A program made the position numbers and the translations under genes. Shown piece by piece: positions 1 through 64,000 of a stretch of 64,000 nucleotides of DNA. The notes beneath the pieces are model-generated. The model worked only from the letters and a program-made list of their open reading frames with translations, did no database searches and was not told where the DNA came from. Origin of the DNA: Gammaproteobacteria bacterium (GTDB lineage Bacteria; Pseudomonadota; Gammaproteobacteria; Nitrosococcales; Methylophagaceae); assembly GCA_029882915.1 (NCBI GenBank), contig JAOUJZ010000002.1, forward strand, positions 1-64,000, given 5' to 3'. How positions within the stretch are numbered: the stretch's first letter is position 1; the number at the start of each line of letters is the position of its first letter.

Positions 1-350
1 GGATCGTAAATGACGCCATGCTCAATTTTACCGCGCACCATCACCGCAATTGATACACAATAATGTGGGAATCCATGTAAAAAATTAGTTGTACCATCTA
101 AGGGGTCAATCACCCAAACGGTATCGTTATCACCCTGCTGTCCAGATTCCTCCGCCATAATGGCATGTTCAGGATACGCCTTATGAATAGCGTTAATAAT
201 CTCCTGTTCAGCAAGACGATCAACATCAGATACAAAATCATTGCGACCTTTGGTGGTCACCTCAAGATGTTCAACATGTTGTATCGAGCGAACAATTATA
301 TTGCCCGCACTACGAGCTGCCCGAATGGCAATATTCAGCATAGGGTGCAT
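1..350 (-). CDS. suhB: Inositol-1-monophosphatase SuhB, N-terminal part (runs off the window)
   Basis: Reading leftward from an ATG at 350 there are 116 open codons to the window edge, with no stop. The protein begins MHPMLNIAIRAAR, the usual start of bacterial SuhB. It carries the acidic metal-site motif EESG (about residue 69) and the family signature DPLDGTTNF (about residue 84) followed by HGFPH. Family knowledge: a Mg-dependent inositol monophosphatase fold that in enterobacteria also joins the rRNA antitermination complex. The C-terminal half, with the second metal-binding motif, lies outside. No partner gene is visible on this side; the next gene (579) is divergent. Confidence 0.93.
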   Translation of the reverse strand, partial: MHPMLNIAIRAARSAGNIIVRSIQHVEHLEVTTKGRNDFVSDVDRLAEQEIINAIHKAYPEHAIMAEESGQQGDNDTVWVIDPLDGTTNFLHGFPHYCVSIAVMVRGKIEHGVIYD

Positions 351-578
351 AAACTAATTTTTCCAGAGCAAATTTAAAGTAGTTAAAATCTTAACTACTT
401 GTGTGACAGAATAATAATTAAATTTTAATCGATCATTATAACAACAATTTGACATATTTAGCATTTTAACTTGCTCAACGTTGGACAGCTTTATTAATTC
501 CTGATAGCCTCTCTCTGTATGTTGCATTTAGCAATATAGTTGAATCGCTAAATTATATTTTTCATCAAGGAGACCTAT

Positions 579-872
579 ATGAAATCATTAACTAAACTAG
601 GTGCTGTTATCTTGCCTTTGGCTTTATTAACAGCGTGTGCGGCAAATACTGATGCATTGCAAGCTTCAATCGCAGCAGCTCAATCTACTGCTGATTCAGC
701 ATTAGCAGCAGCACGTAGCGCGCAAAGCACTGCTGATACTGCACAGCGCACAGCGAGTGATGCTGAATTAGCTGCTCGTAATGCGCAAGATGCTGCTGAC
801 TCTGCACAAAGCTCTGTAGATGAGTGCTGTGCAAAAATCGATCGTATGTTCGAAAAAGCAATGAGCAAATAA
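579..872 (+). CDS. Lpp/OprI-like alanine-zipper outer-membrane lipoprotein
   Basis: A 97-residue protein with a lipoprotein signal peptide ending in the lipobox LTAC (Cys20), so it is expected to be lipidated. The mature part, residues about 28-80, is an Ala/Ser/Asp-rich heptad-like repeat that should form one long trimeric coiled coil, as in Lpp and OprI. The end, KIDRMFEKAMSK, resembles the conserved tail of OprI-type lipoproteins and finishes in Lys, the residue that Lpp joins to peptidoglycan. Two adjacent cysteines (ECCAK) just before the tail are unusual for Lpp of E. coli. A good Shine-Dalgarno (AAGGAG) precedes the ATG and a strong terminator follows. Whether it is covalently bound to the wall is inference; the neighbouring L,D-transpeptidase would be the enzyme type that does so. 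Confidence 0.85.
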   Translation: MKSLTKLGAVILPLALLTACAANTDALQASIAAAQSTADSALAAARSAQSTADTAQRTASDAELAARNAQDAADSAQSSVDECCAKIDRMFEKAMSK

Positions 873-887
873 AAAGCAATTTGTTTC

Positions 888-920
888 AAAAAAGCCGGGA
901 TAGTCTCCCGGCTTTTTTTT
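888..920. terminator. Bidirectional intrinsic terminator between the lipoprotein and L,D-transpeptidase genes
   Basis: Perfect 8-bp GC-rich stem AGCCGGGA / TCCCGGCT (893-900 and 906-913) with a 5-nt loop, flanked by an A run on the left and eight T on the right. It suits the rightward lipoprotein gene, and on the other strand it serves the leftward transpeptidase gene, whose stop codon is at 952. Confidence 0.9.
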
Positions 921-951
921 GTCTGGAAATCAGGCTTCGTTGACTAATTTT

Positions 952-2112
952 TTATAAAACATCATTGGTTACTAATGCCGTCCATACTGACATACCAGTC
1001 AAACGATTTACCTCTCTAGTCATTTGGTCAGCCTGTTCACGATTTTCAAATGGGCCAATCAATACTTCGCCTTCTGAGGCTCCTCGTATAGGCCAAAAGT
1101 GATCATTAAAGTTTAAGGTGGTCAGTGCCTGAGTTAATTTAATTTTTGACTCTTGTGTCAGGCCAGAATGGACAAACCAAACATCTTCAACAATATCTGT
1201 ATCTGTTTGATTGACACGTGTAACTACCCCTTGATGTTTACGTACTAATCCTTCTGCAAAGGGCCAATCATCATCAGCGAGTATTTTGTCCTGCGCTTTC
1301 AAAATTGCCGATACCATAGGAGTCATATTATTGCCTTCACGCTTGTCTACATCCTCCTGTATCTCATGTGCTTCCAGATACAATTCATCCTTATGTAATG
1401 CAGCTTTATAAGGCTGATAGACTATTTCCACTGGTGTGTTAACTGGCACGATACCAAATAAATGCTCGATATCTTCCGGAAATAGTCGAATGCAGCCATG
1501 GCTAACTCGCATACCAACACCAAAAGGGCGATTAGTGCCATGCAGTAAATAACCCGGCATGCCTAACCGCATTGCATAGGCTCCCAATGGATTATCAGGT
1601 CCTGCAGGTACTACTTTAGGTAAAGGGTCTCCCTTTTCCAGATGTTCAGCATGTATTGAAGCAGGAGGTGTCCAGGTTGGATCTTTCCTTTTTTGAATAA
1701 TGCGTGTTTTGCCTAAAGGTGTCGTCCAGCCCTCACGACCGACACCTATAGGATGAGTGATCACCTGTTGAGATTGCCCTTTCTGCCGTTTGGGATAGTA
1801 ATAAAGCCTCATTTCAGCCAAATTAATTACAATCCCGCGTTTAACTGCATCAGGCAGGATAAATCGACCCGGGACTAATACTCGCTGATTAGTACCTGGC
1901 AACCATGGATCCAAGTCAGGATTGGCATTCACTATTTCGCTATAACCCAGATCAAAACGACGGGCAATATCCAATAATGTGTCTTCTTCATGTGTATAAA
2001 CAATCAGGTTGTGTCCAACAACACGTGTATTTTCATCGACCAAATCAAAGGTTGTTGCACCAGCAGGAGAAAACACTAGCACTATGACAATAGCCATTAC
2101 AAAACGAAGCAT
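952..2112 (-). CDS. LysM-containing L,D-transpeptidase (YkuD family, ErfK/YbiS-like)
   Basis: 386 residues. A signal peptide (cleavage likely after AGA, residue 19) is followed by a LysM-like wall-binding region (about 38-82) and a YkuD catalytic domain (about 92-230). The catalytic motif SHGCIRL is intact (His205, Cys207), as is the upstream HGTN. The C-terminal stretch (about 309-380; VWFVHSG...LIGPFENREQADQM) looks like a SPOR-type peptidoglycan-binding fold, which is longer than the E. coli enzymes (about 310 residues). Family role: periplasmic cross-linking of peptidoglycan, or attachment of Lpp to it, using tetrapeptide donors. It converges on the Lpp-like gene and shares its terminator, which makes Lpp attachment attractive but unproven. 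Start ATG at 2112; the gene diverges from bamD. Confidence 0.9.
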   Translation of the reverse strand: MLRFVMAIVIVLVFSPAGATTFDLVDENTRVVGHNLIVYTHEEDTLLDIARRFDLGYSEIVNANPDLDPWLPGTNQRVLVPGRFILPDAVKRGIVINLAEMRLYYYPKRQKGQSQQVITHPIGVGREGWTTPLGKTRIIQKRKDPTWTPPASIHAEHLEKGDPLPKVVPAGPDNPLGAYAMRLGMPGYLLHGTNRPFGVGMRVSHGCIRLFPEDIEHLFGIVPVNTPVEIVYQPYKAALHKDELYLEAHEIQEDVDKREGNNMTPMVSAILKAQDKILADDDWPFAEGLVRKHQGVVTRVNQTDTDIVEDVWFVHSGLTQESKIKLTQALTTLNFNDHFWPIRGASEGEVLIGPFENREQADQMTREVNRLTGMSVWTALVTNDVL

Positions 2113-2279
2113 TATTTTTCCCTGTCCATCACAATTAAATACCCACTATACTTAAACTAACACTTGAGACATTGTACATGGAATATTTTTTCAACTATAT
2201 TCATGTCCTATATTTGCCATAACTACTTAATATAAAAATCGACTTTGCCATCACCTTTCTGCTAGCGTAATCTACCCAC

Positions 2280-3059
2280 ATGAAAAAATATTACATACCA
2301 CTTATTATCATCTTACTGTCCACATCCGGCTGCTCTTTCTTCGCCAAAGAAGAGGTGAAAACAGAGGAAAACTGGACTGTAGAACGTGTTTACTCTGAAG
2401 CAAAATCAGCACTATCTGTTGGCGATTACCACACAGCACTTCAGTATTACAGCCAACTAGAATCGCGCTTTCCTTTTGGAGATTATGCCCAGCAATCACT
2501 CTTAGAATCTGCCTATGCGCATTATAAAGACGATGATCCTGAAGCCGCTCTGGCAACCATTGATAGATTTATGCGCGTTTACCCTTTAAATCCTAATATG
2601 GACTATGCTATTTACCTGCGCGGCTTGATCAATTTCACCCGCGACATTGGTTTAATGGAGAAATATATCCCTCGTGATGAATCTCAACGGGATCCAGGAT
2701 CAGCTCGCTTTGCACTCAAAGATTTCACCACACTGGTTAAACGTTACCCAGATAGTAAATACAGTGAAGATGCCGTCCAACGTATCGTCTACTTGCGTAA
2801 TCGTTTAGCTCAACACGAAGTGAATGTCGCTCATTACTACATGCGACGTGGCGCCTATGTGGCGGCAGCTAATCGTGGCAAATATGTCATTGAGAATTAC
2901 CCACGCACACCCGCCATGCCTGATGCCTTATTAATTATGGCAAAAGCATACAAAGTACTTGAATTGAATGATTTATCTGAAGATGCACTGCGGGTATTGG
3001 AACTAAACTACCCAGGCCATCCTGGTGTGGCAGAAGTACGACATACTAAACTGAGATAA
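2280..3059 (+). CDS. bamD: Outer membrane assembly lipoprotein BamD
   Basis: 259 residues, the usual BamD size (about 245-260). A lipoprotein signal ends at Cys18 (STSGC). The rest is a run of TPR helices with the family-typical segments YSEAKSAL, LESRFPFGDYA, DRFMRVYPLNPNMDYA and YYMRRGAYVAAANRGKYV. BamD is an essential part of the BAM complex, which folds beta-barrel proteins into the outer membrane, and contacts BamA and BamCE. The gene stands alone on the plus strand, divergent from the L,D-transpeptidase and convergent with glnB, with a hairpin between them. Confidence 0.96.
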   Translation: MKKYYIPLIIILLSTSGCSFFAKEEVKTEENWTVERVYSEAKSALSVGDYHTALQYYSQLESRFPFGDYAQQSLLESAYAHYKDDDPEAALATIDRFMRVYPLNPNMDYAIYLRGLINFTRDIGLMEKYIPRDESQRDPGSARFALKDFTTLVKRYPDSKYSEDAVQRIVYLRNRLAQHEVNVAHYYMRRGAYVAAANRGKYVIENYPRTPAMPDALLIMAKAYKVLELNDLSEDALRVLELNYPGHPGVAEVRHTKLR

Positions 3060-3065
3060 TCAACT

Positions 3066-3093
3066 GGTTCCCAGAGGAGATTATCTGGGAACC
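3066..3093. terminator. Hairpin between bamD and glnB
   Basis: Perfect 10-bp inverted repeat GGTTCCCAGA / TCTGGGAACC with an 8-nt loop, lying between the two convergent genes. There is no long T run on either side, so it may be a weak bidirectional terminator or an mRNA 3' end stabiliser. Confidence 0.6.
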
Positions 3094-3101
3094 GTATCAT
3101 T

Positions 3102-3449
<348 letters not shown>

Positions 3450-5090
3450 CTATTCTATTGTTGAATTCACAGTATAACCAGACGTAATAGGGTATCTCCT
3501 ATCACGACCAAATGCACGACTAGTGATACGAATACCAGGTGGTGCCTGACGACGTTTATATTCATTACGATCCACCATTTTTATCACTCGTGCAACCATT
3601 TCAGGATCACTGCCTGCAGTAACCATATCTTCGAAACACAAATCTTCAGCAATATATTGTTCTAGTAATTGATCGAGAATTTCATAGTCCGGCAGACTAT
3701 CTTGATCAAGTTGATCTGGAGCTAGCTCAGCAGATGGGGGTCGATTGATGATGCGCTGAGGAATGATTTCTGACACACTATTTCGATACTCAGCCAGACG
3801 ATAAACCAATGTTTTATACACATCTTTCAGTGGGGAAAATCCACCGGCCATATCACCATATAACGTTGAATATCCCACGGCCATTTCACTTTTATTACCC
3901 GTAGATAACACCATGGCACCTGTTTTGTTAGAGATTGCCATTAGGATGATACCCCGGCAACGTGCCTGTATATTTTCCTCAGTAGTATCAACTGGCTTGC
4001 CGGAAAACAGCTCTGACAAGCTTTCCAAAAACTGTTCAAATAGTCCATCAATTTCTATCACATCATGTTCAACACCAACACGCGTTGCCATCTCTTGTGC
4101 ATCATCAAGGCTGATTTTCGCAGTATAACGAGAAGGCATCATCACCGTTTTTACTCTTTCTGCGCCAATCGCATCAACAGCCAATGCCAGTGTTAATGCT
4201 GAATCAATTCCCCCTGACAACCCGATAACAACACTCGGGAAATGATTTTTTTCAATGTAATCTCGTAAGCCACATACCAGTCCTTGATAAACCATTGTCA
4301 GCTCGGCCTCTTTCGACGAGAGTTTTCCTTGCAATGACAGTTTATTGTTTACCTTATTAATGGTAATTGGGTATAACCCTTCTTCCCAAGCAGGAGCCCG
4401 AACAACTTCCTCTCCACTTTCAGATAAGGCAAATGAACATCCGTCAAATACCAGCTCATCCTGGCCACCAACCTGATTCACATAGATGATAGGCATACCC
4501 GTCTCTAGAACTCGTTGCTTTACTTCTGCTTGACGCAACTGCCACTTGCCCTGACTAAAAGGAGAAGCATTGAGGTTCAAAATGATTTCAGCGCCAGCGT
4601 CCATAGCTTGTGCCGCTGGTTCAGCGAACCAGATATCTTCACAGATGGTAATGCCAAATTTAATGCCTTTGAATTCAACAATACACGGCTCTTTACCTTC
4701 AACAAAATACCGTTTCTCATCAAACACACTGTAATTTGGCAGGCAATGTTTGAAATACGTGGACACGCATTTTCCATCGACAATTAACGAGGCAGCATTA
4801 TACAAATCCTGTCGTACTCTGCCTGATGGGTGTCCCACCAATACCCCTATCCCTCTGATTTGTGTCTTCAGAGCTACAAGCCCTTTCTCCACTCGCTTTA
4901 ACAGTCCTGGCCTGAGCAGTAAATCTTCAGGGGGATAGCCAGTTAACGTCAACTCAGAAAACACCACCAAATCAGCATTAAAGGTATCCCTAGCCTGTTC
5001 GGCAGCAGCAATAATTTTTTTAACATTACCGGCCACATCACCCACGATAGGGTTGATTTGACCCATAACTAGGCAAAACGCCGTTGCCAT
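3450..5090 (-). CDS. nadE: Glutamine-dependent NAD+ synthetase
   Basis: 546 residues with two domains. The N-terminal half (about 1-260) is a nitrilase-type glutaminase with its Glu (SELTLTGYPPEDL), Lys (region of NYSVFDEKRYF) and Cys (TICEDIW) triad. The C-terminal half is an NAD synthetase with the PP-loop motif GLSGGIDSAL (about residue 290) and STGNKSEMAVGY. It converts nicotinic acid adenine dinucleotide to NAD+ using ATP and ammonia made from glutamine. The gene sits between sucD (3 nt gap) and glnB (9 nt gap), so this looks like one operon sucC-sucD-nadE-glnB. The glutamine use and P-II linkage are suggestive but not proof of co-regulation. Confidence 0.96.
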   Translation of the reverse strand: MATAFCLVMGQINPIVGDVAGNVKKIIAAAEQARDTFNADLVVFSELTLTGYPPEDLLLRPGLLKRVEKGLVALKTQIRGIGVLVGHPSGRVRQDLYNAASLIVDGKCVSTYFKHCLPNYSVFDEKRYFVEGKEPCIVEFKGIKFGITICEDIWFAEPAAQAMDAGAEIILNLNASPFSQGKWQLRQAEVKQRVLETGMPIIYVNQVGGQDELVFDGCSFALSESGEEVVRAPAWEEGLYPITINKVNNKLSLQGKLSSKEAELTMVYQGLVCGLRDYIEKNHFPSVVIGLSGGIDSALTLALAVDAIGAERVKTVMMPSRYTAKISLDDAQEMATRVGVEHDVIEIDGLFEQFLESLSELFSGKPVDTTEENIQARCRGIILMAISNKTGAMVLSTGNKSEMAVGYSTLYGDMAGGFSPLKDVYKTLVYRLAEYRNSVSEIIPQRIINRPPSAELAPDQLDQDSLPDYEILDQLLEQYIAEDLCFEDMVTAGSDPEMVARVIKMVDRNEYKRRQAPPGIRITSRAFGRDRRYPITSGYTVNSTIE

Positions 5091-5093
5091 AAA

Positions 5094-5966
5094 TTACTGG
5101 CTCATTACTTCTAAAATACGATCACCCATTTCAGCTGGTGATCGGGCAATCTGCACTCCGGCTTTGGCTAGTGCTGCCAATTTTGCTTCGGCAGTTCCCT
5201 GTCCACCACTGATAATAGCCCCTGCATGTCCCATACGTTTTCCTGCTGGTGCGGTAAGACCTGCAATATAGGCAACAACAGGTTTACTAACATGATCACG
5301 AATATAAGCGGCAGCATCTTCTTCCGCTTGACCTCCAATTTCACCCACCATCACGATGCCTTCCGTTTGTGGATCAGCTTCAAATAAAGCTAAACATTCA
5401 ATGAAATTCATGCCATGAATCGGATCACCACCAATTCCTACACAGGTACTTTGACCTAAGCCATTCTGTGTTGTTTGATGAACAGCTTCGTAAGTTAATG
5501 TACCTGATCGTGAAACAATACCGATCTTGCCCGGTAAATGAATAGAGCCTGGCATAATACCTATCTTGCATTCACCGGGCGTAATCAATCCAGGACAATT
5601 AGGACCAATAAGATGGACATTCCGATCTTTTAACGCATACTTCACTCGCAACATATCCTGTACAGGAATACCTTCGGTTATGCAGGCAATAATTTTAATT
5701 CCCGCATCTGCTGCTTCCAATATCGCATCAGCAGCAAAGGCAGCAGGCACATAAATCATCGTTGCATCAGCACCAGTCTCCATTACTGCCTCATGAACAG
5801 TGTTAAAAACAGGTCGGTCTAGGTGCATTTGACCACCTTTACCTGGTGTGACGCCTCCCACTAACTGAGTACCATAAGCAATGGCCTGTTCAGAATGAAA
5901 TGCACCCTGTTTACCGGTAAATCCCTGACAAATCACTCGGGTATCTCGATTGATTAAAATACTCAT
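5094..5966 (-). CDS. sucD: Succinate-CoA ligase (ADP-forming) subunit alpha
   Basis: 290 residues, the usual size. The CoA-binding Rossmann part is at the N-terminus ([16 protein letters not shown]). The phosphohistidine region [11 protein letters not shown] (His about 247) is intact. Together with SucC it interconverts succinyl-CoA and succinate with substrate-level phosphorylation in the TCA cycle. Its ATG overlaps the sucC stop by 4 nt (ATGA, 5963-5966), typical of equimolar subunit synthesis. Malate thiokinase of the serine cycle has the same fold, but no serine-cycle gene lies nearby, so SucD is preferred. Confidence 0.94.
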
Positions 5967-7135
5967 ACCACAGCCTCCTGAGCAGCAGACACTGACTGCC
6001 TAGCTGCATCCGTTAAGTCTTGGGCCACTTGTATAGTCATGCCACTATTGGCCAGCAATTCTCTGCCAAGCTGAGCATTGGTACCTTCCAGTCTGACAAT
6101 AACGGGTAATGATAAACCGACGTCTTTTGCTGCCTGAATGATACCTTCAGCAATCAGATCACAACGGACGATCCCACCAAAAATATTAACCAAAATTGAT
6201 TTCACTTTGTGATCGGAAAGAATGAGTTTGAATGCCTCAGCCACTCGATCTGCTGTTGTACCACCACCGACATCTAAAAAGTTAGCTGGCTGGCCGCCTT
6301 CTTTTTGAATCAAATCCATGGTTGCCATTGCCAGTCCCGCACCATTAACCATACAGGCGACTTCCCCATCCAATGAGATATAGTTCAGTCCATATTGCTG
6401 TGCAACTACTTCGGTCTCATCTTCCTGGGCTGGATCAAACATGGCTGCCAGTTCCGCATGTCTGAATAAAGCGTTATCATCCAGATTCAACTTGGCATCC
6501 ACAGCCAGTAATTCATCTTGACCAGTGACCACTAGTGGATTGATTTCCACCAGACTGGCATCATTTTCAGTAAACAAACGGTACAGGCCCTGCATCACTG
6601 TTTGTAATTGCTTGAATGCATTTCCACTCAAGCCCAAAAAGAAGCCTGCACGACGACACTGATACGGTTGCAGACCAACCACAGGATCAACCATTAGATT
6701 TAATATTGCGTCTGGATTTTCCTGTGCGACTTCTTCGATATCCATGCCACCTTGTACTGATACCATAAATACAACTCGTTGACTGACACGGTCAACCAGC
6801 ACAGCAAGGTAAAGTTCACGCTGAATATCAGAGGGCTGCTCAATTAAAACCTGATTAATAGGTAATCCCTGAGCTGTGGTTTGCTGAGTAATCAGTCGTT
6901 GACCTAACATGTCATAGGTCGCATCAGCCACACCATCCAGAGTATCGACGATTTTAACACCGCCCGCTTTACCCCTACCACCCGTGTGTACTTGCGCTTT
7001 CACTACCCAGCGCTCACCACCCAATTGTTCTGCGGCCTGTCTTGCCTGTGATCCACTTGTCACCGCCTGACCTCGTGGTGTTGCAATGCCATAACGGGTA
7101 AATAATTGTTTAGCCTGAAACTCATGCAGGTTCAT
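5963..7135 (-). CDS. sucC: Succinate-CoA ligase (ADP-forming) subunit beta
   Basis: 390 residues. The ATP-grasp domain fills the N-terminal 240 residues ([37 protein letters not shown]) and is followed by a CoA-ligase domain with [13 protein letters not shown] and [10 protein letters not shown]. These are the standard SucC motifs. It is the first gene of the leftward unit sucC-sucD-nadE-glnB; about 200 nt of non-coding DNA separates it from the divergent pip gene and should hold the promoter. In most enterobacteria sucCD follow sucAB, so the link to nadE-glnB is a different arrangement. Confidence 0.95.
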
Positions 7136-7340
7136 AGTGCTTGTTTGCCTTCATTTTGGGCTTAAAGCCCTTTATCAGAATAGGTAAAATAGCGTATTTT
7201 CTCGCAATAACACGATAATTACCATCACTTGCCGTGATATAGTGCCTGCAATTAACAACAAAATGCATTTGGAAAGCGTTTTTACATTGATTCCCAAGGA
7301 GGATAAGCGCAAGGATGTGCTTTATAAATTGAGAAAAACC

Positions 7341-8327
7341 ATGTTGTCACTGTACCCTGACATTGAACCTTACCTCACCCATCATATTAAAATGGAACGA
7401 CTCAGTAACGGTCTACACCATCAAATATATGTGGAAGAATGTGGTAACCCAAATGGTATTCCAGTGGTGTTTTTACACGGTGGGCCAGGCTCAGGTTGCC
7501 GTCCACAACACCGCTGTTACTTTGATCCTGATGTCTATCGCATTATTCTTTTTGACCAACGTGGATGCGGCCATTCATTACCCCACGGTGAACTTGAAAA
7601 TAATTCTACGCAATTCTTGACTGCTGATATGGAAACTATTCGCCAGTACCTTAATGTGGATCGCTGGATGATTTTTGGTGGATCATGGGGTGCGACCTTA
7701 GGTTTATATTATGCACAACGCCACCCTGAAAATGTACTGGCGATGATTTTGCGCGGAACTTTCCTTGGTCGCCAACAAGATATAGATTGGGTTTATGCTG
7801 AAGGTGGTGCATCAAAATTATTCCCCGATGCTTGGCAAAATTTTATTGGACACCTACCACAGTCAGAACAAAAATCACCATTAAAACCCTTTTACAGACA
7901 ATTAACAGAGATGGATGAACTCCATCAAATGGCTGCTGCAAAGACCCTACAGACTTGGGAAAGTACGATCGTAACACTGCGGGATCATGAACATCAGCCT
8001 GATCATTCCAAAGACCCTGGACCTTTAGCTCATTCAAGAATTCAACTGCATTTCGCACTCAATGAATGCTTTATTGCAGATACACCCATTTTAGATAATA
8101 TCGACATCATCAGACACATCCCTACTATCATTGTTCATGGTCGATATGACATCGTTTGTCCCATCCAGCAAACATGGGAACTACATCAAGCATGGCCTGA
8201 AACTGAACTAAATATAGTCCCAATGGCCGGACATGCTGCTGGTGAACCCCCTTTAATTCATGCGCTAGTCACCGCTACACGTCAAATGGCAAAGCGATTT
8301 CCACCTATAAGCCAATCATCGACATGA
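7341..8327 (+). CDS. pip: Proline iminopeptidase
   Basis: An alpha/beta hydrolase of 328 residues from the ATG at 7341. The reading frame stays open upstream to 7242, but family members begin at the equivalent of [11 protein letters not shown], so I place the start there. Its Shine-Dalgarno is weak; a GTG at 7317 with AAGGAGG further upstream is an alternative. Motifs: oxyanion-hole [17 protein letters not shown], nucleophile elbow GGSWGATLG, and a C-terminal Asp ([10 protein letters not shown]) and His (MAGHAAGE). It releases N-terminal proline from peptides in the cytoplasm. Its stop overlaps the dtd start by 4 nt, so the two are coupled. Confidence 0.9.
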
Positions 8328-8782
8328 TTGGCTTATTACAACGTGTGCAACAAGCCCATGTCAGCGTTGCAAATAAAGAGATTGCCCACATCAAACAAGG
8401 GTTATTGGTATTCGTTGGTATCGAAAAAGGCGACACTGAAGCAGATGCAGATCGTCTGCTATCACGGTTATTGTCTTATCGCATTTTTAGTGATGACAAC
8501 GACAAAATGAACCTTTCACTGTCAGCTATTAATGGTGGATTATTATTAGTGCCCCAATTCACTCTACCTGCAGATACTCGTAAAGGTCTGCGACCCAGTT
8601 TTACTCCAGCAGCCCCTCCCCATTTAGGTAAAATACTATTTGAGTACTTATGCTCACAAGCGAAACAACAGTACTCTATTGTGGAATCAGGAGAGTTTGG
8701 AGCCAATATGCAAGTTTCACTCATCAATGATGGTCCAGTAACATTCTGGTTACAGGTTCCACCCAGCACAACTAAAGGTTAA
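8324..8782 (+). CDS. dtd: D-aminoacyl-tRNA deacylase
   Basis: 152 residues, slightly longer than the usual 145. It begins [15 protein letters not shown]. It has the QFTL motif (here preceded by VP in place of the usual VS) and the C-terminal NDGPVTFWL, whose Gly-Pro forms the cross-subunit chiral proofreading site. The enzyme hydrolyses D-amino acids, and glycine from tRNA-Ala, keeping translation chirally correct. It starts inside the pip stop codon (ATGA), and the following gene starts 4 nt after its stop, so the three form a small operon. Confidence 0.95.
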
Positions 8783-8786
8783 ATTA

Positions 8787-9416
8787 ATGCGGCAGTTTGT
8801 TATAGGATTAGCACTCATCCTTGCTGGCATCACAGCACTCATGCTAATACCATCAAAACAAGATCAAGCACCCATGCCATGGGAAATTACCATCATGCCA
8901 GATGATAGTATCAAGGTATTTGGAGTTCATCTCGGTTCAACAACATATCGCCATACGCAGGAGCTCTTTCGCCAATTTGGTAAGACAGCTGTTTTTACTC
9001 AAGAGGGAAAAGCATCAACTGTAGAAGCCTTTTTTGACAGCATCCATCTGGGGGGACTCTCAGCCAAAGTAATTTTAAATCTGAAGGTATCCGAACAACA
9101 GTTGAATGACATGTTATCTCATGCCACAGAAGCAAGATTACAACCTAGCGGAGCTCGTCGTTATCAACTCAGTAATGCCGATAATGCGGCTTTAATTAAT
9201 AGCCCTATCATTGCTATCACGTACATTCCATCAGTCAGACTAGACAAGGACATGGTGCGTCATCGCTTTGGTACCCCAGATTACATAGAGCATGAGCTCG
9301 AATCTCCAGACACTGAAATATGGCATTACCCTACGCTAGGTCTGAGTATAAGTTTGAATGACAGTGAAAAAACTGTTCTACTTTACCAGTCCTATTCTGA
9401 ACAAAAAGCTAAATGA
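8787..9416 (+). CDS. Unknown membrane-anchored protein, third gene of the pip-dtd operon
   Basis: 209 residues. I do not recognise the family. The N-terminus has a single hydrophobic segment (about residues 3-21) and no lipobox, so it is a membrane anchor or an uncleaved signal. The rest is soluble and probably periplasmic, with a short acidic start (PWEITIMPDDSIKVFGVHLG) and mixed alpha/beta character. A phrase near the C-terminus (VRHRFGTPDYIEHE...EIWHYPTLGLSISL) looks like the repeats of SmpA/BamE-type proteins that end in a tryptophan-tyrosine strand, but this is only a resemblance. It begins 4 nt after dtd with base composition like its neighbours. No terminator is obvious after it. Confidence 0.7.
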   Translation: MRQFVIGLALILAGITALMLIPSKQDQAPMPWEITIMPDDSIKVFGVHLGSTTYRHTQELFRQFGKTAVFTQEGKASTVEAFFDSIHLGGLSAKVILNLKVSEQQLNDMLSHATEARLQPSGARRYQLSNADNAALINSPIIAITYIPSVRLDKDMVRHRFGTPDYIEHELESPDTEIWHYPTLGLSISLNDSEKTVLLYQSYSEQKAK

Positions 9417-9445
9417 CACATCATCATTCCTGATGGCGCTTTCAA

Positions 9446-9673
9446 TCACTTCTGTTTCCGTTCCTGTTCCCGTTCGACTTCATTTGATGTTTGTTCTGTC
9501 TTCTCAACTTCTGTGTCTGTAGGAGTATTAACCGGATCATCGTCCATCAAAATACGATTAGCCGATCCTTCCATATCATCATACTGACCACTTCGAACCG
9601 CCCAAAAAAATAGTCCTACCCCAATAATGCCAAGCAATAACATGCCAGGTAATAAACCATATATGACTTCCAT
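9446..9673 (-). CDS. ccoS: cbb3 oxidase maturation protein CcoS
   Basis: 75 residues from the ATG at 9673 (MEVIYGLLPGM). The frame is open further upstream, but AAGGAG overlapping the ccoI stop sits correctly for this ATG. One transmembrane helix (about 6-26) is followed by the family motif FFWAVRSGQYDDMEG and RILMDDD. The tail is long, charged and rich in Glu/Thr, longer than in many CcoS (50-70 residues). CcoS is needed for cofactor (heme/copper) insertion into CcoN. It is the last gene of the ccoGHIS assembly unit. Confidence 0.92.
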   Translation of the reverse strand: MEVIYGLLPGMLLLGIIGVGLFFWAVRSGQYDDMEGSANRILMDDDPVNTPTDTEVEKTEQTSNEVEREQERKQK

Positions 9674-9677
9674 TAGG

Positions 9678-12110
9678 CTACTCCTTAAAGAACCGTCGTA
9701 TTCTGGCAGCGTTTCCAATCACTAATAATGAACTGATCGGCATAGTCACCGCAGCAACTAATGGACTTACCATCGCCATCATCGCCAATGGCACCATAAT
9801 TACATTATAGCTAATCGATAACACTATATTTTGTTTAATAGTTCGTAGGGTTCTACTGGCTAATTGTCTCGCTTCAGCTACGCTATGCAAGTCATTATGT
9901 GATAACACAATATCAGCACTCTCAATTGATACATCCGTACCCGATGCCAGTGCGATACCAATATCGGCCTGGATCAAAGCTGGTGAATCATTCACTCCAT
10001 CCCCCACCATCGCCACCACAGCGCCTTGTTGCTGCAGCAATTTCACCTTTTCAGCTTTATCTTTAGGTAACACTTCCGCCTGACGTTCAATATCGCCTAA
10101 ATCAGCGGTTACAGCTGCAACAACAGATTTTTTATCACCACTTAATACCGTTATTTCAATAGCCTGTTGTTGCAAAGCAGCAATCATTGATTGCGCATCG
10201 CCACGTAATTGATCTGCTAAACCGATAAATCCTGATATCACACCATCAATTGCCACAAAGATACAACTAATGCCTTGCTGTTCCAGTTCTATCACCCGCT
10301 GCTGCCAAAGCTCCTGGCCTTCCACAGCTTGTGCTGATAACCAATTTTGAGTGCCCACAAGTACCTGCTTGTTATCCAACGTTGCCTGCACACCTTGACC
10401 AGGCGATGAAGAAAAGTCAGTAATGGGCAGTAAACTCATTTTCTGCTCAGATGCATGATTAGTAATAGCTTTAGCAATACCGTGTTCTGAGTGTTTTTCT
10501 ACCGATGCTGCCAAAATCAGTAAGTGATCATCCGATAATTCTGGCAATGCCTCAATATCCACAACCTGTAATTGTCCTTCTGTCAGGGTTCCTGTCTTAT
10601 CAAACACAAAATGGGTAGCCTTAGACAATAATTCCAATGCTGCACCTTGTTTGATCAAAATACCATTATTTGCACCAACACCTGTTGCGACGGCGACAGA
10701 CATAGGCGTAGCCAGACCAAATGCACATGGGCAGGTAATAATAAGCACTGACGTGGCTGCCAGTAATGCTTTCTCAAAATCAGTCTGATACCAGTAGGAA
10801 AATGTCAGTGCCGCCAATGACAGCGTGATAATTACAAACCATGGTACGATTCTATCTGCTGTACACTGAATCGGTGCTTTAGATGCCTGAGCATCCTCCA
10901 TCAAAGACACGATCTTAGCTAAGGCTGTATTTCTTAAAACCTGCTGTGCTTTTACTGTAAAAGCACCTTCTCCATTGATACTACCTGCAACAACAGTGTC
11001 ATTAATGGCTTTAGCAACAGGCAATGATTCACCCGTTAACATAGATTCATCTACAGCACTCTGACCATCAACTATCACGCCGTCTACTGGTATCTTTTCA
11101 CCCGGCTTCACTAACAATAGATCACCAATCGTCACTGAGCGAATAGGGACAACTTTAGGATGGCCATCTGTAATAACAGTAGCGAGTCTAGGCTGCAACT
11201 CTAATAACCGACGAGTTGCTGACAAGGCTTGTCGTTTTGAAATTGCTTCAAGATAACGTCCTACCAGTATCACAAACAGGAAATTAACTACAGTATCAAA
11301 ATAGACATCGCCAGTTGTTGCGCCAACTGCTGTTACATAAGTTGAATAACTGTAAGTAGCTGTTGCACCAATCGCTATCGGTAAGTCCATCGTCAAATAA
11401 CGTCGACGTAGCCCTAATATCGCATTACGTAGAAAGGGATAGCCTGAATAGAATAATGTCGGTGTAGCAATAAGAAAGCTTATCCAATGAAACCAGTTTC
11501 TAAACTCACCTTCGTCAGCTCCACTGTATAATGCAATGGTTATCCACATCAGATTCATCATCGCAAAACCAGCAAATGCCATCCGATAAAGTAAGGATCG
11601 ATGTCTTTGAGCCAGACCACCTTCAGCGGTTTCTGGATCAAAGGGAACAGCTGCATAACCTAGCTGTCCTAAGTCATAGAGGACTTCTGACAGCAAAATA
11701 ACTCGATTGTCCCATTTCAAGCGTAATCGTTTTGAAGTTAAATTAACTTCAGCGGAGATCACTCCTTTTATCCTTGCTAATCTGTGCTCAATCAACCATA
11801 CGCAGGCAGCACAATGAATGCCTTCAACTAATAAATGGATAGTTCGTATATCGTTAAGGGTATCGACATAATCGGACTGCACCTCATCTAGGTCATAGGA
11901 TACAAGTTCCGATGGCAACTCTGGGGGTGGGGCTAAGGTTTTCCCTTCTGGTGTTTTTTTGTAAAAACTTTCTAATCCAGAATTATAAATTGTCTGACAG
12001 ACTGTCTGGCAGCCAAAGCAGCAAAACTCACGCTGTTCGCCAGCCATATTCGCAGTAAAACTACCCTCCTGTTCAATGGGTAAGCCACAGTGATAACAAG
12101 TTATAGACAA
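9678..12110 (-). CDS. ccoI: Copper-translocating P1B-type ATPase CcoI
   Basis: 810 residues. The N-terminal cysteine-rich metal-binding region (CYHCG...CCFGCQTVC, residues about 5-42) is followed by an HMA domain with GIHCAAC (about 96-102). Then come eight expected membrane helices with the ion-binding CPC ([11 protein letters not shown]), the phosphorylation motif DKTGTLT, and the hinge [10 protein letters not shown]. This set is typical of the CcoI/FixI group, which exports copper for assembly of the cbb3 CuB site. The only plausible start is a TTG at 12110; an in-frame stop lies 6 nt further upstream. That suggests low expression, as expected for an assembly factor. There is a 72-nt gap to ccoH, and ccoS follows after 4 nt. 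Confidence 0.95.
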
Positions 12111-12182
12111 GATGAGTTACTGCTCAAATAAACAAGCGCATACCTTATCATAAGGTCGCGAATATCCGTTACCAGGAAGACA

Positions 12183-12686
12183 TTATGGCAAGATGCTAAC
12201 GCGTTTGGTTACAACAAATTCTTGCTCACCTTGTTTGGCGACAACAATCAGATCCCAGATACCAGGTAGGTTAAAACTAACATCAGAAACATACATACCC
12301 GGCATTTTTTTTGACATGTCTACCGAAAAATCAGCTTTAGCATCAGAGGGTCGGTAGGCATTAAATGTAACAGAATCTAAATTTAAACCTACAGAATTTC
12401 TACCCTGAATGAGCACCTCGTAACTTTGAACTTGATTAACCCGGGTATTTGCCGGCACCATAATCATACCGTTCCAACCCAACGATTTTTCCTGCTCAAT
12501 TCGTTTTTGGGTTTCTTCATAACGTTCACCACGTTCATAGAAGTCTTTGACAACTAGGTTAGGTGGTGATTTAAATGCAAGATAGATAAAAATAGCATTG
12601 GCAGTTAAAAAGACCATTAAAAATACCAGCATACCTAACACCCATGGATTTTTTAAAGCTTCACTGTTTTTTTGCGAAATATTCAT
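12183..12686 (-). CDS. ccoH: cbb3 oxidase assembly protein CcoH (FixH family)
   Basis: 167 residues with one N-terminal transmembrane helix (about 15-36; GMLVFLMVFLTANAIFIYLA) and a periplasmic FixH domain. Family features visible are NPWVLG before the helix, the NLVVKDFYERG segment directly after it, and the C-terminal beta-sandwich ending in PGIWDLIVVAKQG. CcoH associates with CcoP/CcoN during assembly of the oxidase. It begins 12 nt downstream of ccoG and is cotranscribed with it. Confidence 0.92.
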   Translation of the reverse strand: MNISQKNSEALKNPWVLGMLVFLMVFLTANAIFIYLAFKSPPNLVVKDFYERGERYEETQKRIEQEKSLGWNGMIMVPANTRVNQVQSYEVLIQGRNSVGLNLDSVTFNAYRPSDAKADFSVDMSKKMPGMYVSDVSFNLPGIWDLIVVAKQGEQEFVVTKRVSILP

Positions 12687-12698
12687 AATTTTCCCAAA

Positions 12699-14114
12699 TC
12701 ACTTTGGCCCTATAAACATACTTTTATAACGTACTGTTATATTCGAATTGGTTAAAACTTTTCCCTTAAATATGATTGGGACAAGACTCTTATTTAATTG
12801 TTCATCTGGAACGCGAACTAATGCCGTCACAGGAATCACCTTACCCGGCTCAACGGTCATTTCATTCAAGCCATGCAGAGTTGCACCTTCAAGTCCCTCA
12901 ATACTAAATCTGAGTGTCATGACCTCTTTCGTTTTATTCAACAATTTAACAGTATATTTATTTTGAATAGAACCATCACTTAATCGAACAAACACGGGCT
13001 GTCTATCATGTACCACCTTAAATTCGGTTGGTGATAGATTGGCAAAGCCATAAATAACGCCAGATAAAGCCGTCAGAAGAATCAAACTATAAATAATGAC
13101 TCTAGGTCGTTTATATAGTGGAACAGTCTTAGCGTTATGATGCAGTTCCTTATAGGATGCATAACGAATCAATCCTCTAGGCTGCTGGGTTTTATCCATA
13201 ATACTGTCGCAGGCATCTATACATATACCACAGGTAATACAGCCTTCTTGCTGACCTTTTCGTATATCAATTCCAGTAGGACAAACTGCCACACAAACAT
13301 TGCAATCGACACAACTTCCTTTTGATTGCTGATGTTGGCCTTTTTTTAACTTACCTCTAGGTTCACCACGCTCTGCGTCATAAGAGGGGAGTATCGTGTC
13401 TTGGTCATACATCACACCTTGCAATCGCGCATAAGGACATAACCAGAAACAGACCTGTTCACGCATAAAACCAGCAAAGCCATACGTGCCAGCAGTAAAC
13501 ATACCTAAAACAATCCAGGCAGGTAATGGTGCCTGCAAAGTAAAGTAGTCATACCAGAGCTTAAATGCATCAGTAAACCAGGCTGCGAACGAAACTCCTG
13601 TTAATAGAGCGATTGCTAACCACAAACTGTGTTTAGTAACTTTACGAACGAGCTTATCAAATGACCACGGCGAATTATTAAACTTCGTCGCCTTCTGTGG
13701 TGTATTACCTTCTAATTTGGCCTCTATTAATGTATAGATATCAGTCCACACTGTCTGGAAGCAAAAATAACCACAAAATACACGACCGGCAATGCTCGTG
13801 ACTGCTGCAAGCAAAATTGCAAAAAAGAGCAAGGTCAGCGATAACATCCAAATGTCTTGCGGATACACTGTAATATGAAAAAAATTAAACTGCCGATTAG
13901 GGAGATCAAACAAAATAGCCTGAGCACCATTCCAGCGCAGATAAGGACCTAGGAAGAAAACTAACCAGATAGACATTCCAAACCATTTAAGTCTGCGAAA
14001 ACGTCCTGCTAGCCGTTTAGCGACAATTTTAATACCACCTGTATTTACATGCCAGTCAGACACTTCGTCATAAATGTCGTCAACATTGGTAATTTTATTT
14101 GCTTCTTCGTTCAC
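12699..14114 (-). CDS. ccoG: Membrane iron-sulfur protein CcoG (RdxA/FixG)
   Basis: 471 residues, the usual length. Several transmembrane helices lie in the first 220 residues, with GRVFCGYFCFQTVW and CFWLCPYARLQG characteristic of the NapH/CcoG group. These are followed by two 4Fe-4S ferredoxin motifs (CVDCNVCVAVCP and CITCGICIDACD). The C-terminal part is an Ig-like periplasmic domain (FixG_C). CcoG is proposed to reduce Cu(II) for cbb3 assembly. The start is a GTG (14114) with a weak ribosome site. A strong terminator upstream (14211-14240) separates it from the structural operon, so ccoGHIS probably has its own promoter in the interval 14115-14210. Confidence 0.95.
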   Translation of the reverse strand: MNEEANKITNVDDIYDEVSDWHVNTGGIKIVAKRLAGRFRRLKWFGMSIWLVFFLGPYLRWNGAQAILFDLPNRQFNFFHITVYPQDIWMLSLTLLFFAILLAAVTSIAGRVFCGYFCFQTVWTDIYTLIEAKLEGNTPQKATKFNNSPWSFDKLVRKVTKHSLWLAIALLTGVSFAAWFTDAFKLWYDYFTLQAPLPAWIVLGMFTAGTYGFAGFMREQVCFWLCPYARLQGVMYDQDTILPSYDAERGEPRGKLKKGQHQQSKGSCVDCNVCVAVCPTGIDIRKGQQEGCITCGICIDACDSIMDKTQQPRGLIRYASYKELHHNAKTVPLYKRPRVIIYSLILLTALSGVIYGFANLSPTEFKVVHDRQPVFVRLSDGSIQNKYTVKLLNKTKEVMTLRFSIEGLEGATLHGLNEMTVEPGKVIPVTALVRVPDEQLNKSLVPIIFKGKVLTNSNITVRYKSMFIGPK

Positions 14115-14210
14115 ACATTCAAATTCTTAGCGGTAAAAACATATGGCATTGTACCATGGTTTTTTTAATATAATCATTTACTTATTAGTAAAGCAAGTCA
14201 GTTTTTTAAC

Positions 14211-14240
14211 AAAAAAGCCGGCAATAATGCCGGCTTTTTT
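14211..14240. terminator. Intrinsic terminator after the 38-codon ORF, before ccoG
   Basis: Perfect stem AAAAAAGCCGGC / GCCGGCTTTTTT with a 6-nt loop. T runs occur on both strands, so it can act in either direction. For leftward transcription it ends the unit ccoNOQP plus the small ORF. Confidence 0.9.
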
Positions 14241-14259
14241 GTATATCTTGTCATGAAAA

Positions 14260-14376
14260 TTAGTCGTCAGATTTATTGTCCATGTTTTTGATAATGTTAT
14301 AACCAATCACGGCACCGACAATGATAGTAATGACTACACTAGCAATAGTACCAATTACGACAGCATCAATTTGCAT
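14260..14376 (-). CDS. 38-residue single-helix membrane protein in the cbb3 operon (candidate CcoM-like subunit)
   Basis: Short ORF from ATG at 14376 to TAA at 14260-14262. A good ribosome site (TTAGGAG, 7 nt before the ATG) supports translation. The product starts MQIDAVVIG, has one hydrophobic helix (about residues 5-29) and ends in a charged tail KNMDNKSDD. It sits downstream of ccoP and upstream of ccoG, in the place where most gammaproteobacteria have nothing annotated. The cbb3 oxidase of Pseudomonas stutzeri contains a small one-helix subunit, CcoM, of about the same size, and the N-terminal MxxDxVV pattern is similar as I remember it. That identity is inference. It is followed by a terminator and preceded by a hairpin. 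Confidence 0.72.
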   Translation of the reverse strand: MQIDAVVIGTIASVVITIIVGAVIGYNIIKNMDNKSDD

Positions 14377-14397
14377 TTTTATACTCCTAACCGAAAA

Positions 14398-14419
14398 CCC
14401 CAGCTATGTTTAGCTGGGG
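14398..14419 (-). terminator. Hairpin with short T run between ccoP and the 38-codon ORF
   Basis: Perfect 9-bp stem CCCCAGCTA / TAGCTGGGG with a 4-nt loop. Read leftward it is followed by TTTT, so it can act as a partial terminator or a processing/stabilising stem that sets a lower or higher level of the small ORF relative to ccoNOQP. Confidence 0.7.
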
Positions 14420-14431
14420 CATCATTAATAA

Positions 14432-15391
14432 TTATTGACCACCACCAAATTGGTGAACATAAACAGCCAGCTTTTTAATTTCAGTTTCAGTTAATCGCTC
14501 GCCCTCATCGCCTTCTAACTCATCAGACCAATCAATATCATTAGGATCTTCATCGTCAGCAATAGCATCCGCTCTAACTTGTAGCATAATGGCTAGCTTT
14601 TCGCTCCATTGTGGCATTACTGCGACGCGCGTTTGTGGATCAGAAGCATCATTCACACCATGAAGAATTGTGTGACGAATTTGATCTTCATCACCAGAAA
14701 AGCGCCAGATTTTATCCGTCAAATTCGCAGATCCCATGGCCTTAATGCCTTTAGCATCAGCGCCATGACAAGCAAAACATCCTTTAGATGTGTATAAAGC
14801 CATGCCAGCTTCATTCTGTATGCCATTTGAACTATCTACAACAAACTTCACTAATTGATCCACTTCATCAGTATTAAGTAATTTTTCATGGGCAGGCATC
14901 ATTCCAGCACGACCCTTGGCAATACTCATCATTATATCGTTAACTGAACCACCAAATAACCAATCATCATCAGAAAGATTTGGGTAACCCGCACCTTCTG
15001 CTGGTGCACCACCAGTACCATGACAGGCAGCACAGTTGTCACCAAAAAGTACTTTACTTGAGCCAATGGCATAGTTCAGCATTTCTTGATCTGCCAGAAT
15101 CTCTTCGGCAGTCATTGCAGCTAGCTTATCCTCAAATGGAGCCCGCTTAGCTTCAACTTTTGCCAGATCTTCCTTGTACTCTTTGATCATAGTCCAGCCT
15201 AACAAGCCTTTTGTGCTTTCATTAACTAAAGGTAATGATGGATACAAAATAAAATACACAATAACCAGCAAGCCACTTAACCAAAGTGAATTTAACCACC
15301 AACGTGGGCATGGATTATTTAATTCCTTAATACCATCCCACTCATGGCCTGTGTCAGACACCTGATTAGGATTATTTTTATTATCTGCCAT
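14432..15391 (-). CDS. ccoP: cbb3 cytochrome oxidase diheme subunit CcoP
   Basis: 319 residues. The N-terminal cytoplasmic segment carries DGIKELNNPCPRWW, the CcoP signature, followed by a membrane helix (about 33-52). Two class I cytochrome c domains follow, with heme motifs CAACH (about residue 128) and CFACH (about 205) and distal methionines in GMMPAH and VAVMPQW. It is the electron-entry subunit of the high-affinity oxidase. A GGAG ribosome site overlaps the ccoQ stop. Upstream come ccoN, ccoO and ccoQ. Confidence 0.97.
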   Translation of the reverse strand: MADNKNNPNQVSDTGHEWDGIKELNNPCPRWWLNSLWLSGLLVIVYFILYPSLPLVNESTKGLLGWTMIKEYKEDLAKVEAKRAPFEDKLAAMTAEEILADQEMLNYAIGSSKVLFGDNCAACHGTGGAPAEGAGYPNLSDDDWLFGGSVNDIMMSIAKGRAGMMPAHEKLLNTDEVDQLVKFVVDSSNGIQNEAGMALYTSKGCFACHGADAKGIKAMGSANLTDKIWRFSGDEDQIRHTILHGVNDASDPQTRVAVMPQWSEKLAIMLQVRADAIADDEDPNDIDWSDELEGDEGERLTETEIKKLAVYVHQFGGGQ

Positions 15392-15392
15392 C

Positions 15393-15593
15393 TTAATTCT
15401 CCGCGTTCATCTCGTCATCGTTTATAGGCATGGTGCGATGTGACTCCAGACTTTCTTTATTTTTTGGATTATAAACCCAATAAAAGACTCCAATCATCAA
15501 CACAAAAATAACAACTGTTATCACCAGCCCAAACCAGTCTGTTCCGGTCATCGCACTCCAATCAGTATGAAAATACTCTTGAAGTTTAGTCAC
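15393..15593 (-). CDS. ccoQ: cbb3 oxidase small subunit CcoQ
   Basis: 66 residues with one transmembrane helix (about 20-42) and the FixQ/CcoQ-like sequence [18 protein letters not shown] just after it. It has a GTG start (15593) that overlaps the end of ccoO by 8 nt, and it stops 1 nt before the ccoP ATG. CcoQ helps keep the assembled complex stable. The N-terminus is about 10 residues longer than in many CcoQ. Confidence 0.9.
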
Positions 15594-16266
15594 GATAATC
15601 TCTGCCTGGCTCGAATTTAATCATAGTTCCTAATACCTGAAGGTAAGCAACTAAAGCCTGCATTTCAGTTTTCCCTTCAACTGATGCTGCCGCTGATTTA
15701 ATTTCTTCATCAGTGTATGGGACACCCAATACTTTCATTGCCTTCAAACGTTTCTCAATACCAGGACCGTTGATAGTTGCATCATCTAGCCATGGATAAC
15801 GAGGCATAACAGATTCAGGTACAACAGAACGTGGATCACGCAAATGTTGAATATGCCATGCGTCTGAATACTTACCGCCCAGACGAGCAATGTCTGGTCC
15901 AGTACGCTTAGAACCCCATTGGAAAGGATGATCATATTTAGATTCAACTGCTAGTGAATAATGACCATAACGATCTTTCTCATCACGGAAAGGACGAATC
16001 ATTTGAGAATGACACAAATAACACCCTTCACGTTGATATACATCCCGACCAGCCAACTCCAGTGCTGTATAGGGACGCACACCTGATAGCTCTTCATATT
16101 CAGGGTGAGCCTTGTCTTCAAAGGTAGTATCAAGATAGAACAGTGGCACAATTTCCACGATACCACCTACTGACACAATAATGGCTGTTGCCAAAATCAG
16201 TGCCCAGATATTTTTTTCCAGTTTTTCCTGAAAGGTTACTGGTTCATTTGAATTATGATTAGACAT
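15586..16266 (-). CDS. ccoO: cbb3 oxidase monoheme subunit CcoO
   Basis: 226 residues. It has an N-terminal membrane anchor (about 17-40), the conserved [23 protein letters not shown] with its c-type heme motif CYLCH (about residue 82), and the axial Met in SVMPRYPWL. It accepts electrons from CcoP and passes them to CcoN. AAAGGAG lies before the ATG. The gene starts 11 nt after ccoN. Confidence 0.97.
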
Positions 16267-16277
16267 GCCAGTCTCCT

Positions 16278-17702
16278 TTAAATGCTAGCTGCAGTTGCCA
16301 TCTGTGGAGATGGGTTAGCAATGGCTTTACGAATGGTTACAGTAATGTTGTACAACATCACACAGGCACCTAGGAAGAAGATCAAGCCGCCTGCTGCACG
16401 CATTGCATAATACGGATGCATTTGAGCAACTGACTCTACAAACGTATAAGCCAAGTTACCGTAATCGTCGTAAGCACGCCACATTAGACCCTGCATGATG
16501 CCAGAGACCCACATCGCAGTGATGTATATAGCAGTACCAATGGTCGCCATCCAGAAGTGTAAGTTAACTAATTTAACTGAGTAAATAGTCGTGCCCCAGA
16601 GGCGTTCTACCATGTGATAAATCGCACCAATAGAAACCATTGCCACCCAGCCTAATGCACCTGCATGTACGTGACCGATAGTCCAATCAGTATAATGTGA
16701 CAAGGCATTAACAGTTTTTGATGACATAACCGGACCTTCAAAGGTCGACATGGCATAGAAAGCCAGCGACACAATCAGGAACCGCAAAATATAGTCGGTA
16801 CGCAATTTATCCCATGCACCACTTAAGGTAAACATACCGTTAATCGCACCACCCCATGAAGGAATGATCATCGCTAATGAAATAGCCGCGCCAAGCGAAC
16901 CTGTCCAGTCTGGTAATGCTGTGTATTGTAGATGGTGAGCACCTAACCATACATAACCGAATGTGAGTGCCCAGAAATGAACTACTGATAAGCGGTATGA
17001 ATAAACAGGGCGATTAGCTTGCTTAGGAACAAAATAATACATGATGCCAAGGAAGCCAGCTGTCAGGAAGAAACCAACTGCATTATGGCCCCACCACCAT
17101 TGAATCATTGCATCTTGTACGCCAGCAAAGATTGAGTAGGATTTAAACAGTTCAACCGGAATAGCCAGACTGTTCACAACATGCAGATAAGTCACCATAA
17201 TCATCATTGCTAGGAAGAACCAGTTAGCAACATAGATATGTGAAACCTTGCGGATAGATAAGGTCATAATGAAGTTAAAGCTATATGCCAACCAGACAAC
17301 TGCAATTAGAATATCTAATGGCCATTCCAGTTCAGCATATTCTTTCGCTTGTGTGATACCTAATGGTAGCGAAATTACAGCACCGACGATAACAAGATTC
17401 CAGCCCCAAAACGTGAACCACGCCAGTTTATCACTCCACAATCGCACACCAGATGTACGCTGCACTATGTAATAAGCTGTTGCCATTAGCGTCGAGCCAC
17501 CAAACGCAAAAATAACCGCATTAGTGTGTAATGGACGTAATCGCCCAAAACTAATGTATGGATTATCAAAGTTCAAAACTGGCCAAGCCAATTCTGAAGC
17601 TATGTATACACCGATACCGGTACCGACTACCAAATAGACAACCGCCATATAGGCGAACCATTTGACTATTTCAAAACTGTATTGCTGTTGTTCCGCTTGC
17701 AT
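16278..17702 (-). CDS. ccoN: cbb3 cytochrome oxidase catalytic subunit CcoN
   Basis: 474 residues from the ATG at 17702 ([11 protein letters not shown]). The frame is open for 7 more codons, but AAGG is well placed for this ATG. About 12 membrane helices. The heme and CuB histidines are visible in [24 protein letters not shown] and [12 protein letters not shown], and the catalytic Tyr region in [12 protein letters not shown]. It reduces oxygen at very low concentration and pumps protons. It is the first gene of ccoNOQP. The upstream 390 bp carry a perfect palindrome (17834-17858) that could bind an FNR/Anr-like oxygen regulator. Confidence 0.97.
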
Positions 17703-18093
17703 AGCGATCACACCTTCTCTCAATGAAAAAACCTATCGCCACTTTATGTCTATCTTGGTGGCGACCCATTCCATCACGCTTAAATCAATAAAGCTCACTG
17801 TAATACACAAATTATTTTTGTCAGTTTTTACTGATTGTTTGATTTTAGATCAAACAATACGTCATAAGCCCTAACTAATCGTTATTTGCCTTATTCATAC
17901 ACGTAGACAGCAATTGTCCTCACTTCAATCTCAGAGGTCAAGCACCAATAAAACAGACCTTTTTTATCTGATTTAAAATCTCTCAGTAAATCATAATTTT
18001 ATAGCAATAACAGATAAAATATTTACCTATTAATAAACCATATAATATGTAGTGGATTGGCTGGTTTGCGTTGTATTTGAAGTGGTTAAAGGC
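17703..18093. other. Intergenic region upstream of ccoN
   Basis: About 390 bp without a convincing gene, between the Mth938-like gene and ccoN. The only clear structure is the 25-bp palindrome at 17834-17858. A -10-like AATAAT at about 17812-17817 (minus strand) lies at the distance expected for an activator bound at the palindrome. The rest is AT-rich with no repeat, tRNA or terminator that I can see. Confidence 0.6.
17834..17858 (-). promoter_or_regulatory. Perfect inverted repeat, candidate FNR/Anr-type operator of ccoNOQP
   Basis: Arms ATTGTTTGAT and ATCAAACAAT are perfect 10-bp inverted repeats around the 5-nt centre TTTAG. The inner TTGAT...ATCAA halves are those of FNR/Anr sites, but FNR sites have a 4-nt centre and this one has 5. 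It lies about 145 nt before the ccoN start codon, and a -10-like AATAAT lies about 31 nt downstream of its centre, the class II activator geometry. An operator is likely; the regulator is inferred. Confidence 0.55.
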
Positions 18094-18480
18094 TTAATCG
18101 AAGTTAACTGCAAGCACTACATTTCGCCCTTCAGCTACCAATAAATTGAATGTCCGACATGCAGGCCCCAACAACATAGCCTCAACCCCAATTGCTTGGT
18201 CGACAAATTTTACTGTTATTTCGGGGGAAACATGTTCGCTAAAACCCTGTGTCAAAATCAACACTTCTGGCTCAAGACTTTTAAAATAACCTATATCACA
18301 CATCGAAAGGTCTGCGATACGATTTATTGGCCAATCGGTAATAAGTTGATCAGGGGTTAGAATCAGACTTGACCGTATTATTAGCAAGTCTGAATCATTT
18401 TTGGGTTTTATGACAACAGAGCTATCGTCATATGCATGTATTTGGTTAGCTCCAACAGGAGCTTCCAGACTGAACTTCAC
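18094..18480 (-). CDS. Mth938-like domain protein (DUF498 family)
   Basis: 128 residues, GTG start at 18480 (an in-frame stop lies just upstream). The sequence has the family phrases FKSLEPEVLILTQG, AIGVEAMLLGPACRTFN and LVAEGRNVVLAV, which characterise the Mth938 fold shared with mitochondrial assembly factor NDUFAF3. Biochemical function is unknown in bacteria. It follows ihfB after 12 nt and so probably shares its transcript. It is the last gene before the ccoN control region. Confidence 0.85.
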   Translation of the reverse strand: MKFSLEAPVGANQIHAYDDSSVVIKPKNDSDLLIIRSSLILTPDQLITDWPINRIADLSMCDIGYFKSLEPEVLILTQGFSEHVSPEITVKFVDQAIGVEAMLLGPACRTFNLLVAEGRNVVLAVNFD

Positions 18481-18492
18481 GGAATATCAGGA

Positions 18493-18789
18493 TTAGCTTG
18501 CAAATCCAGCAGCATTATTCACACGGTCACGCAATTCTTTGCCTGGCTTAAAGTGTGGCACATATTTTTCATCCAGTGTTACTGACTCACCACTTTTTGG
18601 GTTTCGACCTACGCGTGCAGGCCTATGGTGCAATGTAAAACTGCCAAAACCGCGAATTTCAATTCGGTCACCACCTGAAAGATTTTCGCTCATTTGCTCA
18701 AGTATTAGCTTTACTGCAAGCTCCACATCACGATAGTTTAACAATGATTGTCTTTCAGACAATATTTCAATCAAATCTGACTTTGTCAT
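18493..18789 (-). CDS. ihfB: Integration host factor subunit beta
   Basis: 98 residues. It begins [13 protein letters not shown] and has the DNA-binding arm [22 protein letters not shown] and the tail [15 protein letters not shown], both diagnostic of IHF-beta. It pairs with IHF-alpha to bend DNA sharply. IHF normally assists sigma-54 promoters, which are present here at glnA and ntrB. It follows rpsA, the usual gammaproteobacterial order, but a terminator lies between them, so it may be mostly transcribed from its own promoter in 18790-18880. Confidence 0.96.
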
Positions 18790-18875
18790 ATCACTAAATC
18801 CTTAGAATCAACATTACACTGTCGGTTCGGTTTTTGTCCAACCTGATTCAAGCTACAGGGTTGTTCTCTTTTTAG

Positions 18876-18913
18876 TAAAAATTAGGCACCCAGACTTACG
18901 TCTAGGTGCCTAA
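18876..18913 (-). terminator. Intrinsic terminator of rpsA
   Basis: Long stem TTAGGCACC(T/C)AGAC... pairing 18882-18895 with 18900-18913, followed on the minus strand by TTTTT. It starts 12 nt after the rpsA stop codon. Confidence 0.85.
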
Positions 18914-18925
18914 ACTTCAATACTA

Positions 18926-20599
18926 TTAGCTGTCTTTTTGATCCATTTGCTCTTTTAGCAAATCACCTAATGTTGTGTTATTAGCTTCAACATTAGAATA
19001 CTCTTTCAAAGCTTCAGATTCTTCTTCTGAATCCTTAGCTTTGATAGACAGTGTCAAAGTACGATCTTTACGTGACATTCCTGTAAATTTCGCTTCAACT
19101 TCATCACCTACTGAAAATACTTTGCTTGCATCTTCAGTACGTTCACGTGAAATATCTGCAGCTCTGATATAGCCTTCAACACCTTCAGCCAACTCAACCG
19201 TTGCACCGCGAGCATCTACTTCAGTGACCTTACCAGTTACGATAGTTCCACGTGGGTGTTCAGCCATATATGAAGAGAACGGGTCATCTTGTAATTGTTT
19301 GATACCCAGTGAAATACGTTCACGTTCTGGATCAATAGCCAATACAACCGCTTCCACTTCATCGCCTTTCTTAAAGTCACGAATAATTTCTTCGTTATCT
19401 TCTTCCCAAGTAATATCAGATAAGTGAATCAAACCATCAATAGCACCATCAAGACCGATGAAGATACCAAAGTCAGTGATCGATTTAATTGAACCCGATA
19501 CCTTATCACCCTTGTTATGTGTCATTGCAAACTCTTCCCATGGGTTTGGTTTACATTGCTTAATACCAAGTGAGATACGACGACGTTCAGCATCAATATC
19601 CAATACCATTACTTCAACTTCATCACCAAGTTGAACCAATTTAGATGGATGTACATTCTTGTTAGTCCAGTCCATTTCAGACATATGAACCAAACCTTCA
19701 ACACCATCTTCAATTTCAACAAAACAACCATAGTCCGCAATGTTAGTAACTTTACCTTTGATACGGCTACTGTTTGGATAACGATTACTGATCTCTTTCC
19801 ATGGATCATCGCCCATTTGTTTCAGGCCTAGAGACACACGTTCACGTTCTTTATCAAATTTCAGTACCTGAACTTCAATTTCATCGCCAATTGTGACAAC
19901 TTCAGATGGGTGTTTGACACGTTTCCATGCCATATCAGTGATATGTAGTAGACCATCGATACCACCAAGATCAACAAACGCACCGTAATCAGTAAGATTT
20001 TTAACGACACCTTTAACGTTCTTGCCTTCTTCGAGTGTTTCAAGTAACGCATCGCGTTCAACACTGTTTTCAGCTTCCATAATCGCGCGGCGTGATACAA
20101 CGATGTTGTTACGAGGACGATCAAGTTTAATTAGCTTAAATTCTAGCTCTTTGCCTTCAAGGTGAGAGGTATCACGGATAGGACGTACATCAACCAATGA
20201 TCCAGGTAGGAACGCACGGATATTTTCCAATTCAACCGTGAAACCACCTTTAACTTTACCCGTGATAACACCGGTAACAGTTTCATTTGCTTCAAATGCA
20301 TGTTCCAAAGTAATCCATGCTTCAGCTGCTTTGGCTTTTTCACGCGACAGTTGGGTTGCACCAAAACCGTCTTCCAATGTTTCTAAAGAAACATCTACCA
20401 AATCACCAACTGAAACCGTGATTTCACCATTTTCGTTATAAAATTCTTCTACTGGAATAGCACCTTCTGATTTTAAACCAGCATTGACCATTACAACATC
20501 AGAACTAATACTTACTACCATGCCAGATACGATTTTACCCGCCTGCATCGGTGTTGAATTTAGACTCTCTTCAAAGAGATCAGCAAAGCTTTCGCTCAT
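18926..20599 (-). CDS. rpsA: 30S ribosomal protein S1
   Basis: 557 residues, exactly the enterobacterial length. Six S1/OB domains are recognisable as repeats of the pattern KGxVxxITDFGxFVxLxxxxxGLxHxSDxxW (for example about residues 192-260, 277-347 and 364-434). The first two bind the ribosome through S2, and the later ones bind mRNA, unfolding it for initiation. S1 represses its own mRNA. The leader (20616-20675) contains three hairpins as in other gammaproteobacteria. cmk precedes it and ihfB follows, the standard order. Confidence 0.98.
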
Positions 20600-20615
20600 T
20601 ATTTATATCCTTGAC

Positions 20616-20675
20616 TCTGCCAAAAAGTAGCAGAACCACCCTTAATACCTGCAATTGCAGGAAGTTAAAAAACTT
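20616..20675 (-). promoter_or_regulatory. rpsA leader with three stem-loops
   Basis: Three inverted repeats fill the 5' leader: AAGTT/AACTT (20662-20675), the perfect 14-bp palindrome CCTGCAATTGCAGG (20648-20661) and TCTGC/GCAGA (20616-20634). E. coli rpsA also has a structured leader of three hairpins that gives efficient translation and autogenous control by S1. The Shine-Dalgarno AAGGA lies 8 nt before the ATG, better than the degenerate one known in enterobacteria. Confidence 0.6.
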
Positions 20676-20707
20676 ACCTTACTAAATATAGTTTTGATAA
20701 GCACCCA

Positions 20708-21376
20708 TTACACATCAGCACACATTGCCCTGACCTGTTTATATACTGCATCTATTCCCAAACTGGTAGAATCCAGCTGTAACGCATCGTCTGCGGCCCT
20801 TAAAGGTGCGACCTCACGTTGGCTGTCTCGACTATCCCGTTCGGAGATTTCAGAAATAAGATCGGAAAGCTTACTCTCAATTCCTTTCTCTTTCAACTGC
20901 TTATGCCTTCTTTCAGCACGAACTTCTGCACTGGCCGTCAGGAATACCTTGTAGTTAGCATCTGGAAACACCACGGTTCCCATATCTCTGCCATCCGTTA
21001 CCAGCCCAGGTAACTGACGAAATGCACGTTGTCGTTCCAACAATGCCGCTCTAACCAATGGCAAAGCTGCGACCTTGGATGCGGCATTTCCAGCCTGTTC
21101 AGAACGAATAATTGTGCTTACATCCTCGCCTTCCAGCATCACTTTTAAAGTATCGTTATCCAGTGAAAAAACCAGATCCAGTTCATGAGCCATCACTGCC
21201 AGTTTCTGTTCATTATCTAAATCAACATGATGTTTGATAGCCGCCTGCGCAAGCACACGGTATAAAGCACCACTATCCAGATAATGCCATCCCAGTTCTT
21301 TTGCCAATAGCTGAGCAATGGTTCCTTTGCCAGAACCACTAGGACCATCAATGGTCAATACAGGAATATCAGCCAT
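20708..21376 (-). CDS. cmk: Cytidylate kinase
   Basis: 222 residues from the ATG at 21376 ([18 protein letters not shown]). An ATG at 21385 and a TTG at 21388 in the same frame are alternatives. The P-loop GPSGSGKG, the [11 protein letters not shown] region and [15 protein letters not shown] are the bacterial CMP kinase motifs. The enzyme phosphorylates CMP and dCMP. Its start lies inside the aroA coding end, and rpsA follows after about 108 nt with its own structured leader. Confidence 0.96.
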
Positions 21377-22688
21377 CGATTTCATCAATATTCAAACCCG
21401 CTTTCGTTGCCAGCTCAACAAAATTAGGGAACGAGGTGGCCACATTGGCACAATCATTAATGACGATGGTACCTCCAGCCTGCAATGAAGCCATTGCAAA
21501 CGACATTGCAATACGATGGTCACCAAGACTATTCACTTCACCAGAGCCAATTGAACCACCGTTAATAATGATTCCATCAGCTGTTGCTTGTGCATCAACA
21601 CCTAATATTTCCAACCCATCGGCCATAGCTTGAATACGGTCACTCTCTTTGACTCTTAATTCCTCAGCTCCGGTTAATACAGTCTGACCTTCTGCACAGG
21701 CAGCGGCCACAAATAAAGCCGGGAACTCATCTATCGCCAATGGCACTTGTTCTTCCGGAATTTTGATACCGCTTAAAGGTGCATATCGAACACGAATATC
21801 TGCTACGGGCTCTCCTCCTGTTACACTTTCATTCGATAGTGTAATGTCCGCTCCCATCAATTTTAGAATATTGATTATGCCTATTCGTGTTCGATTGATA
21901 CCCACATGTTTAAGGGTAATATCTGAACCTTCAGAAATAGCCGCACCTACCATAAAAAAAGTCGCTGACGAAATATCTGCTGGAACATCAATATTGGTTG
22001 CTGTTAGTTTACCGCCACCTTCAATACTGACCGTATCATCTTGTACATCAACCGAATACCCCATGCCTGTTAACATACGTTCAGTATGATCACGCGTAGG
22101 AGCCGGTTCCGTTATCGTAGTTTTTCCCTCCGCATACATTCCTGCCAATAATAAACAGGATTTCACCTGTGCACTGGCCATCGGCAATGTATAAGTAATG
22201 CCTTTTAGTTTGTTGCCCGCCTTAATTTTAAGGGGTGGTTTACCATCATTACTGTCAATTTCAGCCCCCATAAGAGCAAGAGGATCTGTCACACGCCGCA
22301 TAGGCCGTTTAGACAAAGAGTCATCACCAGTCAATGTGCTTTCAAAATTCTGGCCCGCTAACAAACCGCTTAGTAAACGAATTGAAGTACCAGAATTACC
22401 AACATAAAGCTCTTTTTCAGGTGCTTTTAAGCCGTGCATGCCCACACCATGAACCGTGACTTTTCCGTCTTCTGGTCCATCAATTTGTACGCCCATTGCA
22501 CGAAAAGAGGCCAATGTTGCCAGCGCATCTTCACCTTCCAGAAAACCACTCACCTCGGTAGTCCCTTCAGCTAAAGAGCCCAACATAATTGAACGATGTG
22601 AAATTGATTTATCACCCGGCACCCGTATCTCACCCTGCAATCGACCGCCCGGCTGAACGATGTAAATTTTATTGTGTTCACTGCTCAC
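21369..22688 (-). CDS. aroA: 3-phosphoshikimate 1-carboxyvinyltransferase (EPSP synthase), class-II-like
   Basis: 439 residues. The active-site segments are [10 protein letters not shown] near the N-terminus, [10 protein letters not shown] (about 96), [23 protein letters not shown] and the C-terminal [10 protein letters not shown] and LGDHRIAM. It carries all four short signatures used to define class II EPSP synthases: GDKS, SAQVK, RDHTE and NRTR. Class I (E. coli type) enzymes differ at these sites. It joins PEP to shikimate-3-phosphate. It lies between tyrA (25 nt) and cmk (overlap). In pseudomonads tyrA and aroA are fused; here they are separate. Confidence 0.95.
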
Positions 22689-22713
22689 TCTACTTTCAAC
22701 TCCACTTCTTTAT

Positions 22714-23601
22714 CTATACTTCACTATTATCAATTAAGTCTGGATCTGCAAACCGGGTATCGCGTGCTTGTTTTGCTCTAGCAAATACATTGAGCAAATA
22801 ATCAGCATCTTGTTGCTTAATAGCCGTAACCAGTTGATTCAAATCCTGTTGGTACTGTTCCATCAATTCCAAAATGGCATCACTATTGGTTAAGCAAATG
22901 TCTCGCCACATCGTCGGATCACTGGATGCAATCCGTGAAAAGTCTCTAAATCCACCTGCAGCATAACGTAATACTTCATCACAATCATCACGTTGCGCCA
23001 GCATACCAACCAGATTAAATGCCAAAACATGGGGCACATGACTGGTTGCAGCCAATACAACATCATGGTGTTCCATCTCCATTTCCAGAACTTCGGCACC
23101 TGTTGCATGCCACATAGCATGAACTTTTTTCAGAGCTCTACTGCTGGTTTCTACAACTGGTGTTAATACCACACGATGATCCTGATAAAGACTTGCAAAA
23201 GCAGCACTTGGACCACTTCTTTCTGTACCTGCAATTGGGTGGCCTGGTACAAATTGTCCAAACTTATCACCCAATGTAACTCTGGCCATCTTGACTAGTT
23301 GTGCTTTAGCACTCCCGCCATCTGTAATAATAGCGTCATCGCTAATTGTTTCTGCGAGCTCAGAAAACACGGTTTCCATCGCGGTCATAGGCACTGCTAC
23401 AAACACCATATCAGCACCTTTAACCGCTTCAGAAATACTGCTGGCAGCGTGATCAATTACACCTAAGCTCAAGGCTTCGTTACGAACAGATTCGGTGCGT
23501 GAAAACCCAACCACTTCACCTACAAACCCTGCTTTTTTTAGCGCCAGTGACAACGAGCCACCAATCAGTCCGACACCAATGATAGCCAATCGATTTATCA
23601 T
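22714..23601 (-). CDS. tyrA: Prephenate (cyclohexadienyl) dehydrogenase
   Basis: 295 residues. The NAD(P)-binding motif is IIGVGLIGGSLSLALKKAG. The catalytic region GHPIAGTERSGP contains the conserved His. The helical C-terminal dimer domain includes HHDVVLAATSHVPHVLAFNL and AGGFRDFSRIASSDPTMW, all standard for TyrA. It oxidatively decarboxylates prephenate, or arogenate in TyrC-like enzymes, toward tyrosine. It has no fused chorismate mutase. Its ATG overlaps the hisC stop (ATGA). Confidence 0.94.
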   Translation of the reverse strand: MINRLAIIGVGLIGGSLSLALKKAGFVGEVVGFSRTESVRNEALSLGVIDHAASSISEAVKGADMVFVAVPMTAMETVFSELAETISDDAIITDGGSAKAQLVKMARVTLGDKFGQFVPGHPIAGTERSGPSAAFASLYQDHRVVLTPVVETSSRALKKVHAMWHATGAEVLEMEMEHHDVVLAATSHVPHVLAFNLVGMLAQRDDCDEVLRYAAGGFRDFSRIASSDPTMWRDICLTNSDAILELMEQYQQDLNQLVTAIKQQDADYLLNVFARAKQARDTRFADPDLIDNSEV

Positions 23602-24701
23602 TTGAAGTTCCCTTGTCCCAAGGTGTTTACTAATGCATCCAGAAACCGTTGATTTTCTTTCTGCAACCCTATACTGACCCGTAAATGTTGCGGTAGGCCA
23701 TAATTACCCACTGGTCTAACAATGACACCCTGCTCAAGTAAAGCCTGAAAAACATCATTGCCATTTCGTTGCACGTCAACAGTGATAAAGTTACCTTTCG
23801 ATGGTATATAACATAAACCCAGCGCCTCAAAACCCGCAGTTAATTGAGCCATACCCGCTTCATTAATTTGTTTTGTCTGCGCAATATAAGCATCATCGTT
23901 TAACGCGGTTGTCGCCGCTACTAAGGCTAGACTATTGACATTAAAAGGCTGGCGAATACGATTTAATAAATCAGCAACATCAGGATGCGATAAAGCATAG
24001 CCCACACGCAAACCCGCCAGGCCATAGGCTTTAGAAAACGTACGCGTGATAATCAAATTAGAATATTTGGCCAACCAGCTAATGGTATTAACCTGCTCAT
24101 CGCCGTATTCCACATACGCCTCATCCAGTACGACCAATGTATCTTCTGGCACTTGTGAGATGAAGGCTTCTAGTTCGTCTCCAGCCAATGATGACCCTGT
24201 TGGGTTATTCGGATTAGCAATAAAAATCAGTTTTGTATTGCTGCTAATCAATATACTCATGGCTTGCAGATCATGGCCATAATCACGAGCTGGAGCAATG
24301 ATTGCTTTAGCACCAATTGCCTGTGTAACCAATGGGTATACAGCAAAAGCATATTGTGAATAGATGACTTCATCGTCTGGCGATACAAATGCACGTGCTA
24401 TCAATTCCAGCACATCATTTGAGCCATTTCCCAGAGTGATTTGATCGGTATTTAAATGGTATTTCTCAGCAAGTGCCGATTTTAATATGAATCCATTACC
24501 ATCAGGGTACCGGGTTATATCTTGACTCGCATTGCTGATTGCGGACAACACGGTCTCTGAAGGACCCAACGGGTTTTCATTGGAAGCCAGTTTCACAATA
24601 TCTGTGATACCTAACTCACGTTGCAATTCTTCAATGGGTTTTCCGGGCACATAGGGCTGCAGCTCGGTAATACAGGATAAGGCTAAATCACAGAAATTCA
24701 T
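23598..24701 (-). CDS. hisC: Histidinol-phosphate aminotransferase
   Basis: 367 residues, fold type I PLP enzyme. Visible motifs are NENPLGPS (about 41), LGNGSNDVLELI, NPNNPTGS, VLDEAYVEY and the Schiff-base lysine in TRTFSKAYGLAGLRVGY. HisC paralogues beside tyrA-aroA commonly act on phenylpyruvate and 4-hydroxyphenylpyruvate as well as histidinol phosphate. That broader role here is inferred from position. It overlaps lspA upstream and tyrA downstream by 4 nt each. Confidence 0.93.
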   Translation of the reverse strand: MNFCDLALSCITELQPYVPGKPIEELQRELGITDIVKLASNENPLGPSETVLSAISNASQDITRYPDGNGFILKSALAEKYHLNTDQITLGNGSNDVLELIARAFVSPDDEVIYSQYAFAVYPLVTQAIGAKAIIAPARDYGHDLQAMSILISSNTKLIFIANPNNPTGSSLAGDELEAFISQVPEDTLVVLDEAYVEYGDEQVNTISWLAKYSNLIITRTFSKAYGLAGLRVGYALSHPDVADLLNRIRQPFNVNSLALVAATTALNDDAYIAQTKQINEAGMAQLTAGFEALGLCYIPSKGNFITVDVQRNGNDVFQALLEQGVIVRPVGNYGLPQHLRVSIGLQKENQRFLDALVNTLGQGNFK

Positions 24702-25177
24702 GCTTGCTTCGACTCAGTTCTAAAGCTATCGACAATCAATAACACTGCACCAATACAAATTGCAGAGTCCGCAACATTAAATGCTGGCCAATGATAAGTA
24801 CCGTAATAAACATCAATAAAATCGATTACATAACCAAAATAAATTCGATCGATTAAGTTTCCAATCGCACCGCCAATAATCAAGCTCAGTGATAACGCTT
24901 CCAATCTAGCATCAGATTTAAGCTTTTTTAGCCAAATTACGAGTACGGTGCTAATGACTATTGCCAAACTCGTAAAAAACCAGCGTTGCCAACCACCTTC
25001 CTGAGCTAAAAAACTAAATGCTGCGCCAGTGTTATGAGCCATTGTCAAATTAATAGAGGGTATAACAGGCACAGTTTCATACAGTGATAACCATGAAGCC
25101 ATCACCCATTTCGACAATTGGTCCAGCACAATAACTAGGCCACTCACCCATAACCACTTCAGCATCGAATTAGACAT
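24698..25177 (-). CDS. lspA: Lipoprotein signal peptidase (signal peptidase II)
   Basis: 159 residues from the ATG at 25177 ([11 protein letters not shown]). The frame is open upstream inside ileS, but this start gives the normal length. Four membrane helices are expected. The catalytic aspartates are in [11 protein letters not shown] and FNVADS, and the early VLDQLSKW motif is present. It cleaves prolipoprotein signal peptides, such as those of the Lpp-like protein, BamD and LptE in this window. It overlaps the ileS end by 8 nt and ends in the hisC start. Confidence 0.95.
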
Positions 25178-27971
25178 ACAGTCGCTGTTCGCCCTGGCCA
25201 TCAACGTTGTCGATACAGCGACCACATAACTCTGGATGTGTCTCATCGCTACCGACTTCTTCAAGCTGGTGCCAACAACGATCACAACGTGCATGTTCTG
25301 AGGCTGCCAATACCAGTGACAGGCCTGCAACAGACGTCTCAATTGCACTGACCGGCTTGCCACTTGCTGGTAATAAGGAAGCTCGAGAAGTAATTAAAAT
25401 AAATTTTAATTCATCTCCCAATCGTTGTAACTGTTCAAACAACGCTGGTTCTGCATAGAGGCTCACTTCAGCAGTTAAACCACCTTTAATTTTGCCATCA
25501 TTGCGCATCAGCTCCAGCTCTTTGGAGACGGCATCACGCACTGCAAATAGCTGATTCCAGAATGCCAGATCAAAAACTGAATTTTCAGCTAATGGGCTTA
25601 ATGTCTCATACCATGTATTCAACAACACTGATTCGTTGCGCTCACCAGGTAAGTATTCCCACAACTCATCAGCGGTAAAGGTCAGAATGGGTGCCATCCA
25701 GCGAGTTAATGCTTCTAGGATATGATACATAGCCGTTTGAGTAGAACGACGACCCAGACTGTTTTCCTGCATGGTGTACTGGCGGTCTTTAGTGATATCC
25801 AGATACAAACTGCCCATTTCCTGAGCACAGAAATTATGGATCTTCTGATAAATCTGATGGAACTGATAGCTATCGTATGCTGCCAGAATATCCTGCTGAC
25901 ATTGCCATGCTCGATCAACAGCCCATTGATCCAGAGCCAACATATCCACAGTGGCAACACTATCGGTTGCCGGATTAAAGTCAGACAAATTCGACAACAA
26001 ATAACGTGCTGTATTACGAATACGACGGTATGAATCCGAAGTGCGTTTTAATATTTCATCGGAGACATTCATCTCTGCTGTATAGTCAGTCGAGGCAACC
26101 CATAAGCGAATAATGTCAGCGCCTAAATTGTTCACTACTTTTTGAGGCGCGATCACATTGCCCTTGGATTTGGACATTTTTTTACCGTCGGCATCAACAG
26201 TGAATCCATGCGTCAACACTGCTTTATAGGGTGCCTTACCTGTTGATGCTACTGATGTTAACAAGGAAGACTGGAACCAGCCACGGTGTTGATCACTGCC
26301 TTCCAGGTACAAATCTGCAGGACGATTTAAATAATCACGACGTGCTAATACACAGGCATGTGATACACCGGAATCAAACCAGACATCCAGAGTGTCCGTT
26401 ACTTTTTCATATTGTGACGCTTCATCACCCAACCAATCTTTTAAATCAGATTCAAACCAGGCATCAATACCCTGCTGTTCAACCTTTTTAGCAACTTGTT
26501 CCATCAATGTTTCAGTATCTGGGTGTAACTCTCCTGTCTGTTGATCAACAAATAACGGAATAGGCACACCCCAGGTACGCTGACGAGAAATACACCAGTC
26601 AGGTCGACCTTCAACCATGCCTTCAATTCGTTTTTGTCCCCAATCGGGCATCCACTGTGTTTCAGTAATGGCCTGAAGCGCTGCCTGACGTAATCCATTT
26701 TGGTCCATGCTGACGAACCATTGTGGGGTTGCACGGAAAATGATCGGACTCTTGTGGCGCCAGCAATGCGGGTAACTGTGTTGAATATCTACATGATTCA
26801 ACAACGCACCTTTTTCTTTCAACAGTTCAATCACATTTGCATTGGCTTTAAACACCGACTGACCTGCAAAAATCTCAGTATCAGGAAGGAAGCAACCATT
26901 CGCCGCCACCGGATTATCGACTTTTAACTGATATTTCAAACCAACAGTAAAGTCATCCTGACCATGGCCTGGAGCGGTATGCACTGCACCAGTTCCTGCT
27001 TCCGCAGTTACATGATTACCCAGAATAATTGGAACCTGACGGTCATAGAATGGGTGTTGCAATAGCAGCCCTTCTAATACTTCACCTTTGCATCGTGCGA
27101 CCACTTCACCAGTCATACCGTAACGTTCTAACGCTGATTCGTACAGTGCTTCTGCTAATAGCAATCGTTCATCGCCGGCTTGAACCAACACATAGTCATA
27201 TTCAGGGTTTAAAGATACCGCCTGATTAGCCGGCAATGTCCAGGGTGTTGTTGTCCAGATAGGAATACTGATCTTACCGCTACCACTTGCGCTACTCGCT
27301 GCTGAGAAAGCTGCCTCATCAATAACAGCGAATCGAACATCAATGGCAGGTGACTTTTTATCTTCATATTCCACTTCCGCCTCAGCCAAAGCCGATCCAC
27401 AATCAACGCACCAATGAACTGGTTTGACGCCCTTGTGTAAATGGCCTTTTTTAACGATTTCACCAAGGGTGCGAATGATGTCAGCTTCAAAGCTAAAATC
27501 CATCGTTAAATAAGGATTATCCCATTCTGCCATCACACCTAAGCGTTTGAAATCTTCCCGCTGACCATCAACCTGTTTTTGCGCATAATCACGACAGGCT
27601 TTTCTAAATTCTGTTGCGCTGACTTTTACCCCCGGCTTACCCACTTTTTTCTCAACATTAAGCTCAATCGGTAACCCATGACAGTCCCAACCAGGCACAT
27701 AAGGCGTGTCAAAACCGCTTAATGTTTTTGATTTAAGAATAATATCTTTGAGAATTTTATTAACCGCATGACCAATATGAATATCGCCATTAGCGTATGG
27801 AGGGCCATCATGGAGAATAAATGCAGGCCGTCCTGCAGCATTATCACGCATTTTATGATACAGGCTATCATCCTGCCAACGCTTTAATATCAACGGTTCA
27901 CGGTTTGGCAACCCCGCCTTCATCGGGAACTTGGTTTCAGGAAGGTTCAAGGTCTGTTTATAATCGGCCAC
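25170..27971 (-). CDS. ileS: Isoleucyl-tRNA synthetase
   Basis: 933 residues, class Ia. The HIGH motif appears as [13 protein letters not shown] (about 60), the editing domain contains [13 protein letters not shown], the KMSKS loop is intact ([11 protein letters not shown]), and the C-terminal zinc site has CDRCWHQ and CGRC. The start is a GTG at 27971, fixed by similarity ([13 protein letters not shown]). In most gammaproteobacteria ribF precedes ileS; here ileS begins its unit and faces the DUF3579 gene. lspA, hisC, tyrA, aroA and cmk follow in one overlapping run. Confidence 0.97.
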
Positions 27972-28133
27972 TGGGTTACTCGTAGGTTCTAAATCAACGG
28001 AAACGGCTAATTATACGGGTTTTTTTTGCTGACCTAAATCACCGAGACAGGTTTTATTTTTTCAATATCTACGCTATCACTATGATTTGCAGTAAAATGT
28101 TATAGATTTAGTCCTAATGAACATGAGTACACT

Positions 28134-28430
28134 ATGACGACAACAGCAAAAGTCATCATCCAAGGTATCACACAGGATGGTGGTAAATTTCGCCCCAGCG
28201 ATTGGGCTGAACGTTTGTGTGGTGCTGTTGCCAGTTACGGACCGGGACGTCGCATTATCTTTCATCCCAATATACAACTGGCCTCAATCGACTCAGTTAA
28301 ATGCGTCGTGGTTGACGCATCGCTAGAAGAAGATGATGAAATGTTATTTGAATTTCTTACCGATTTTGCAGACGAAAATCATTTACAAATTATGCGCACT
28401 GAAACTTACCCTTTGCCGGGGATGGAATAA
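28134..28430 (+). CDS. DUF3579 family protein
   Basis: 98 residues. It has the family pattern IQGITQDGGKFRPSDWAERL, then a VKCVVVDASLEEDD block and a Leu/Phe-rich helix (FEFLTDFADEN). The family is small, cytosolic and common in beta- and some gammaproteobacteria; its function is not known. It stands alone on the plus strand, divergent from ileS with about 160 nt between them, and convergent with the CBS gene. The ribosome site is weak. Confidence 0.85.
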   Translation: MTTTAKVIIQGITQDGGKFRPSDWAERLCGAVASYGPGRRIIFHPNIQLASIDSVKCVVVDASLEEDDEMLFEFLTDFADENHLQIMRTETYPLPGME

Positions 28431-28475
28431 ATAACAGTTCTCTTTAAATATACAACTTCTGAAATGCACTTAGTT

Positions 28476-28937
28476 CTATGCTGACTCAGATTCCTCTTCT
28501 GAATCCGGCCAGTTCTGAATATAGTTTTTCAACAGTTTGTTTTCAAACTGGGCTTTTTTGAGTAGCTCTTCAACGATATCCGTTATCGACAACATGCCTT
28601 CCAATTTACCTTCATAAACCACAGGTAAATGGCGAATATTATTTTCCACCATCATCGTCATCACTTCTTCCAGTGTATTGTCTGGGTCACACACTATCGG
28701 ATTGGCTGTCATTGCATCCGCCAGCGTTAACGGTGTCCACATTGCATGTTTTTCATGCAATACCCTCAGTAAATCTCTCTCTGAAAGAATGCCAATCAAC
28801 GCACCACTATCATTAGTGACCACTAAAGACCCAATTCGATTATCCATCATCAACGTTACGGCCTGGTCAAGCGAGTCATTGGGCCCCAATCCGATAACAG
28901 GTTTACCTTTGTTTTTAGTAATCGATCTGACTTTCAT
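28476..28937 (-). CDS. Paired CBS-domain protein
   Basis: 153 residues made of two CBS motifs (about 10-65 and 75-135). The repeats DQAVTLMMDNRIGSLVV and EEVMTMMVENNIRHLPVV are clear, each with the usual Asp/Glu-Arg-Asp tail (SERDLLRVL; SITDIVEEL). Such stand-alone pairs bind adenosine nucleotides and regulate a partner protein that cannot be named here. The tail is acidic (PDSEEESESA). It lies 70 nt downstream of prfC. Confidence 0.9.
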   Translation of the reverse strand: MKVRSITKNKGKPVIGLGPNDSLDQAVTLMMDNRIGSLVVTNDSGALIGILSERDLLRVLHEKHAMWTPLTLADAMTANPIVCDPDNTLEEVMTMMVENNIRHLPVVYEGKLEGMLSITDIVEELLKKAQFENKLLKNYIQNWPDSEEESESA

Positions 28938-29007
28938 TCTGGCGCCCTCGTTTGTTGAACAACAACCTTAACTGCCATTCTGCTTGAGAACACCTGAAAA
29001 AAGCAAG

Positions 29008-30582
29008 TTAACTATGTTCACGAGTAGATCTAAACTCAATTTCTGGCCAACGCTCCATAGTTAAATCCAGATTAACCCGGGTCGGTGCAATATAGGTTAG
29101 ATCGCCTGCCCCATCCAGCGCTAAATTAACCGCTGCCTTTTTCTTAAATTCTTCCAGTTTCTTGGCGTCGTCACAGTGAACCCATCTAGCGGTATAGACT
29201 TGAACAGGTTCATACGCACAATCGACACCATATTCACCTTTAAGTCGATGCACAACCACATCAAACTGCAAGACACCCACCGCCCCCAAAATCAGATCAT
29301 TATTTTCCAAAGGTCTGAACAACTGGGTAGCCCCTTCTTCACTCAGTTGTTGCAGGCCTTTTAACAAAGCTTTCATTTTGAGTGGATCTTTCAACTGCAC
29401 CCGACGGAATAATTCTGGTGCGAAATAAGGAATACCAGTGAATTGAATATCTTCACCCTGAGTAAAGGTATCACCGATCTGAATGGTACCGTGATTATGT
29501 AGACCTAAAATATCGCCCGGCCAAGCTTCTTCAGCTTGTTCACGCTCTGCCGCCATAAATGTTACTGCATTAGCAATGGTGACATCTTTCGCCGTTCTCG
29601 TTTGACGTAATTTCATACCCTTGGTGTATTTACCCGAACACACTCGCAAAAAGGCAATTCGATCACGGTGTTTCGGATCCATATTGGCTTGTATTTTAAA
29701 AACAAAGCCACTAAACGGTTCTTCGCTGGCTTCTACATGGCGTGTTTTTGTTTCACGACCTTGTGGTGCAGGCGCATATTCAACAAATGAATCCATTAAC
29801 TCAGTGATACCAAAGTTGTTCATCGCGCTACCAAAAAATACGGGTGATAATTCACCTGCAAGAAAGGCATCTAAATCAAATTCGTGACTGGCGCCACGAA
29901 CAAGATCAATTTCTTCACGTAAATCAGTGGCCAAATCACCAAACAGTTCATCTAAACGCGGATTATCCAGCCCTTCAATAATTTCACCCACTTGATCACT
30001 GTGTGCTTCGAACAAATGCACGCTATCACGTTGTAAGTGGAAAATACCCTTAAACGATTTACCCATACCAATCGGCCAAGTAATGGGTGCACAGCGGATA
30101 TTCAGAATAGTTTCAATTTCATCCAGTAATTCAATTGGCTCACGGCCTTCACGATCCAACTTATTAATAAAGGTCAAAATGGGCGTGTCACGAAGTCGAC
30201 AGACTTCCATCAGTTTAATGGTACGTTGCTCAACACCTTTGGCACTATCAATAACCATCAACGCGGAATCAACCGCCGTCAGGGTACGATAAGTATCTTC
30301 AGAGAAGTCAGCGTGTCCGGGCGTATCCAACAGATTAACGATACGGCCTTTGTATGGAAACTGCATCACTGAAGACGTGACAGAAATTCCCCGTTCCTTT
30401 TCCATTTCCATCCAGTCAGAGGTAGCATGGCGATCTGTTTTTCGCGATTTGACGCTGCCCGCTACCTGAATGGCACCACCAAAATACAATAGCTTTTCCG
30501 TGACCGTTGTTTTACCAGCATCAGGATGCGAAATAATCGCAAATGTGCGTCGTTTGCTAATTTCTGTGAGTAACTCAGCCAT
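29008..30582 (-). CDS. prfC: Peptide chain release factor RF3
   Basis: 524 residues. GTPase motifs are [15 protein letters not shown] (G1), DTPGHADF (G3) and [12 protein letters not shown] (G4). They are followed by the EF-G-like domains, with the C-terminal phrase [18 protein letters not shown] typical of RF3. RF3 recycles RF1/RF2 after termination. It has a standard ATG start and stands apart from both neighbours by about 70-75 nt. Confidence 0.97.
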
Positions 30583-30658
30583 GAATAGACTTTAAAATAT
30601 GAAAAACGAGCTATTTTACATCACTCGACAGCAATTAACTAAACCGTATTAACAGCAG

Positions 30659-31738
30659 TTACTCTTTCATCAAATGAATTTCTTCTGACAATAGTGAAAC
30701 CGTGATCATTTCACCTATTTTTAATTGATTGCGCATTGCGACATGCTCAGGTAAGTCCATTTGTAATACCGTGTTATCAGTCTCATCGACAAGCATCAGG
30801 ATTGTGGTAATCCCACGTAATGTGACCATGTCATTAATCACGGCTGTCAATGGATTTTCATGCTCCCCATGAGATGGTCGTACTCGCTGATGCAATAATA
30901 TTTTACTTGGCGACAAAGTCCAATACAGATCCTGATTTAAACTCAGACCGTTTGTGCTGCCTACTTCAAACAGATAATCATGCCAACTGAGTTTCACTTG
31001 GCCGTCATGTTCCACCAGTTTGGCTTTAAACAAATTTCGAACATCCACCTGCCGAGCAACCGCCGCATTGTCAGGCTTGTATAAAACCTGAGCCGGTTTT
31101 CCCTGTTGCAGGGTTTTACCTTGATGAATCACACATATATTATCGGCTAACATTGCCGCCTCATCCAAATCATGTGTAACTAGAATTATCGGCATATCCA
31201 GTCCGCGTCGAAGTGTATTCAACTCTAAATACAATTTACGTCGTGTCACTCTATCCACTGCAGAGAATGGTTCATCCAGCAACAATGCTTTAGGTGATCT
31301 TGCCAGAGCTCTTGCCAGCGCAACTCGCTGCTGCTGCCCGCCAGATAACTGATGTGGATAGCGTTGCCCCAAGCCACCAAGATGCACCTGTGCTAGCAAT
31401 GTATCCACACACTGCTGTGTGTGCTGTTTATTGTGATCAAGTGCAAGTTGAATATTTCCGGCCACGGTTAGATGGGGAAACAAGGCATAGTTCTGAAACA
31501 CCATGCCAACACGGCGTTGTTGTGGTGTTTGGTTAATACTACTCTTGTCATCAAACCATATTTGGTTTTTACACTGAATTTGACCGAGCTTTGGTGACTG
31601 TAAGCCAGCGATGCACCGTAATACCGTCGACTTGCCAGCGCCAGAAGGTCCAACCAATGCAAGCAATTCACCGCTTTGACAACTTAACTCAACTTCAAGT
31701 GTACTAGGACGTGTTTGTTGTAATGAGATCTGGAGCAT
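30659..31738 (-). CDS. modC: Molybdate ABC transporter ATP-binding protein
   Basis: 359 residues. Walker A is GPSGAGKST (about 34), the signature is LSGGQQQRVALARAL and Walker B is LLLDEPFSAVD. The C-terminal third is a TOBE/MOP-type domain (about 290-355) that binds oxyanion in ModC proteins. It drives uptake of molybdate through ModB. It starts 2 nt after modB. The molybdenum would supply enzymes such as nitrate reductase or formate dehydrogenase, which are not in this window. Confidence 0.93.
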   Translation of the reverse strand: MLQISLQQTRPSTLEVELSCQSGELLALVGPSGAGKSTVLRCIAGLQSPKLGQIQCKNQIWFDDKSSINQTPQQRRVGMVFQNYALFPHLTVAGNIQLALDHNKQHTQQCVDTLLAQVHLGGLGQRYPHQLSGGQQQRVALARALARSPKALLLDEPFSAVDRVTRRKLYLELNTLRRGLDMPIILVTHDLDEAAMLADNICVIHQGKTLQQGKPAQVLYKPDNAAVARQVDVRNLFKAKLVEHDGQVKLSWHDYLFEVGSTNGLSLNQDLYWTLSPSKILLHQRVRPSHGEHENPLTAVINDMVTLRGITTILMLVDETDNTVLQMDLPEHVAMRNQLKIGEMITVSLLSEEIHLMKE

Positions 31739-31740
31739 TT

Positions 31741-32412
31741 TTATGACCGAACAACACTGGGATGGAAACGATTAAAGGTATAGACCAGACTAATTGTTAC
31801 CAAAGCGATGGCTAACAATATCAGCGACATAGATTGTGCCTGCTGATGTTCAAATGCCAATACGCTATCGTAAATCGCAATAGACAAGGTACGTGTTTCA
31901 CCTGCAATATTGCCACCAATCATCAACACCACTCCAAACTCTCCCAATGTATGGGAAAAACTTAATACCATCGCCGTGATAATGCCAGGCCAGGCCAAAG
32001 GCAGTTCAATTTTAAAAAATGTTTTCCATTTTGATAAACCACTGCACCATGCTGCTTCTCGTATCTCAGGTGCCACTTGTTCAAGTGATCTCAGCATTGG
32101 CTGTACGGCAAAAGGCAGGCTATAAATAATTGATGCAAACCATAACCCAACAAATGAGAAAGCTAAACTGTGTCCGGTCAATGACACAAACAGACTTCCT
32201 AAAAAACTGTTGTTATCCATGCCAACCAATAAAAAATATCCTAATACCGTTGGTGGTAATACCAATGGCAATGTGATCATAGCTTCGAGTACTCCACGAC
32301 CCATAAAATTATATTTTGACAACAGATAGGCGAGTCCTAATCCGATTGGAAATAAACTGACACTGGTCAATAACGCCAATTTAATAGAAACTTCAAATGC
32401 TTGCCAATCCAT
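31741..32412 (-). CDS. modB: Molybdate ABC transporter permease
   Basis: 223 residues with about five membrane helices. The EAA loop that contacts the ATPase is REAAWCSGLSKWKTFFKIELPLAWPGI-like (about 128-155), followed by SFSHTLGEFGVVLMIGGN, characteristic of ModB. Its ATG overlaps the modA stop (TAATG), and modC follows after 2 nt. Confidence 0.94.
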   Translation of the reverse strand: MDWQAFEVSIKLALLTSVSLFPIGLGLAYLLSKYNFMGRGVLEAMITLPLVLPPTVLGYFLLVGMDNNSFLGSLFVSLTGHSLAFSFVGLWFASIIYSLPFAVQPMLRSLEQVAPEIREAAWCSGLSKWKTFFKIELPLAWPGIITAMVLSFSHTLGEFGVVLMIGGNIAGETRTLSIAIYDSVLAFEHQQAQSMSLILLAIALVTISLVYTFNRFHPSVVRS

Positions 32413-33176
32413 TATTTTTTCACTTCCGCCGACACTATAAAACCATGTTTAGTAAATATATCGATAACATCAATCGTTTGTATAAAAGTCAAAAAGTGTC
32501 TGGCCTGTTGAGATGCACCGCGTAATAAAACAGCCTGCTGTTGTAACACAGCATCCAGTTTAATAAATCGTCCTAGAGAAGAAAGTTGTGGCTGAATCAC
32601 GTGAGCATAAGGTACAAAACCTGCATCTGCAGCGGTTGACAAGGAGAACTGAGCCACTTGTGATGCATTCTCTGCTATCAATAAATGTGGTTGAATCTGT
32701 TTCCAGATACCGGCATTTCTGAGTACTTTCTCAGCAGCCTGCCCATAAGGGGCATGTCGAGGATTAGCAATCGCCACTTTTTTTAAGTTGCCATGTTCAA
32801 GTGCGACTTTCAGACAGTCCAGACTGTCATCCAATACCAGTTTAGATTGATGGGATGAAAACAAAGCCAACTGTGCTTGAGCATAGTTAATCACTTTACC
32901 CTCTGTTAAGGCTGCCTTGACTAAGCGTTGTATATAATCCGAATTAGCTGACAAAAACAACTCAAACGGTGCACCATGTAATATTTGTGTCGTTAAAGTG
33001 CCCGATGCAGCATAGGTAACAGAAACTTGATCACCTGTGAGATCTTGAAATCTTTCCACTAGCTCAGGCAGTACATAACGCAAATTAGCGGCAGCTGCAA
33101 TACGTATCTCGTTGGCCTGTGCCTGAAAAATACAACAGCTAAGCAATAAAGCAATTACATATTTACAACAACGCAT
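32412..33176 (-). CDS. modA: Molybdate-binding periplasmic protein
   Basis: 254 residues with a signal peptide (cleavage after AQA, about residue 21). Substrate-binding motifs of ModA are visible: AAAANLRYVLPEL, YAASGTLTTQI, GAPFELFLSA, ANPRHAPYGQAAEKVL and ENASQVAQF. It captures molybdate (or tungstate) for ModBC. It is the first gene of modABC. The terminator of pnp lies just upstream, so the modA promoter must be in the short interval 33177-33194 or transcription must read through. Confidence 0.93.
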   Translation of the reverse strand: MRCCKYVIALLLSCCIFQAQANEIRIAAAANLRYVLPELVERFQDLTGDQVSVTYAASGTLTTQILHGAPFELFLSANSDYIQRLVKAALTEGKVINYAQAQLALFSSHQSKLVLDDSLDCLKVALEHGNLKKVAIANPRHAPYGQAAEKVLRNAGIWKQIQPHLLIAENASQVAQFSLSTAADAGFVPYAHVIQPQLSSLGRFIKLDAVLQQQAVLLRGASQQARHFLTFIQTIDVIDIFTKHGFIVSAEVKK

Positions 33177-33193
33177 TTCATAGACCTTCTCAC

Positions 33194-33223
33194 AAAAAAG
33201 CCCCGATATAAATCGGGGCTTTT
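33194..33223. terminator. Intrinsic terminator after pnp
   Basis: Perfect 10-bp stem AAGCCCCGAT / ATCGGGGCTT with a 4-nt loop and runs of A/T on both sides. It lies about 30 nt after the pnp stop codon and right before modA. Confidence 0.9.
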
Positions 33224-33252
33224 AAGTTTACACAAAAGAACAGTAAAGAGTG

Positions 33253-35340
33253 TTAACTATCTTCACTCACCGCTTTCATACTTAAGCGAATACGACCCTG
33301 GCGATCAACCTCAAGCACTTTCACTTGAATGGTATCACCTTCTGATAATTTATCACTTACATTTTCAACGCGTTCTTCTGAAATTTGTGAAATATGAACC
33401 AAACCATCTTTGCCTGGTAATATAGTTACAAAAGCACCAAAATCCATCAATTTAGCAACTCGTCCTTCATAGATTTTACCTACTTCAACTTCAGCAGTGA
33501 TTTGTTCAATTCTATGCAATGCATCTTGGCCAGCATTGTAATCAGATGAGAAGATCATCACAGTACCATCATCTTGAATATCAATAGTCGCACCGGTCTC
33601 TTCAGTCAATCCACGAATGACTGCGCCGCCTTTACCAATAACATCACGAATCTTGTCCGCATTAATCTTGATAGTAATGATGCGTGGTGCAAATTCAGAC
33701 ATTTCTTCACGATGTGATGAGATGACAGCATTCATTTTTTCAAGAATATGTAAACGACCATCACGCGCTTGTGCTAGTGCTGTACGCATAATTTCTTCGT
33801 TGATACCTTCGATCTTGATATCCATTTGTAAAGCGGTGATACCCTTTTCCGTACCGGCCACTTTAAAGTCCATATCACCAAGATGATCTTCATCACCTAA
33901 GATATCAGTTAGAACAGCATAACCGTTATCTTCTTTAATCAAACCCATCGCAATACCAGCAACAGGAGCTTTGATTGGTACACCAGCATCCATCAGCGCC
34001 AGACTGGTACCACACACAGAAGCCATAGAACTTGAGCCATTTGATTCCGTAATTTCTGACACAACACGTACTACATATGGAAATTCTTCAGCAGAAGGCA
34101 TTACAGCCTGAATACCGCGTTTTGCCAACTTACCATGACCAATTTCACGACGCTTTGGAGAACCAACAAAACCTGTTTCACCGACGCAGAATGGAGGGAA
34201 ATTATAGTGCAACATGAAACGATCACGGTATTCACCTTCAACCGCATCAATGGTTTGTGCGTCACGCTCAGCACCCAATGTAGCAACCACGACCGCTTGG
34301 GTTTCACCACGTGTAAACAATGCTGAACCATGAACGCGTGGCAATACTGTTGTTTCAACAGAAATAGCACGAACGCTGGTTGTATCACGGCCATCAATGC
34401 GAGGTTCACCCGCAATGATTTTTCCGCGAACCAATTCTTTTTCTAATTTGGAAAATGCACCTTTGACAGCATCTGCAGACCAATCAGAACCTTCACCAGC
34501 TAACGCTGCAACAGCGGCATCACGAACAACGCCTAACTCTTCTAAACGAACCATTTTGTCGCTGATTGCATAGGCTTTTTCGATGCCTGCATAAGCGTTT
34601 GCTTTCACTTCATCATAGATATTGCCATCTTTTTCAGGTGCAGCCCAATCCCAAGCTTCTTTGCCCGCTTCTGCTTGTAAATCTTTAATCAAGTTAATAG
34701 CAGTTTGTAAATTCTCATGTCCAAACATGACCGAACCTAACATCACTTCTTCTGGCAATTCAGAGGCTTCCGACTCAACCATCAATACTGCACTTTCTGT
34801 ACCGGCAACAACCAGATCTAAGGCACTTGATTCTAGCTGTGCTTTACTTGGATTCAATACATAGTTGCCATCAATATAACCAACACGTGCGCCACCAATA
34901 GGGCCGTTAAATGGAATACCTGAAATAGCCAATGCCGCAGAAGCACCAATCATCGCAGGAATATCTGGGTCAATGGCTGGGTCCAATGCAACAACGGTTG
35001 CAATGACCTGAACTTCATTCAGGAAACCTTTTGGAAATAGTGGGCGTAATGGACGATCGATCAGACGTGACGTTAATGTTTCTTTTTCAGAAGGACGACC
35101 TTCGCGTTTAAAAAAACCACCTGGAATTTTACCTGCAGAATAAGTACGTTCTTGATAGTTAACTGTTAAAGGGAAAAAATCCTGACCGGGTTGCACAGAT
35201 TTTTTGCCAACAACTGTGACCAAAACTGAGGTTTCGCCAAGACTGGCAATAATTGCACCACCGGCTTGACGGGCAATTTTTCCGGTTTCAAGACTTAGAA
35301 TATGTTCACCATATTGAACTGTCTTTTTTACTGAGTTCAC
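33253..35340 (-). CDS. pnp: Polyribonucleotide nucleotidyltransferase (PNPase)
   Basis: 695 residues with a GTG start (35340) preceded by AAAGGA. Two RNase PH domains carry the phosphorolytic signatures ([44 protein letters not shown] is present as [14 protein letters not shown]). A KH domain ([11 protein letters not shown], about 560) and a C-terminal S1 domain ([13 protein letters not shown]) follow. It degrades RNA 3' to 5' and acts in the degradosome and cold response. rpsO-pnp is the conserved pair, with a terminator between them. Confidence 0.97.
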
Positions 35341-35412
35341 TATTTCTGTTCCTTTCTCTGCACTGACAAAGCTAACGGCTTATTCCGTAGCTAAAAATTT
35401 AAATTCAAAAAC

Positions 35413-35453
35413 AAATATGCCCCTGAAACCCATTAGGATTCAGGGGCATATTT
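35413..35453. terminator. Terminator between rpsO and pnp
   Basis: 15-bp perfect stem AAATATGCCCCTGAA / TTCAGGGGCATATTT with an 11-nt loop. On the minus strand it is followed by GTTTTTG. A terminator in the same position is known between rpsO and pnp in E. coli, where RNase processing also occurs. Confidence 0.85.
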
Positions 35454-35528
35454 TTATATAGTCAACCTATGATCGTTTAACAACGAAAGCATGGTTTTAT
35501 ATAGTTTAGTTATCATCAATAACAATGA

Positions 35529-35798
35529 TTAACGGCGTAGACCTAAGCTAGCGATCAATTCACGGTAACGAGTGATGTCTTTCTTTTTCAAATAATCCAA
35601 CATTTTACGACGACCACTAACCATTTTTAACAATCCCTGGCGTGAGTGATGATCATGAATATTGGTTTTGAAATGTTCCGCAAGGTTAGTGATACGGGCT
35701 GTTAATAGTGCAACTTGCACTTCAGCTGATCCGGTATCGCCTTCTGAACGCTTATATTTATTGATGACTTCTTGTGTTTGTTCTACTGTTAATGACAT
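35529..35798 (-). CDS. rpsO: 30S ribosomal protein S15
   Basis: 89 residues from the ATG at 35798, exactly the conserved length, with GGAG well spaced upstream. The frame is open further but only this start fits. The sequence [30 protein letters not shown] and [21 protein letters not shown] is S15 throughout. It binds 16S rRNA early in assembly. The intergenic region up to truB (140 nt) could carry the autoregulatory fold known for S15 mRNAs, but I did not resolve one. Confidence 0.97.
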
Positions 35799-35938
35799 TA
35801 AAAACTCCAACTTTTTATGTAGCAACAACCTGCTACCAGCTAAATTCTGGATTATCCAAGCCAACATCGACCAAAATATCCAACCCTTTAAAGAACCGTG
35901 AATTCTACCTACTTTTTGTTGTAGAAACAAGGGTTTTA

Positions 35939-36862
35939 CTATTCACCATTAATAACAAAAACTCGTTTTGGTGCAACAATGCCCTTTTCAGACATTTCAC
36001 CTAATCCGAGAAAATGCTGAGACTGATCAAATAATCTCACATTCGCGGATTCAAAGTCCTTCTCTACGGTGATTTCCTGACCGTGTCGTAGTGCAATTAC
36101 CTTTGCATCACTCACTACAATTGCCGGCCAATTTGGCAATGCATCTTCCGCAGGCAATAACACATCATCCAATGCCTGCAACCCCTGTTCAGACAGCGTT
36201 TCCAATTGCTCTACCGTCACTGCTTGTTGCAGTTGATAGCCAGCCGCTTCTACACGTCGCAACATCGACACATGACCACCACAGCCCAGAGCATGACTTA
36301 TGTCCTCAACTAGAGTTCTAATATAGGTTCCTTTGCTGCATCGTACGTCTAAAGTGAAACTGTCAGATGATAGTGATATTAGCTGGATATCGTAAATAGT
36401 GATCCGACGGGATTTTCGTGCGACTTCAATACCCTGTCTAGCAAGTTTGTACAGTGGCTGACCCTGGTGCTTCAATGCTGAATACATTGGTGGAACTTGA
36501 TCCTGCTCGCCGATAAAGTTTGTTATTAATACCTGTAACTCTTGCACTGTAAAAGCTGGAACTGCTTGTGTAGTAACAATATTACCATCTGAGTCGCCAC
36601 TATCGGTAACCACACCTAGTTGGCAAGTCACATGGTATCGTTTGTCCGCATCTAGCAAATAGGAAGACACTTTTGTCGCCTCACCTAAACAGATCGGCAA
36701 TACGCCTGTTGCCAGTGGATCTAGACTACCCGTGTGGCCTGCTTTTTTTGCATCAAACAACCGTTTAACTTGTTGTAAAACGTGATTTGAACTACGACCG
36801 GTAGGTTTGTCGATAATCACAATGCCCGTTATATCACGACCTTTTTTGTTACGTCGACCCAT
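35939..36862 (-). CDS. truB: tRNA pseudouridine-55 synthase TruB
   Basis: 307 residues. The catalytic Asp is in [15 protein letters not shown] (about 47), with [11 protein letters not shown] upstream and [14 protein letters not shown] later. A short PUA-like C-terminus (LRHGQEITV) completes the gammaproteobacterial form. It isomerises U55 of the T-loop in all elongator tRNAs and also helps tRNA folding. It starts 8 nt after rbfA. Confidence 0.96.
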
Positions 36863-36870
36863 TGACCAGT

Positions 36871-37242
36871 TTAGTCGTCCGTAAGGTTTTTATTGGCCTT
36901 TGCAATCAGTTCATCCATATGAAAACCATGTTCTAATGATTTGTCATAGTGAAACCGCAACTCTGGGATAGTACGTAAATCAACACGTCCAGCAAGTCCA
37001 CGACGAAGAAAACCAGCGGCATGGGATAAGCCTTGCAGACATTCATTAATATCTTGTTCTGAATCAACGCCATTCAGACGTGTTACATACACTTTGGCAT
37101 ATTTTAGATCTGAAGTGACATCAACATGTGAAACAGTCACCATACCCACGCGAGGATCTGACACCTCTTGCTGAATCATCTGCGCGAGTTCACGCATGAT
37201 GACTTCACCAATTCGATTAGTACGGCTAAATTCTCTTGCCAT
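36871..37242 (-). CDS. rbfA: Ribosome-binding factor A
   Basis: 123 residues, KH-type fold. It begins [21 protein letters not shown] and has VSHVDVTSDLKYAKVYV, typical for RbfA. It assists late maturation of the 30S subunit, particularly the 5' end of 16S rRNA. Its ATG overlaps the infB stop (TAATG). Confidence 0.96.
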   Translation of the reverse strand: MAREFSRTNRIGEVIMRELAQMIQQEVSDPRVGMVTVSHVDVTSDLKYAKVYVTRLNGVDSEQDINECLQGLSHAAGFLRRGLAGRVDLRTIPELRFHYDKSLEHGFHMDELIAKANKNLTDD

Positions 37243-40076
37243 TATAACGTCGGCTTCATCAGAACACGTTCAAAGACTTCAATTTGATCACCAGGTTTAA
37301 CATCAGTGTAGTTTTTCACACCGATACCACATTCAACGCCTGACTGGACTTCATTGACATCATCTTTAAAGCGACGGAGTGATTCCAATTCACCTTCGTA
37401 AATCACCACATTATCACGTAGTACACGTATTGGATTAGTACGTTTAACGACACCCTCAACGACTAGACAGCCAGCAATATCACCAAATTTCGGAGAACTG
37501 AACACGTCATCGACACGAGCAAGACCAATAATTTCATCTTTATAAACAGGCTCTAGCATTCCTGTCATAGCCTTAGTCACGACATCTAGCAAGTCATATA
37601 TAATACTAAAGTATTGAACATCAAGGCCTTTTTCAGCAATTACTTTGCGAGCCGTATTGTCCGCACGAACATTAAAACCAATCAGAATAGCATTGGAAGC
37701 CGCTGCTAATTGAGCATCTGTTTCGTTAATACCGCCAACACCAGAAGCAACAACACGCACTTGCACAAGATCTGTTGATAATTTCATCAGACCCTGACTG
37801 ACTGCCTCGGCACTGCCATGTACATCCGCTTTAACCACGACGTTCAGTGTTTTAACATCGCCCGCTTCCATTTTGCTAAACATCTCATCCAATTTGGCAG
37901 CCTGTTGTTGTGCCATTTTGGTTGCACGTGCTTTAGTTTGGCGGAAATTAGCAATTTCACGTGCTTTGCGTTCATTAGGTGCTACTTGAACTTCATCACC
38001 AGCCGCAGGTGTTCCAGACAAACCTAATAGTTCAACTGGTGTTGAAGGACCGGCGTCATTCAACGATTCACCATGCTCATTAAATAGTGCACGAACTCGG
38101 CCATACTCCTGACCTACTACAACAATATCACCTCTGTGTAACACGCCTGACTGCACCAGTGTTGTCACCACAGTACCGCGCCCTTTATCAAGACGCGACT
38201 CGATCACTACACCTTTAGCGGGACCAGTAACCGGCGCTTTCAATTCCATCACCTCAGCTTGCAACGATATTGCATCCAAAAGGTCATCCACACCTTGGCC
38301 TGTTAATGCTGAGACAGGAATAAATTGCACATCGCCACCCCAATCTTCTGGAATGACATCGTGATTTGCAAGCTCCTGTTTAACCCGATCAGGGTTTGCT
38401 TCATCTTTGTCCATCTTATTAACGGCAACGATTAATACAGAATCTGCTGCCTTGGCATGCTGAGCGGCTTCAATTGTTTGTGGCATAACACCATCATCAG
38501 CCGCTACAACCAACACCACAATATCGGTTACTTTGGCGCCTCGTAAACGCATTTCGGTAAATGCAGCATGTCCAGGAGTATCTAGGAATGTAATTTCACC
38601 ACGACTGGTTTCAACTTTGTACGCACCAATATGTTGCGTTATACCACCTGCTTCTCCAGCAGTCACTTTAGTTCGTCGAATATAATCCAGCAAAGAAGTC
38701 TTACCATGGTCAACATGTCCCATTACGGTAACAACCGGTGCACGCACTTCAGTTTCACCAACATCTTGATCTGAGACTGCTAGAGCTAGTTCCACTTCAT
38801 TTTCCTGAACTGGTTTAGCAATGTGACCCATTTCCTCAATCACAATCACCGCTGTATCCTGATCAAGAACCTGGTTAATAGTCGCCATAGTGCCTAACCC
38901 CATTAGGGCTTTAATCACTTCTCCAGCCTTGACAGACATACGCTGAGCTAAATCTGCAACACTGATTGTTTCCGGTACATTTACTTCACGTACTACTGGT
39001 GCTGTCGGCATAGTGAAACCGTGTTCTGTTGACCCCTCCACCACCGTAGTTTGTTTTTGAGTAGCGCCTTTCTTCTTCTTGCGACGAGCACCTTTCCCTT
39101 CAGAAACATGCAGCTCTTTACGCTCGAATCTATCTTCACGATCTTCACGACCACCACGACGAGCTGGTTTGTCTTTTGATCCTGGTGCTGCGGGTGCTTC
39201 GGGCGTTGATTCTTTAGCTTTGCTGGCTTCTGCAGCTTTAGCTTTATTAGCTGCATCTGCTTTCGCTTTAGCCTTCGCACGCTCCTTTTCTAATATCGCT
39301 TCTTCTTCTCTAGCTTTCTTACGTTCTTTCAGAGCTTGTTCAGCTTCTATTCGAGCTAAATTCGCTTCTCGTCGTTTTGCATCAGCCTCTTCCAGTTTTT
39401 TATGCGCTATTTCTGATGCAGACAACGTTTTATCTGCTTTTTTTGCCGGTTCTTTTTTTACTTTTTTCTTTTCAGCCTTGGCTTCTTCTGCCAGTGCTTT
39501 TTGCTCTTCTTCTGCAGCTAAGCGCGCTTCTTCTGCTGCCTGTTTTTCAGCTTCAACAGCTGCTTCCACGGCTGCAACTTCAGCCACTTCACGCTCTGCA
39601 TCTTCCATTTCCTGTTGCGCAAGAATAGCTTGTTGCTGCTCTTGTTTGCGTTGCTCTTCTTCCTGCAACCTTTGTTGTTCGAGTTTGGCTTCTTCGGCTA
39701 TTTTTTCTTCAGCTTCTTTTTGGCGTAATAATTCTGCTGCAGCTTCTGCCTCTTCAGTTGCACTACGTTTTATATAAGTACGTTTCTTACGCACTTCAAC
39801 ACTAACGCTTTTTCCACCATGTCTCGATGCTCCACCCAGTTTAATTTCACTGACTGACTTACGTTTCAGTGTCACTTTTTTCGGTGTAGAAATGGTGCCG
39901 TCAGCAGATTTTCCATGACGCTCTTGCAAAAAACTAAGTAAGGTTTGTTTCTGATCTTCAGTAATCAAATCTTCAGGTTTTGATACTTTAATGCCTGCTT
40001 CATTCAGTTGCTCAACTAGACGTTCGGCTGTAATGCCAACTGTCCCTGCTAGGTCCTTAACCTTCATATCGCTCAT
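37242..40076 (-). CDS. infB: Translation initiation factor IF-2
   Basis: 944 residues. The N-terminus is an IF2_N helical unit ([24 protein letters not shown]). It is followed by a long Lys/Glu/Ala-rich coil (about residues 90-290), a basic segment ([12 protein letters not shown]) and a second IF2_N unit ([21 protein letters not shown]). The GTPase has [20 protein letters not shown] and [11 protein letters not shown], and the four C-terminal domains bind initiator tRNA. It delivers formyl-Met-tRNA to the 30S subunit. nusA precedes it by 3 nt and rbfA overlaps its stop. Confidence 0.98.
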
Positions 40077-40079
40077 TGG

Positions 40080-41600
40080 TTATTCCCCTGCATTTGTTTG
40101 TTCGTCACCATCAGCAAACCATGATTCTCGTGCTTTCATGATTAGCGTGGCAGCCTGTTGTTCATCAATGCCCTCAATTTCAATTAATTCATCAACAGAT
40201 TGCTCCGCTAAATCATCAAGAGTGGCAATACCTTTGCTGGCTAGTGTTAAGGCTAGTTCTTTAGTCATACCTTCCATATCCAGCAAATCTTGAGCTGGCT
40301 CAGCTGACTCCAGTTGTTCCTCATTAGCAATGGCTTTGGTCAAAAGCACATCACGGGCACGGGAACGAAGTTCTGCGACGATATCCGCGTCAAACTCCTC
40401 AATATCCAGCATTTCTTGCTCAGGCACATATGCAATTTCATCCAGACTTGAAAAACCTTCTTGTGCCAGTATCAGTGCGACATCTTCATCGACATCAAGC
40501 TCGTTCATGAATATTTCAATCAAAGCCCCCGTTTCAGTTTCAGCTTTTTGGTCAGCATCAGATGCGGACATGATATTCAATTCCCAGCCAGTTAATTGGC
40601 TAGCTAGGCGTACATTCTGTCCACCGCGTCCAATCGCCTGTGACAACTGCTCATCCTCGACTGCAATATCCATACTATGTGCGTCTTCATCGACTACAAT
40701 AGATAAAGCTTCAGCAGGTGCCATTGCATTAATGGCAAATCGAGCAGGATCTTCATCCCACATAATAATATCAACACGCTCACCGGCTAATTCGTTAGTG
40801 ACTGCTTGTACACGTGAACCACGCATACCAACACACGCACCTACAGGATCAATACGTGATTCTTTAGCTAATACCGCAATTTTTGCTCGTAACCCTGCAT
40901 CGCGAGCCGCACCTTTTATTTCAATCAAATCATCGCTGATTTCAGGCACTTCCAGCTTGAACAACTCAATTAACAATTCAGGCGCTACACGGCTAACAAT
41001 AAGCTGTGGACCTCGGCCTTCTGGACGTATTTCTTTTAAATAACCGCGGACACGGTCACCTGTTCGAAAGCTTTCGCGTGGAATCATCTCTTCACGTGGA
41101 ATAAATGCTTCAGCATTACCACCCAAATCAAGGGTTACACTGCCACGTTCAACACGTTTGACCGTGCCATTAATCAGTTGTCCCAATTTATCTTGATATT
41201 GCTCGACGACCTGAGCACGCTCAGCTTCACGTACTTTTTGCACAATGACCTGTTTAGCAGTTTGTGCTGCAATACGGCCAAACTCTACTGATTCCATTGG
41301 CTCAGTAATGTATCCACCAACTTCAGCGTCACTTTGTTTTTTCAGCGCATCAGATAACGTGATTTGCAATTCTGGTGACTCAAAAGATTCATCATCATCA
41401 TCTACGATCAACCATTGGCGAAAAGTTTCATAATCTCCTGTCACACGGTCAATCACAACACGAGCATCAAGCTCCATGTCGTTGCCTTTACGTGTCGCCA
41501 TTGCTAATGCCGCTTCTATTGCTTGGAAAATGACTTCTTTAGCCACACCTTTTTCATTAGAAACAGCATCTACAACCAGTAAAATTTCTTTATTGTTCAT
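40080..41600 (-). CDS. nusA: Transcription termination/antitermination factor NusA
   Basis: 506 residues from ATG 41600 ([18 protein letters not shown]), with a G-rich Shine-Dalgarno 5 nt upstream. Domains in order: an N-terminal RNA polymerase-binding domain, S1 ([17 protein letters not shown], about 135), two KH domains (about 200-345, including [14 protein letters not shown] and [11 protein letters not shown]) and two acidic C-terminal AR repeats (LEIFM... to the end) as in E. coli. It regulates pausing and termination and may control its own operon through the terminators in front of rimP. Confidence 0.97.
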
Positions 41601-41675
41601 TACGCCCCCGATGGATTTCCACAACAAAAAATCCAACCTAAACTTTCCATATCAACCAATAATAATACGCTTTTT

Positions 41676-42122
41676 TTAGGCAACAAGTCTCGCTTTTGCC
41701 AATTTTGTTAATGGTAAGGCATACACTTCACCATCAACCTCTATCAAAATATCACCGTCACTAAAGCCTTGTAAAACACCTCTAAAGTTACGACGACCCT
41801 GAACAGGTAACTTCATAGACAACTTAATTTCACTGCCCGAGAAACGCTCAAAATCTCTAGCTTTAAACAACGGTCGGTCAAAACCAGGTGATGACACTTC
41901 TAGACTATAGGCAGTAGTGATAGGATCTTCCACTTCCAAAATACCGCTAACCTGATGGCTCACCCGTTCACAATCTTCTATAGATATACCGTTTTCTGAG
42001 TCGATATAAATACGTAAGACTGTATCGCGTCCATTCTTTATATACTCAACACCCACAAGCTCATAACCGAGAGACTCGATAGGTGCTTCTATTAATTGTT
42101 CTATTTGGTCACTAATAGCCAT
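41676..42122 (-). CDS. rimP: Ribosome maturation factor RimP
   Basis: 148 residues, beginning MAISDQIEQLIEAPIESLGYELVGVEY. It has VLRIYIDSENGISIEDCERVSHQV and LEVSSPGFDRPLF, the family signatures. It binds the free 30S subunit and helps place S12. It is the first protein gene after the initiator tRNA, with two hairpin terminators in the 79 nt between them. Confidence 0.96.
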   Translation of the reverse strand: MAISDQIEQLIEAPIESLGYELVGVEYIKNGRDTVLRIYIDSENGISIEDCERVSHQVSGILEVEDPITTAYSLEVSSPGFDRPLFKARDFERFSGSEIKLSMKLPVQGRRNFRGVLQGFSDGDILIEVDGEVYALPLTKLAKARLVA

Positions 42123-42130
42123 AATTACGT

Positions 42131-42152
42131 AAAAAAAAAGGGCCCACGGCCC
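42131..42152 (-). terminator. Terminator hairpin directly in front of rimP
   Basis: Minus strand GGGCC-GTG-GGCCC followed by nine T, ending only 9 nt before the rimP ATG. A strong T run with a short GC stem fits an attenuator controlling rimP-nusA-infB. Confidence 0.8.
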
Positions 42153-42171
42153 AATTTGAATCTCCAGAAAA

Positions 42172-42193
42172 ACAAAAACCCCTTATAGGGGTT
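42172..42193 (-). terminator. Terminator hairpin after tRNA-fMet
   Basis: Minus strand stem AACCCCT / AGGGGTT (7 bp, 3-nt loop) followed by TTTTTGTTTTT-like sequence. It starts 9 nt downstream of the tRNA CCA end. Confidence 0.8.
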
Positions 42194-42201
42194 ATGTATC
42201 T

Positions 42202-42278
<77 letters not shown>

Positions 42279-42324
42279 CCGGAATAAGTCGAGAATTATA
42301 CGGGCGCAGCAGGCTGCACGCAAG

Positions 42325-43722
42325 TCATTTATTACTTTCTTTTAGTTTACGCGTTAATGTATTTCTACCCCACCCTAATAACTTCGCCGCCTCTTGGCGT
42401 TTCCCGGCTGTTTTTTCGAGTGCCACCTCCATCAGCAAATGCTCTACTTCAGGCAATATATCTGCTAAGGCTCCCTCTTGCCCCGTTAATGCCTTTTTTG
42501 CAGCCCACTGTTTAAAATTGCTCTGCCAACTACTCGCACCTTGTTGTTCAATGGAGGACTCATTGATCAATTCGCTCGGCAAATCATCCATTTGCACAAC
42601 TTTCGATGGTGACATGACGGTTAACCATCTACATGTATTTTCTAACTGGCGTACATTTCCTGGCCACGCTAATCGACTCAAATGACGTTCAACTTCTGGT
42701 GACAGCGTTTTTGCCTGGACAGATAACTCTGTTGCTGCCTTATTCAGAAAATAACTTGCTAATGCCGGGACATCCTCTTGTCGCTCTCTTAAGGCAGGGA
42801 TCTGAATTCTAATAACATTCAAACGGTGGAACAAGTCTTCTCGAAATTCACCTCTTTCAACCAATTGCTCAAGATTTTGATGTGTTGCCGCCACAATACG
42901 AACATCAGACTTTACTGCGCTGTGACCGCCTACCCTAAAAAACTCACCGTCTGATAACACTCTTAATAAACGTGTTTGTAACTCAAGTGGCATATCGCCA
43001 ATTTCATCTAAAAATAAGGTGCCACCATCTGCCTGTTCAAATCGCCCTCTTCGCATGGCATGTGCCCCCGTAAAGGCTCCCTTTTCATGTCCAAATAATT
43101 CTGATTCCATTAATTCTTTAGGAATTGCTGCCATATTTAACGCTACAAAGGGTGAATTTCTTCGTGGACTATGTTTATGGAGCGCATTGGCAACGAGCTC
43201 TTTACCGGTACCTGACTCGCCATTTATTAACACCGTAATGTTTGAACGTGCTAACCGCCCAATGGCTCTAAACACCTCCTGCATAGCCGGTGCTTCACCA
43301 ATAATATCCATCCCTAAGGTGCCAGCTTCCTCATCGGTGTAATCAAGCTGCTTGCAATGTTCGATTGCCCGTTGAACAAGTTCAACTGCCTCATCAACGT
43401 CAAATGGTTTTGGCAAATATTCAAATGCTCCCCCTTCGTAAACAGAGACGGCACTATCCAGATCAGAATATGCCGTCATAACAATGACAGGCAAATCAGG
43501 CGTACTTTGTTTAATGTCAGCCAGTAACTGTAATCCATCCATGCCAGGCATACGGATATCACTGACAAGAACGTCAGGTAAGTCATTTTTTAACGCATCG
43601 ATCACTTGAAGTGCATTTTCAAACACTCTGACATCAATGTTTACCGACTCTAGTGCTTTTTGTAACACCCACCGTATAGAGCGATCATCATCAACAATCC
43701 ACACATTTGCTTTAGTTATCAC
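42325..43722 (-). CDS. ntrC: Nitrogen response regulator NtrC
   Basis: 465 residues from a GTG at 43722 whose last bases overlap the ntrB stop (GTGA), with GGAG suitably upstream. Domains: receiver (Asp11/12 and phosphoacceptor Asp55, SDIRMPGMDG), sigma-54 AAA+ activator (Walker A GESGTGKE, the loop GAFTGA that contacts sigma-54, Walker B GGTLFLDEIG) and a C-terminal Fis-type HTH (GKRQEAAKLLGWGRNTLTRKL). Phosphorylated NtrC activates sigma-54 promoters under nitrogen limitation. Two such promoters are visible nearby (44809-44824 and 47086-47101), one of them in front of its own operon. Confidence 0.97.
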   Translation of the reverse strand: MITKANVWIVDDDRSIRWVLQKALESVNIDVRVFENALQVIDALKNDLPDVLVSDIRMPGMDGLQLLADIKQSTPDLPVIVMTAYSDLDSAVSVYEGGAFEYLPKPFDVDEAVELVQRAIEHCKQLDYTDEEAGTLGMDIIGEAPAMQEVFRAIGRLARSNITVLINGESGTGKELVANALHKHSPRRNSPFVALNMAAIPKELMESELFGHEKGAFTGAHAMRRGRFEQADGGTLFLDEIGDMPLELQTRLLRVLSDGEFFRVGGHSAVKSDVRIVAATHQNLEQLVERGEFREDLFHRLNVIRIQIPALRERQEDVPALASYFLNKAATELSVQAKTLSPEVERHLSRLAWPGNVRQLENTCRWLTVMSPSKVVQMDDLPSELINESSIEQQGASSWQSNFKQWAAKKALTGQEGALADILPEVEHLLMEVALEKTAGKRQEAAKLLGWGRNTLTRKLKESNK

Positions 43723-44768
43723 TCGGTTTCTCCAAGAGGAAAAATGACAGAAAAAATGGTACATCCAGGCTGACTACTACAGGAGATCATGCCGTTGTTA
43801 CGTTGTGTCAGGTTTTGAACCAGATACAAACCTAAACCTGTTCCTTCTGCACGACCTGTTACCAAAGGAAAAAACATACTTTCTTGCAACGACTTCTGTA
43901 TCCCTGGGCCATTATCTTCGATATCGATAACCACCCCTAAACGGTAACGCTTTTGATCAATACTGATATTACGCTGTACTCTTGTTCTTATTGTGATTTT
44001 TCCCACGCCATTCAATGCCTGAACTGCATTACGTACAATATTGAGAAATATTTGAACCAACTGGTCAAAATCGGCATAAAGATCAGGAATACTTGGGTCG
44101 TAGTCACCCTTAATAACCAGTCGATTATCAACCTCAACGGATACTAGGTGCCTTACCCTCTGCAAAACTTCGTGAATATTTACCAGAGCTTGCTCAGATT
44201 GATGATGTGAACCCAACATTTTTGTCATTAAATTTTGTAAACGATCGGCCTCACTGATAATTATGGCGGTATATTCTTTTAACTCTTCAGAGTCTAACTG
44301 GCGTTCTAGTAACTGGGCCGCACCTCTTAATCCACCTAATGGATTTTTAATTTCATGCGCAAGTCCACGCAATACCTGCTGTTGAGTGTGTAAGCTTTCA
44401 TCACGACTGATACGTTGTTGAAAATCCAACTGTGCCAGTTCCAACAAAATATATGGCTCAGATTTATCAATTTCAACCAGCTTAATGGCACAATCAACAA
44501 TAATTTCACCACTACTTGGAATATAAAGGGTGACTTCACGTTCTACCAACGCTTGTCCAGTTTGTTGCACACGCTTCAAACTCGACAACAGATCGTTGTC
44601 ACCGACTAATAAACTTTGGATAGGAATTGACGCAGCTTGACGTTGGCTGACCTCAAATAAGACTTCGGCCGATGAATTGAGTGTATTCACGCGCAGTGCA
44701 CTATCCATCACCACAACTGCTGTTGTTAAGTTTTCAATAATATCCTGACAAGGCAGTAATGTTGTCAT
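43719..44768 (-). CDS. ntrB: Nitrogen regulation histidine kinase NtrB
   Basis: 349 residues. A PAS domain (about 5-110) is followed by a HisKA domain with the phosphorylated His in GLAHEIKNPLGGLRGAAQLL (about residue 138) and a HATPase domain (FLNIVRNAVQAL, DIEDNGPGI, GRAEGTGLGLYLVQNL). No membrane helix, so it is cytoplasmic as expected. It is governed by P-II (GlnB at 3.1 kb). It is the first gene of ntrBC, with a predicted sigma-54 promoter 40 nt before the ATG. Confidence 0.97.
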   Translation of the reverse strand: MTTLLPCQDIIENLTTAVVVMDSALRVNTLNSSAEVLFEVSQRQAASIPIQSLLVGDNDLLSSLKRVQQTGQALVEREVTLYIPSSGEIIVDCAIKLVEIDKSEPYILLELAQLDFQQRISRDESLHTQQQVLRGLAHEIKNPLGGLRGAAQLLERQLDSEELKEYTAIIISEADRLQNLMTKMLGSHHQSEQALVNIHEVLQRVRHLVSVEVDNRLVIKGDYDPSIPDLYADFDQLVQIFLNIVRNAVQALNGVGKITIRTRVQRNISIDQKRYRLGVVIDIEDNGPGIQKSLQESMFFPLVTGRAEGTGLGLYLVQNLTQRNNGMISCSSQPGCTIFSVIFPLGETE

Positions 44769-44808
44769 AGTTTGTCTTTAAGAAAAATGTAATTCATAAC
44801 TTCAACAG

Positions 44809-44824
44809 AGCAAATAATGATCCA
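44809..44824 (-). promoter_or_regulatory. Predicted sigma-54 promoter of ntrBC
   Basis: Minus strand TGGATCATTATTTGCT keeps the invariant GG and GC with the exact -24/-12 spacing and the TTGCT box. The predicted transcription start is near 44798, about 30 nt before ntrB. An NtrC-type palindrome is about 165 bp upstream. Confidence 0.65.
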
Positions 44825-44954
44825 GACTAAACATAACATCATTAATAAGATTTCATGTCATTGATAATGTTTGATTTTTTAGACACCAATTTAGTTTTAA
44901 ATAACGTAATGATCACAAATCAAGTGATAAGATGTAGTGTAAAGCACTGAAAAT

Positions 44955-44971
44955 TGCACCGCAATGGTGCA
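44955..44971. promoter_or_regulatory. NtrC-type binding site upstream of ntrB
   Basis: TGCACC-GCAAT-GGTGCA is a perfect dyad with the geometry of NtrC enhancer sites (17 bp). Extended arms TTGCACC/GGTGCAA reach 44954-44972. It lies between the DUF4124 gene and ntrB. Read leftward it is followed by TTTT, so it could also weakly terminate the DUF4124 transcript. Confidence 0.72.
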
Positions 44972-44991
44972 AATAAGAAAATGATGAAATA

Positions 44992-45513
44992 TTACTGTGC
45001 TACAGAACGACGATGAAGATGAAATAAAACAGAAACACTTCTTCGTAGCACCTTACCCATTTTATCAACCACGGAGACAACAAGGACGTGACTACCTCGA
45101 TCGATATTAGTAAGAGTAAAACTACTGGCAACTTGTGGCTCACCAATTTGAACACCATCCAGTTTAAGCATCAACTGATCGCCTCTTTCAGTATTAAGTT
45201 CTGGTGTTAGTTCAACATTCACACCGACATTACCGGCATTTTCCCAGATACTTTCATTTTGCTTGGGTGAGACAATCTTTATTTGGTATTTTGGAGGCAA
45301 TACATTTTCAAGTAGCTGTTCAGGCTCAATAATATCGGGCGTCACAGGTATCGGAGCAGGTGTATAGGTGGGTAATTTCTTCAGCTCAATTTGTTCCGCA
45401 TTATCATCTGGTTGGTCAGAAAATATGACATTACCGTGCCTGTCAGTGGATCGATAAACCACCGCATGTGCAGTCATCACAATAAACATAAGTAAGACTA
45501 AGGCAAATTTCAT
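44992..45513 (-). CDS. DUF4124 domain secreted protein
   Basis: 173 residues with a signal peptide (cleavage after AHA, residue 17). It is followed at once by a DUF4124 motif (VYRSTDRHGNVIFSDQPDDNAEQIEL), a proline/threonine linker, and a beta-rich domain (about 85-160; KIVSPKQNESIWENAGNVGVNVEL, SHVLVVSVVDKMGK) resembling an Ig-like fold. Function unknown. Its place between glnA and ntrB is shared with other gammaproteobacteria (pseudomonads), as I recall. It has its own ATG after about 100 nt containing the glnA terminator. Confidence 0.85.
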   Translation of the reverse strand: MKFALVLLMFIVMTAHAVVYRSTDRHGNVIFSDQPDDNAEQIELKKLPTYTPAPIPVTPDIIEPEQLLENVLPPKYQIKIVSPKQNESIWENAGNVGVNVELTPELNTERGDQLMLKLDGVQIGEPQVASSFTLTNIDRGSHVLVVSVVDKMGKVLRRSVSVLFHLHRRSVAQ

Positions 45514-45560
45514 AGTTTAATCATAGGTCAGGTTTGCCATAATCGCAACTGACAGACATA

Positions 45561-45590
45561 AAAAAACGCCTCCATTTGGAGACGTTTTTT
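45561..45590. terminator. Terminator of glnA
   Basis: AAAAAACGCCTCC-ATTT-GGAGACGTTTTTT: a stem with one internal mismatch and T runs on both strands, 24 nt after the glnA stop. It separates glnA from the DUF4124 gene. Confidence 0.88.
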
Positions 45591-45613
45591 AATAGGTTAA
45601 TTCAATTAACGAA

Positions 45614-47023
45614 TTAAACGCTGTAATACAAATCATACTCTGCAGGATGTGTTTCCATACGAATACGAGTCACTTCTTCCATCTTCAAGTTGATGTAACC
45701 ATCGATCATATCATTGGTAAAAACACCACCCTCTGTCAGGAAAGCACGGTCTTCATTCAATGCATCCAGAGCTTGATCTAATGAATGACACACTTGTGGA
45801 ATTTGAGCTGCTTCTTCAGCAGGTAAGTCATACAAGTCTTTATCCATCGCATCACCAGGATGAATTTTGTTTTTGATACCATCAAGACCAGCCATCATCA
45901 TTGCACTGAATGCTAAATATGGATTTGCTGTTGGATCAGGGAAACGAACTTCTACACGGCGACCTTTTGGATTTGTTACATAAGGAATACGAATAGAGGC
46001 TGAACGATTTCGTGCTGAGTATGCCAGCATAACCGGTGCCTCGAATCCAGGCACTAAACGTTTGTAGCTGTTGGTACTTGCATTTGTGAACGCATTCAAT
46101 GCTTTAGCATGTTTAATGATACCGCCGATATAAAACAAAGCTGTTTCAGATAAACCGCCGTATTTATTACCAGCAAATAAGTTTTCACCGTCTTTAGATA
46201 AAGACATATGGACGTGCATACCACTACCATTATCACCGACTAAAGGTTTAGGCATAAAGGTCGCTGTTTTACCATAAGCATGAGCAACGTTATGAATAAC
46301 ATATTTCAATTCTTGAACTTCATCGGCTTTTTTCACTAATGTGTTAAATTTAACGCCAATTTCACACTGTCCAGCATTCGCTACTTCGTGGTGATGTACT
46401 TCGGTCACTTGACCCATTTCTTCCACTGTTAAACACATAGCAGAGCGGATATCTTGTAACGAATCGACAGGTGGTACTGGGAAATAACCACCTTTCACTC
46501 TAGGGCGATGGCCCTTATTACCATCAGCATAGACTTTTTCGGTATTCCAAGAAGATTCATCAGAATCCACTTTATAGAACGTACCAGACATGTCACTGCC
46601 CCAACGTACATCGTCAAAGATAAAAAATTCTGGTTCTGGGCCAAAAAATGCTGTGTCCGCAACGCCAGTTGCTTTCAAGTGTGCTTCGGCACGTTTAGCC
46701 ACACTGCGAGGATCACGCTCATAACCTTGCATTGTTGCAGGCTCAACGATATCACAACGAATGATCAAGGTATTGTCATCCATAAATGGATCCATCACTG
46801 CTGTAGTCGGATCTGGCATCAAAATCATGTCAGATTCATTAATACCTTTCCAACCGGCAACAGAAGAACCATCAAACATATTACCTTCAGTAAAGGTATC
46901 CTCATCGATTGAATGAGCAGGGAAAGTAACATGTTGCTCTTTACCGCGTGTATCTGTGAAGCGGAAATCGACAAACGTCACTTCCTCATCTTTGATCATT
47001 TGAAGCACTTTTTCGACTGACAT
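45614..47023 (-). CDS. glnA: Glutamine synthetase type I
   Basis: 469 residues from the ATG at 47023 ([15 protein letters not shown]), with GGAG upstream; the longer open frame is not used. Visible motifs: [12 protein letters not shown] (about 50), [44 protein letters not shown] and the adenylylation site Tyr in NLYDLPAEE (present as [11 protein letters not shown]). It makes glutamine from glutamate and ammonia. Adenylylation at this Tyr is under GlnE/P-II control. The promoter region carries two NtrC sites and a sigma-54 element. Confidence 0.98.
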
Positions 47024-47050
47024 TAAATTTCTCCAATTAAAAATTACTAC

Positions 47051-47066
47051 TGCACTTGTTGGTGCA
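47051..47066. promoter_or_regulatory. NtrC-like palindrome in the glnA leader
   Basis: TGCACTTGTTGGTGCA has the GCAC/GTGC half-sites of an NtrC site but is one base pair too short in the centre (N6 where NtrC sites have N7). It would lie just downstream of the predicted start. It may be a weak NtrC site, a leader stem, or chance. Confidence 0.35.
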
Positions 47067-47085
47067 AAAAACACGCATCCAAATC

Positions 47086-47101
47086 TGCATAAATTGAGCC
47101 A
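47086..47101 (-). promoter_or_regulatory. Predicted sigma-54 promoter of glnA
   Basis: Minus strand TGGCTCAATTTATGCA has the invariant GG and GC at the right spacing and TGGC at the -24 box. The expected start is near 47075, giving a leader of about 50 nt. The two NtrC palindromes are about 86 and 117 bp upstream. Confidence 0.75.
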
Positions 47102-47152
47102 ATTTTGAATGCCGTTAAAATCAATGGGTTACACTATTTCTACGCCTCGCCA

Positions 47153-47169
47153 TGCACCATTATGGTGCC
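47153..47169. promoter_or_regulatory. NtrC enhancer site 1 upstream of glnA
   Basis: TGCACCATTATGGTGCC, GCAC-N7-GTGC, close to the E. coli glnA site 1. Its centre is 31 bp (three helical turns) from site 2, the spacing suited to cooperative binding on one face. Confidence 0.8.
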
Positions 47170-47183
47170 AGCGGTATCCGTGG

Positions 47184-47200
47184 CGCACCAGATTGGTGCT
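47184..47200. promoter_or_regulatory. NtrC enhancer site 2 upstream of glnA
   Basis: CGCACCAGATTGGTGCT, GCAC-N7-GTGC dyad. Its right edge overlaps the stop codon (47199-47201) of the TusA-like gene that lies upstream of glnA in the same direction. Confidence 0.8.
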
Positions 47201-47426
47201 AAGATCCTACCCGAATTGTAATGGTTATTTCAGTATCATTCTCATAGCTACCAACAAGCTCATGACCATTGATACGCGCCCACGCCGGAATGTCACTTAG
47301 GACTCCAGGGTCGGTACAAATAACGCTTAATATATCACCAACTGCCAATTCCTTAACTTTATTTTGTGTCTTAATTACGGGCATTGGACATAACAACCGT
47401 CTGGCATCCAATTCATACTCACTCAT
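47199..47426 (-). CDS. TusA/SirA-like sulfur-carrier protein
   Basis: 75 residues from ATG 47426, whose first bases overlap the stop of the PP-loop gene (ATGA). The hallmark CPMP with its persulfide-carrying Cys13 follows LDARRLL, and a conserved basic/hydrophobic helix comes next (VIKTQNKVKEL). The fold is the TusA alpha/beta sandwich; the C-terminus ends TITIRVGS. It differs from canonical TusA, which is not usually beside such an enzyme, so I call it a dedicated carrier for the thiolase encoded immediately upstream. That partnership is inferred from the overlap and from published predictions. Confidence 0.85.
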   Translation of the reverse strand: MSEYELDARRLLCPMPVIKTQNKVKELAVGDILSVICTDPGVLSDIPAWARINGHELVGSYENDTEITITIRVGS

Positions 47427-48475
47427 ACATGCCATTCCTCAAGCACTTTTTCTGATGGTAATGGCTTAATCATTATTGTTTGCAGCTCTTTTCCAGATTC
47501 AGAAATTTGTACTTCTACTTGTTCCGCGTCACGCCCCTGTCCATAACGTGCGACAATTCCTGCCGCTAGTTCAAAATCATCTGAACAAATATCGCCATCG
47601 ACTATGGTTAAAGGGCCGTTATGACTCACAACCTGAATGGTGACAAATTGTTTGCGGTATCCTTCTAAAAATTTACTTTCACCCGCATCTCGCGCAATGA
47701 TCAACTTAAATTCTGGCTTTGGACGCAAATGCCGGCCAACTTTAAGCAACATAATGTCGTCCATTTCATATTCACGACTACCGCGCCCTTTCCAGAGATC
47801 CACTAATTTATCTGAATAATTTTTATCTGTAAGGAAACAACAACCACCCGCGGGGGAAGCATAATCAGTAAATCCGAATTGTTCGGCTAATGCCATCTGT
47901 GGCTTACGGTTTCGGCCGCTAAAGTCATACAGTTTATCCCTGTCCACCCAGCCTTCAAGTTCAGGTCTGGTTTCTGGTAAATTCTTAGCACACAATGGTC
48001 TTAGTAAAATATCATCAGCACCGGATTCTTTAGCAACGATTGGCATTGTCTGCTTACGTTGTGACATAGGACGCTGACCAATGACCTCACCAGTGATGAT
48101 AAAATCAAAACCATCTTTATGATTGTCTTTCACCCACTCTACAGCTTTATTCACCATAAAGATTTTACAGTCGAGACAGGGGTTCATATTAGCGCCGTAA
48201 CCATGTTTAGGGTTTAGAAGCACATCTTTATACTCTTCAATCACATCCACAATATGAAGTTTAATTCCTAATTGTTCTGCTGCCCATAAAGCATTATTTC
48301 TTTTTTGTTTGTCTTTATCATGATTGCGGATCGCGTGGGTATGACCTTCAACACAAAACCCTGTGTAGAAATTAATACCTTCAACTTCAATACCTTGTTC
48401 TTGCAAAACTCGAACTGCCAACATTGAGTCCAATCCACCTGATATTAAGGCTACTGCCTTATGTTGCTTTGCCAT
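47423..48475 (-). CDS. PP-loop ATPase with NFACT-R-type C-terminus, putative tRNA thiouridylase
   Basis: 350 residues. The N-terminal half is an adenylating PP-loop domain: SGGLDSMLA (residues 12-20) binds ATP, as in ThiI and MnmA. Conserved cysteines include Cys41 (GFCVEGH), the pair Cys100/Cys103 (NPCLDCK) and Cys212/213 (PAGGCCFL), suited to persulfide or iron-sulfur chemistry. The C-terminal third (about 235-345; LKVGRHLRP, KLIIARDAGESKFLEGY) matches the NFACT-R RNA-binding type. Automatic annotation often calls this family a tRNA (5-methylaminomethyl-2-thiouridylate) methyltransferase, which is probably wrong. A published genomic analysis (Burroughs and Aravind, from memory) predicts tRNA 4-thiouridylation with TusA-like partners; here exactly such a partner overlaps its 3' end. 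tldD lies 3 nt upstream. Confidence 0.85.
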   Translation of the reverse strand: MAKQHKAVALISGGLDSMLAVRVLQEQGIEVEGINFYTGFCVEGHTHAIRNHDKDKQKRNNALWAAEQLGIKLHIVDVIEEYKDVLLNPKHGYGANMNPCLDCKIFMVNKAVEWVKDNHKDGFDFIITGEVIGQRPMSQRKQTMPIVAKESGADDILLRPLCAKNLPETRPELEGWVDRDKLYDFSGRNRKPQMALAEQFGFTDYASPAGGCCFLTDKNYSDKLVDLWKGRGSREYEMDDIMLLKVGRHLRPKPEFKLIIARDAGESKFLEGYRKQFVTIQVVSHNGPLTIVDGDICSDDFELAAGIVARYGQGRDAEQVEVQISESGKELQTIMIKPLPSEKVLEEWHV

Positions 48476-48478
48476 TTT

Positions 48479-49921
48479 TTATGCTGTTCCGCCTACTGTT
48501 AAACCATCAATTTTCAGTGTCGGTTGACCGACTCCTACCGGGACACTTTGTCCTTCTTTACCACAGTTTCCAACGCCAGTATCTAGTTCTAAATCATTCG
48601 CTACCATACTAATTTTGCCCATTACTTCTGGGCCATTACCAATCAGAGTCGCCCCCTTAATCGGCTGGGTAATTTTACCTTTCTCAATGAGATAAACTTC
48701 ACTGGTAGAGAATACAAACTTGCCTGAAGTAATATCCACCGAGCCACCGCCAAAATTTACGGCATAAATGCCCTTATCAACCGACTCAATCACTTCTTCT
48801 GGCTCATGTTTACCAGGCAACATATAGGTATTGGTCATTCTCGGCATCGGTAAATGGGCATACGATTCACGTCGTCCATTCCCCGTACTTCTCGTGTTCA
48901 TCAATCTTGCATTGTGCTTATCTTGCATATAGCTGATTAGTTTGCCATTTTCTATCAGGGTTGTTTTTTCTGTTGCTACCCCTTCATCATCAACCCTTAA
49001 CGAGCCTCGACGATCTTGTAAGGTGCCATCATCGACAACAGTGCACAATGGTGACGCTACCATTTCACCAATACGTCCTGAAAAGGTCGAACTGCCACGA
49101 CGATTAAAATCACCTTCCAGACCGTGGCCAACCGCTTCATGCAACAGCACTCCCGGCCAGCCAGAGCCTAAGACAACTGTCATATTGCCTGCTGGCGCAT
49201 CAACAGCATTAAGATTAACTAATGCTTGTCGCACTGCTTCTTTAGCATAAGATTGTGCCAGATCATTATCTTGAAAATAACGGTAATCTAAGCGTCGCCC
49301 ACCACCAGCACTGCCGCGCTCACGTCGGCCATTAGACTCAACAATGACACTGACATTCATCCGAACCAAGGGACGAACATCTGCTGCTAAAGTGCCGTCA
49401 CTGGCAGCGATAAGTACCGTGTCTAGCCCACCAGCCAGACTGACATTGACTTGGGTAACTCGCGGGTCTTGGGCTCGGGCAGTTGTATCGGCCTGATGTA
49501 ATAGATCCAGTTTTTGTTCCACCGATAATACTGCCAGTGGATCACTGTCTGAATAAAACGATGGCGCTACAACCCGATTCCAGGCTTTCACTTTACCATT
49601 GACACCCTGACGAGAGATTGCTCGCGCTGCTTTTGCTGCATCTTGCAGTGCAGGTAAAATCAGATCATCAGAGTAAGCAAAACCTGTTTTTTCACCACTA
49701 CATGCTCGAACACCAACACCTTGTTCAAGGTGGTAACCACCATCTTTAACAATACCATCTTCTAACAACCAGTTTTCCTGACGCGACTGTTGAAAATAAA
49801 GATCTGCATAATCCACACCTCGTCCCATAGTCAGGGCAAGTGTTTGCTCTAAATCAGCTTCTACTAGGCCAGCAGGAATGAGTAATTGTTGATGAGCTTG
49901 TTCAAATATAGAATCTGTCAT
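48479..49921 (-). CDS. tldD: Metalloprotease TldD
   Basis: 480 residues, as in E. coli (481). The zinc motif [11 protein letters not shown] (about 262) is intact, and the C-terminus has the family [13 protein letters not shown] and [16 protein letters not shown]. TldD works with TldE/PmbA in a heterodimeric protease that trims unfolded peptides and matures microcin or CcdA-type substrates. yhdP precedes it by 57 nt, the usual neighbour. Confidence 0.96.
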
Positions 49922-49978
49922 GAGTGACTATTTTGTACTTAAAGAGGAGGGATCATACCAGATATCACTGGTATTATT

Positions 49979-52900
49979 TCACTGAGTGACTGGTTTGACC
50001 ACATTCAATTGTGGGTCATCCCATGGCCCTGTCAAGGTATAGTTGTAGCTAATCAAATTAACAATGTTTTTATCAAATAATCTATCTGCTAATTTATCCA
50101 CCAATAAAATTGCAGTACCCACTCCCAGACCTATAGGTCCGCCTGCTACAGCGCCTGCCACAGGCAAGGATGATGACACATTAGGTGTGACTTTCACCTG
50201 CTGATCATATTGTTGATTTAGCAAATCAACATCGCCTTTCATTTCAATATTTGCTGCAGGCCCTTTCAAGATAAAATTATTTGTTACTGCATGACCATTG
50301 GCCAAATCAAAATTACCCGTGATCGAATCAAAGCTAAATCCTTTACCGAACAGATCACGAAAATCCAATGCCAGACGTCTAGGAATGGAGGCAACACTTA
50401 ATAAACCAAAAACTCGCCCAGCTGCCCCTGGTTCAATATCTTTAAGTTGGCCTTTACCCACATCAAGACTGAGTTCACCTTGAATATTTTCTTTTGTTAC
50501 TTCCAGCGGATTATCTGGCCATGAAAAATCCAATGTCATCGCTACATTTTCTGCATCTATCGCTTGCTGATAACCAAAGTGTGTTAACAATGCGCCCAAA
50601 TCATCACTGTGAACCTTTAACTTAAAATGTGATTGTTGACCTGTAGAAGACTGTCGCCAACTTCCTGCTGGCATTGATGCAGTGTATAACGCTGAATCTA
50701 GACTAGCAGAATCCAGTAACCAGGTGAGTTCTTCCCTGTGAGCACGAACGTGCAACTTACCTAATGCCATTGTATTAATTGTCATTGAACCAATATTCAT
50801 ATCAACGGCCGGCCATAGGCTTGCTACAGAAGGTTCAGAGTCCATTTTTTCTGTATCAGATTCAGGCAATAATAACTGAACTTTATCCAGATCAATTTTT
50901 AATGTGGTTTCGTTATTAAAACTGTCTGGGATATAGATAGAGCCCTTTGTCTGATCGCTGTGTATAGTAGTTCGCCAGCCTTGCGCATCTTTTTGCGCCG
51001 ATACATTCAAAGCCGTTAACTGCTGATTAAAGCCTGTTAATTTTCCTATCGTTACTGAAACATCATCAATACTTCCTGCCACTTGATTAGTGGCTGATTT
51101 TTGCTGTGATGACCATGCTAACCAATCATCAATCGATAGCTGCGCTAATTGGCCTCGCACTCTTATACCGTGATTTGGTAACTTCGCTTCCCCTGATCCA
51201 AAGCGTAGTTCGCCACGCCAGTTTTCATTAACCGGCATCACCACAGCATTCCATAGTTCGCCATATTTAAATGCATAACTCCAGGCTTCACCCGTGTGTT
51301 TAATAGTGGCTGTAAATTGACTTTTTTTGTCGTGTGCCTTTGTGAAAGGTTCTGGAAGAGCAAGATTAAGCCCAAAAAGATCAGATGATATTGTGGTGTC
51401 TACATAAAACTCACCTATTTCTTTTTCTGAAATAGACACATTGAGCTGATAGGGTGTTTGGCCTGAAATGTACTCGGGTATTTTATTGGGCCAAACGGCA
51501 TTGATCTGTGTCGTTGAAAACTCTCCTTCCATTGACGCAACGGTCACATCCCCATGGGGCTTCACATTAATCGTTACTGGCGTAGCTAAGAACTGTGCCT
51601 GTATATCACTGGCAGTCACGCCACGGTTAGTGAATTGTAAAAGCCCGTTTATTTGCTTCAAACCTATATCAGGTATTGACTCTTTAAAAATCTGGCTATC
51701 TACCAAACTGATTTGCCCTGATACCTCGGTAGCATCAATGTCAGTCAACGGCAGTGTCAGATTGAGAATAATGTCACTTTTACCCCCTCCTTTTACCGCT
51801 TTAACTACATTGCCAAAACGCTGTTTCAATGGACTGGTTTGCAAGAACTGCAAAGCGACATCAGTAGTTCCGTTCAAAGCGCCCTCAACACGTAAAACAG
51901 GTTTCGGGTTGACCAAATCGGTAATAGTTGTTGTCACCTCAGCAAAGCCAAAGTCGGCTATTTTTCCGTGCTGGCTTTTAATAATCAGATCATTGCCTGT
52001 TCCTGTGATAGAGCCGTTTACACCAAATAAATCAGGCCAGTCTGGTGCATAATGTAATTGTACATTCTCAACCTGTAAGGCCATCTTGAAATGTCCTTTT
52101 TCTGGTGAACTTTCAAACGGGAAATCTGCAAGATCTCCTTTCAACTCAATAATACCATCCACTATCTTTCCTGCCACAAAGGCCTTGTTTGACCATGCTT
52201 TAAACGCATCACTCAACAGATTTTGTGGCACATAGGACTTCCAATTACTGGCAACGACCTCTTCCAGTGCCAATGTCAGATCGGTGACTGTTTTCCCATT
52301 TTTGTTCTGAATAACGTTGCCATCCAACTGCAATGCTAAGTCGTCATTCCAAAGTCGTAATTCATCACTATCAACTACCCATGATTGCTCATTTCTCTGT
52401 AGCTTTAGTGTGCCGGATACCGAATCAAAAAATACTGCATCTTCAAGCCAGATTTCTGGATACAAGGTCATCTGATGACTATTCAGGTTCATTCGACCGC
52501 TATTATTTTCCCAGTTCACAGTTACTGACAGTCCAGTCACTCCAGGATAATTCTTCCATGGTAGCAGTGCTCCATCACTCAAACTGAATGCCAGTCCCTC
52601 TATACCCTCCTCAGGTGAAAAACGAAGATTAAACAATTCTAAATCACCGGCAGGTTGTTGCTGGCGTAGTATTTCTGGTGAATATTCTGACAAGGAAGCA
52701 ATAGCCGACAGATCACTCAATCGCAAATACTTTCCTGCCAGCAACCATGAATTATCAGCCTGTTTGTTAATAGTGAAAGAAGTTTGCGGCCAGATATCAC
52801 CATTCATATGTAACTGTATGTCATGTCCAGTCAACTGCCACGTTTGTCCTTGTTGCTGCCAGTCAAATTGCCCTATTAATCGCTCTATCGATACTGGTGG

Positions 52901-53788
52901 ATGAACAATATCCTGTTGTTTACTCATTAATTTGGATTGCGATAAATCCAGTTCAGCCTTAACCGAATCTATTCGATAACCAACTCCATTTGCTGACAAA
53001 TTTGCATCAACGTTCCCTCGTTGTATGGCAACATCTTGCCAGACCAGATGTGAAGTCAGAGGCTCTAACTTCAAGCCTTCAATCACGGCACGCCATTGCC
53101 ACTGACTCATCTGAACATTGTCGTTATCAACGGTTGCCTCTCCAGTAAACTGGGCTTTTTGCCCTAAAGACTGGGGTAAACGAACTTGGCCAGTCATCGT
53201 CCACTGGGAAGATCGATGAGTGATTATCACGGAGTCTAATTCATACCGTCCCGCCAAAGAACGATCTTTCTGGTCGCTATAATCTACTCTAATATCCTTC
53301 AAGTGAAAGCGATTGAGTATGGCCGTCCACGCCAGCCAATCAACAACTTCTGATGACTGCGTCTGTATATCGAGCCCCTGAAGTTGAAGCTGGCCAAACT
53401 GATCGCGCATAACAGCAATATGCAAACCATTTAATGTAATGTCATTGAGCACTAACTGACTTTGTTGAACACTGGCGATCGTATCCAGACCCAGATAAAG
53501 AGTATCGAGACTCAATAGTTGTGCTCGTTTATCTTTTCTTAGAACGGTGACAGCTTCAAGTTGTAACTCGGGAATAAGGCCTGTCCAATGCAAACCCACT
53601 GTCCCTATTTCAACGGGATAGCCCGTTTTATTGCTCACCCAGTGAGCAATCTCAGCTTGTCGTTGCTCAACTGCATGTGACAACCAATAGACTGTACCAA
53701 CAAAGAGCATCAGCATTGTCGCTATAAGGATGAGTATATAAGCCAGTTGTTTACTGGCCAAATGTAGATAATGCCGCGTGATCGACAT
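49979..53788 (-). CDS. yhdP: AsmA-like intermembrane lipid transport protein YhdP
   Basis: 1269 residues, the expected giant size. One N-terminal membrane helix (about 12-34) is followed by a long repeat-rich beta structure expected to form a hydrophobic groove across the periplasm. The conserved C-terminal AsmA-type part (about 1130-1240) includes PGAAGRVFGLLSVASIPRRL, LDFRDLFGKGFSFDSI and GPIGLGVGTAILLV. In E. coli YhdP, with TamB and YdbH, moves phospholipids to the outer membrane. It starts 3 nt after rng and belongs to the maf-rng-yhdP-tldD cluster. Confidence 0.95.
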   Translation of the reverse strand: MSITRHYLHLASKQLAYILILIATMLMLFVGTVYWLSHAVEQRQAEIAHWVSNKTGYPVEIGTVGLHWTGLIPELQLEAVTVLRKDKRAQLLSLDTLYLGLDTIASVQQSQLVLNDITLNGLHIAVMRDQFGQLQLQGLDIQTQSSEVVDWLAWTAILNRFHLKDIRVDYSDQKDRSLAGRYELDSVIITHRSSQWTMTGQVRLPQSLGQKAQFTGEATVDNDNVQMSQWQWRAVIEGLKLEPLTSHLVWQDVAIQRGNVDANLSANGVGYRIDSVKAELDLSQSKLMSKQQDIVHPPVSIERLIGQFDWQQQGQTWQLTGHDIQLHMNGDIWPQTSFTINKQADNSWLLAGKYLRLSDLSAIASLSEYSPEILRQQQPAGDLELFNLRFSPEEGIEGLAFSLSDGALLPWKNYPGVTGLSVTVNWENNSGRMNLNSHQMTLYPEIWLEDAVFFDSVSGTLKLQRNEQSWVVDSDELRLWNDDLALQLDGNVIQNKNGKTVTDLTLALEEVVASNWKSYVPQNLLSDAFKAWSNKAFVAGKIVDGIIELKGDLADFPFESSPEKGHFKMALQVENVQLHYAPDWPDLFGVNGSITGTGNDLIIKSQHGKIADFGFAEVTTTITDLVNPKPVLRVEGALNGTTDVALQFLQTSPLKQRFGNVVKAVKGGGKSDIILNLTLPLTDIDATEVSGQISLVDSQIFKESIPDIGLKQINGLLQFTNRGVTASDIQAQFLATPVTINVKPHGDVTVASMEGEFSTTQINAVWPNKIPEYISGQTPYQLNVSISEKEIGEFYVDTTISSDLFGLNLALPEPFTKAHDKKSQFTATIKHTGEAWSYAFKYGELWNAVVMPVNENWRGELRFGSGEAKLPNHGIRVRGQLAQLSIDDWLAWSSQQKSATNQVAGSIDDVSVTIGKLTGFNQQLTALNVSAQKDAQGWRTTIHSDQTKGSIYIPDSFNNETTLKIDLDKVQLLLPESDTEKMDSEPSVASLWPAVDMNIGSMTINTMALGKLHVRAHREELTWLLDSASLDSALYTASMPAGSWRQSSTGQQSHFKLKVHSDDLGALLTHFGYQQAIDAENVAMTLDFSWPDNPLEVTKENIQGELSLDVGKGQLKDIEPGAAGRVFGLLSVASIPRRLALDFRDLFGKGFSFDSITGNFDLANGHAVTNNFILKGPAANIEMKGDVDLLNQQYDQQVKVTPNVSSSLPVAGAVAGGPIGLGVGTAILLVDKLADRLFDKNIVNLISYNYTLTGPWDDPQLNVVKPVTQ

Positions 53789-53791
53789 GGT

Positions 53792-55264
53792 TTACATCAA
53801 CACCACATTAAACTGTTCGCGATTATATTGAGTCTCTGTCTGAAACAAAATTGGCTTACCAATAAACTGTTCTAGTTCTGCAATATTGGTGGAATCTTCA
53901 TCGTTAAGTCTATCAATAACATCTTGTGATGCCAGCACCAGAAACTGTGTGGTTTCAAACTGTTTGGCTTCCCGCATTATTTCACGAAATATTTCATAAC
54001 ACACTGATTCGACATTCTTGGTATAACCCTTTCCTTCACAGCATGGACATGGCTCACACAAAATGTGTCCTAGACTTTCTCTAGTTCTTTTCCGAGTCAT
54101 TTCAACTAGACCAAGCTCAGAAACACCACAAATATTATGACGGGCTCTATCTGATGACATTGCCTTTTCTAAGGTGCGAATCACCTGCTCACGATGTTCC
54201 ACTTCTTCCATATCAATGAAGTCGAGAATGATAATACCACCAAGATTTCGCACACGTAATTGTCGAGCAATGGCTTGAGCTGCTTCAAGATTAGTTTTGA
54301 AAATAGTTTCTTCAAGGTTTTTATGGCCTACAAACCCCCCGGTATTCACATCAACTGTGGTCATGGCTTCAGTCTGATCAAAAATCAAATAGCCGCCCGA
54401 TTTAAGGGAGACTTTTCGCTCGAGTGCTTTATTAATTTCATCTTCAACACTAAACAAATCAAATAAGGGCCGGTCACCTTTGTAATGCTCTAAACGTGAA
54501 GCACATTCAGGCATAAAACCTTCAGAGAAACTCACCGCTTTAGCAAAGGTTTCCCCCGAATCAATTCTGATCCGTTCAATGTCTGGGGAAAACAAATCAC
54601 GCAATGCTCGCAGAGCCAATGGTAGATCTTCATGCAAAGGTTCGCCACAGTGTATTGATGACTTTCTTTCATTCAACTTACCCCAGAGTCGATGCAGAAA
54701 TTGCAAGTCTGCTAACAGCTCTATTTCTGTCACTCCTTCAGCAGCTGTACGTAAAATATAGCCACTCGCACCCTGCTCAAGCTGTGAAATCAAACAGCTT
54801 TTCAATCGTTCACGCTCATTTTCATCTTCAATTTTCAGTGATACGCCTATACCCTGAGTATCTGGCATATAGACCAAATAACGCGATGAAACTGACAGTT
54901 GTGTTGTTAATCGGGCTCCCTTGCTGCCTAGCGGATCTTTAATGACCTGTACAAGTATTTCCTGACCTTCACGTAATAACGATGTGATGGGTGGAACTTC
55001 AGTCTTGCTTTCCTGCAAATCACCTGTTTGACCTTTAGGCATAGAGATATCTGAGGCATGCAAAAATGCAGCACGTGCCAAACCGATTTCAACAAACGCT
55101 GCTTGCATACCAGGCAAAACCCGACACACTTTACCTTTATATATATTGCCTACTAAGCCACGAGCGTCAGCGCGTTCAATATAAATTTCCTGCAACACAC
55201 CATTGTCAACCACTGCAGCCCGCGTTTCGCTGGGTGTTACATTAATTAAAATTTCGCTACTCAT
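53792..55264 (-). CDS. rng: Ribonuclease G
   Basis: 490 residues. It has an N-terminal S1 domain (about 35-125; VGNIYKGKVCRVLPGMQAAFVEIG), the catalytic DNase I-like part with the two metal-binding Asp residues (TTVDVNTGGFVG and IILDFIDME), and the zinc-link CEPCPCCEGKG. It lacks the long C-terminal scaffold of RNase E, so it is RNase G. It processes the 5' end of 16S rRNA and degrades some mRNAs. It lies between maf (5 nt) and yhdP (3 nt). Confidence 0.96.
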   Translation of the reverse strand: MSSEILINVTPSETRAAVVDNGVLQEIYIERADARGLVGNIYKGKVCRVLPGMQAAFVEIGLARAAFLHASDISMPKGQTGDLQESKTEVPPITSLLREGQEILVQVIKDPLGSKGARLTTQLSVSSRYLVYMPDTQGIGVSLKIEDENERERLKSCLISQLEQGASGYILRTAAEGVTEIELLADLQFLHRLWGKLNERKSSIHCGEPLHEDLPLALRALRDLFSPDIERIRIDSGETFAKAVSFSEGFMPECASRLEHYKGDRPLFDLFSVEDEINKALERKVSLKSGGYLIFDQTEAMTTVDVNTGGFVGHKNLEETIFKTNLEAAQAIARQLRVRNLGGIIILDFIDMEEVEHREQVIRTLEKAMSSDRARHNICGVSELGLVEMTRKRTRESLGHILCEPCPCCEGKGYTKNVESVCYEIFREIMREAKQFETTQFLVLASQDVIDRLNDEDSTNIAELEQFIGKPILFQTETQYNREQFNVVLM

Positions 55265-55269
55265 TGTTA

Positions 55270-55845
55270 TTATCCAATTATTTGTTTTAATAACGCGCCT
55301 GTTTCTCTGAGCGGTAGTCCCATAATGCCAGAATAACTGCCTTCTATCTGTTCAATAAACAAAGCTGCTAAGCCTTGGACGGCATAACTGCCTGCTTTGT
55401 CGATACCTTCATTTGTTGCCAAATACCAATCTATCTCGGAATCAGTCATTGAGGCAAATGTGACTGCACTGGTACTTAACTCGCATAATACCTGTTCACC
55501 AGTCACCACTGCGACTGCAGTCATTACTTGGTGGTGATGACCTGATAAACATTGCAGCATGACCCGTGCATCCTGCTTGTCGATGGGCTTACCAAAAACC
55601 TCATCCCCCATAACGACTGATGTATCTGCACCTAACACCGGCATTTTGTCCTGTTCCGTTAAACTCTCCCAACCTGCCTGAGCTTTGGCAATGGCCACTC
55701 GTTTTACATAATCACTGGGGGATTCCTGGTCAAGGCGGTGCTCATCCACATCAACTGTCAAAACGGTAAAAGTGACTCCAATCTGAGTCAATAATTCACG
55801 TCTTCGCGGTGAACTCGAGGCTAAATAAACAGGAGGAAAAGTCAT
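55270..55845 (-). CDS. maf: Nucleoside triphosphate pyrophosphatase (Maf/YhdE type)
   Basis: 191 residues from the ATG at 55845 (MTFPPVYLASSSPRRRELL), which overlaps the rlmH stop (ATGA); the longer open frame is not needed. Signatures are ASSSPRR near the N-terminus, VLGADTSVVMGDEVFGKP and the C-terminal SGIMGLPL. The position before rng, as in E. coli yhdE-rng-yhdP-tldD, supports the YhdE type that hydrolyses dTTP/UTP and modified nucleotides. Confidence 0.93.
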   Translation of the reverse strand: MTFPPVYLASSSPRRRELLTQIGVTFTVLTVDVDEHRLDQESPSDYVKRVAIAKAQAGWESLTEQDKMPVLGADTSVVMGDEVFGKPIDKQDARVMLQCLSGHHHQVMTAVAVVTGEQVLCELSTSAVTFASMTDSEIDWYLATNEGIDKAGSYAVQGLAALFIEQIEGSYSGIMGLPLRETGALLKQIIG

Positions 55846-56312
55846 GATCGATGATAAGGGTGATTTTGCAACACGGTCCATGCACGATAGAGCTGCTCAG
55901 CCATCACGATACGTACCAATGGGTGTGGCAACGTTAAGGGTGATAATGACCAGCGCTGATTGGCACGCTGGAGACAGTCGTTAGTTAATCCATCTGGTCC
56001 ACCAATAATCAGTGACACATCTCGACCATCTTCCTGCCATTTTTTTAGCTGCTCAGCAAGTTGTTCGGTAGTCCAGGATTGTCCTTTTACATCCAAAGCA
56101 ACAACATGGTGATTGTGTGGAATAGTAGCAAGTATCCGTTCCCCTTCTTCTCGCATCCATTGTAATGCACTGCCACTTTTCCCCCGTTTCGCAGGGGGTA
56201 TTTCATGTAAATGCAAACTGCATTCTCGTGGAAGCCGTTTTGCATATTCCTGATAGCCATCAGTCACCCATTCTGGCATTCTGGTGCCAACAGCCAGCAG
56301 GTTTAATTTCAT
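55842..56312 (-). CDS. rlmH: 23S rRNA pseudouridine-1915 N3-methyltransferase RlmH
   Basis: 156 residues, SPOUT fold. AdoMet-binding motifs LIIGGPDGL (about 103) and LVRIVMAEQLYRAWTVLQNHPYH at the C-terminus are those of RlmH. It methylates pseudouridine 1915 on assembled 70S ribosomes. Its start overlaps the rsfS stop (ATGA), and its own stop overlaps maf. Confidence 0.97.
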   Translation of the reverse strand: MKLNLLAVGTRMPEWVTDGYQEYAKRLPRECSLHLHEIPPAKRGKSGSALQWMREEGERILATIPHNHHVVALDVKGQSWTTEQLAEQLKKWQEDGRDVSLIIGGPDGLTNDCLQRANQRWSLSPLTLPHPLVRIVMAEQLYRAWTVLQNHPYHRS

Positions 56313-56677
56313 TCGTTTTCAGCCGCTACCGCCTGTTCTGATGTTTCTGCTGTGTCTGGTACACTCCACAACTTTTCCAGATTGTAAGTGGTACGAATTT
56401 GTGGCGTCATAATATGGACAATGACATCACCTAGATCGACTAAAGCCCATTCTCCAACATCCTCACCTTCAACACCCAACGGTTGAACGCCGGCTGCTTT
56501 TGCCTGCATAGCGACTTCATTGGCTAATGCTTTTACCTGACGTGTCGATTTACCGGTTGAGATAATCATAAAGTCTGTAACGTCTGTCATGGCTGTTACA
56601 TCCAGTATCTTGATATCTTCAGCCTTAATATCTTCCAGTGCATCTATCACCAGTAGTTTCAATTGTTCAGCCTGCAT
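56309..56677 (-). CDS. rsfS: Ribosomal silencing factor RsfS
   Basis: 122 residues from the ATG at 56677 (MQAEQLKLLVIDALEDIKAEDI), with GGAG 6 nt upstream; another ATG at 56689 is in frame. Motifs are TDVTDFMIISTGKSTRQVKALANEV and GEDVGEWALVDLGDVIVHIM, typical of the RsfS/Iojap family. It binds L14 and blocks subunit joining in starvation. It precedes rlmH in the conserved nadD-rsfS-rlmH order. Confidence 0.95.
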   Translation of the reverse strand: MQAEQLKLLVIDALEDIKAEDIKILDVTAMTDVTDFMIISTGKSTRQVKALANEVAMQAKAAGVQPLGVEGEDVGEWALVDLGDVIVHIMTPQIRTTYNLEKLWSVPDTAETSEQAVAAENE

Positions 56678-56750
56678 AGGGCTCTCCATTAACTATATAA
56701 TCGTGATAGTTTACATTATCGGCCGTTATAGGGTGAAGTTTGGCTGCTTG

Positions 56751-57333
56751 TTATTTAACGTCACTAGGTAACCACTCTGATGTTTTACCTGTCAGATAAT
56801 AAGCCGTTAAGCCTATCCATTCACGCCAGGCTGGTTCCAGCACTTCAATATGTTCATAAGCATTAAAGTCCCATTGACGAAAATGTGACTTGCTACTGCG
56901 ATAATCAACAGGGTATGGAATCACATCAATTCTTTGTTTGCGGGCAACATCTACCGCTCTCGGCATGTGAAAATCTGAGGTTACAAGCAGATGATTACCT
57001 TTCAACTTCGGCAGTATAGATTTCATCAATAAAAAGTTTTCATAGGTATTTCTGGACTGAGACTCTATGATTATCCGATCATTTCTTACATTAATGGCTG
57101 ACAGTAAAGTACGAGCAAAATGACCATTCGGGTCTACCTTTAATCGCAGAAAATCACTGCCTCCAGAAAAAATAACCGGCACATCTGGATACTGTCTTTG
57201 CCAGTATTGAAAAACTTACGATCGCTGTTGGGAAAAGTAGTATCGTTGCCAATACCATCAACAATATAACCAAATTAACGGGGCTTAACAGTCCCCATGC
57301 TAGCTTTGACAGAATAAAAAACAGGTTATCCAT
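56751..57333 (-). pseudogene. Broken ydcF/elyC-type (DUF218) gene with an internal deletion
   Basis: Two pieces in different frames. From ATG 57333, 3 nt after the nadD stop, the reading begins MDNLFFILSKLAWGLLSP, the usual start of inner-membrane ElyC/YdcF proteins with a first membrane helix, but it ends after 59 codons at 57154. The DUF218 part runs in another frame, open between a stop at 57216-57218 and its end at 56751. It includes QYPDVPVIFSGGSDF, SQSRNTYENFL and LLVTSDFHMPRAVDVA. Together they span about 194 codons where intact relatives have about 250, and the segment with the second helix and the DGIIVLGG-type strand is missing. So an internal deletion with frameshift is likely; a start inside could still give a soluble fragment. 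Confidence 0.8.
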
Positions 57334-57336
57334 CGC

Positions 57337-57975
57337 CTACGGATTATTCTGATATAAACCGATTTGTTCGATGTATTGAGCCACTGCATCTGGCAATAAA
57401 AACTGTGGGCTCAACCCTTGGGCAATTGTTAACCGAATGTGTGTTGCTGATATTGCTAATTGGGTAACCTCTAATGGCCAGATCTTGCCCGCTAGAAAAG
57501 AACGATCGTCCTGGCTAGCCAGATGCTGTTGATACCAACTATCCAGATCTAAGGACATGGACATGGATTCACCCGGACGCTGCATGACCACAATGTGCGC
57601 CAAAGTGATTAAACGCTGCCATTGATGCCAGGTTTGAATATCCAAAAACGCATCCATTCCAATCAACAAAAATAATGGGGTTTCAGGAAACTCCTGCCGC
57701 AAACTTAATAAAGTATCAACAGTATAAGATTCACCTTGGCGATGAAGTTCACGATCGTCAACAACAAAGTGCTCAGTATTTTTTATTGCCAAATGCAACA
57801 TCGCCAACCGTTGTTCCGGAGAGGCTTCTGGTTGAGTTCGATGAGGCGGGCGAGCACTGGGAATTAAACGAATGTTAGCCAATCCAAGTTGTTCCGCCAC
57901 ATCTAATGCAGGTCTTAAATGTCCAAAATGAATGGGATCAAATGTCCCACCCAGAATTCCTATGGGCTCTGTCAC
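57337..57975 (-). CDS. nadD: Nicotinate-nucleotide adenylyltransferase
   Basis: 212 residues from a GTG at 57975 (VTEPIGILGGTFDPIHFGHLR); the open frame extends to 58011, but family starts match the GTG. Adenylyltransferase motif GGTFDPIHFGHLR and the C-terminal ISATHIR are intact. It forms deamido-NAD from nicotinate mononucleotide, the step before NadE, which is encoded at 3.4 kb. It starts 5 nt after proA. The remains of the DUF218 gene follow. Confidence 0.94.
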   Translation of the reverse strand: MTEPIGILGGTFDPIHFGHLRPALDVAEQLGLANIRLIPSARPPHRTQPEASPEQRLAMLHLAIKNTEHFVVDDRELHRQGESYTVDTLLSLRQEFPETPLFLLIGMDAFLDIQTWHQWQRLITLAHIVVMQRPGESMSMSLDLDSWYQQHLASQDDRSFLAGKIWPLEVTQLAISATHIRLTIAQGLSPQFLLPDAVAQYIEQIGLYQNNP

Positions 57976-57979
57976 ATGA

Positions 57980-59236
57980 TTATTCGCGGATCTGTCCACT
58001 ACCCAATACAATCCATTTTTGAGAAGTGAGTCCTTCTAACCCAACTGGACCCCGAGCATGAATTTTATCGGTCGAAATACCTATTTCGGCACCCAGACCA
58101 TATTCAAATCCATCCGCAAATCGGGTTGATGCATTCACCATAACCGAACTGGAATCTACTTCTGCAAGAAAACGACGGGCACGAGCATAATCTTCAGTCA
58201 CTATAGTTTCAGTGTGACCTGAACTATGTTGGTGAATATGATCCATTGCTGCGTCAATGCCATCAACAACCCGAATCGACAAAATGGGTGCCAAATATTC
58301 GGTATCCCAGTCTTGCTCTGTTGCCGAAATGACATCTTTCAATATTGCTCGAGTACGTTCACAACCTCGCAGCTCAACCGATTCGGTAGCATAACGGGCT
58401 GCTAATCGTGGCAGGATCTGCTCTGCAATAGCACTATCTACCAATAGTGTTTCCATCGCATTACACACTCCATAACGATGACATTTAGCATTAAAGGCAA
58501 TGTCTTCTGCCATATCCAAATCTGCACCGGCATCAATATAAACGTGACAAATACCATCCAGATGTTTAATCACTGGCACACGAGCGTCATTACTAATGCG
58601 TTCAATCAAACCTTTGCCACCACGAGGTACAATCACATCGACATACTCTGGCATGGTGATCAATTGCCCAACCGCTTCACGATCAGTTGTCTCCACTACT
58701 TGAACCGCTGTTGATGGTAGGCCAGCCAGATCCAGACCTCGGTGTATACAGGCCGCGATCGCTTGATTGGAATGAATCGCCTCGCTTCCGCCACGTAAAA
58801 TAGTAGCGTTGCCCGATTTTAAACATAACGCCGCTGCATCGGCAGTCACGTTAGGACGAGATTCATAAATAATCCCAATCACGCCCAAAGGCACGCGCAT
58901 CTGCCCTAATTGAATACCAGAAGGCCTGAAATTCATATTGCTGATTTCACCTACTGGATCTGGCAATGCGGCAATTTGTTCAAGCCCTTCGGCCATACCT
59001 TCGATGCGAGCATCAGTTAATTCCAGTCGATCCAATAATGCCGCATCTAACCCCTTTCCCTTGCCAGCTTTTAAATCCAGTGCATTCTGTTGTTTTAAAA
59101 TATCTGCTGCAGATCGAAGCTCAGTGGCAATGATCTGTAAGCCATGATTTTTTGCATCTGTACTGGCACGAGACAAAGCACGGCTAGCTATTCTGGCCTG
59201 TTGCCCTAAAGTCTGCATATATTGCTTCACGTCCAA
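57980..59236 (-). CDS. proA: Gamma-glutamyl phosphate reductase
   Basis: 418 residues. The start is a TTG at 59236 with AAGGAG 7 nt upstream, giving the family-like [21 protein letters not shown]. The aldehyde dehydrogenase fold is shown by [27 protein letters not shown] (about 108) and the active-site Cys in [16 protein letters not shown]. It reduces glutamyl phosphate to the semialdehyde for proline synthesis. proB is not here. holA precedes it by 11 nt. Confidence 0.95.
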
Positions 59237-59247
59237 AGCAACTCTCC

Positions 59248-60282
59248 TTAATTGATTGTATTATTAATTACTCTGATGCCCGCTACCTGCATACATAAGG
59301 CTTCCAGTAATGACCAAGGACAATCTGCCAGAATACCTTTAGCTGCTTGATCAATTCGAGCCATCTGCTGCAAAAAAGACTGCCACTGTGAATGCTCATG
59401 TCGCGTTAAGGCCTGACGCATCATTGGTCGGCTTTTTTCCCATACAGGTGGTTTTTGTGAAGCAAAAACCTGTTCCAGCCTTGCTCCCTGGTCCAACTGC
59501 ATCGCCATATCAATGGCACGATGTAAAGACCATGACACCGCCGAAAATACAGACATGATATCCAGACCTTCCGCACGTAAACGGGCAATCATACGGGGTA
59601 CCTTTGACTGCTGACCTGAAAACACTGTATCCATTAAACCAAACGATTCATAACGGGCGTTATCCGCCACCGATTCTAATACTGTTTGTTCATCAACCTC
59701 ACCTATTGGACACAGCAAGTGCAACTTCTCAATTTCCTGGGCGGCAGCAAATAAATTACCTTCAACACGTTCGGCAATGAGTTCAGCAACCTTTTGGTTT
59801 GATTGCAAACCACGCTGTTGCATACGTTGTAAAATCCAACGCGGTAAATTGGCTAAATCAACTGGCCAAACAGGAATGGTTGCGCCAATGTTATCCAATA
59901 AGGTAAACCATTTACTCTTTTGAGATCGCGCATCAATTTTGCCACTAATGATTAGCAGGGTTGTATCAGGAGGTGGATTTTCAGCATAGCGTCGTAATGC
60001 TTCACCACCTTCTTTCCCTGGCGAACCTGATGGCAAACGTAATTCCAATAACCGTTGACTTGAGAATAGTGACATTGTCTGTTCTTGCCACTGTATGGTT
60101 GACCAGTCAAATCGACCTTCCACATGCCATACCTGACGGTCACTTGCACCTTGTTGTCTTGCCTGCTGTCGAATCAGATCACTGCTTTCTTCTACCAGCA
60201 TTTGTTCATCACCAAATACCAGATAGACAGGCAATAAGCCTTGTTGTATATGCCCCGTTATTTGCTCAGCTCGAAGGCGCAT
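59248..60282 (-). CDS. holA: DNA polymerase III subunit delta
   Basis: 344 residues, AAA+-like clamp-loader fold without a functional P-loop. Early motif [21 protein letters not shown] and the middle [13 protein letters not shown] and [17 protein letters not shown] are HolA family features. It opens the beta clamp within the tau/gamma complex. lptE-holA is a conserved pair; 9 nt separate them. Confidence 0.95.
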
Positions 60283-60291
60283 TATTGACGA

Positions 60292-60786
60292 TCATTTCAA
60301 TGCCGACAAACGGCGTAAAATACCCTGAACCAGTTGCTGATCCAGTTGCTCACGTAATAAACGTTCTTCTTCATCTTTACCAAGCACCTGTTCTTGGTCA
60401 AAGCGGTAATCGCGTTGTGCTTCAACTTGTTGTGATTTAGTTAACACCTGACCCTGTCCATCGCTCACATTGAACGTTATCAGACCATGCAAACCATATT
60501 CACTGACTTTAGCATCAGACCCGACAGATAACACACGTCGTTCAACTTTATTTTCTGTCACCGTTAATACGGCAGTACCTTGCTGATAATCACTGACTAC
60601 AGTCACACCATTACGAGTTAATGTTCTCTTCAGCTCCAATCCAAGTCCTTGCTGTAGATTAACGCCTTGTACATACATGGTTTTTAAACTATCAGGCAAG
60701 GTCGCTGAGCCACGCAAATGAAACCCACAACTTGCCAATAAAAACAATGACAAACCAACAAATACACTCAACAGTGAACGATTCAT
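60292..60786 (-). CDS. lptE: LPS-assembly lipoprotein LptE
   Basis: 164 residues. Lipoprotein signal with lipobox LASC (Cys20), then GFHLRGSATLPDSLKTMYVQG, the typical mature start. The core has DYQQGTAVLTVTENKVERRVLSVG and the C-terminal helix EERLLREQLDQQLVQGILRRL. It plugs the LptD barrel that inserts lipopolysaccharide into the outer membrane. It starts 15 nt after the leuS stop. Confidence 0.94.
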   Translation of the reverse strand: MNRSLLSVFVGLSLFLLASCGFHLRGSATLPDSLKTMYVQGVNLQQGLGLELKRTLTRNGVTVVSDYQQGTAVLTVTENKVERRVLSVGSDAKVSEYGLHGLITFNVSDGQGQVLTKSQQVEAQRDYRFDQEQVLGKDEEERLLREQLDQQLVQGILRRLSALK

Positions 60787-60801
60787 AAGTACAACCCTTA
60801 A

Positions 60802-63267
<2,466 letters not shown>

Positions 63268-63328
63268 TTACGATGAGAAATAAAGCGTGTAAGGATACCT
63301 CAGCTAGCGTTTTGCATAAAGATAAATA

Positions 63329-64000
63329 CTAAAACAACTCGACGTCACCCGTTTCTTGTTCAGCTGGTATTAACAATCCTTGCTCAAGTAAATCTTCATA
63401 ACACAACACTCGATTACGGCCGTTGTTTTTTGCGTAATACAAGGCATGATCAGCACGGTCAATCAAACTGCTAACAGGCTCCAAAAAACTGCTATCCGAT
63501 TGTACTTCAGCCATTCGGCTATATCCGATACTCACTGTCACTCTACCTACCAGTGGAAAGTTCGTACTTTCAACCTTGTCACGAAAACGTTCCAGAACCT
63601 GATACGCTTCATCATGTTCAACATCATGTAACATGACCGCGAACTCTTCACCGCCATAACGAAATAACCAATCCATACTTCTGAAAGATTCTGACATTGA
63701 TCTTGCTAGTAAGATCAGTACTTCATCGCCATATAAATGACCGAAGCTATCATTGATCTTTTTGAAGTGATCAATATCAATTAATACAAAATAAGTGGCA
63801 ATTTCATCACTAATTGACTTCGATTTATCCGTTACTGCTTGATCCATTAACCGATCAAATGCCATTCGGTTCATTAATCCGGTCAGCGCATCAATTTCAC
63901 TGGTATAGAGCAATCGATTTAAGTGAGTGAATGCAGCAAGCATTTGCTCCCACACCCGTCTGTTAACTGAATCAGATGAGATACTTTTTATGACTAAAAC
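63329..64000 (-). CDS. GGDEF diguanylate cyclase, C-terminal part (runs off the window)
   Basis: The frame is open from the right edge for about 223 codons to a stop at 63329. The GGDEF domain starts near DALTGLMNRMAFDRL and has the active motif GGEEF. The inhibitory I-site RSMD lies five residues before it, so product inhibition by cyclic di-GMP is expected. FVLIDIDHFKKINDSFGHLYGD is also intact. It should make cyclic di-GMP. The sensing part upstream is outside the window, so the signal is unknown. Confidence 0.93.
   Translation of the reverse strand, partial: VLVIKSISSDSVNRRVWEQMLAAFTHLNRLLYTSEIDALTGLMNRMAFDRLMDQAVTDKSKSISDEIATYFVLIDIDHFKKINDSFGHLYGDEVLILLARSMSESFRSMDWLFRYGGEEFAVMLHDVEHDEAYQVLERFRDKVESTNFPLVGRVTVSIGYSRMAEVQSDSSFLEPVSSLIDRADHALYYAKNNGRNRVLCYEDLLEQGLLIPAEQETGDVELF

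Follow-up and report, generated by a model that had tools for sequence, protein, structure and literature searches.

The cbb3 oxidase is the high-affinity oxidase of microaerobic respiration, and models of it rest on CcoNOP together with CcoQ. A further small subunit, CcoM, is the subject of a 2016 paper by Kohlstaedt. One source, in its accessible portion, presents CcoM as a subunit with a single helix, required for stability and dispensable for activity, and regards it as occurring in some Pseudomonas (PMC8267372). The extra helices of the Rhodobacter capsulatus supercomplex have been attributed to CcoH and cytochrome cy; the available part of that source leaves CcoM unmentioned (PMC7876108); as far as this part goes, the assignment implies that the extra cbb3 helices differ between lineages. 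Our literature search found no operon-encoded CcoM outside Pseudomonas; with subscription journals outside its coverage, this is weak evidence of absence.

The DNA analysed here, referred to throughout as the window, is a stretch of 64,000 nucleotides that carries a cco operon on its minus strand in the order ccoN, ccoO, ccoQ, ccoP, small open reading frame (ORF), ccoG, ccoH, ccoI, ccoS. Upstream of the small ORF, which is on the same strand, lie ccoN (16278 to 17723; TIGR00780, 679 bits; start codon unsettled, with TTG taken mechanically), ccoO, or FixO (15586 to 16266; TIGR00781, 282.8 bits), ccoQ, or FixQ, which encodes the other one-helix subunit (15393 to 15593; PF05545, 31.7 bits, above cut-off), and ccoP, or FixP, for the diheme subunit (14432 to 15391; TIGR00782, 249.2 bits; PF14715). 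Downstream of it are ccoG (12699 to 14114; TIGR02745, 456.5 bits), ccoH, or FixH (12183 to 12686; PF05751, 79 bits), a ccoI-type copper P-type ATPase gene (9678 to 12110; TIGR01511, 540.3 bits; PF12156) and ccoS (9446 to 9718; TIGR00847, 59.4 bits).

The small ORF itself, MQIDAVVIGTIASVVITIIVGAVIGYNIIKNMDNKSDD, has 38 codons and runs from 14376 to 14260 on the minus strand between ccoP and ccoG, with its ATG start codon at 14376-14374, its stop codon at 14262-14260, and a gap of 55 bases separating it from the ccoP stop. We annotate its product as a putative CcoM-like one-helix membrane protein on the basis of kept place, purifying selection and similarity to the CcoM profile. A preliminary description of this DNA, which gave no strand, had reported an ORF of 38 residues here, with a good ribosome site, one hydrophobic helix and a charged tail, at the ccoP/ccoG junction of a cbb3 operon. 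All of these points hold: the coordinates are correct, family profiles confirm the neighbours, and the tail is indeed charged. The ribosome site is a Shine-Dalgarno AGGAG on the minus strand (14388-14384), read from the sequence and of AGGAG or GGAG type in nearly all relatives; the product has a single hydrophobic segment, which AlphaFold2 models as one helix over residues 5-36 (mean pLDDT 88.4). Among the 162 ATG-started ORFs of 30-50 amino acids in the window, two have a strong Shine-Dalgarno sequence, and of these two only the small ORF in the cco operon encodes a membrane helix.

The small ORF is real, and its kind is conserved in many bacteria, marine ones among them. Its home family, named Methylophagaceae from named matches, was represented by 57 searched genomes, 52 of them with ccoP, and the stretch 3' of ccoP was read in all of these except G330 (ccoP split over contigs), 51 in total. 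With one count per genome, and with loci L059 and L273 (contig ends) set aside, an ORF of this type stands immediately 3' of ccoP in 45 of the 49 readable genomes. Named relatives (13 loci from 58 pattern matches) occur in Methylophaga aminisulfidivorans (strain MP), M. sulfidovorans, M. thiooxydans (strain DMS010) and a number of MAGs placed in Methylophaga or Methylophagaceae. In the four genomes without the ORF (G003, G011, G013 and G016; loci L270, L278, L281 and L282), ccoP is more divergent, at 57-68% identity, ccoG follows after a short gap, and the operon has perhaps been replaced. A single-sequence search matched the small ORF in 20 of 59 relatives at E <= 1; many members of a second subtype (MNxDWVxxSVIxSVxAMI...) were missed by it and were revealed by position.

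The preliminary description had proposed that conservation in relatives and the ratio of nonsynonymous to synonymous change would decide whether the ORF is coding, and both came out in its favour. The ORF, its start and its place are kept in the home family, and synonymous exceed nonsynonymous differences: 18 to 2 against the nearest relative (L035), 20 to 4 against L041, and 13.5 to 7.5 against L040. For the 369 pairs whose dS is below 1.5, dN/dS has a median of 0.34 and reaches 1.38 at most; the full set of 989 usable pairs, many of them near synonymous saturation, has a median pN/pS of 0.48. These data show that the small ORF is protein-coding DNA under purifying selection.

Beyond the home family, the A1 profile matched in 51 of 369 sampled Gammaproteobacteria at the loose threshold of E <= 0.1, and of 24 loci from this search whose context was established, 19 lie between ccoP and ccoG and five elsewhere (L063, L076, L080, L083 and L087). 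Adding to those 19 the window itself and two loci found by reading ccoP-ccoG gaps (L210 and L222), a CcoM-like ORF occupies the ccoP/ccoG junction in at least 22 of the 369 sampled genomes, from 15 families. Good-looking stand-alone CcoM-like ORFs were seen away from cco genes at L063:1501-1617 (minus strand) and L083:1501-1590 (plus strand), and the genome of the latter, G165, has an operon copy as well.

In a phylum-wide sample, the A2 profile matched in 37 of 299 genomes at E <= 0.01, mostly within one family (f201), where one locus and a named Mariprofundus MAG encode identical proteins (L292, L311). All 19 fetched loci of this family adjoin both ccoP and ccoG. Profile matches occur in 28 of its 74 genomes and ccoP in 41. 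Among its 24 genomes with a canonical ccoP, the match falls within 80 bases of ccoP in 20 by coordinates, and reading of the other four revealed a divergent member (MDAVE[IL]GV...), so that all 24 carry the ORF directly after ccoP. The 17 divergent ccoP genes of the family, judged by coordinates only, have no adjacent match.

The likeness of the N-terminus (MQIDAVVIG) to CcoM, remarked on in the preliminary description, extends to the profile level. NF041600 (CcoM) is the sole NCBIfam match of the window protein, at 13.9 bits and E 0.054, and it is collinear (residues 1-32 on model positions 1-32 of 34); because the curated NCBI cut-off of 40 bits lies above this score, the small ORF is not classed as a CcoM equivalog. 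Within the close set, CcoM tops the NCBIfam matches, with 6 of 15 members and a best E of 1.4e-4, and among the wider-family proteins scanned it was matched by only one of six, at E 0.25. Of the 274 class genomes sampled, one scores above the NF041600 cut-off, as do 43 of 59 genomes in the family to which it belongs, and the CcoM of that one genome matches 5djq chain N at E 6.8e-16. Searches of the PDB with the window protein and the A1 profile gave no CcoM match among solved structures.

Aligned by hhalign against 24 distinct Pseudomonadaceae CcoM sequences, the home group gave a probability of 94.35 and a score of 32.64 over 36 of 36 columns, without gaps and at 33% identity. Column-permuted CcoM was as good as the real profile in 0 of 300 trials, whether helix columns or all columns were permuted, and a fuller home set gave 93.98%, again with 0 of 300 permutations as good. 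The wider set reaches 77.06% and the Mariprofundus-type set 55.93%, and for each of them a single one of 300 helix permutations did as well; such nulls control only partly for compositional likeness among one-helix proteins. The home, wider and Mariprofundus-type groups align with each other at 98% or more. Taken together, these scores link the home group well to CcoM, and the other groups mainly through the home group. Control profiles gave 16.7% (CcoQ), 2.3% (CcoH), 0.7% (CcoP N-terminus) and 1.95% (DUF3149-like) against the home group.

Residue by residue, the small ORF product and CcoM share Asp4, Val6, small residues at positions 9 and 13, and Val14, and the CcoM rows mostly begin M[FY][IV]DxVV[LI]. 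In CcoM, 23 of 24 sequences have a Lys or Arg 26 residues past the Asp, and so do all 43 home, 15 of the 22 wider and 11 of the 16 Mariprofundus-type sequences; since these rows were anchored on the first Asp, the count of an invariant Asp is partly built in, and unanchored alignments show the Asp too. No single conserved helix face was found (p 0.47). In Pseudomonadaceae, all 26 CcoM loci searched were free of cco genes to a distance of 1.5 kb, which bears out the earlier remark that ccoM lies outside the cco operon in Pseudomonas; the only tblastn match, to ccoQ at L247, overlaps CcoM itself.

The CcoM-related identity of the small ORF is the most likely one, and we hold it probable, on the strength of sequence comparison, that the gene encodes an operon-borne, CcoM-related structural subunit of cbb3 oxidase that stabilises CcoNOP. 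The preliminary description had offered such a subunit as one of two readings; it is supported by the kept ORF, start and place, by dN/dS, and by profile similarity to CcoM above two permutation nulls and above the other one-helix cbb3 proteins. The product would span the membrane once, with the N-terminus and the invariant Asp4 facing the periplasm and with K30 and the tail on the cytoplasmic side, an orientation suggested by the lysine that follows the helix (positive-inside rule). The helix would pack on the CcoNOP core at the site that CcoM takes in Pseudomonas stutzeri. Given its relation to CcoM and its genomic place, the protein would have the same stabilising role, acting on the assembled complex and taking no part in catalysis.

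The second reading was a new small assembly factor, taken here as a transient one, similar to CcoH or CcoS, that would help to insert or join CcoP and then leave the finished complex. One helix with a short tail would also fit it, and the assembly genes do come directly after the small ORF. However, a terminator stands between. As noted in the preliminary description, a hairpin flanks the ORF on each side, and both, on the minus strand, have terminator-like scores: one in the ccoP/small-ORF gap (14397 to 14420; 10 bp, loop of 4, T-rich 3' side) and an intrinsic terminator in the small-ORF/ccoG gap (14209 to 14242; 15 bp, loop of 4), together 2 observed against 0.3 in shuffles. By rule, 41 of the 45 loci from the home family have the terminator before ccoG, against 0.05 in shuffles, and the remaining four have near-miss terminators by eye. 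This count comes from a revised rule, rerun with shuffles; a stricter rule gave 20 of 45, an undercount, because the stems extend into A and T tracts. Hairpins of at least 6 bp in the ccoP/small-ORF gap occur in 23 of the 45 relatives, against 3.15 in shuffles, and the stem sequences of the flanking hairpins vary among relatives. Our results place the small ORF at the end of the structural genes ccoN-ccoO-ccoQ-ccoP, with a conserved intrinsic terminator between it and the assembly genes ccoG-H-I-S. Because the terminator joins the small ORF to the structural genes, and because its profile fits CcoM and not CcoH (94 versus 2.3), we regard the assembly factor as the less probable reading, although it is the strongest of the alternatives.

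The conserved terminator groups the small ORF with ccoNOQP and suggests that ccoG-H-I-S are dosed separately; together with the upstream hairpin, it would keep the dosage of the putative CcoM-like subunit with ccoNOQP and not with ccoG-H-I-S. A promoter scan gave no match on the window's minus strand. The window also has no perfect FNR box TTGATNNNNATCAA, and sites with one mismatch number 11 against 5.45 expected. Upstream of ccoG, at the place that corresponds to 14115-14208 of the window, several relatives have in common, by eye, a TCTAATATTGA-like stretch with TATAAT behind it, which perhaps represents a separate ccoG promoter.

A further alternative is a leader peptide linking translation to the terminator before ccoG, and the small ORF does immediately precede that terminator. 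What is conserved, however, is the protein sequence, which is under purifying selection and kept across two classes, and some copies stand away from cco genes (L063, L083); we consider this explanation improbable. A second, divergent copy of CcoQ is slightly less probable still: CcoQ is also a one-helix protein and ranks second among the profile matches, at 16.7 to 41%, but the window and most of the loci shown have a ccoQ of their own, the hhalign match of 16.7% spans 19 columns against 36 for CcoM, and the window protein has no PF05545 match. That the ORF is non-coding and arose by chance, as its shortness and the want of an above-cut-off match in two family libraries might suggest, can be dismissed, given its kept start, ribosome site, length and place, the 18 synonymous differences against 2, and a combination of strong Shine-Dalgarno sequence and helix that is unique among the window's ATG-started ORFs of 30-50 amino acids.

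DUF3149 (PF11346) was rejected as an identity for the window protein, which has no PF11346 match, in keeping with the hhalign value against the home group; PF11346 matches occur in 2 of 15 relatives (best E 0.046), and the DUF3149-like profile reaches 39.7% against the wider group. Pfam scans of the window protein and its relatives gave sub-threshold one-helix matches only, and no match was found in the viral contigs and plasmids searched.

The CcoM-like ORF is not universal, and the ccoP-ccoG gap holds other small proteins as well. We examined 148 class loci upstream of ccoG genes, which are not a random sample because only listed, best-scoring matches were included (without G276:C35, with 137 bases upstream, and G351:C180); ccoP lies upstream in 136. 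By a rule based on regular expressions, which misses some cases and was applied to a sample that favours other ccoG lineages, these 136 gaps contain a CcoM-like ORF in 9, a two-helix protein in 38, a DUF3149-like protein in 3 and another small membrane ORF in 10, and no such ORF in 76. The two-helix protein is unannotated, has about 85-100 amino acids and carries a motif like IPxxQRxIAVLWPSFLxAGxATxxFFxxFDP; its loci include L090, L095, L096, L099 and L102, and three more were recognised by eye (L108, L114 and L115). One example was scanned and had no Pfam or NCBIfam match, and the protein occurs in 0 of the 9 loci carrying a CcoM-like ORF. DUF3149-like one-helix ORFs were seen in the gap at L106, L109, L116 and L167, and DUF3149 may be another small cbb3 protein. 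In two f201 genomes with divergent ccoP (G532 and G643), a one-helix ORF of 63-64 amino acids lies immediately 5' of ccoN (L319:586-777; L320, reverse strand, 724-918) and is a weak A2 match; it may be another kind of small subunit, encoded at the opposite end of the operon.

A broader reading, to which we give about even odds, is that CcoM, far from being peculiar to Pseudomonas, is an old standard structural subunit of a large cbb3 branch, comprising Gammaproteobacteria and Zetaproteobacteria, encoded last in ccoN-O-Q-P-M and overlooked because it is small; Pseudomonadaceae would have moved the gene out, and other lineages would have swapped in other small membrane proteins at its place. Should the CcoM-like family hold, one more unannotated gene is present in many of the oxidase operons already sequenced, the sequence could serve to assign extra helices in future maps, and CcoM function could be tested where its gene is operon-encoded.

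Compared with the known small proteins of this oxidase, CcoQ/FixQ (PF05545) resembles the small ORF product as a one-helix protein of the same operon, but it is a separate gene there and its profile match is weak and short. DUF3149 is a one-helix protein of about 40 residues, and a few other genomes have DUF3149-like ORFs between ccoP and ccoG; it differs in its motif, LLxGSxxGxxSL. CcoM (NF041600; PDB 5djq chain N, Pseudomonas stutzeri) shares with the small ORF a length of about 36-38 residues, one helix, an MxxDxVV start, a Lys or Arg 26 residues after the Asp, and a profile alignment without gaps. The two differ in gene location, within the cco operon for the small ORF and away from cco genes for Pseudomonadaceae ccoM, and in the tail, which is acidic in the small ORF product and basic in CcoM.

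Follow-up and report, generated by a model that had tools for sequence, protein, structure and literature searches.

What would make s4U in the tRNA of a bacterium in whose genome no ThiI is found? The question is raised by two overlapping genes on the minus strand of the window, the 64,000-nucleotide stretch of gammaproteobacterial DNA analysed here, which encode a 350-aa PP-loop protein and a 75-aa TusA-type sulfur carrier. Burroughs and Aravind (RNA Biology 2014) reportedly predicted a new tRNA 4-thiouridylation pathway involving NFACT-R and TusA-like proteins, and the pair has the same architecture, partner and predicted function as the ThiI/MnmA-like protein with NFACT-R in that pathway. 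In the literature that we searched, we found no experiment on an NFACT-R_2-type PP-loop thiolase and no work linking NFACT with thiouridine or TusA; the Pfam combination PF02568-PF18297 serves as part of an s4U marker in a 2022 paper (PMC9239080). The pair belongs to an already predicted kind for which apparently no bench test has been published, and this analysis newly contributes statistics on ThiI exclusion, a link to RudS, an analysis of a cysteine triad and a structure comparison.

The enzyme-carrier pair and its surroundings

Based on the ORF list, its translation, Pfam and a structural model, the 350-aa PP-loop/NFACT-R_2 protein, the proposed s4U synthase, is encoded at window positions 47423–48475 of the minus strand, on which all features of the pair given below also lie. 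As originally predicted, it carries the PP-loop motif SGGLDS, at residues 12–17 (48425–48442), which is at least 90% conserved among aligned relatives. Its N-terminal part matches PF03054 and PF02568. The NFACT-R-type tail that had been expected does fit its profile: residues 246–347 (47432–47737) match PF18297 (NFACT-R_2), a predicted RNA-binding domain, with an E value of 7.6e-35 and 119.6 bits against a cut-off of 26.9. The carrier gene (47199–47426) overlaps the enzyme gene by 4 nt (ATGA), and its 75-aa product matches PF01206 (TusA; E 5.4e-23, 81.1 bits against a cut-off of 28.6) and contains the CPxP active-site motif as CPMP (47379–47390), in full agreement with the original prediction. 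An alternative upstream start, the ATG at 47435, would yield a 78-aa carrier and a 13-nt overlap. The locus thus presents two hallmarks of the NFACT-R_2-type PP-loop thiolases, a family predicted to make s4U: an SGGxDS core followed by PF18297, and a linked TusA-like gene. Moreover, both domains are present in 41 of 41 aligned relatives, and a TusA gene lies next to at least 80 of the 98 homologues of the two-cysteine (GGCC) type; the 80 is a lower bound, since one locus (L006) that was counted as negative does have a TusA match next to its gene (G047:C6:13204). The pair is therefore not a chance arrangement; it is real and conserved.

An ORF that we take from its translation to be glnA (45614–47074, minus strand) follows the pair on the same strand, as predicted, and what we read as a tldD-like gene (48479–49921) lies upstream, also on that strand. 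Two NtrC-type boxes (TGCACC-N5-GGTGCA) stand in tandem between the pair and glnA, at 47153–47169 and 47184–47200, so that glnA probably has a separate promoter; functional coupling of the pair to glnA was rejected because of these boxes. By eye, the presumably sigma-54-like sequence TTGGCTC-AATTT-ATGCAG is located at about 47102–47085 on the minus strand. A further perfect box is found at 44955–44971, upstream of an NtrB-like gene. In a by-eye look at the neighbourhoods of the listed distant relatives, no glnA-like neighbour was seen, a second reason for rejecting the coupling.

The expectation that the enzyme is usually annotated as a methyltransferase was not confirmed. Pfam calls its N-terminal domain "tRNA methyl transferase HUP domain", and two annotated relatives bear other names, "MnmA/TRMU family protein" and "7-cyano-7-deazaguanine synthase". 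These two, at 35–37% identity, are on records filed as plasmids, NZ_CP077186.1 (Fusobacterium animalis) and NZ_AP027060.1 (Haliovirga abyssi). In the scans run, no model dedicated to the family turned up in NCBIfam release 20.0 (June 2026). Since there is no such model and relatives carry wrong names, a test in one strain would correct annotation across many phyla.

Fold and active-site cysteines

We compared an AlphaFold2 model of the enzyme, built from the 41-sequence alignment (mean pLDDT 93.6, pTM 0.89), with solved structures. Residues 3–218 match ThiI (4kr6, Z 15.2, rmsd 2.5 Å over 167 residues; 2c5s, Z 14.1), with YcfA of Erwinia (9kq6, Z 15.2) as the joint top match. The same core matches MnmA (2hma, Z 13.1; 2deu, Z 12.6) and, at Z about 13, LarE, including the [4Fe-4S] LarE 8cp4. 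Residues 248–350 resemble the NFACT-R region of RqcH (8s1u_H, Z 13.5, rmsd 2.1 Å over 101 residues), as well as FBPS (5h3w) and CCDC25. Independently, a sequence profile of the family finds RqcH (E 2.8e-7), ThiI and MnmA among solved structures, and no solved structure of the family itself. As modelled, the 350-aa protein consists of a core of the ThiI/MnmA type followed by an NFACT-R domain.

The enzyme shares with ThiI the PP-loop core, the inferred s4U product and co-occurrence with RudS, but it scores 31.9 bits against the cut-off of 264.5 of the ThiI equivalog TIGR00342; Pfam finds no THUMP (at E up to 1) or rhodanese match in it, and it has instead NFACT-R_2, a separate TusA carrier and a CxxC plus C motif. 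With MnmA, especially the C-type, it shares the core fold and three active-site positions (D/C99, C102 and C199), whereas it has a different C-terminal domain, falls below the MnmA cut-offs (NF001138, 44.9 of 284 bits; TIGR00420, 42.4 of 237 bits) and coexists with a canonical MnmA encoded elsewhere in the genome. From RqcH and NEMF, which share its NFACT-R fold, it differs in having a thiolase core in place of NFACT-N, for which Pfam gives no match. Likewise, the carrier resembles TusA, YedF and TsuB in PF01206 and the CPxP motif, yet it is a dedicated gene neighbour of the thiolase and lies below the TusA equivalog cut-off (NF001423, 47.4 of 78 bits) and those of YedF and TsuB.

The 41 aligned relatives range from Gammaproteobacteria to MAGs labelled Omnitrophota, Nitrospirota, Syntrophales, Clostridia and Bathyarchaeota, and their only invariant cysteines are Cys100 and Cys103, in the motif NPCLDC (residues 98–103; 48167–48184), and Cys213, in GGCC (residues 210–213; 47837–47848). 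When aligned with the MnmA of the same genome, these fall on D99, C102 and C199, active-site residues needed for thiolation and proposed, with dispute, as [4Fe-4S] ligands; the DxxC of E. coli is replaced by CxxC in C-type MnmAs (PMC11784392). The invariant CxxC with one distant cysteine is also common to the [4Fe-4S]-dependent PP-loop thiolases NcsA, TtuA, TtcA and C-type MnmA, and three such cysteines bind the cluster of NcsA (PMC10067955). Because the triad coincides with the proposed ligands of MnmA, the protein is likely an Fe-S-assisted thiolase, and a bound [4Fe-4S] cluster seems reasonably probable from the alignment.

Distribution of the family relative to ThiI and RudS

The original prediction called for a search for canonical ThiI and TusBCDE. 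In the source genome, whose assembly is about 90% complete and for which the nearest relative found that bears a name is a Methylophaga MAG, at 89% identity, ThiI gave no match over the cut-off and no DsrC/TusE was found. MnmA is present (C33:19273–20328), as is TtcA (C52:124162–124929; 67% identical to the E. coli TtcA query). Since ThiI was not found, this genome shows no candidate s4U route other than the pair, which stands beside MnmA for s2U34 and TtcA for s2C32. The idea of a second thiolation route is thus supported as to thiolation and refined as to "second" where s4U is concerned. A role of the pair as a replacement of MnmA or TtcA was rejected, both enzymes being present. With no DsrC/TusE and a single DsrE-family protein found, an E. 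coli-type TusBCDE relay is unlikely. At about 90% completeness, however, the missing ThiI and TusE in this genome alone are not proof.

Two further TusA-like genes were observed in the source genome. On contig C58 (L063 1919–2736), a second TusA gene overlaps the gene of the single DsrE-family protein, with a BepA-like protease gene adjoining; this TusA and DsrE may together relay sulfur in place of TusBCDE, as a two-gene system. On contig C29 (L064 167–1886), a third, divergent TusA-like protein, with GCPMHY in place of CPxP, is encoded with a CysH-like gene on one side and a gene for a TauE-like permease on the other.

We compared the occurrence of the family with that of ThiI. In an evenly drawn phylum sample of 239 genomes (completeness at least 90), ThiI occurs in 79 and PF18297 in 34, with both in 0 (hypergeometric 3e-7, from counts that, like all presence/absence counts here, are not phylogenetically independent). 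Among 59 relatives, PF18297 was detected in 45 and ThiI over the cut-off in 2, again with none shared. Of 41 carriers taken from a separate scan of contigs, 3 have ThiI and 38 lack it. The three ThiI-positive carriers (L129, L135 and L137) are all Clostridia, in which a single-cysteine relative adjoins a D-alanine ligase-like gene; they count against a strict exclusion, although this relative may make something else there.

RudS (TudS-DUF1722) reportedly strips s4U from tRNA, and its authors described ThiI-less RudS groups, for which they suggested ThiI homologues of other architecture, or no s4U (PMC11417400). DUF1722 was found in 64 of the 239 genomes: 48 of 79 with ThiI, 16 of 34 with PF18297, and 0 of 126 with neither. 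Among ThiI-less genomes, RudS thus separates those with PF18297 from those with neither (Fisher 5e-13), while its rate shows no difference between ThiI and PF18297 genomes (p 0.22). Counted by taxonomic family, RudS occurs in 7 of 15 PF18297 families versus 0 of at least 11 families containing neither-genomes (p about 0.01, a conservative value since further negative families are possible). The full TudS-DUF1722 architecture is present in 10 of 10 checked proteins from PF18297 genomes. Furthermore, 12 additional carriers that lack ThiI, among them Geomonas, a Nitrospira MAG and Scalindua, have DUF1722, with the hit in G326 weak at E 1e-9. In the 239-genome sample, RudS therefore occurs only where one or the other of the two mutually exclusive thiolases is encoded, as expected if both make s4U, and the family could explain the ThiI-less groups (A and B) of the RudS authors. 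Several of the 126 neither-genomes sit in families where others keep ThiI and RudS (e.g., G126 in f29), which suggests joint loss of the two in those families.

Collectively, the ThiI exclusion, the RudS restriction and the ThiI/MnmA-like core with an NFACT-R fold support the reading as tRNA 4-thiouridylation that the original prediction put forward. From these comparisons, s4U is very probably the product of the pair. With good confidence, leaving the cluster aside, we propose that the 350-aa enzyme makes it with the help of TusA and replaces ThiI. U8 of tRNA is the most likely target.

Proposed sulfur route and alternatives

The route that we infer, from product and position 8 to the cluster and the transfer from TusA to the enzyme, would involve ATP-dependent adenylation of uridine O4 by the PP-loop core. 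A cysteine desulfurase would load the TusA-like product of the overlapping gene with sulfur, as a persulfide at its CPxP cysteine, and this protein would pass the sulfur to the enzyme; in the clade of the window, this carrier is quite probably the direct donor. The most likely role of Cys100, Cys103 and Cys213 is to bind a [4Fe-4S] cluster, with the sulfur for the adenylated base carried on its fourth iron. Without a cluster, the three cysteines would serve as a persulfide and resolving set, as in classical MnmA.

The partner of the enzyme varies among distant relatives, and divergent ones have no adjacent TusA, which counts against the proposed route. One relative has a TusA-ThiF upstream (L125). 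Another has an overlapping cysteine desulfurase upstream and Thi4 downstream (L120, 5995–7830), and in a third (L128, 2051–3904) the gene lies between Thi4 on the upstream side and NifU plus a cysteine desulfurase on the downstream side. Rrf2, Mrp/ApbC and FeS_assembly_P genes lie upstream in L111, a thiE-thiG-radical SAM (thiH-like) run directly upstream in L127 (3473–6996), and Rrf2 with a CysH-like gene downstream in L123. These neighbours fit sulfur transfer and Fe-S chemistry.

Three other readings have to be weighed against the Fe-S-assisted synthesis of s4U. The closest keeps the product and dispenses with the cluster: TusA would load a persulfide on Cys213 (or Cys212), and Cys103 would resolve it, in a mechanism like that of classical MnmA and ThiI. 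According to one group, whose finding is reviewed in PMC11784392, E. coli MnmA works only when it holds no cluster, and the extra Cys212 is confined to the clade with adjacent TusA, given the at least 80 of 98 two-cysteine loci above versus 0 of 28 of single-cysteine types. The latter contrast, however, with a naive Fisher p of 3e-16, reflects just 2–3 independent changes on the tree, for which reason a service of Cys212 to TusA is only a lead. Against this reading also stand the invariant CxxC and distant cysteine, which resemble the sets of NcsA and C-type MnmA, and the Fe-S maturation genes adjoining some relatives. We regard a cluster-free enzyme as possible but doubtful.

A different product is less probable still. 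As an MnmA- or TtcA-like paralogue, the enzyme might thiolate another RNA position or base (s2U34, s2C32, s2U54 or rRNA) in place of s4U, in line with its weak matches to MnmA models as well as to ThiI and with a CxxC plus C motif resembling that of C-type MnmA. This is unlikely, given that MnmA and TtcA are both present in the source genome, MnmA in 43 of 43 good relatives, and that s4U is the product suggested both by the ThiI exclusion and by the absence of RudS from genomes with neither ThiI nor the family. The thiamine genes beside L127, L120 and L128 keep a minor alternative alive, namely that the sulfur goes into thiamine thiazole or another cofactor rather than RNA; E. coli ThiI serves both pathways (PMC5372745), and LarE, another match of the core, inserts sulfur into a cofactor. 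Nevertheless, such genes are absent from the window locus and occur only beside a few divergent single-cysteine relatives, RNA binding is predicted from the NFACT-R domain, and cofactor synthesis leaves the RudS association unexplained, so that this reading is very improbable.

The Fe-S-assisted synthesis of s4U is thus retained. In its fullest form, which we favour with moderate confidence, the family would be a widespread Fe-S-dependent s4U8 synthase with non-ThiI RNA recognition and, in one clade, a one-step TusA donor, which replaces ThiI in numerous phyla and explains the ThiI-less RudS organisms. If so, s4U would be commoner in bacteria than ThiI counts suggest, groups A and B of the RudS paper would gain a specific answer, and a structurally different way of recognising U8 would become available for study. 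As a further observation, in an Aquificaceae MAG (L112, 1108–1601), the TusA gene is followed by an overlapping gene for an 81-aa protein that has no Pfam match and is a possible third component.
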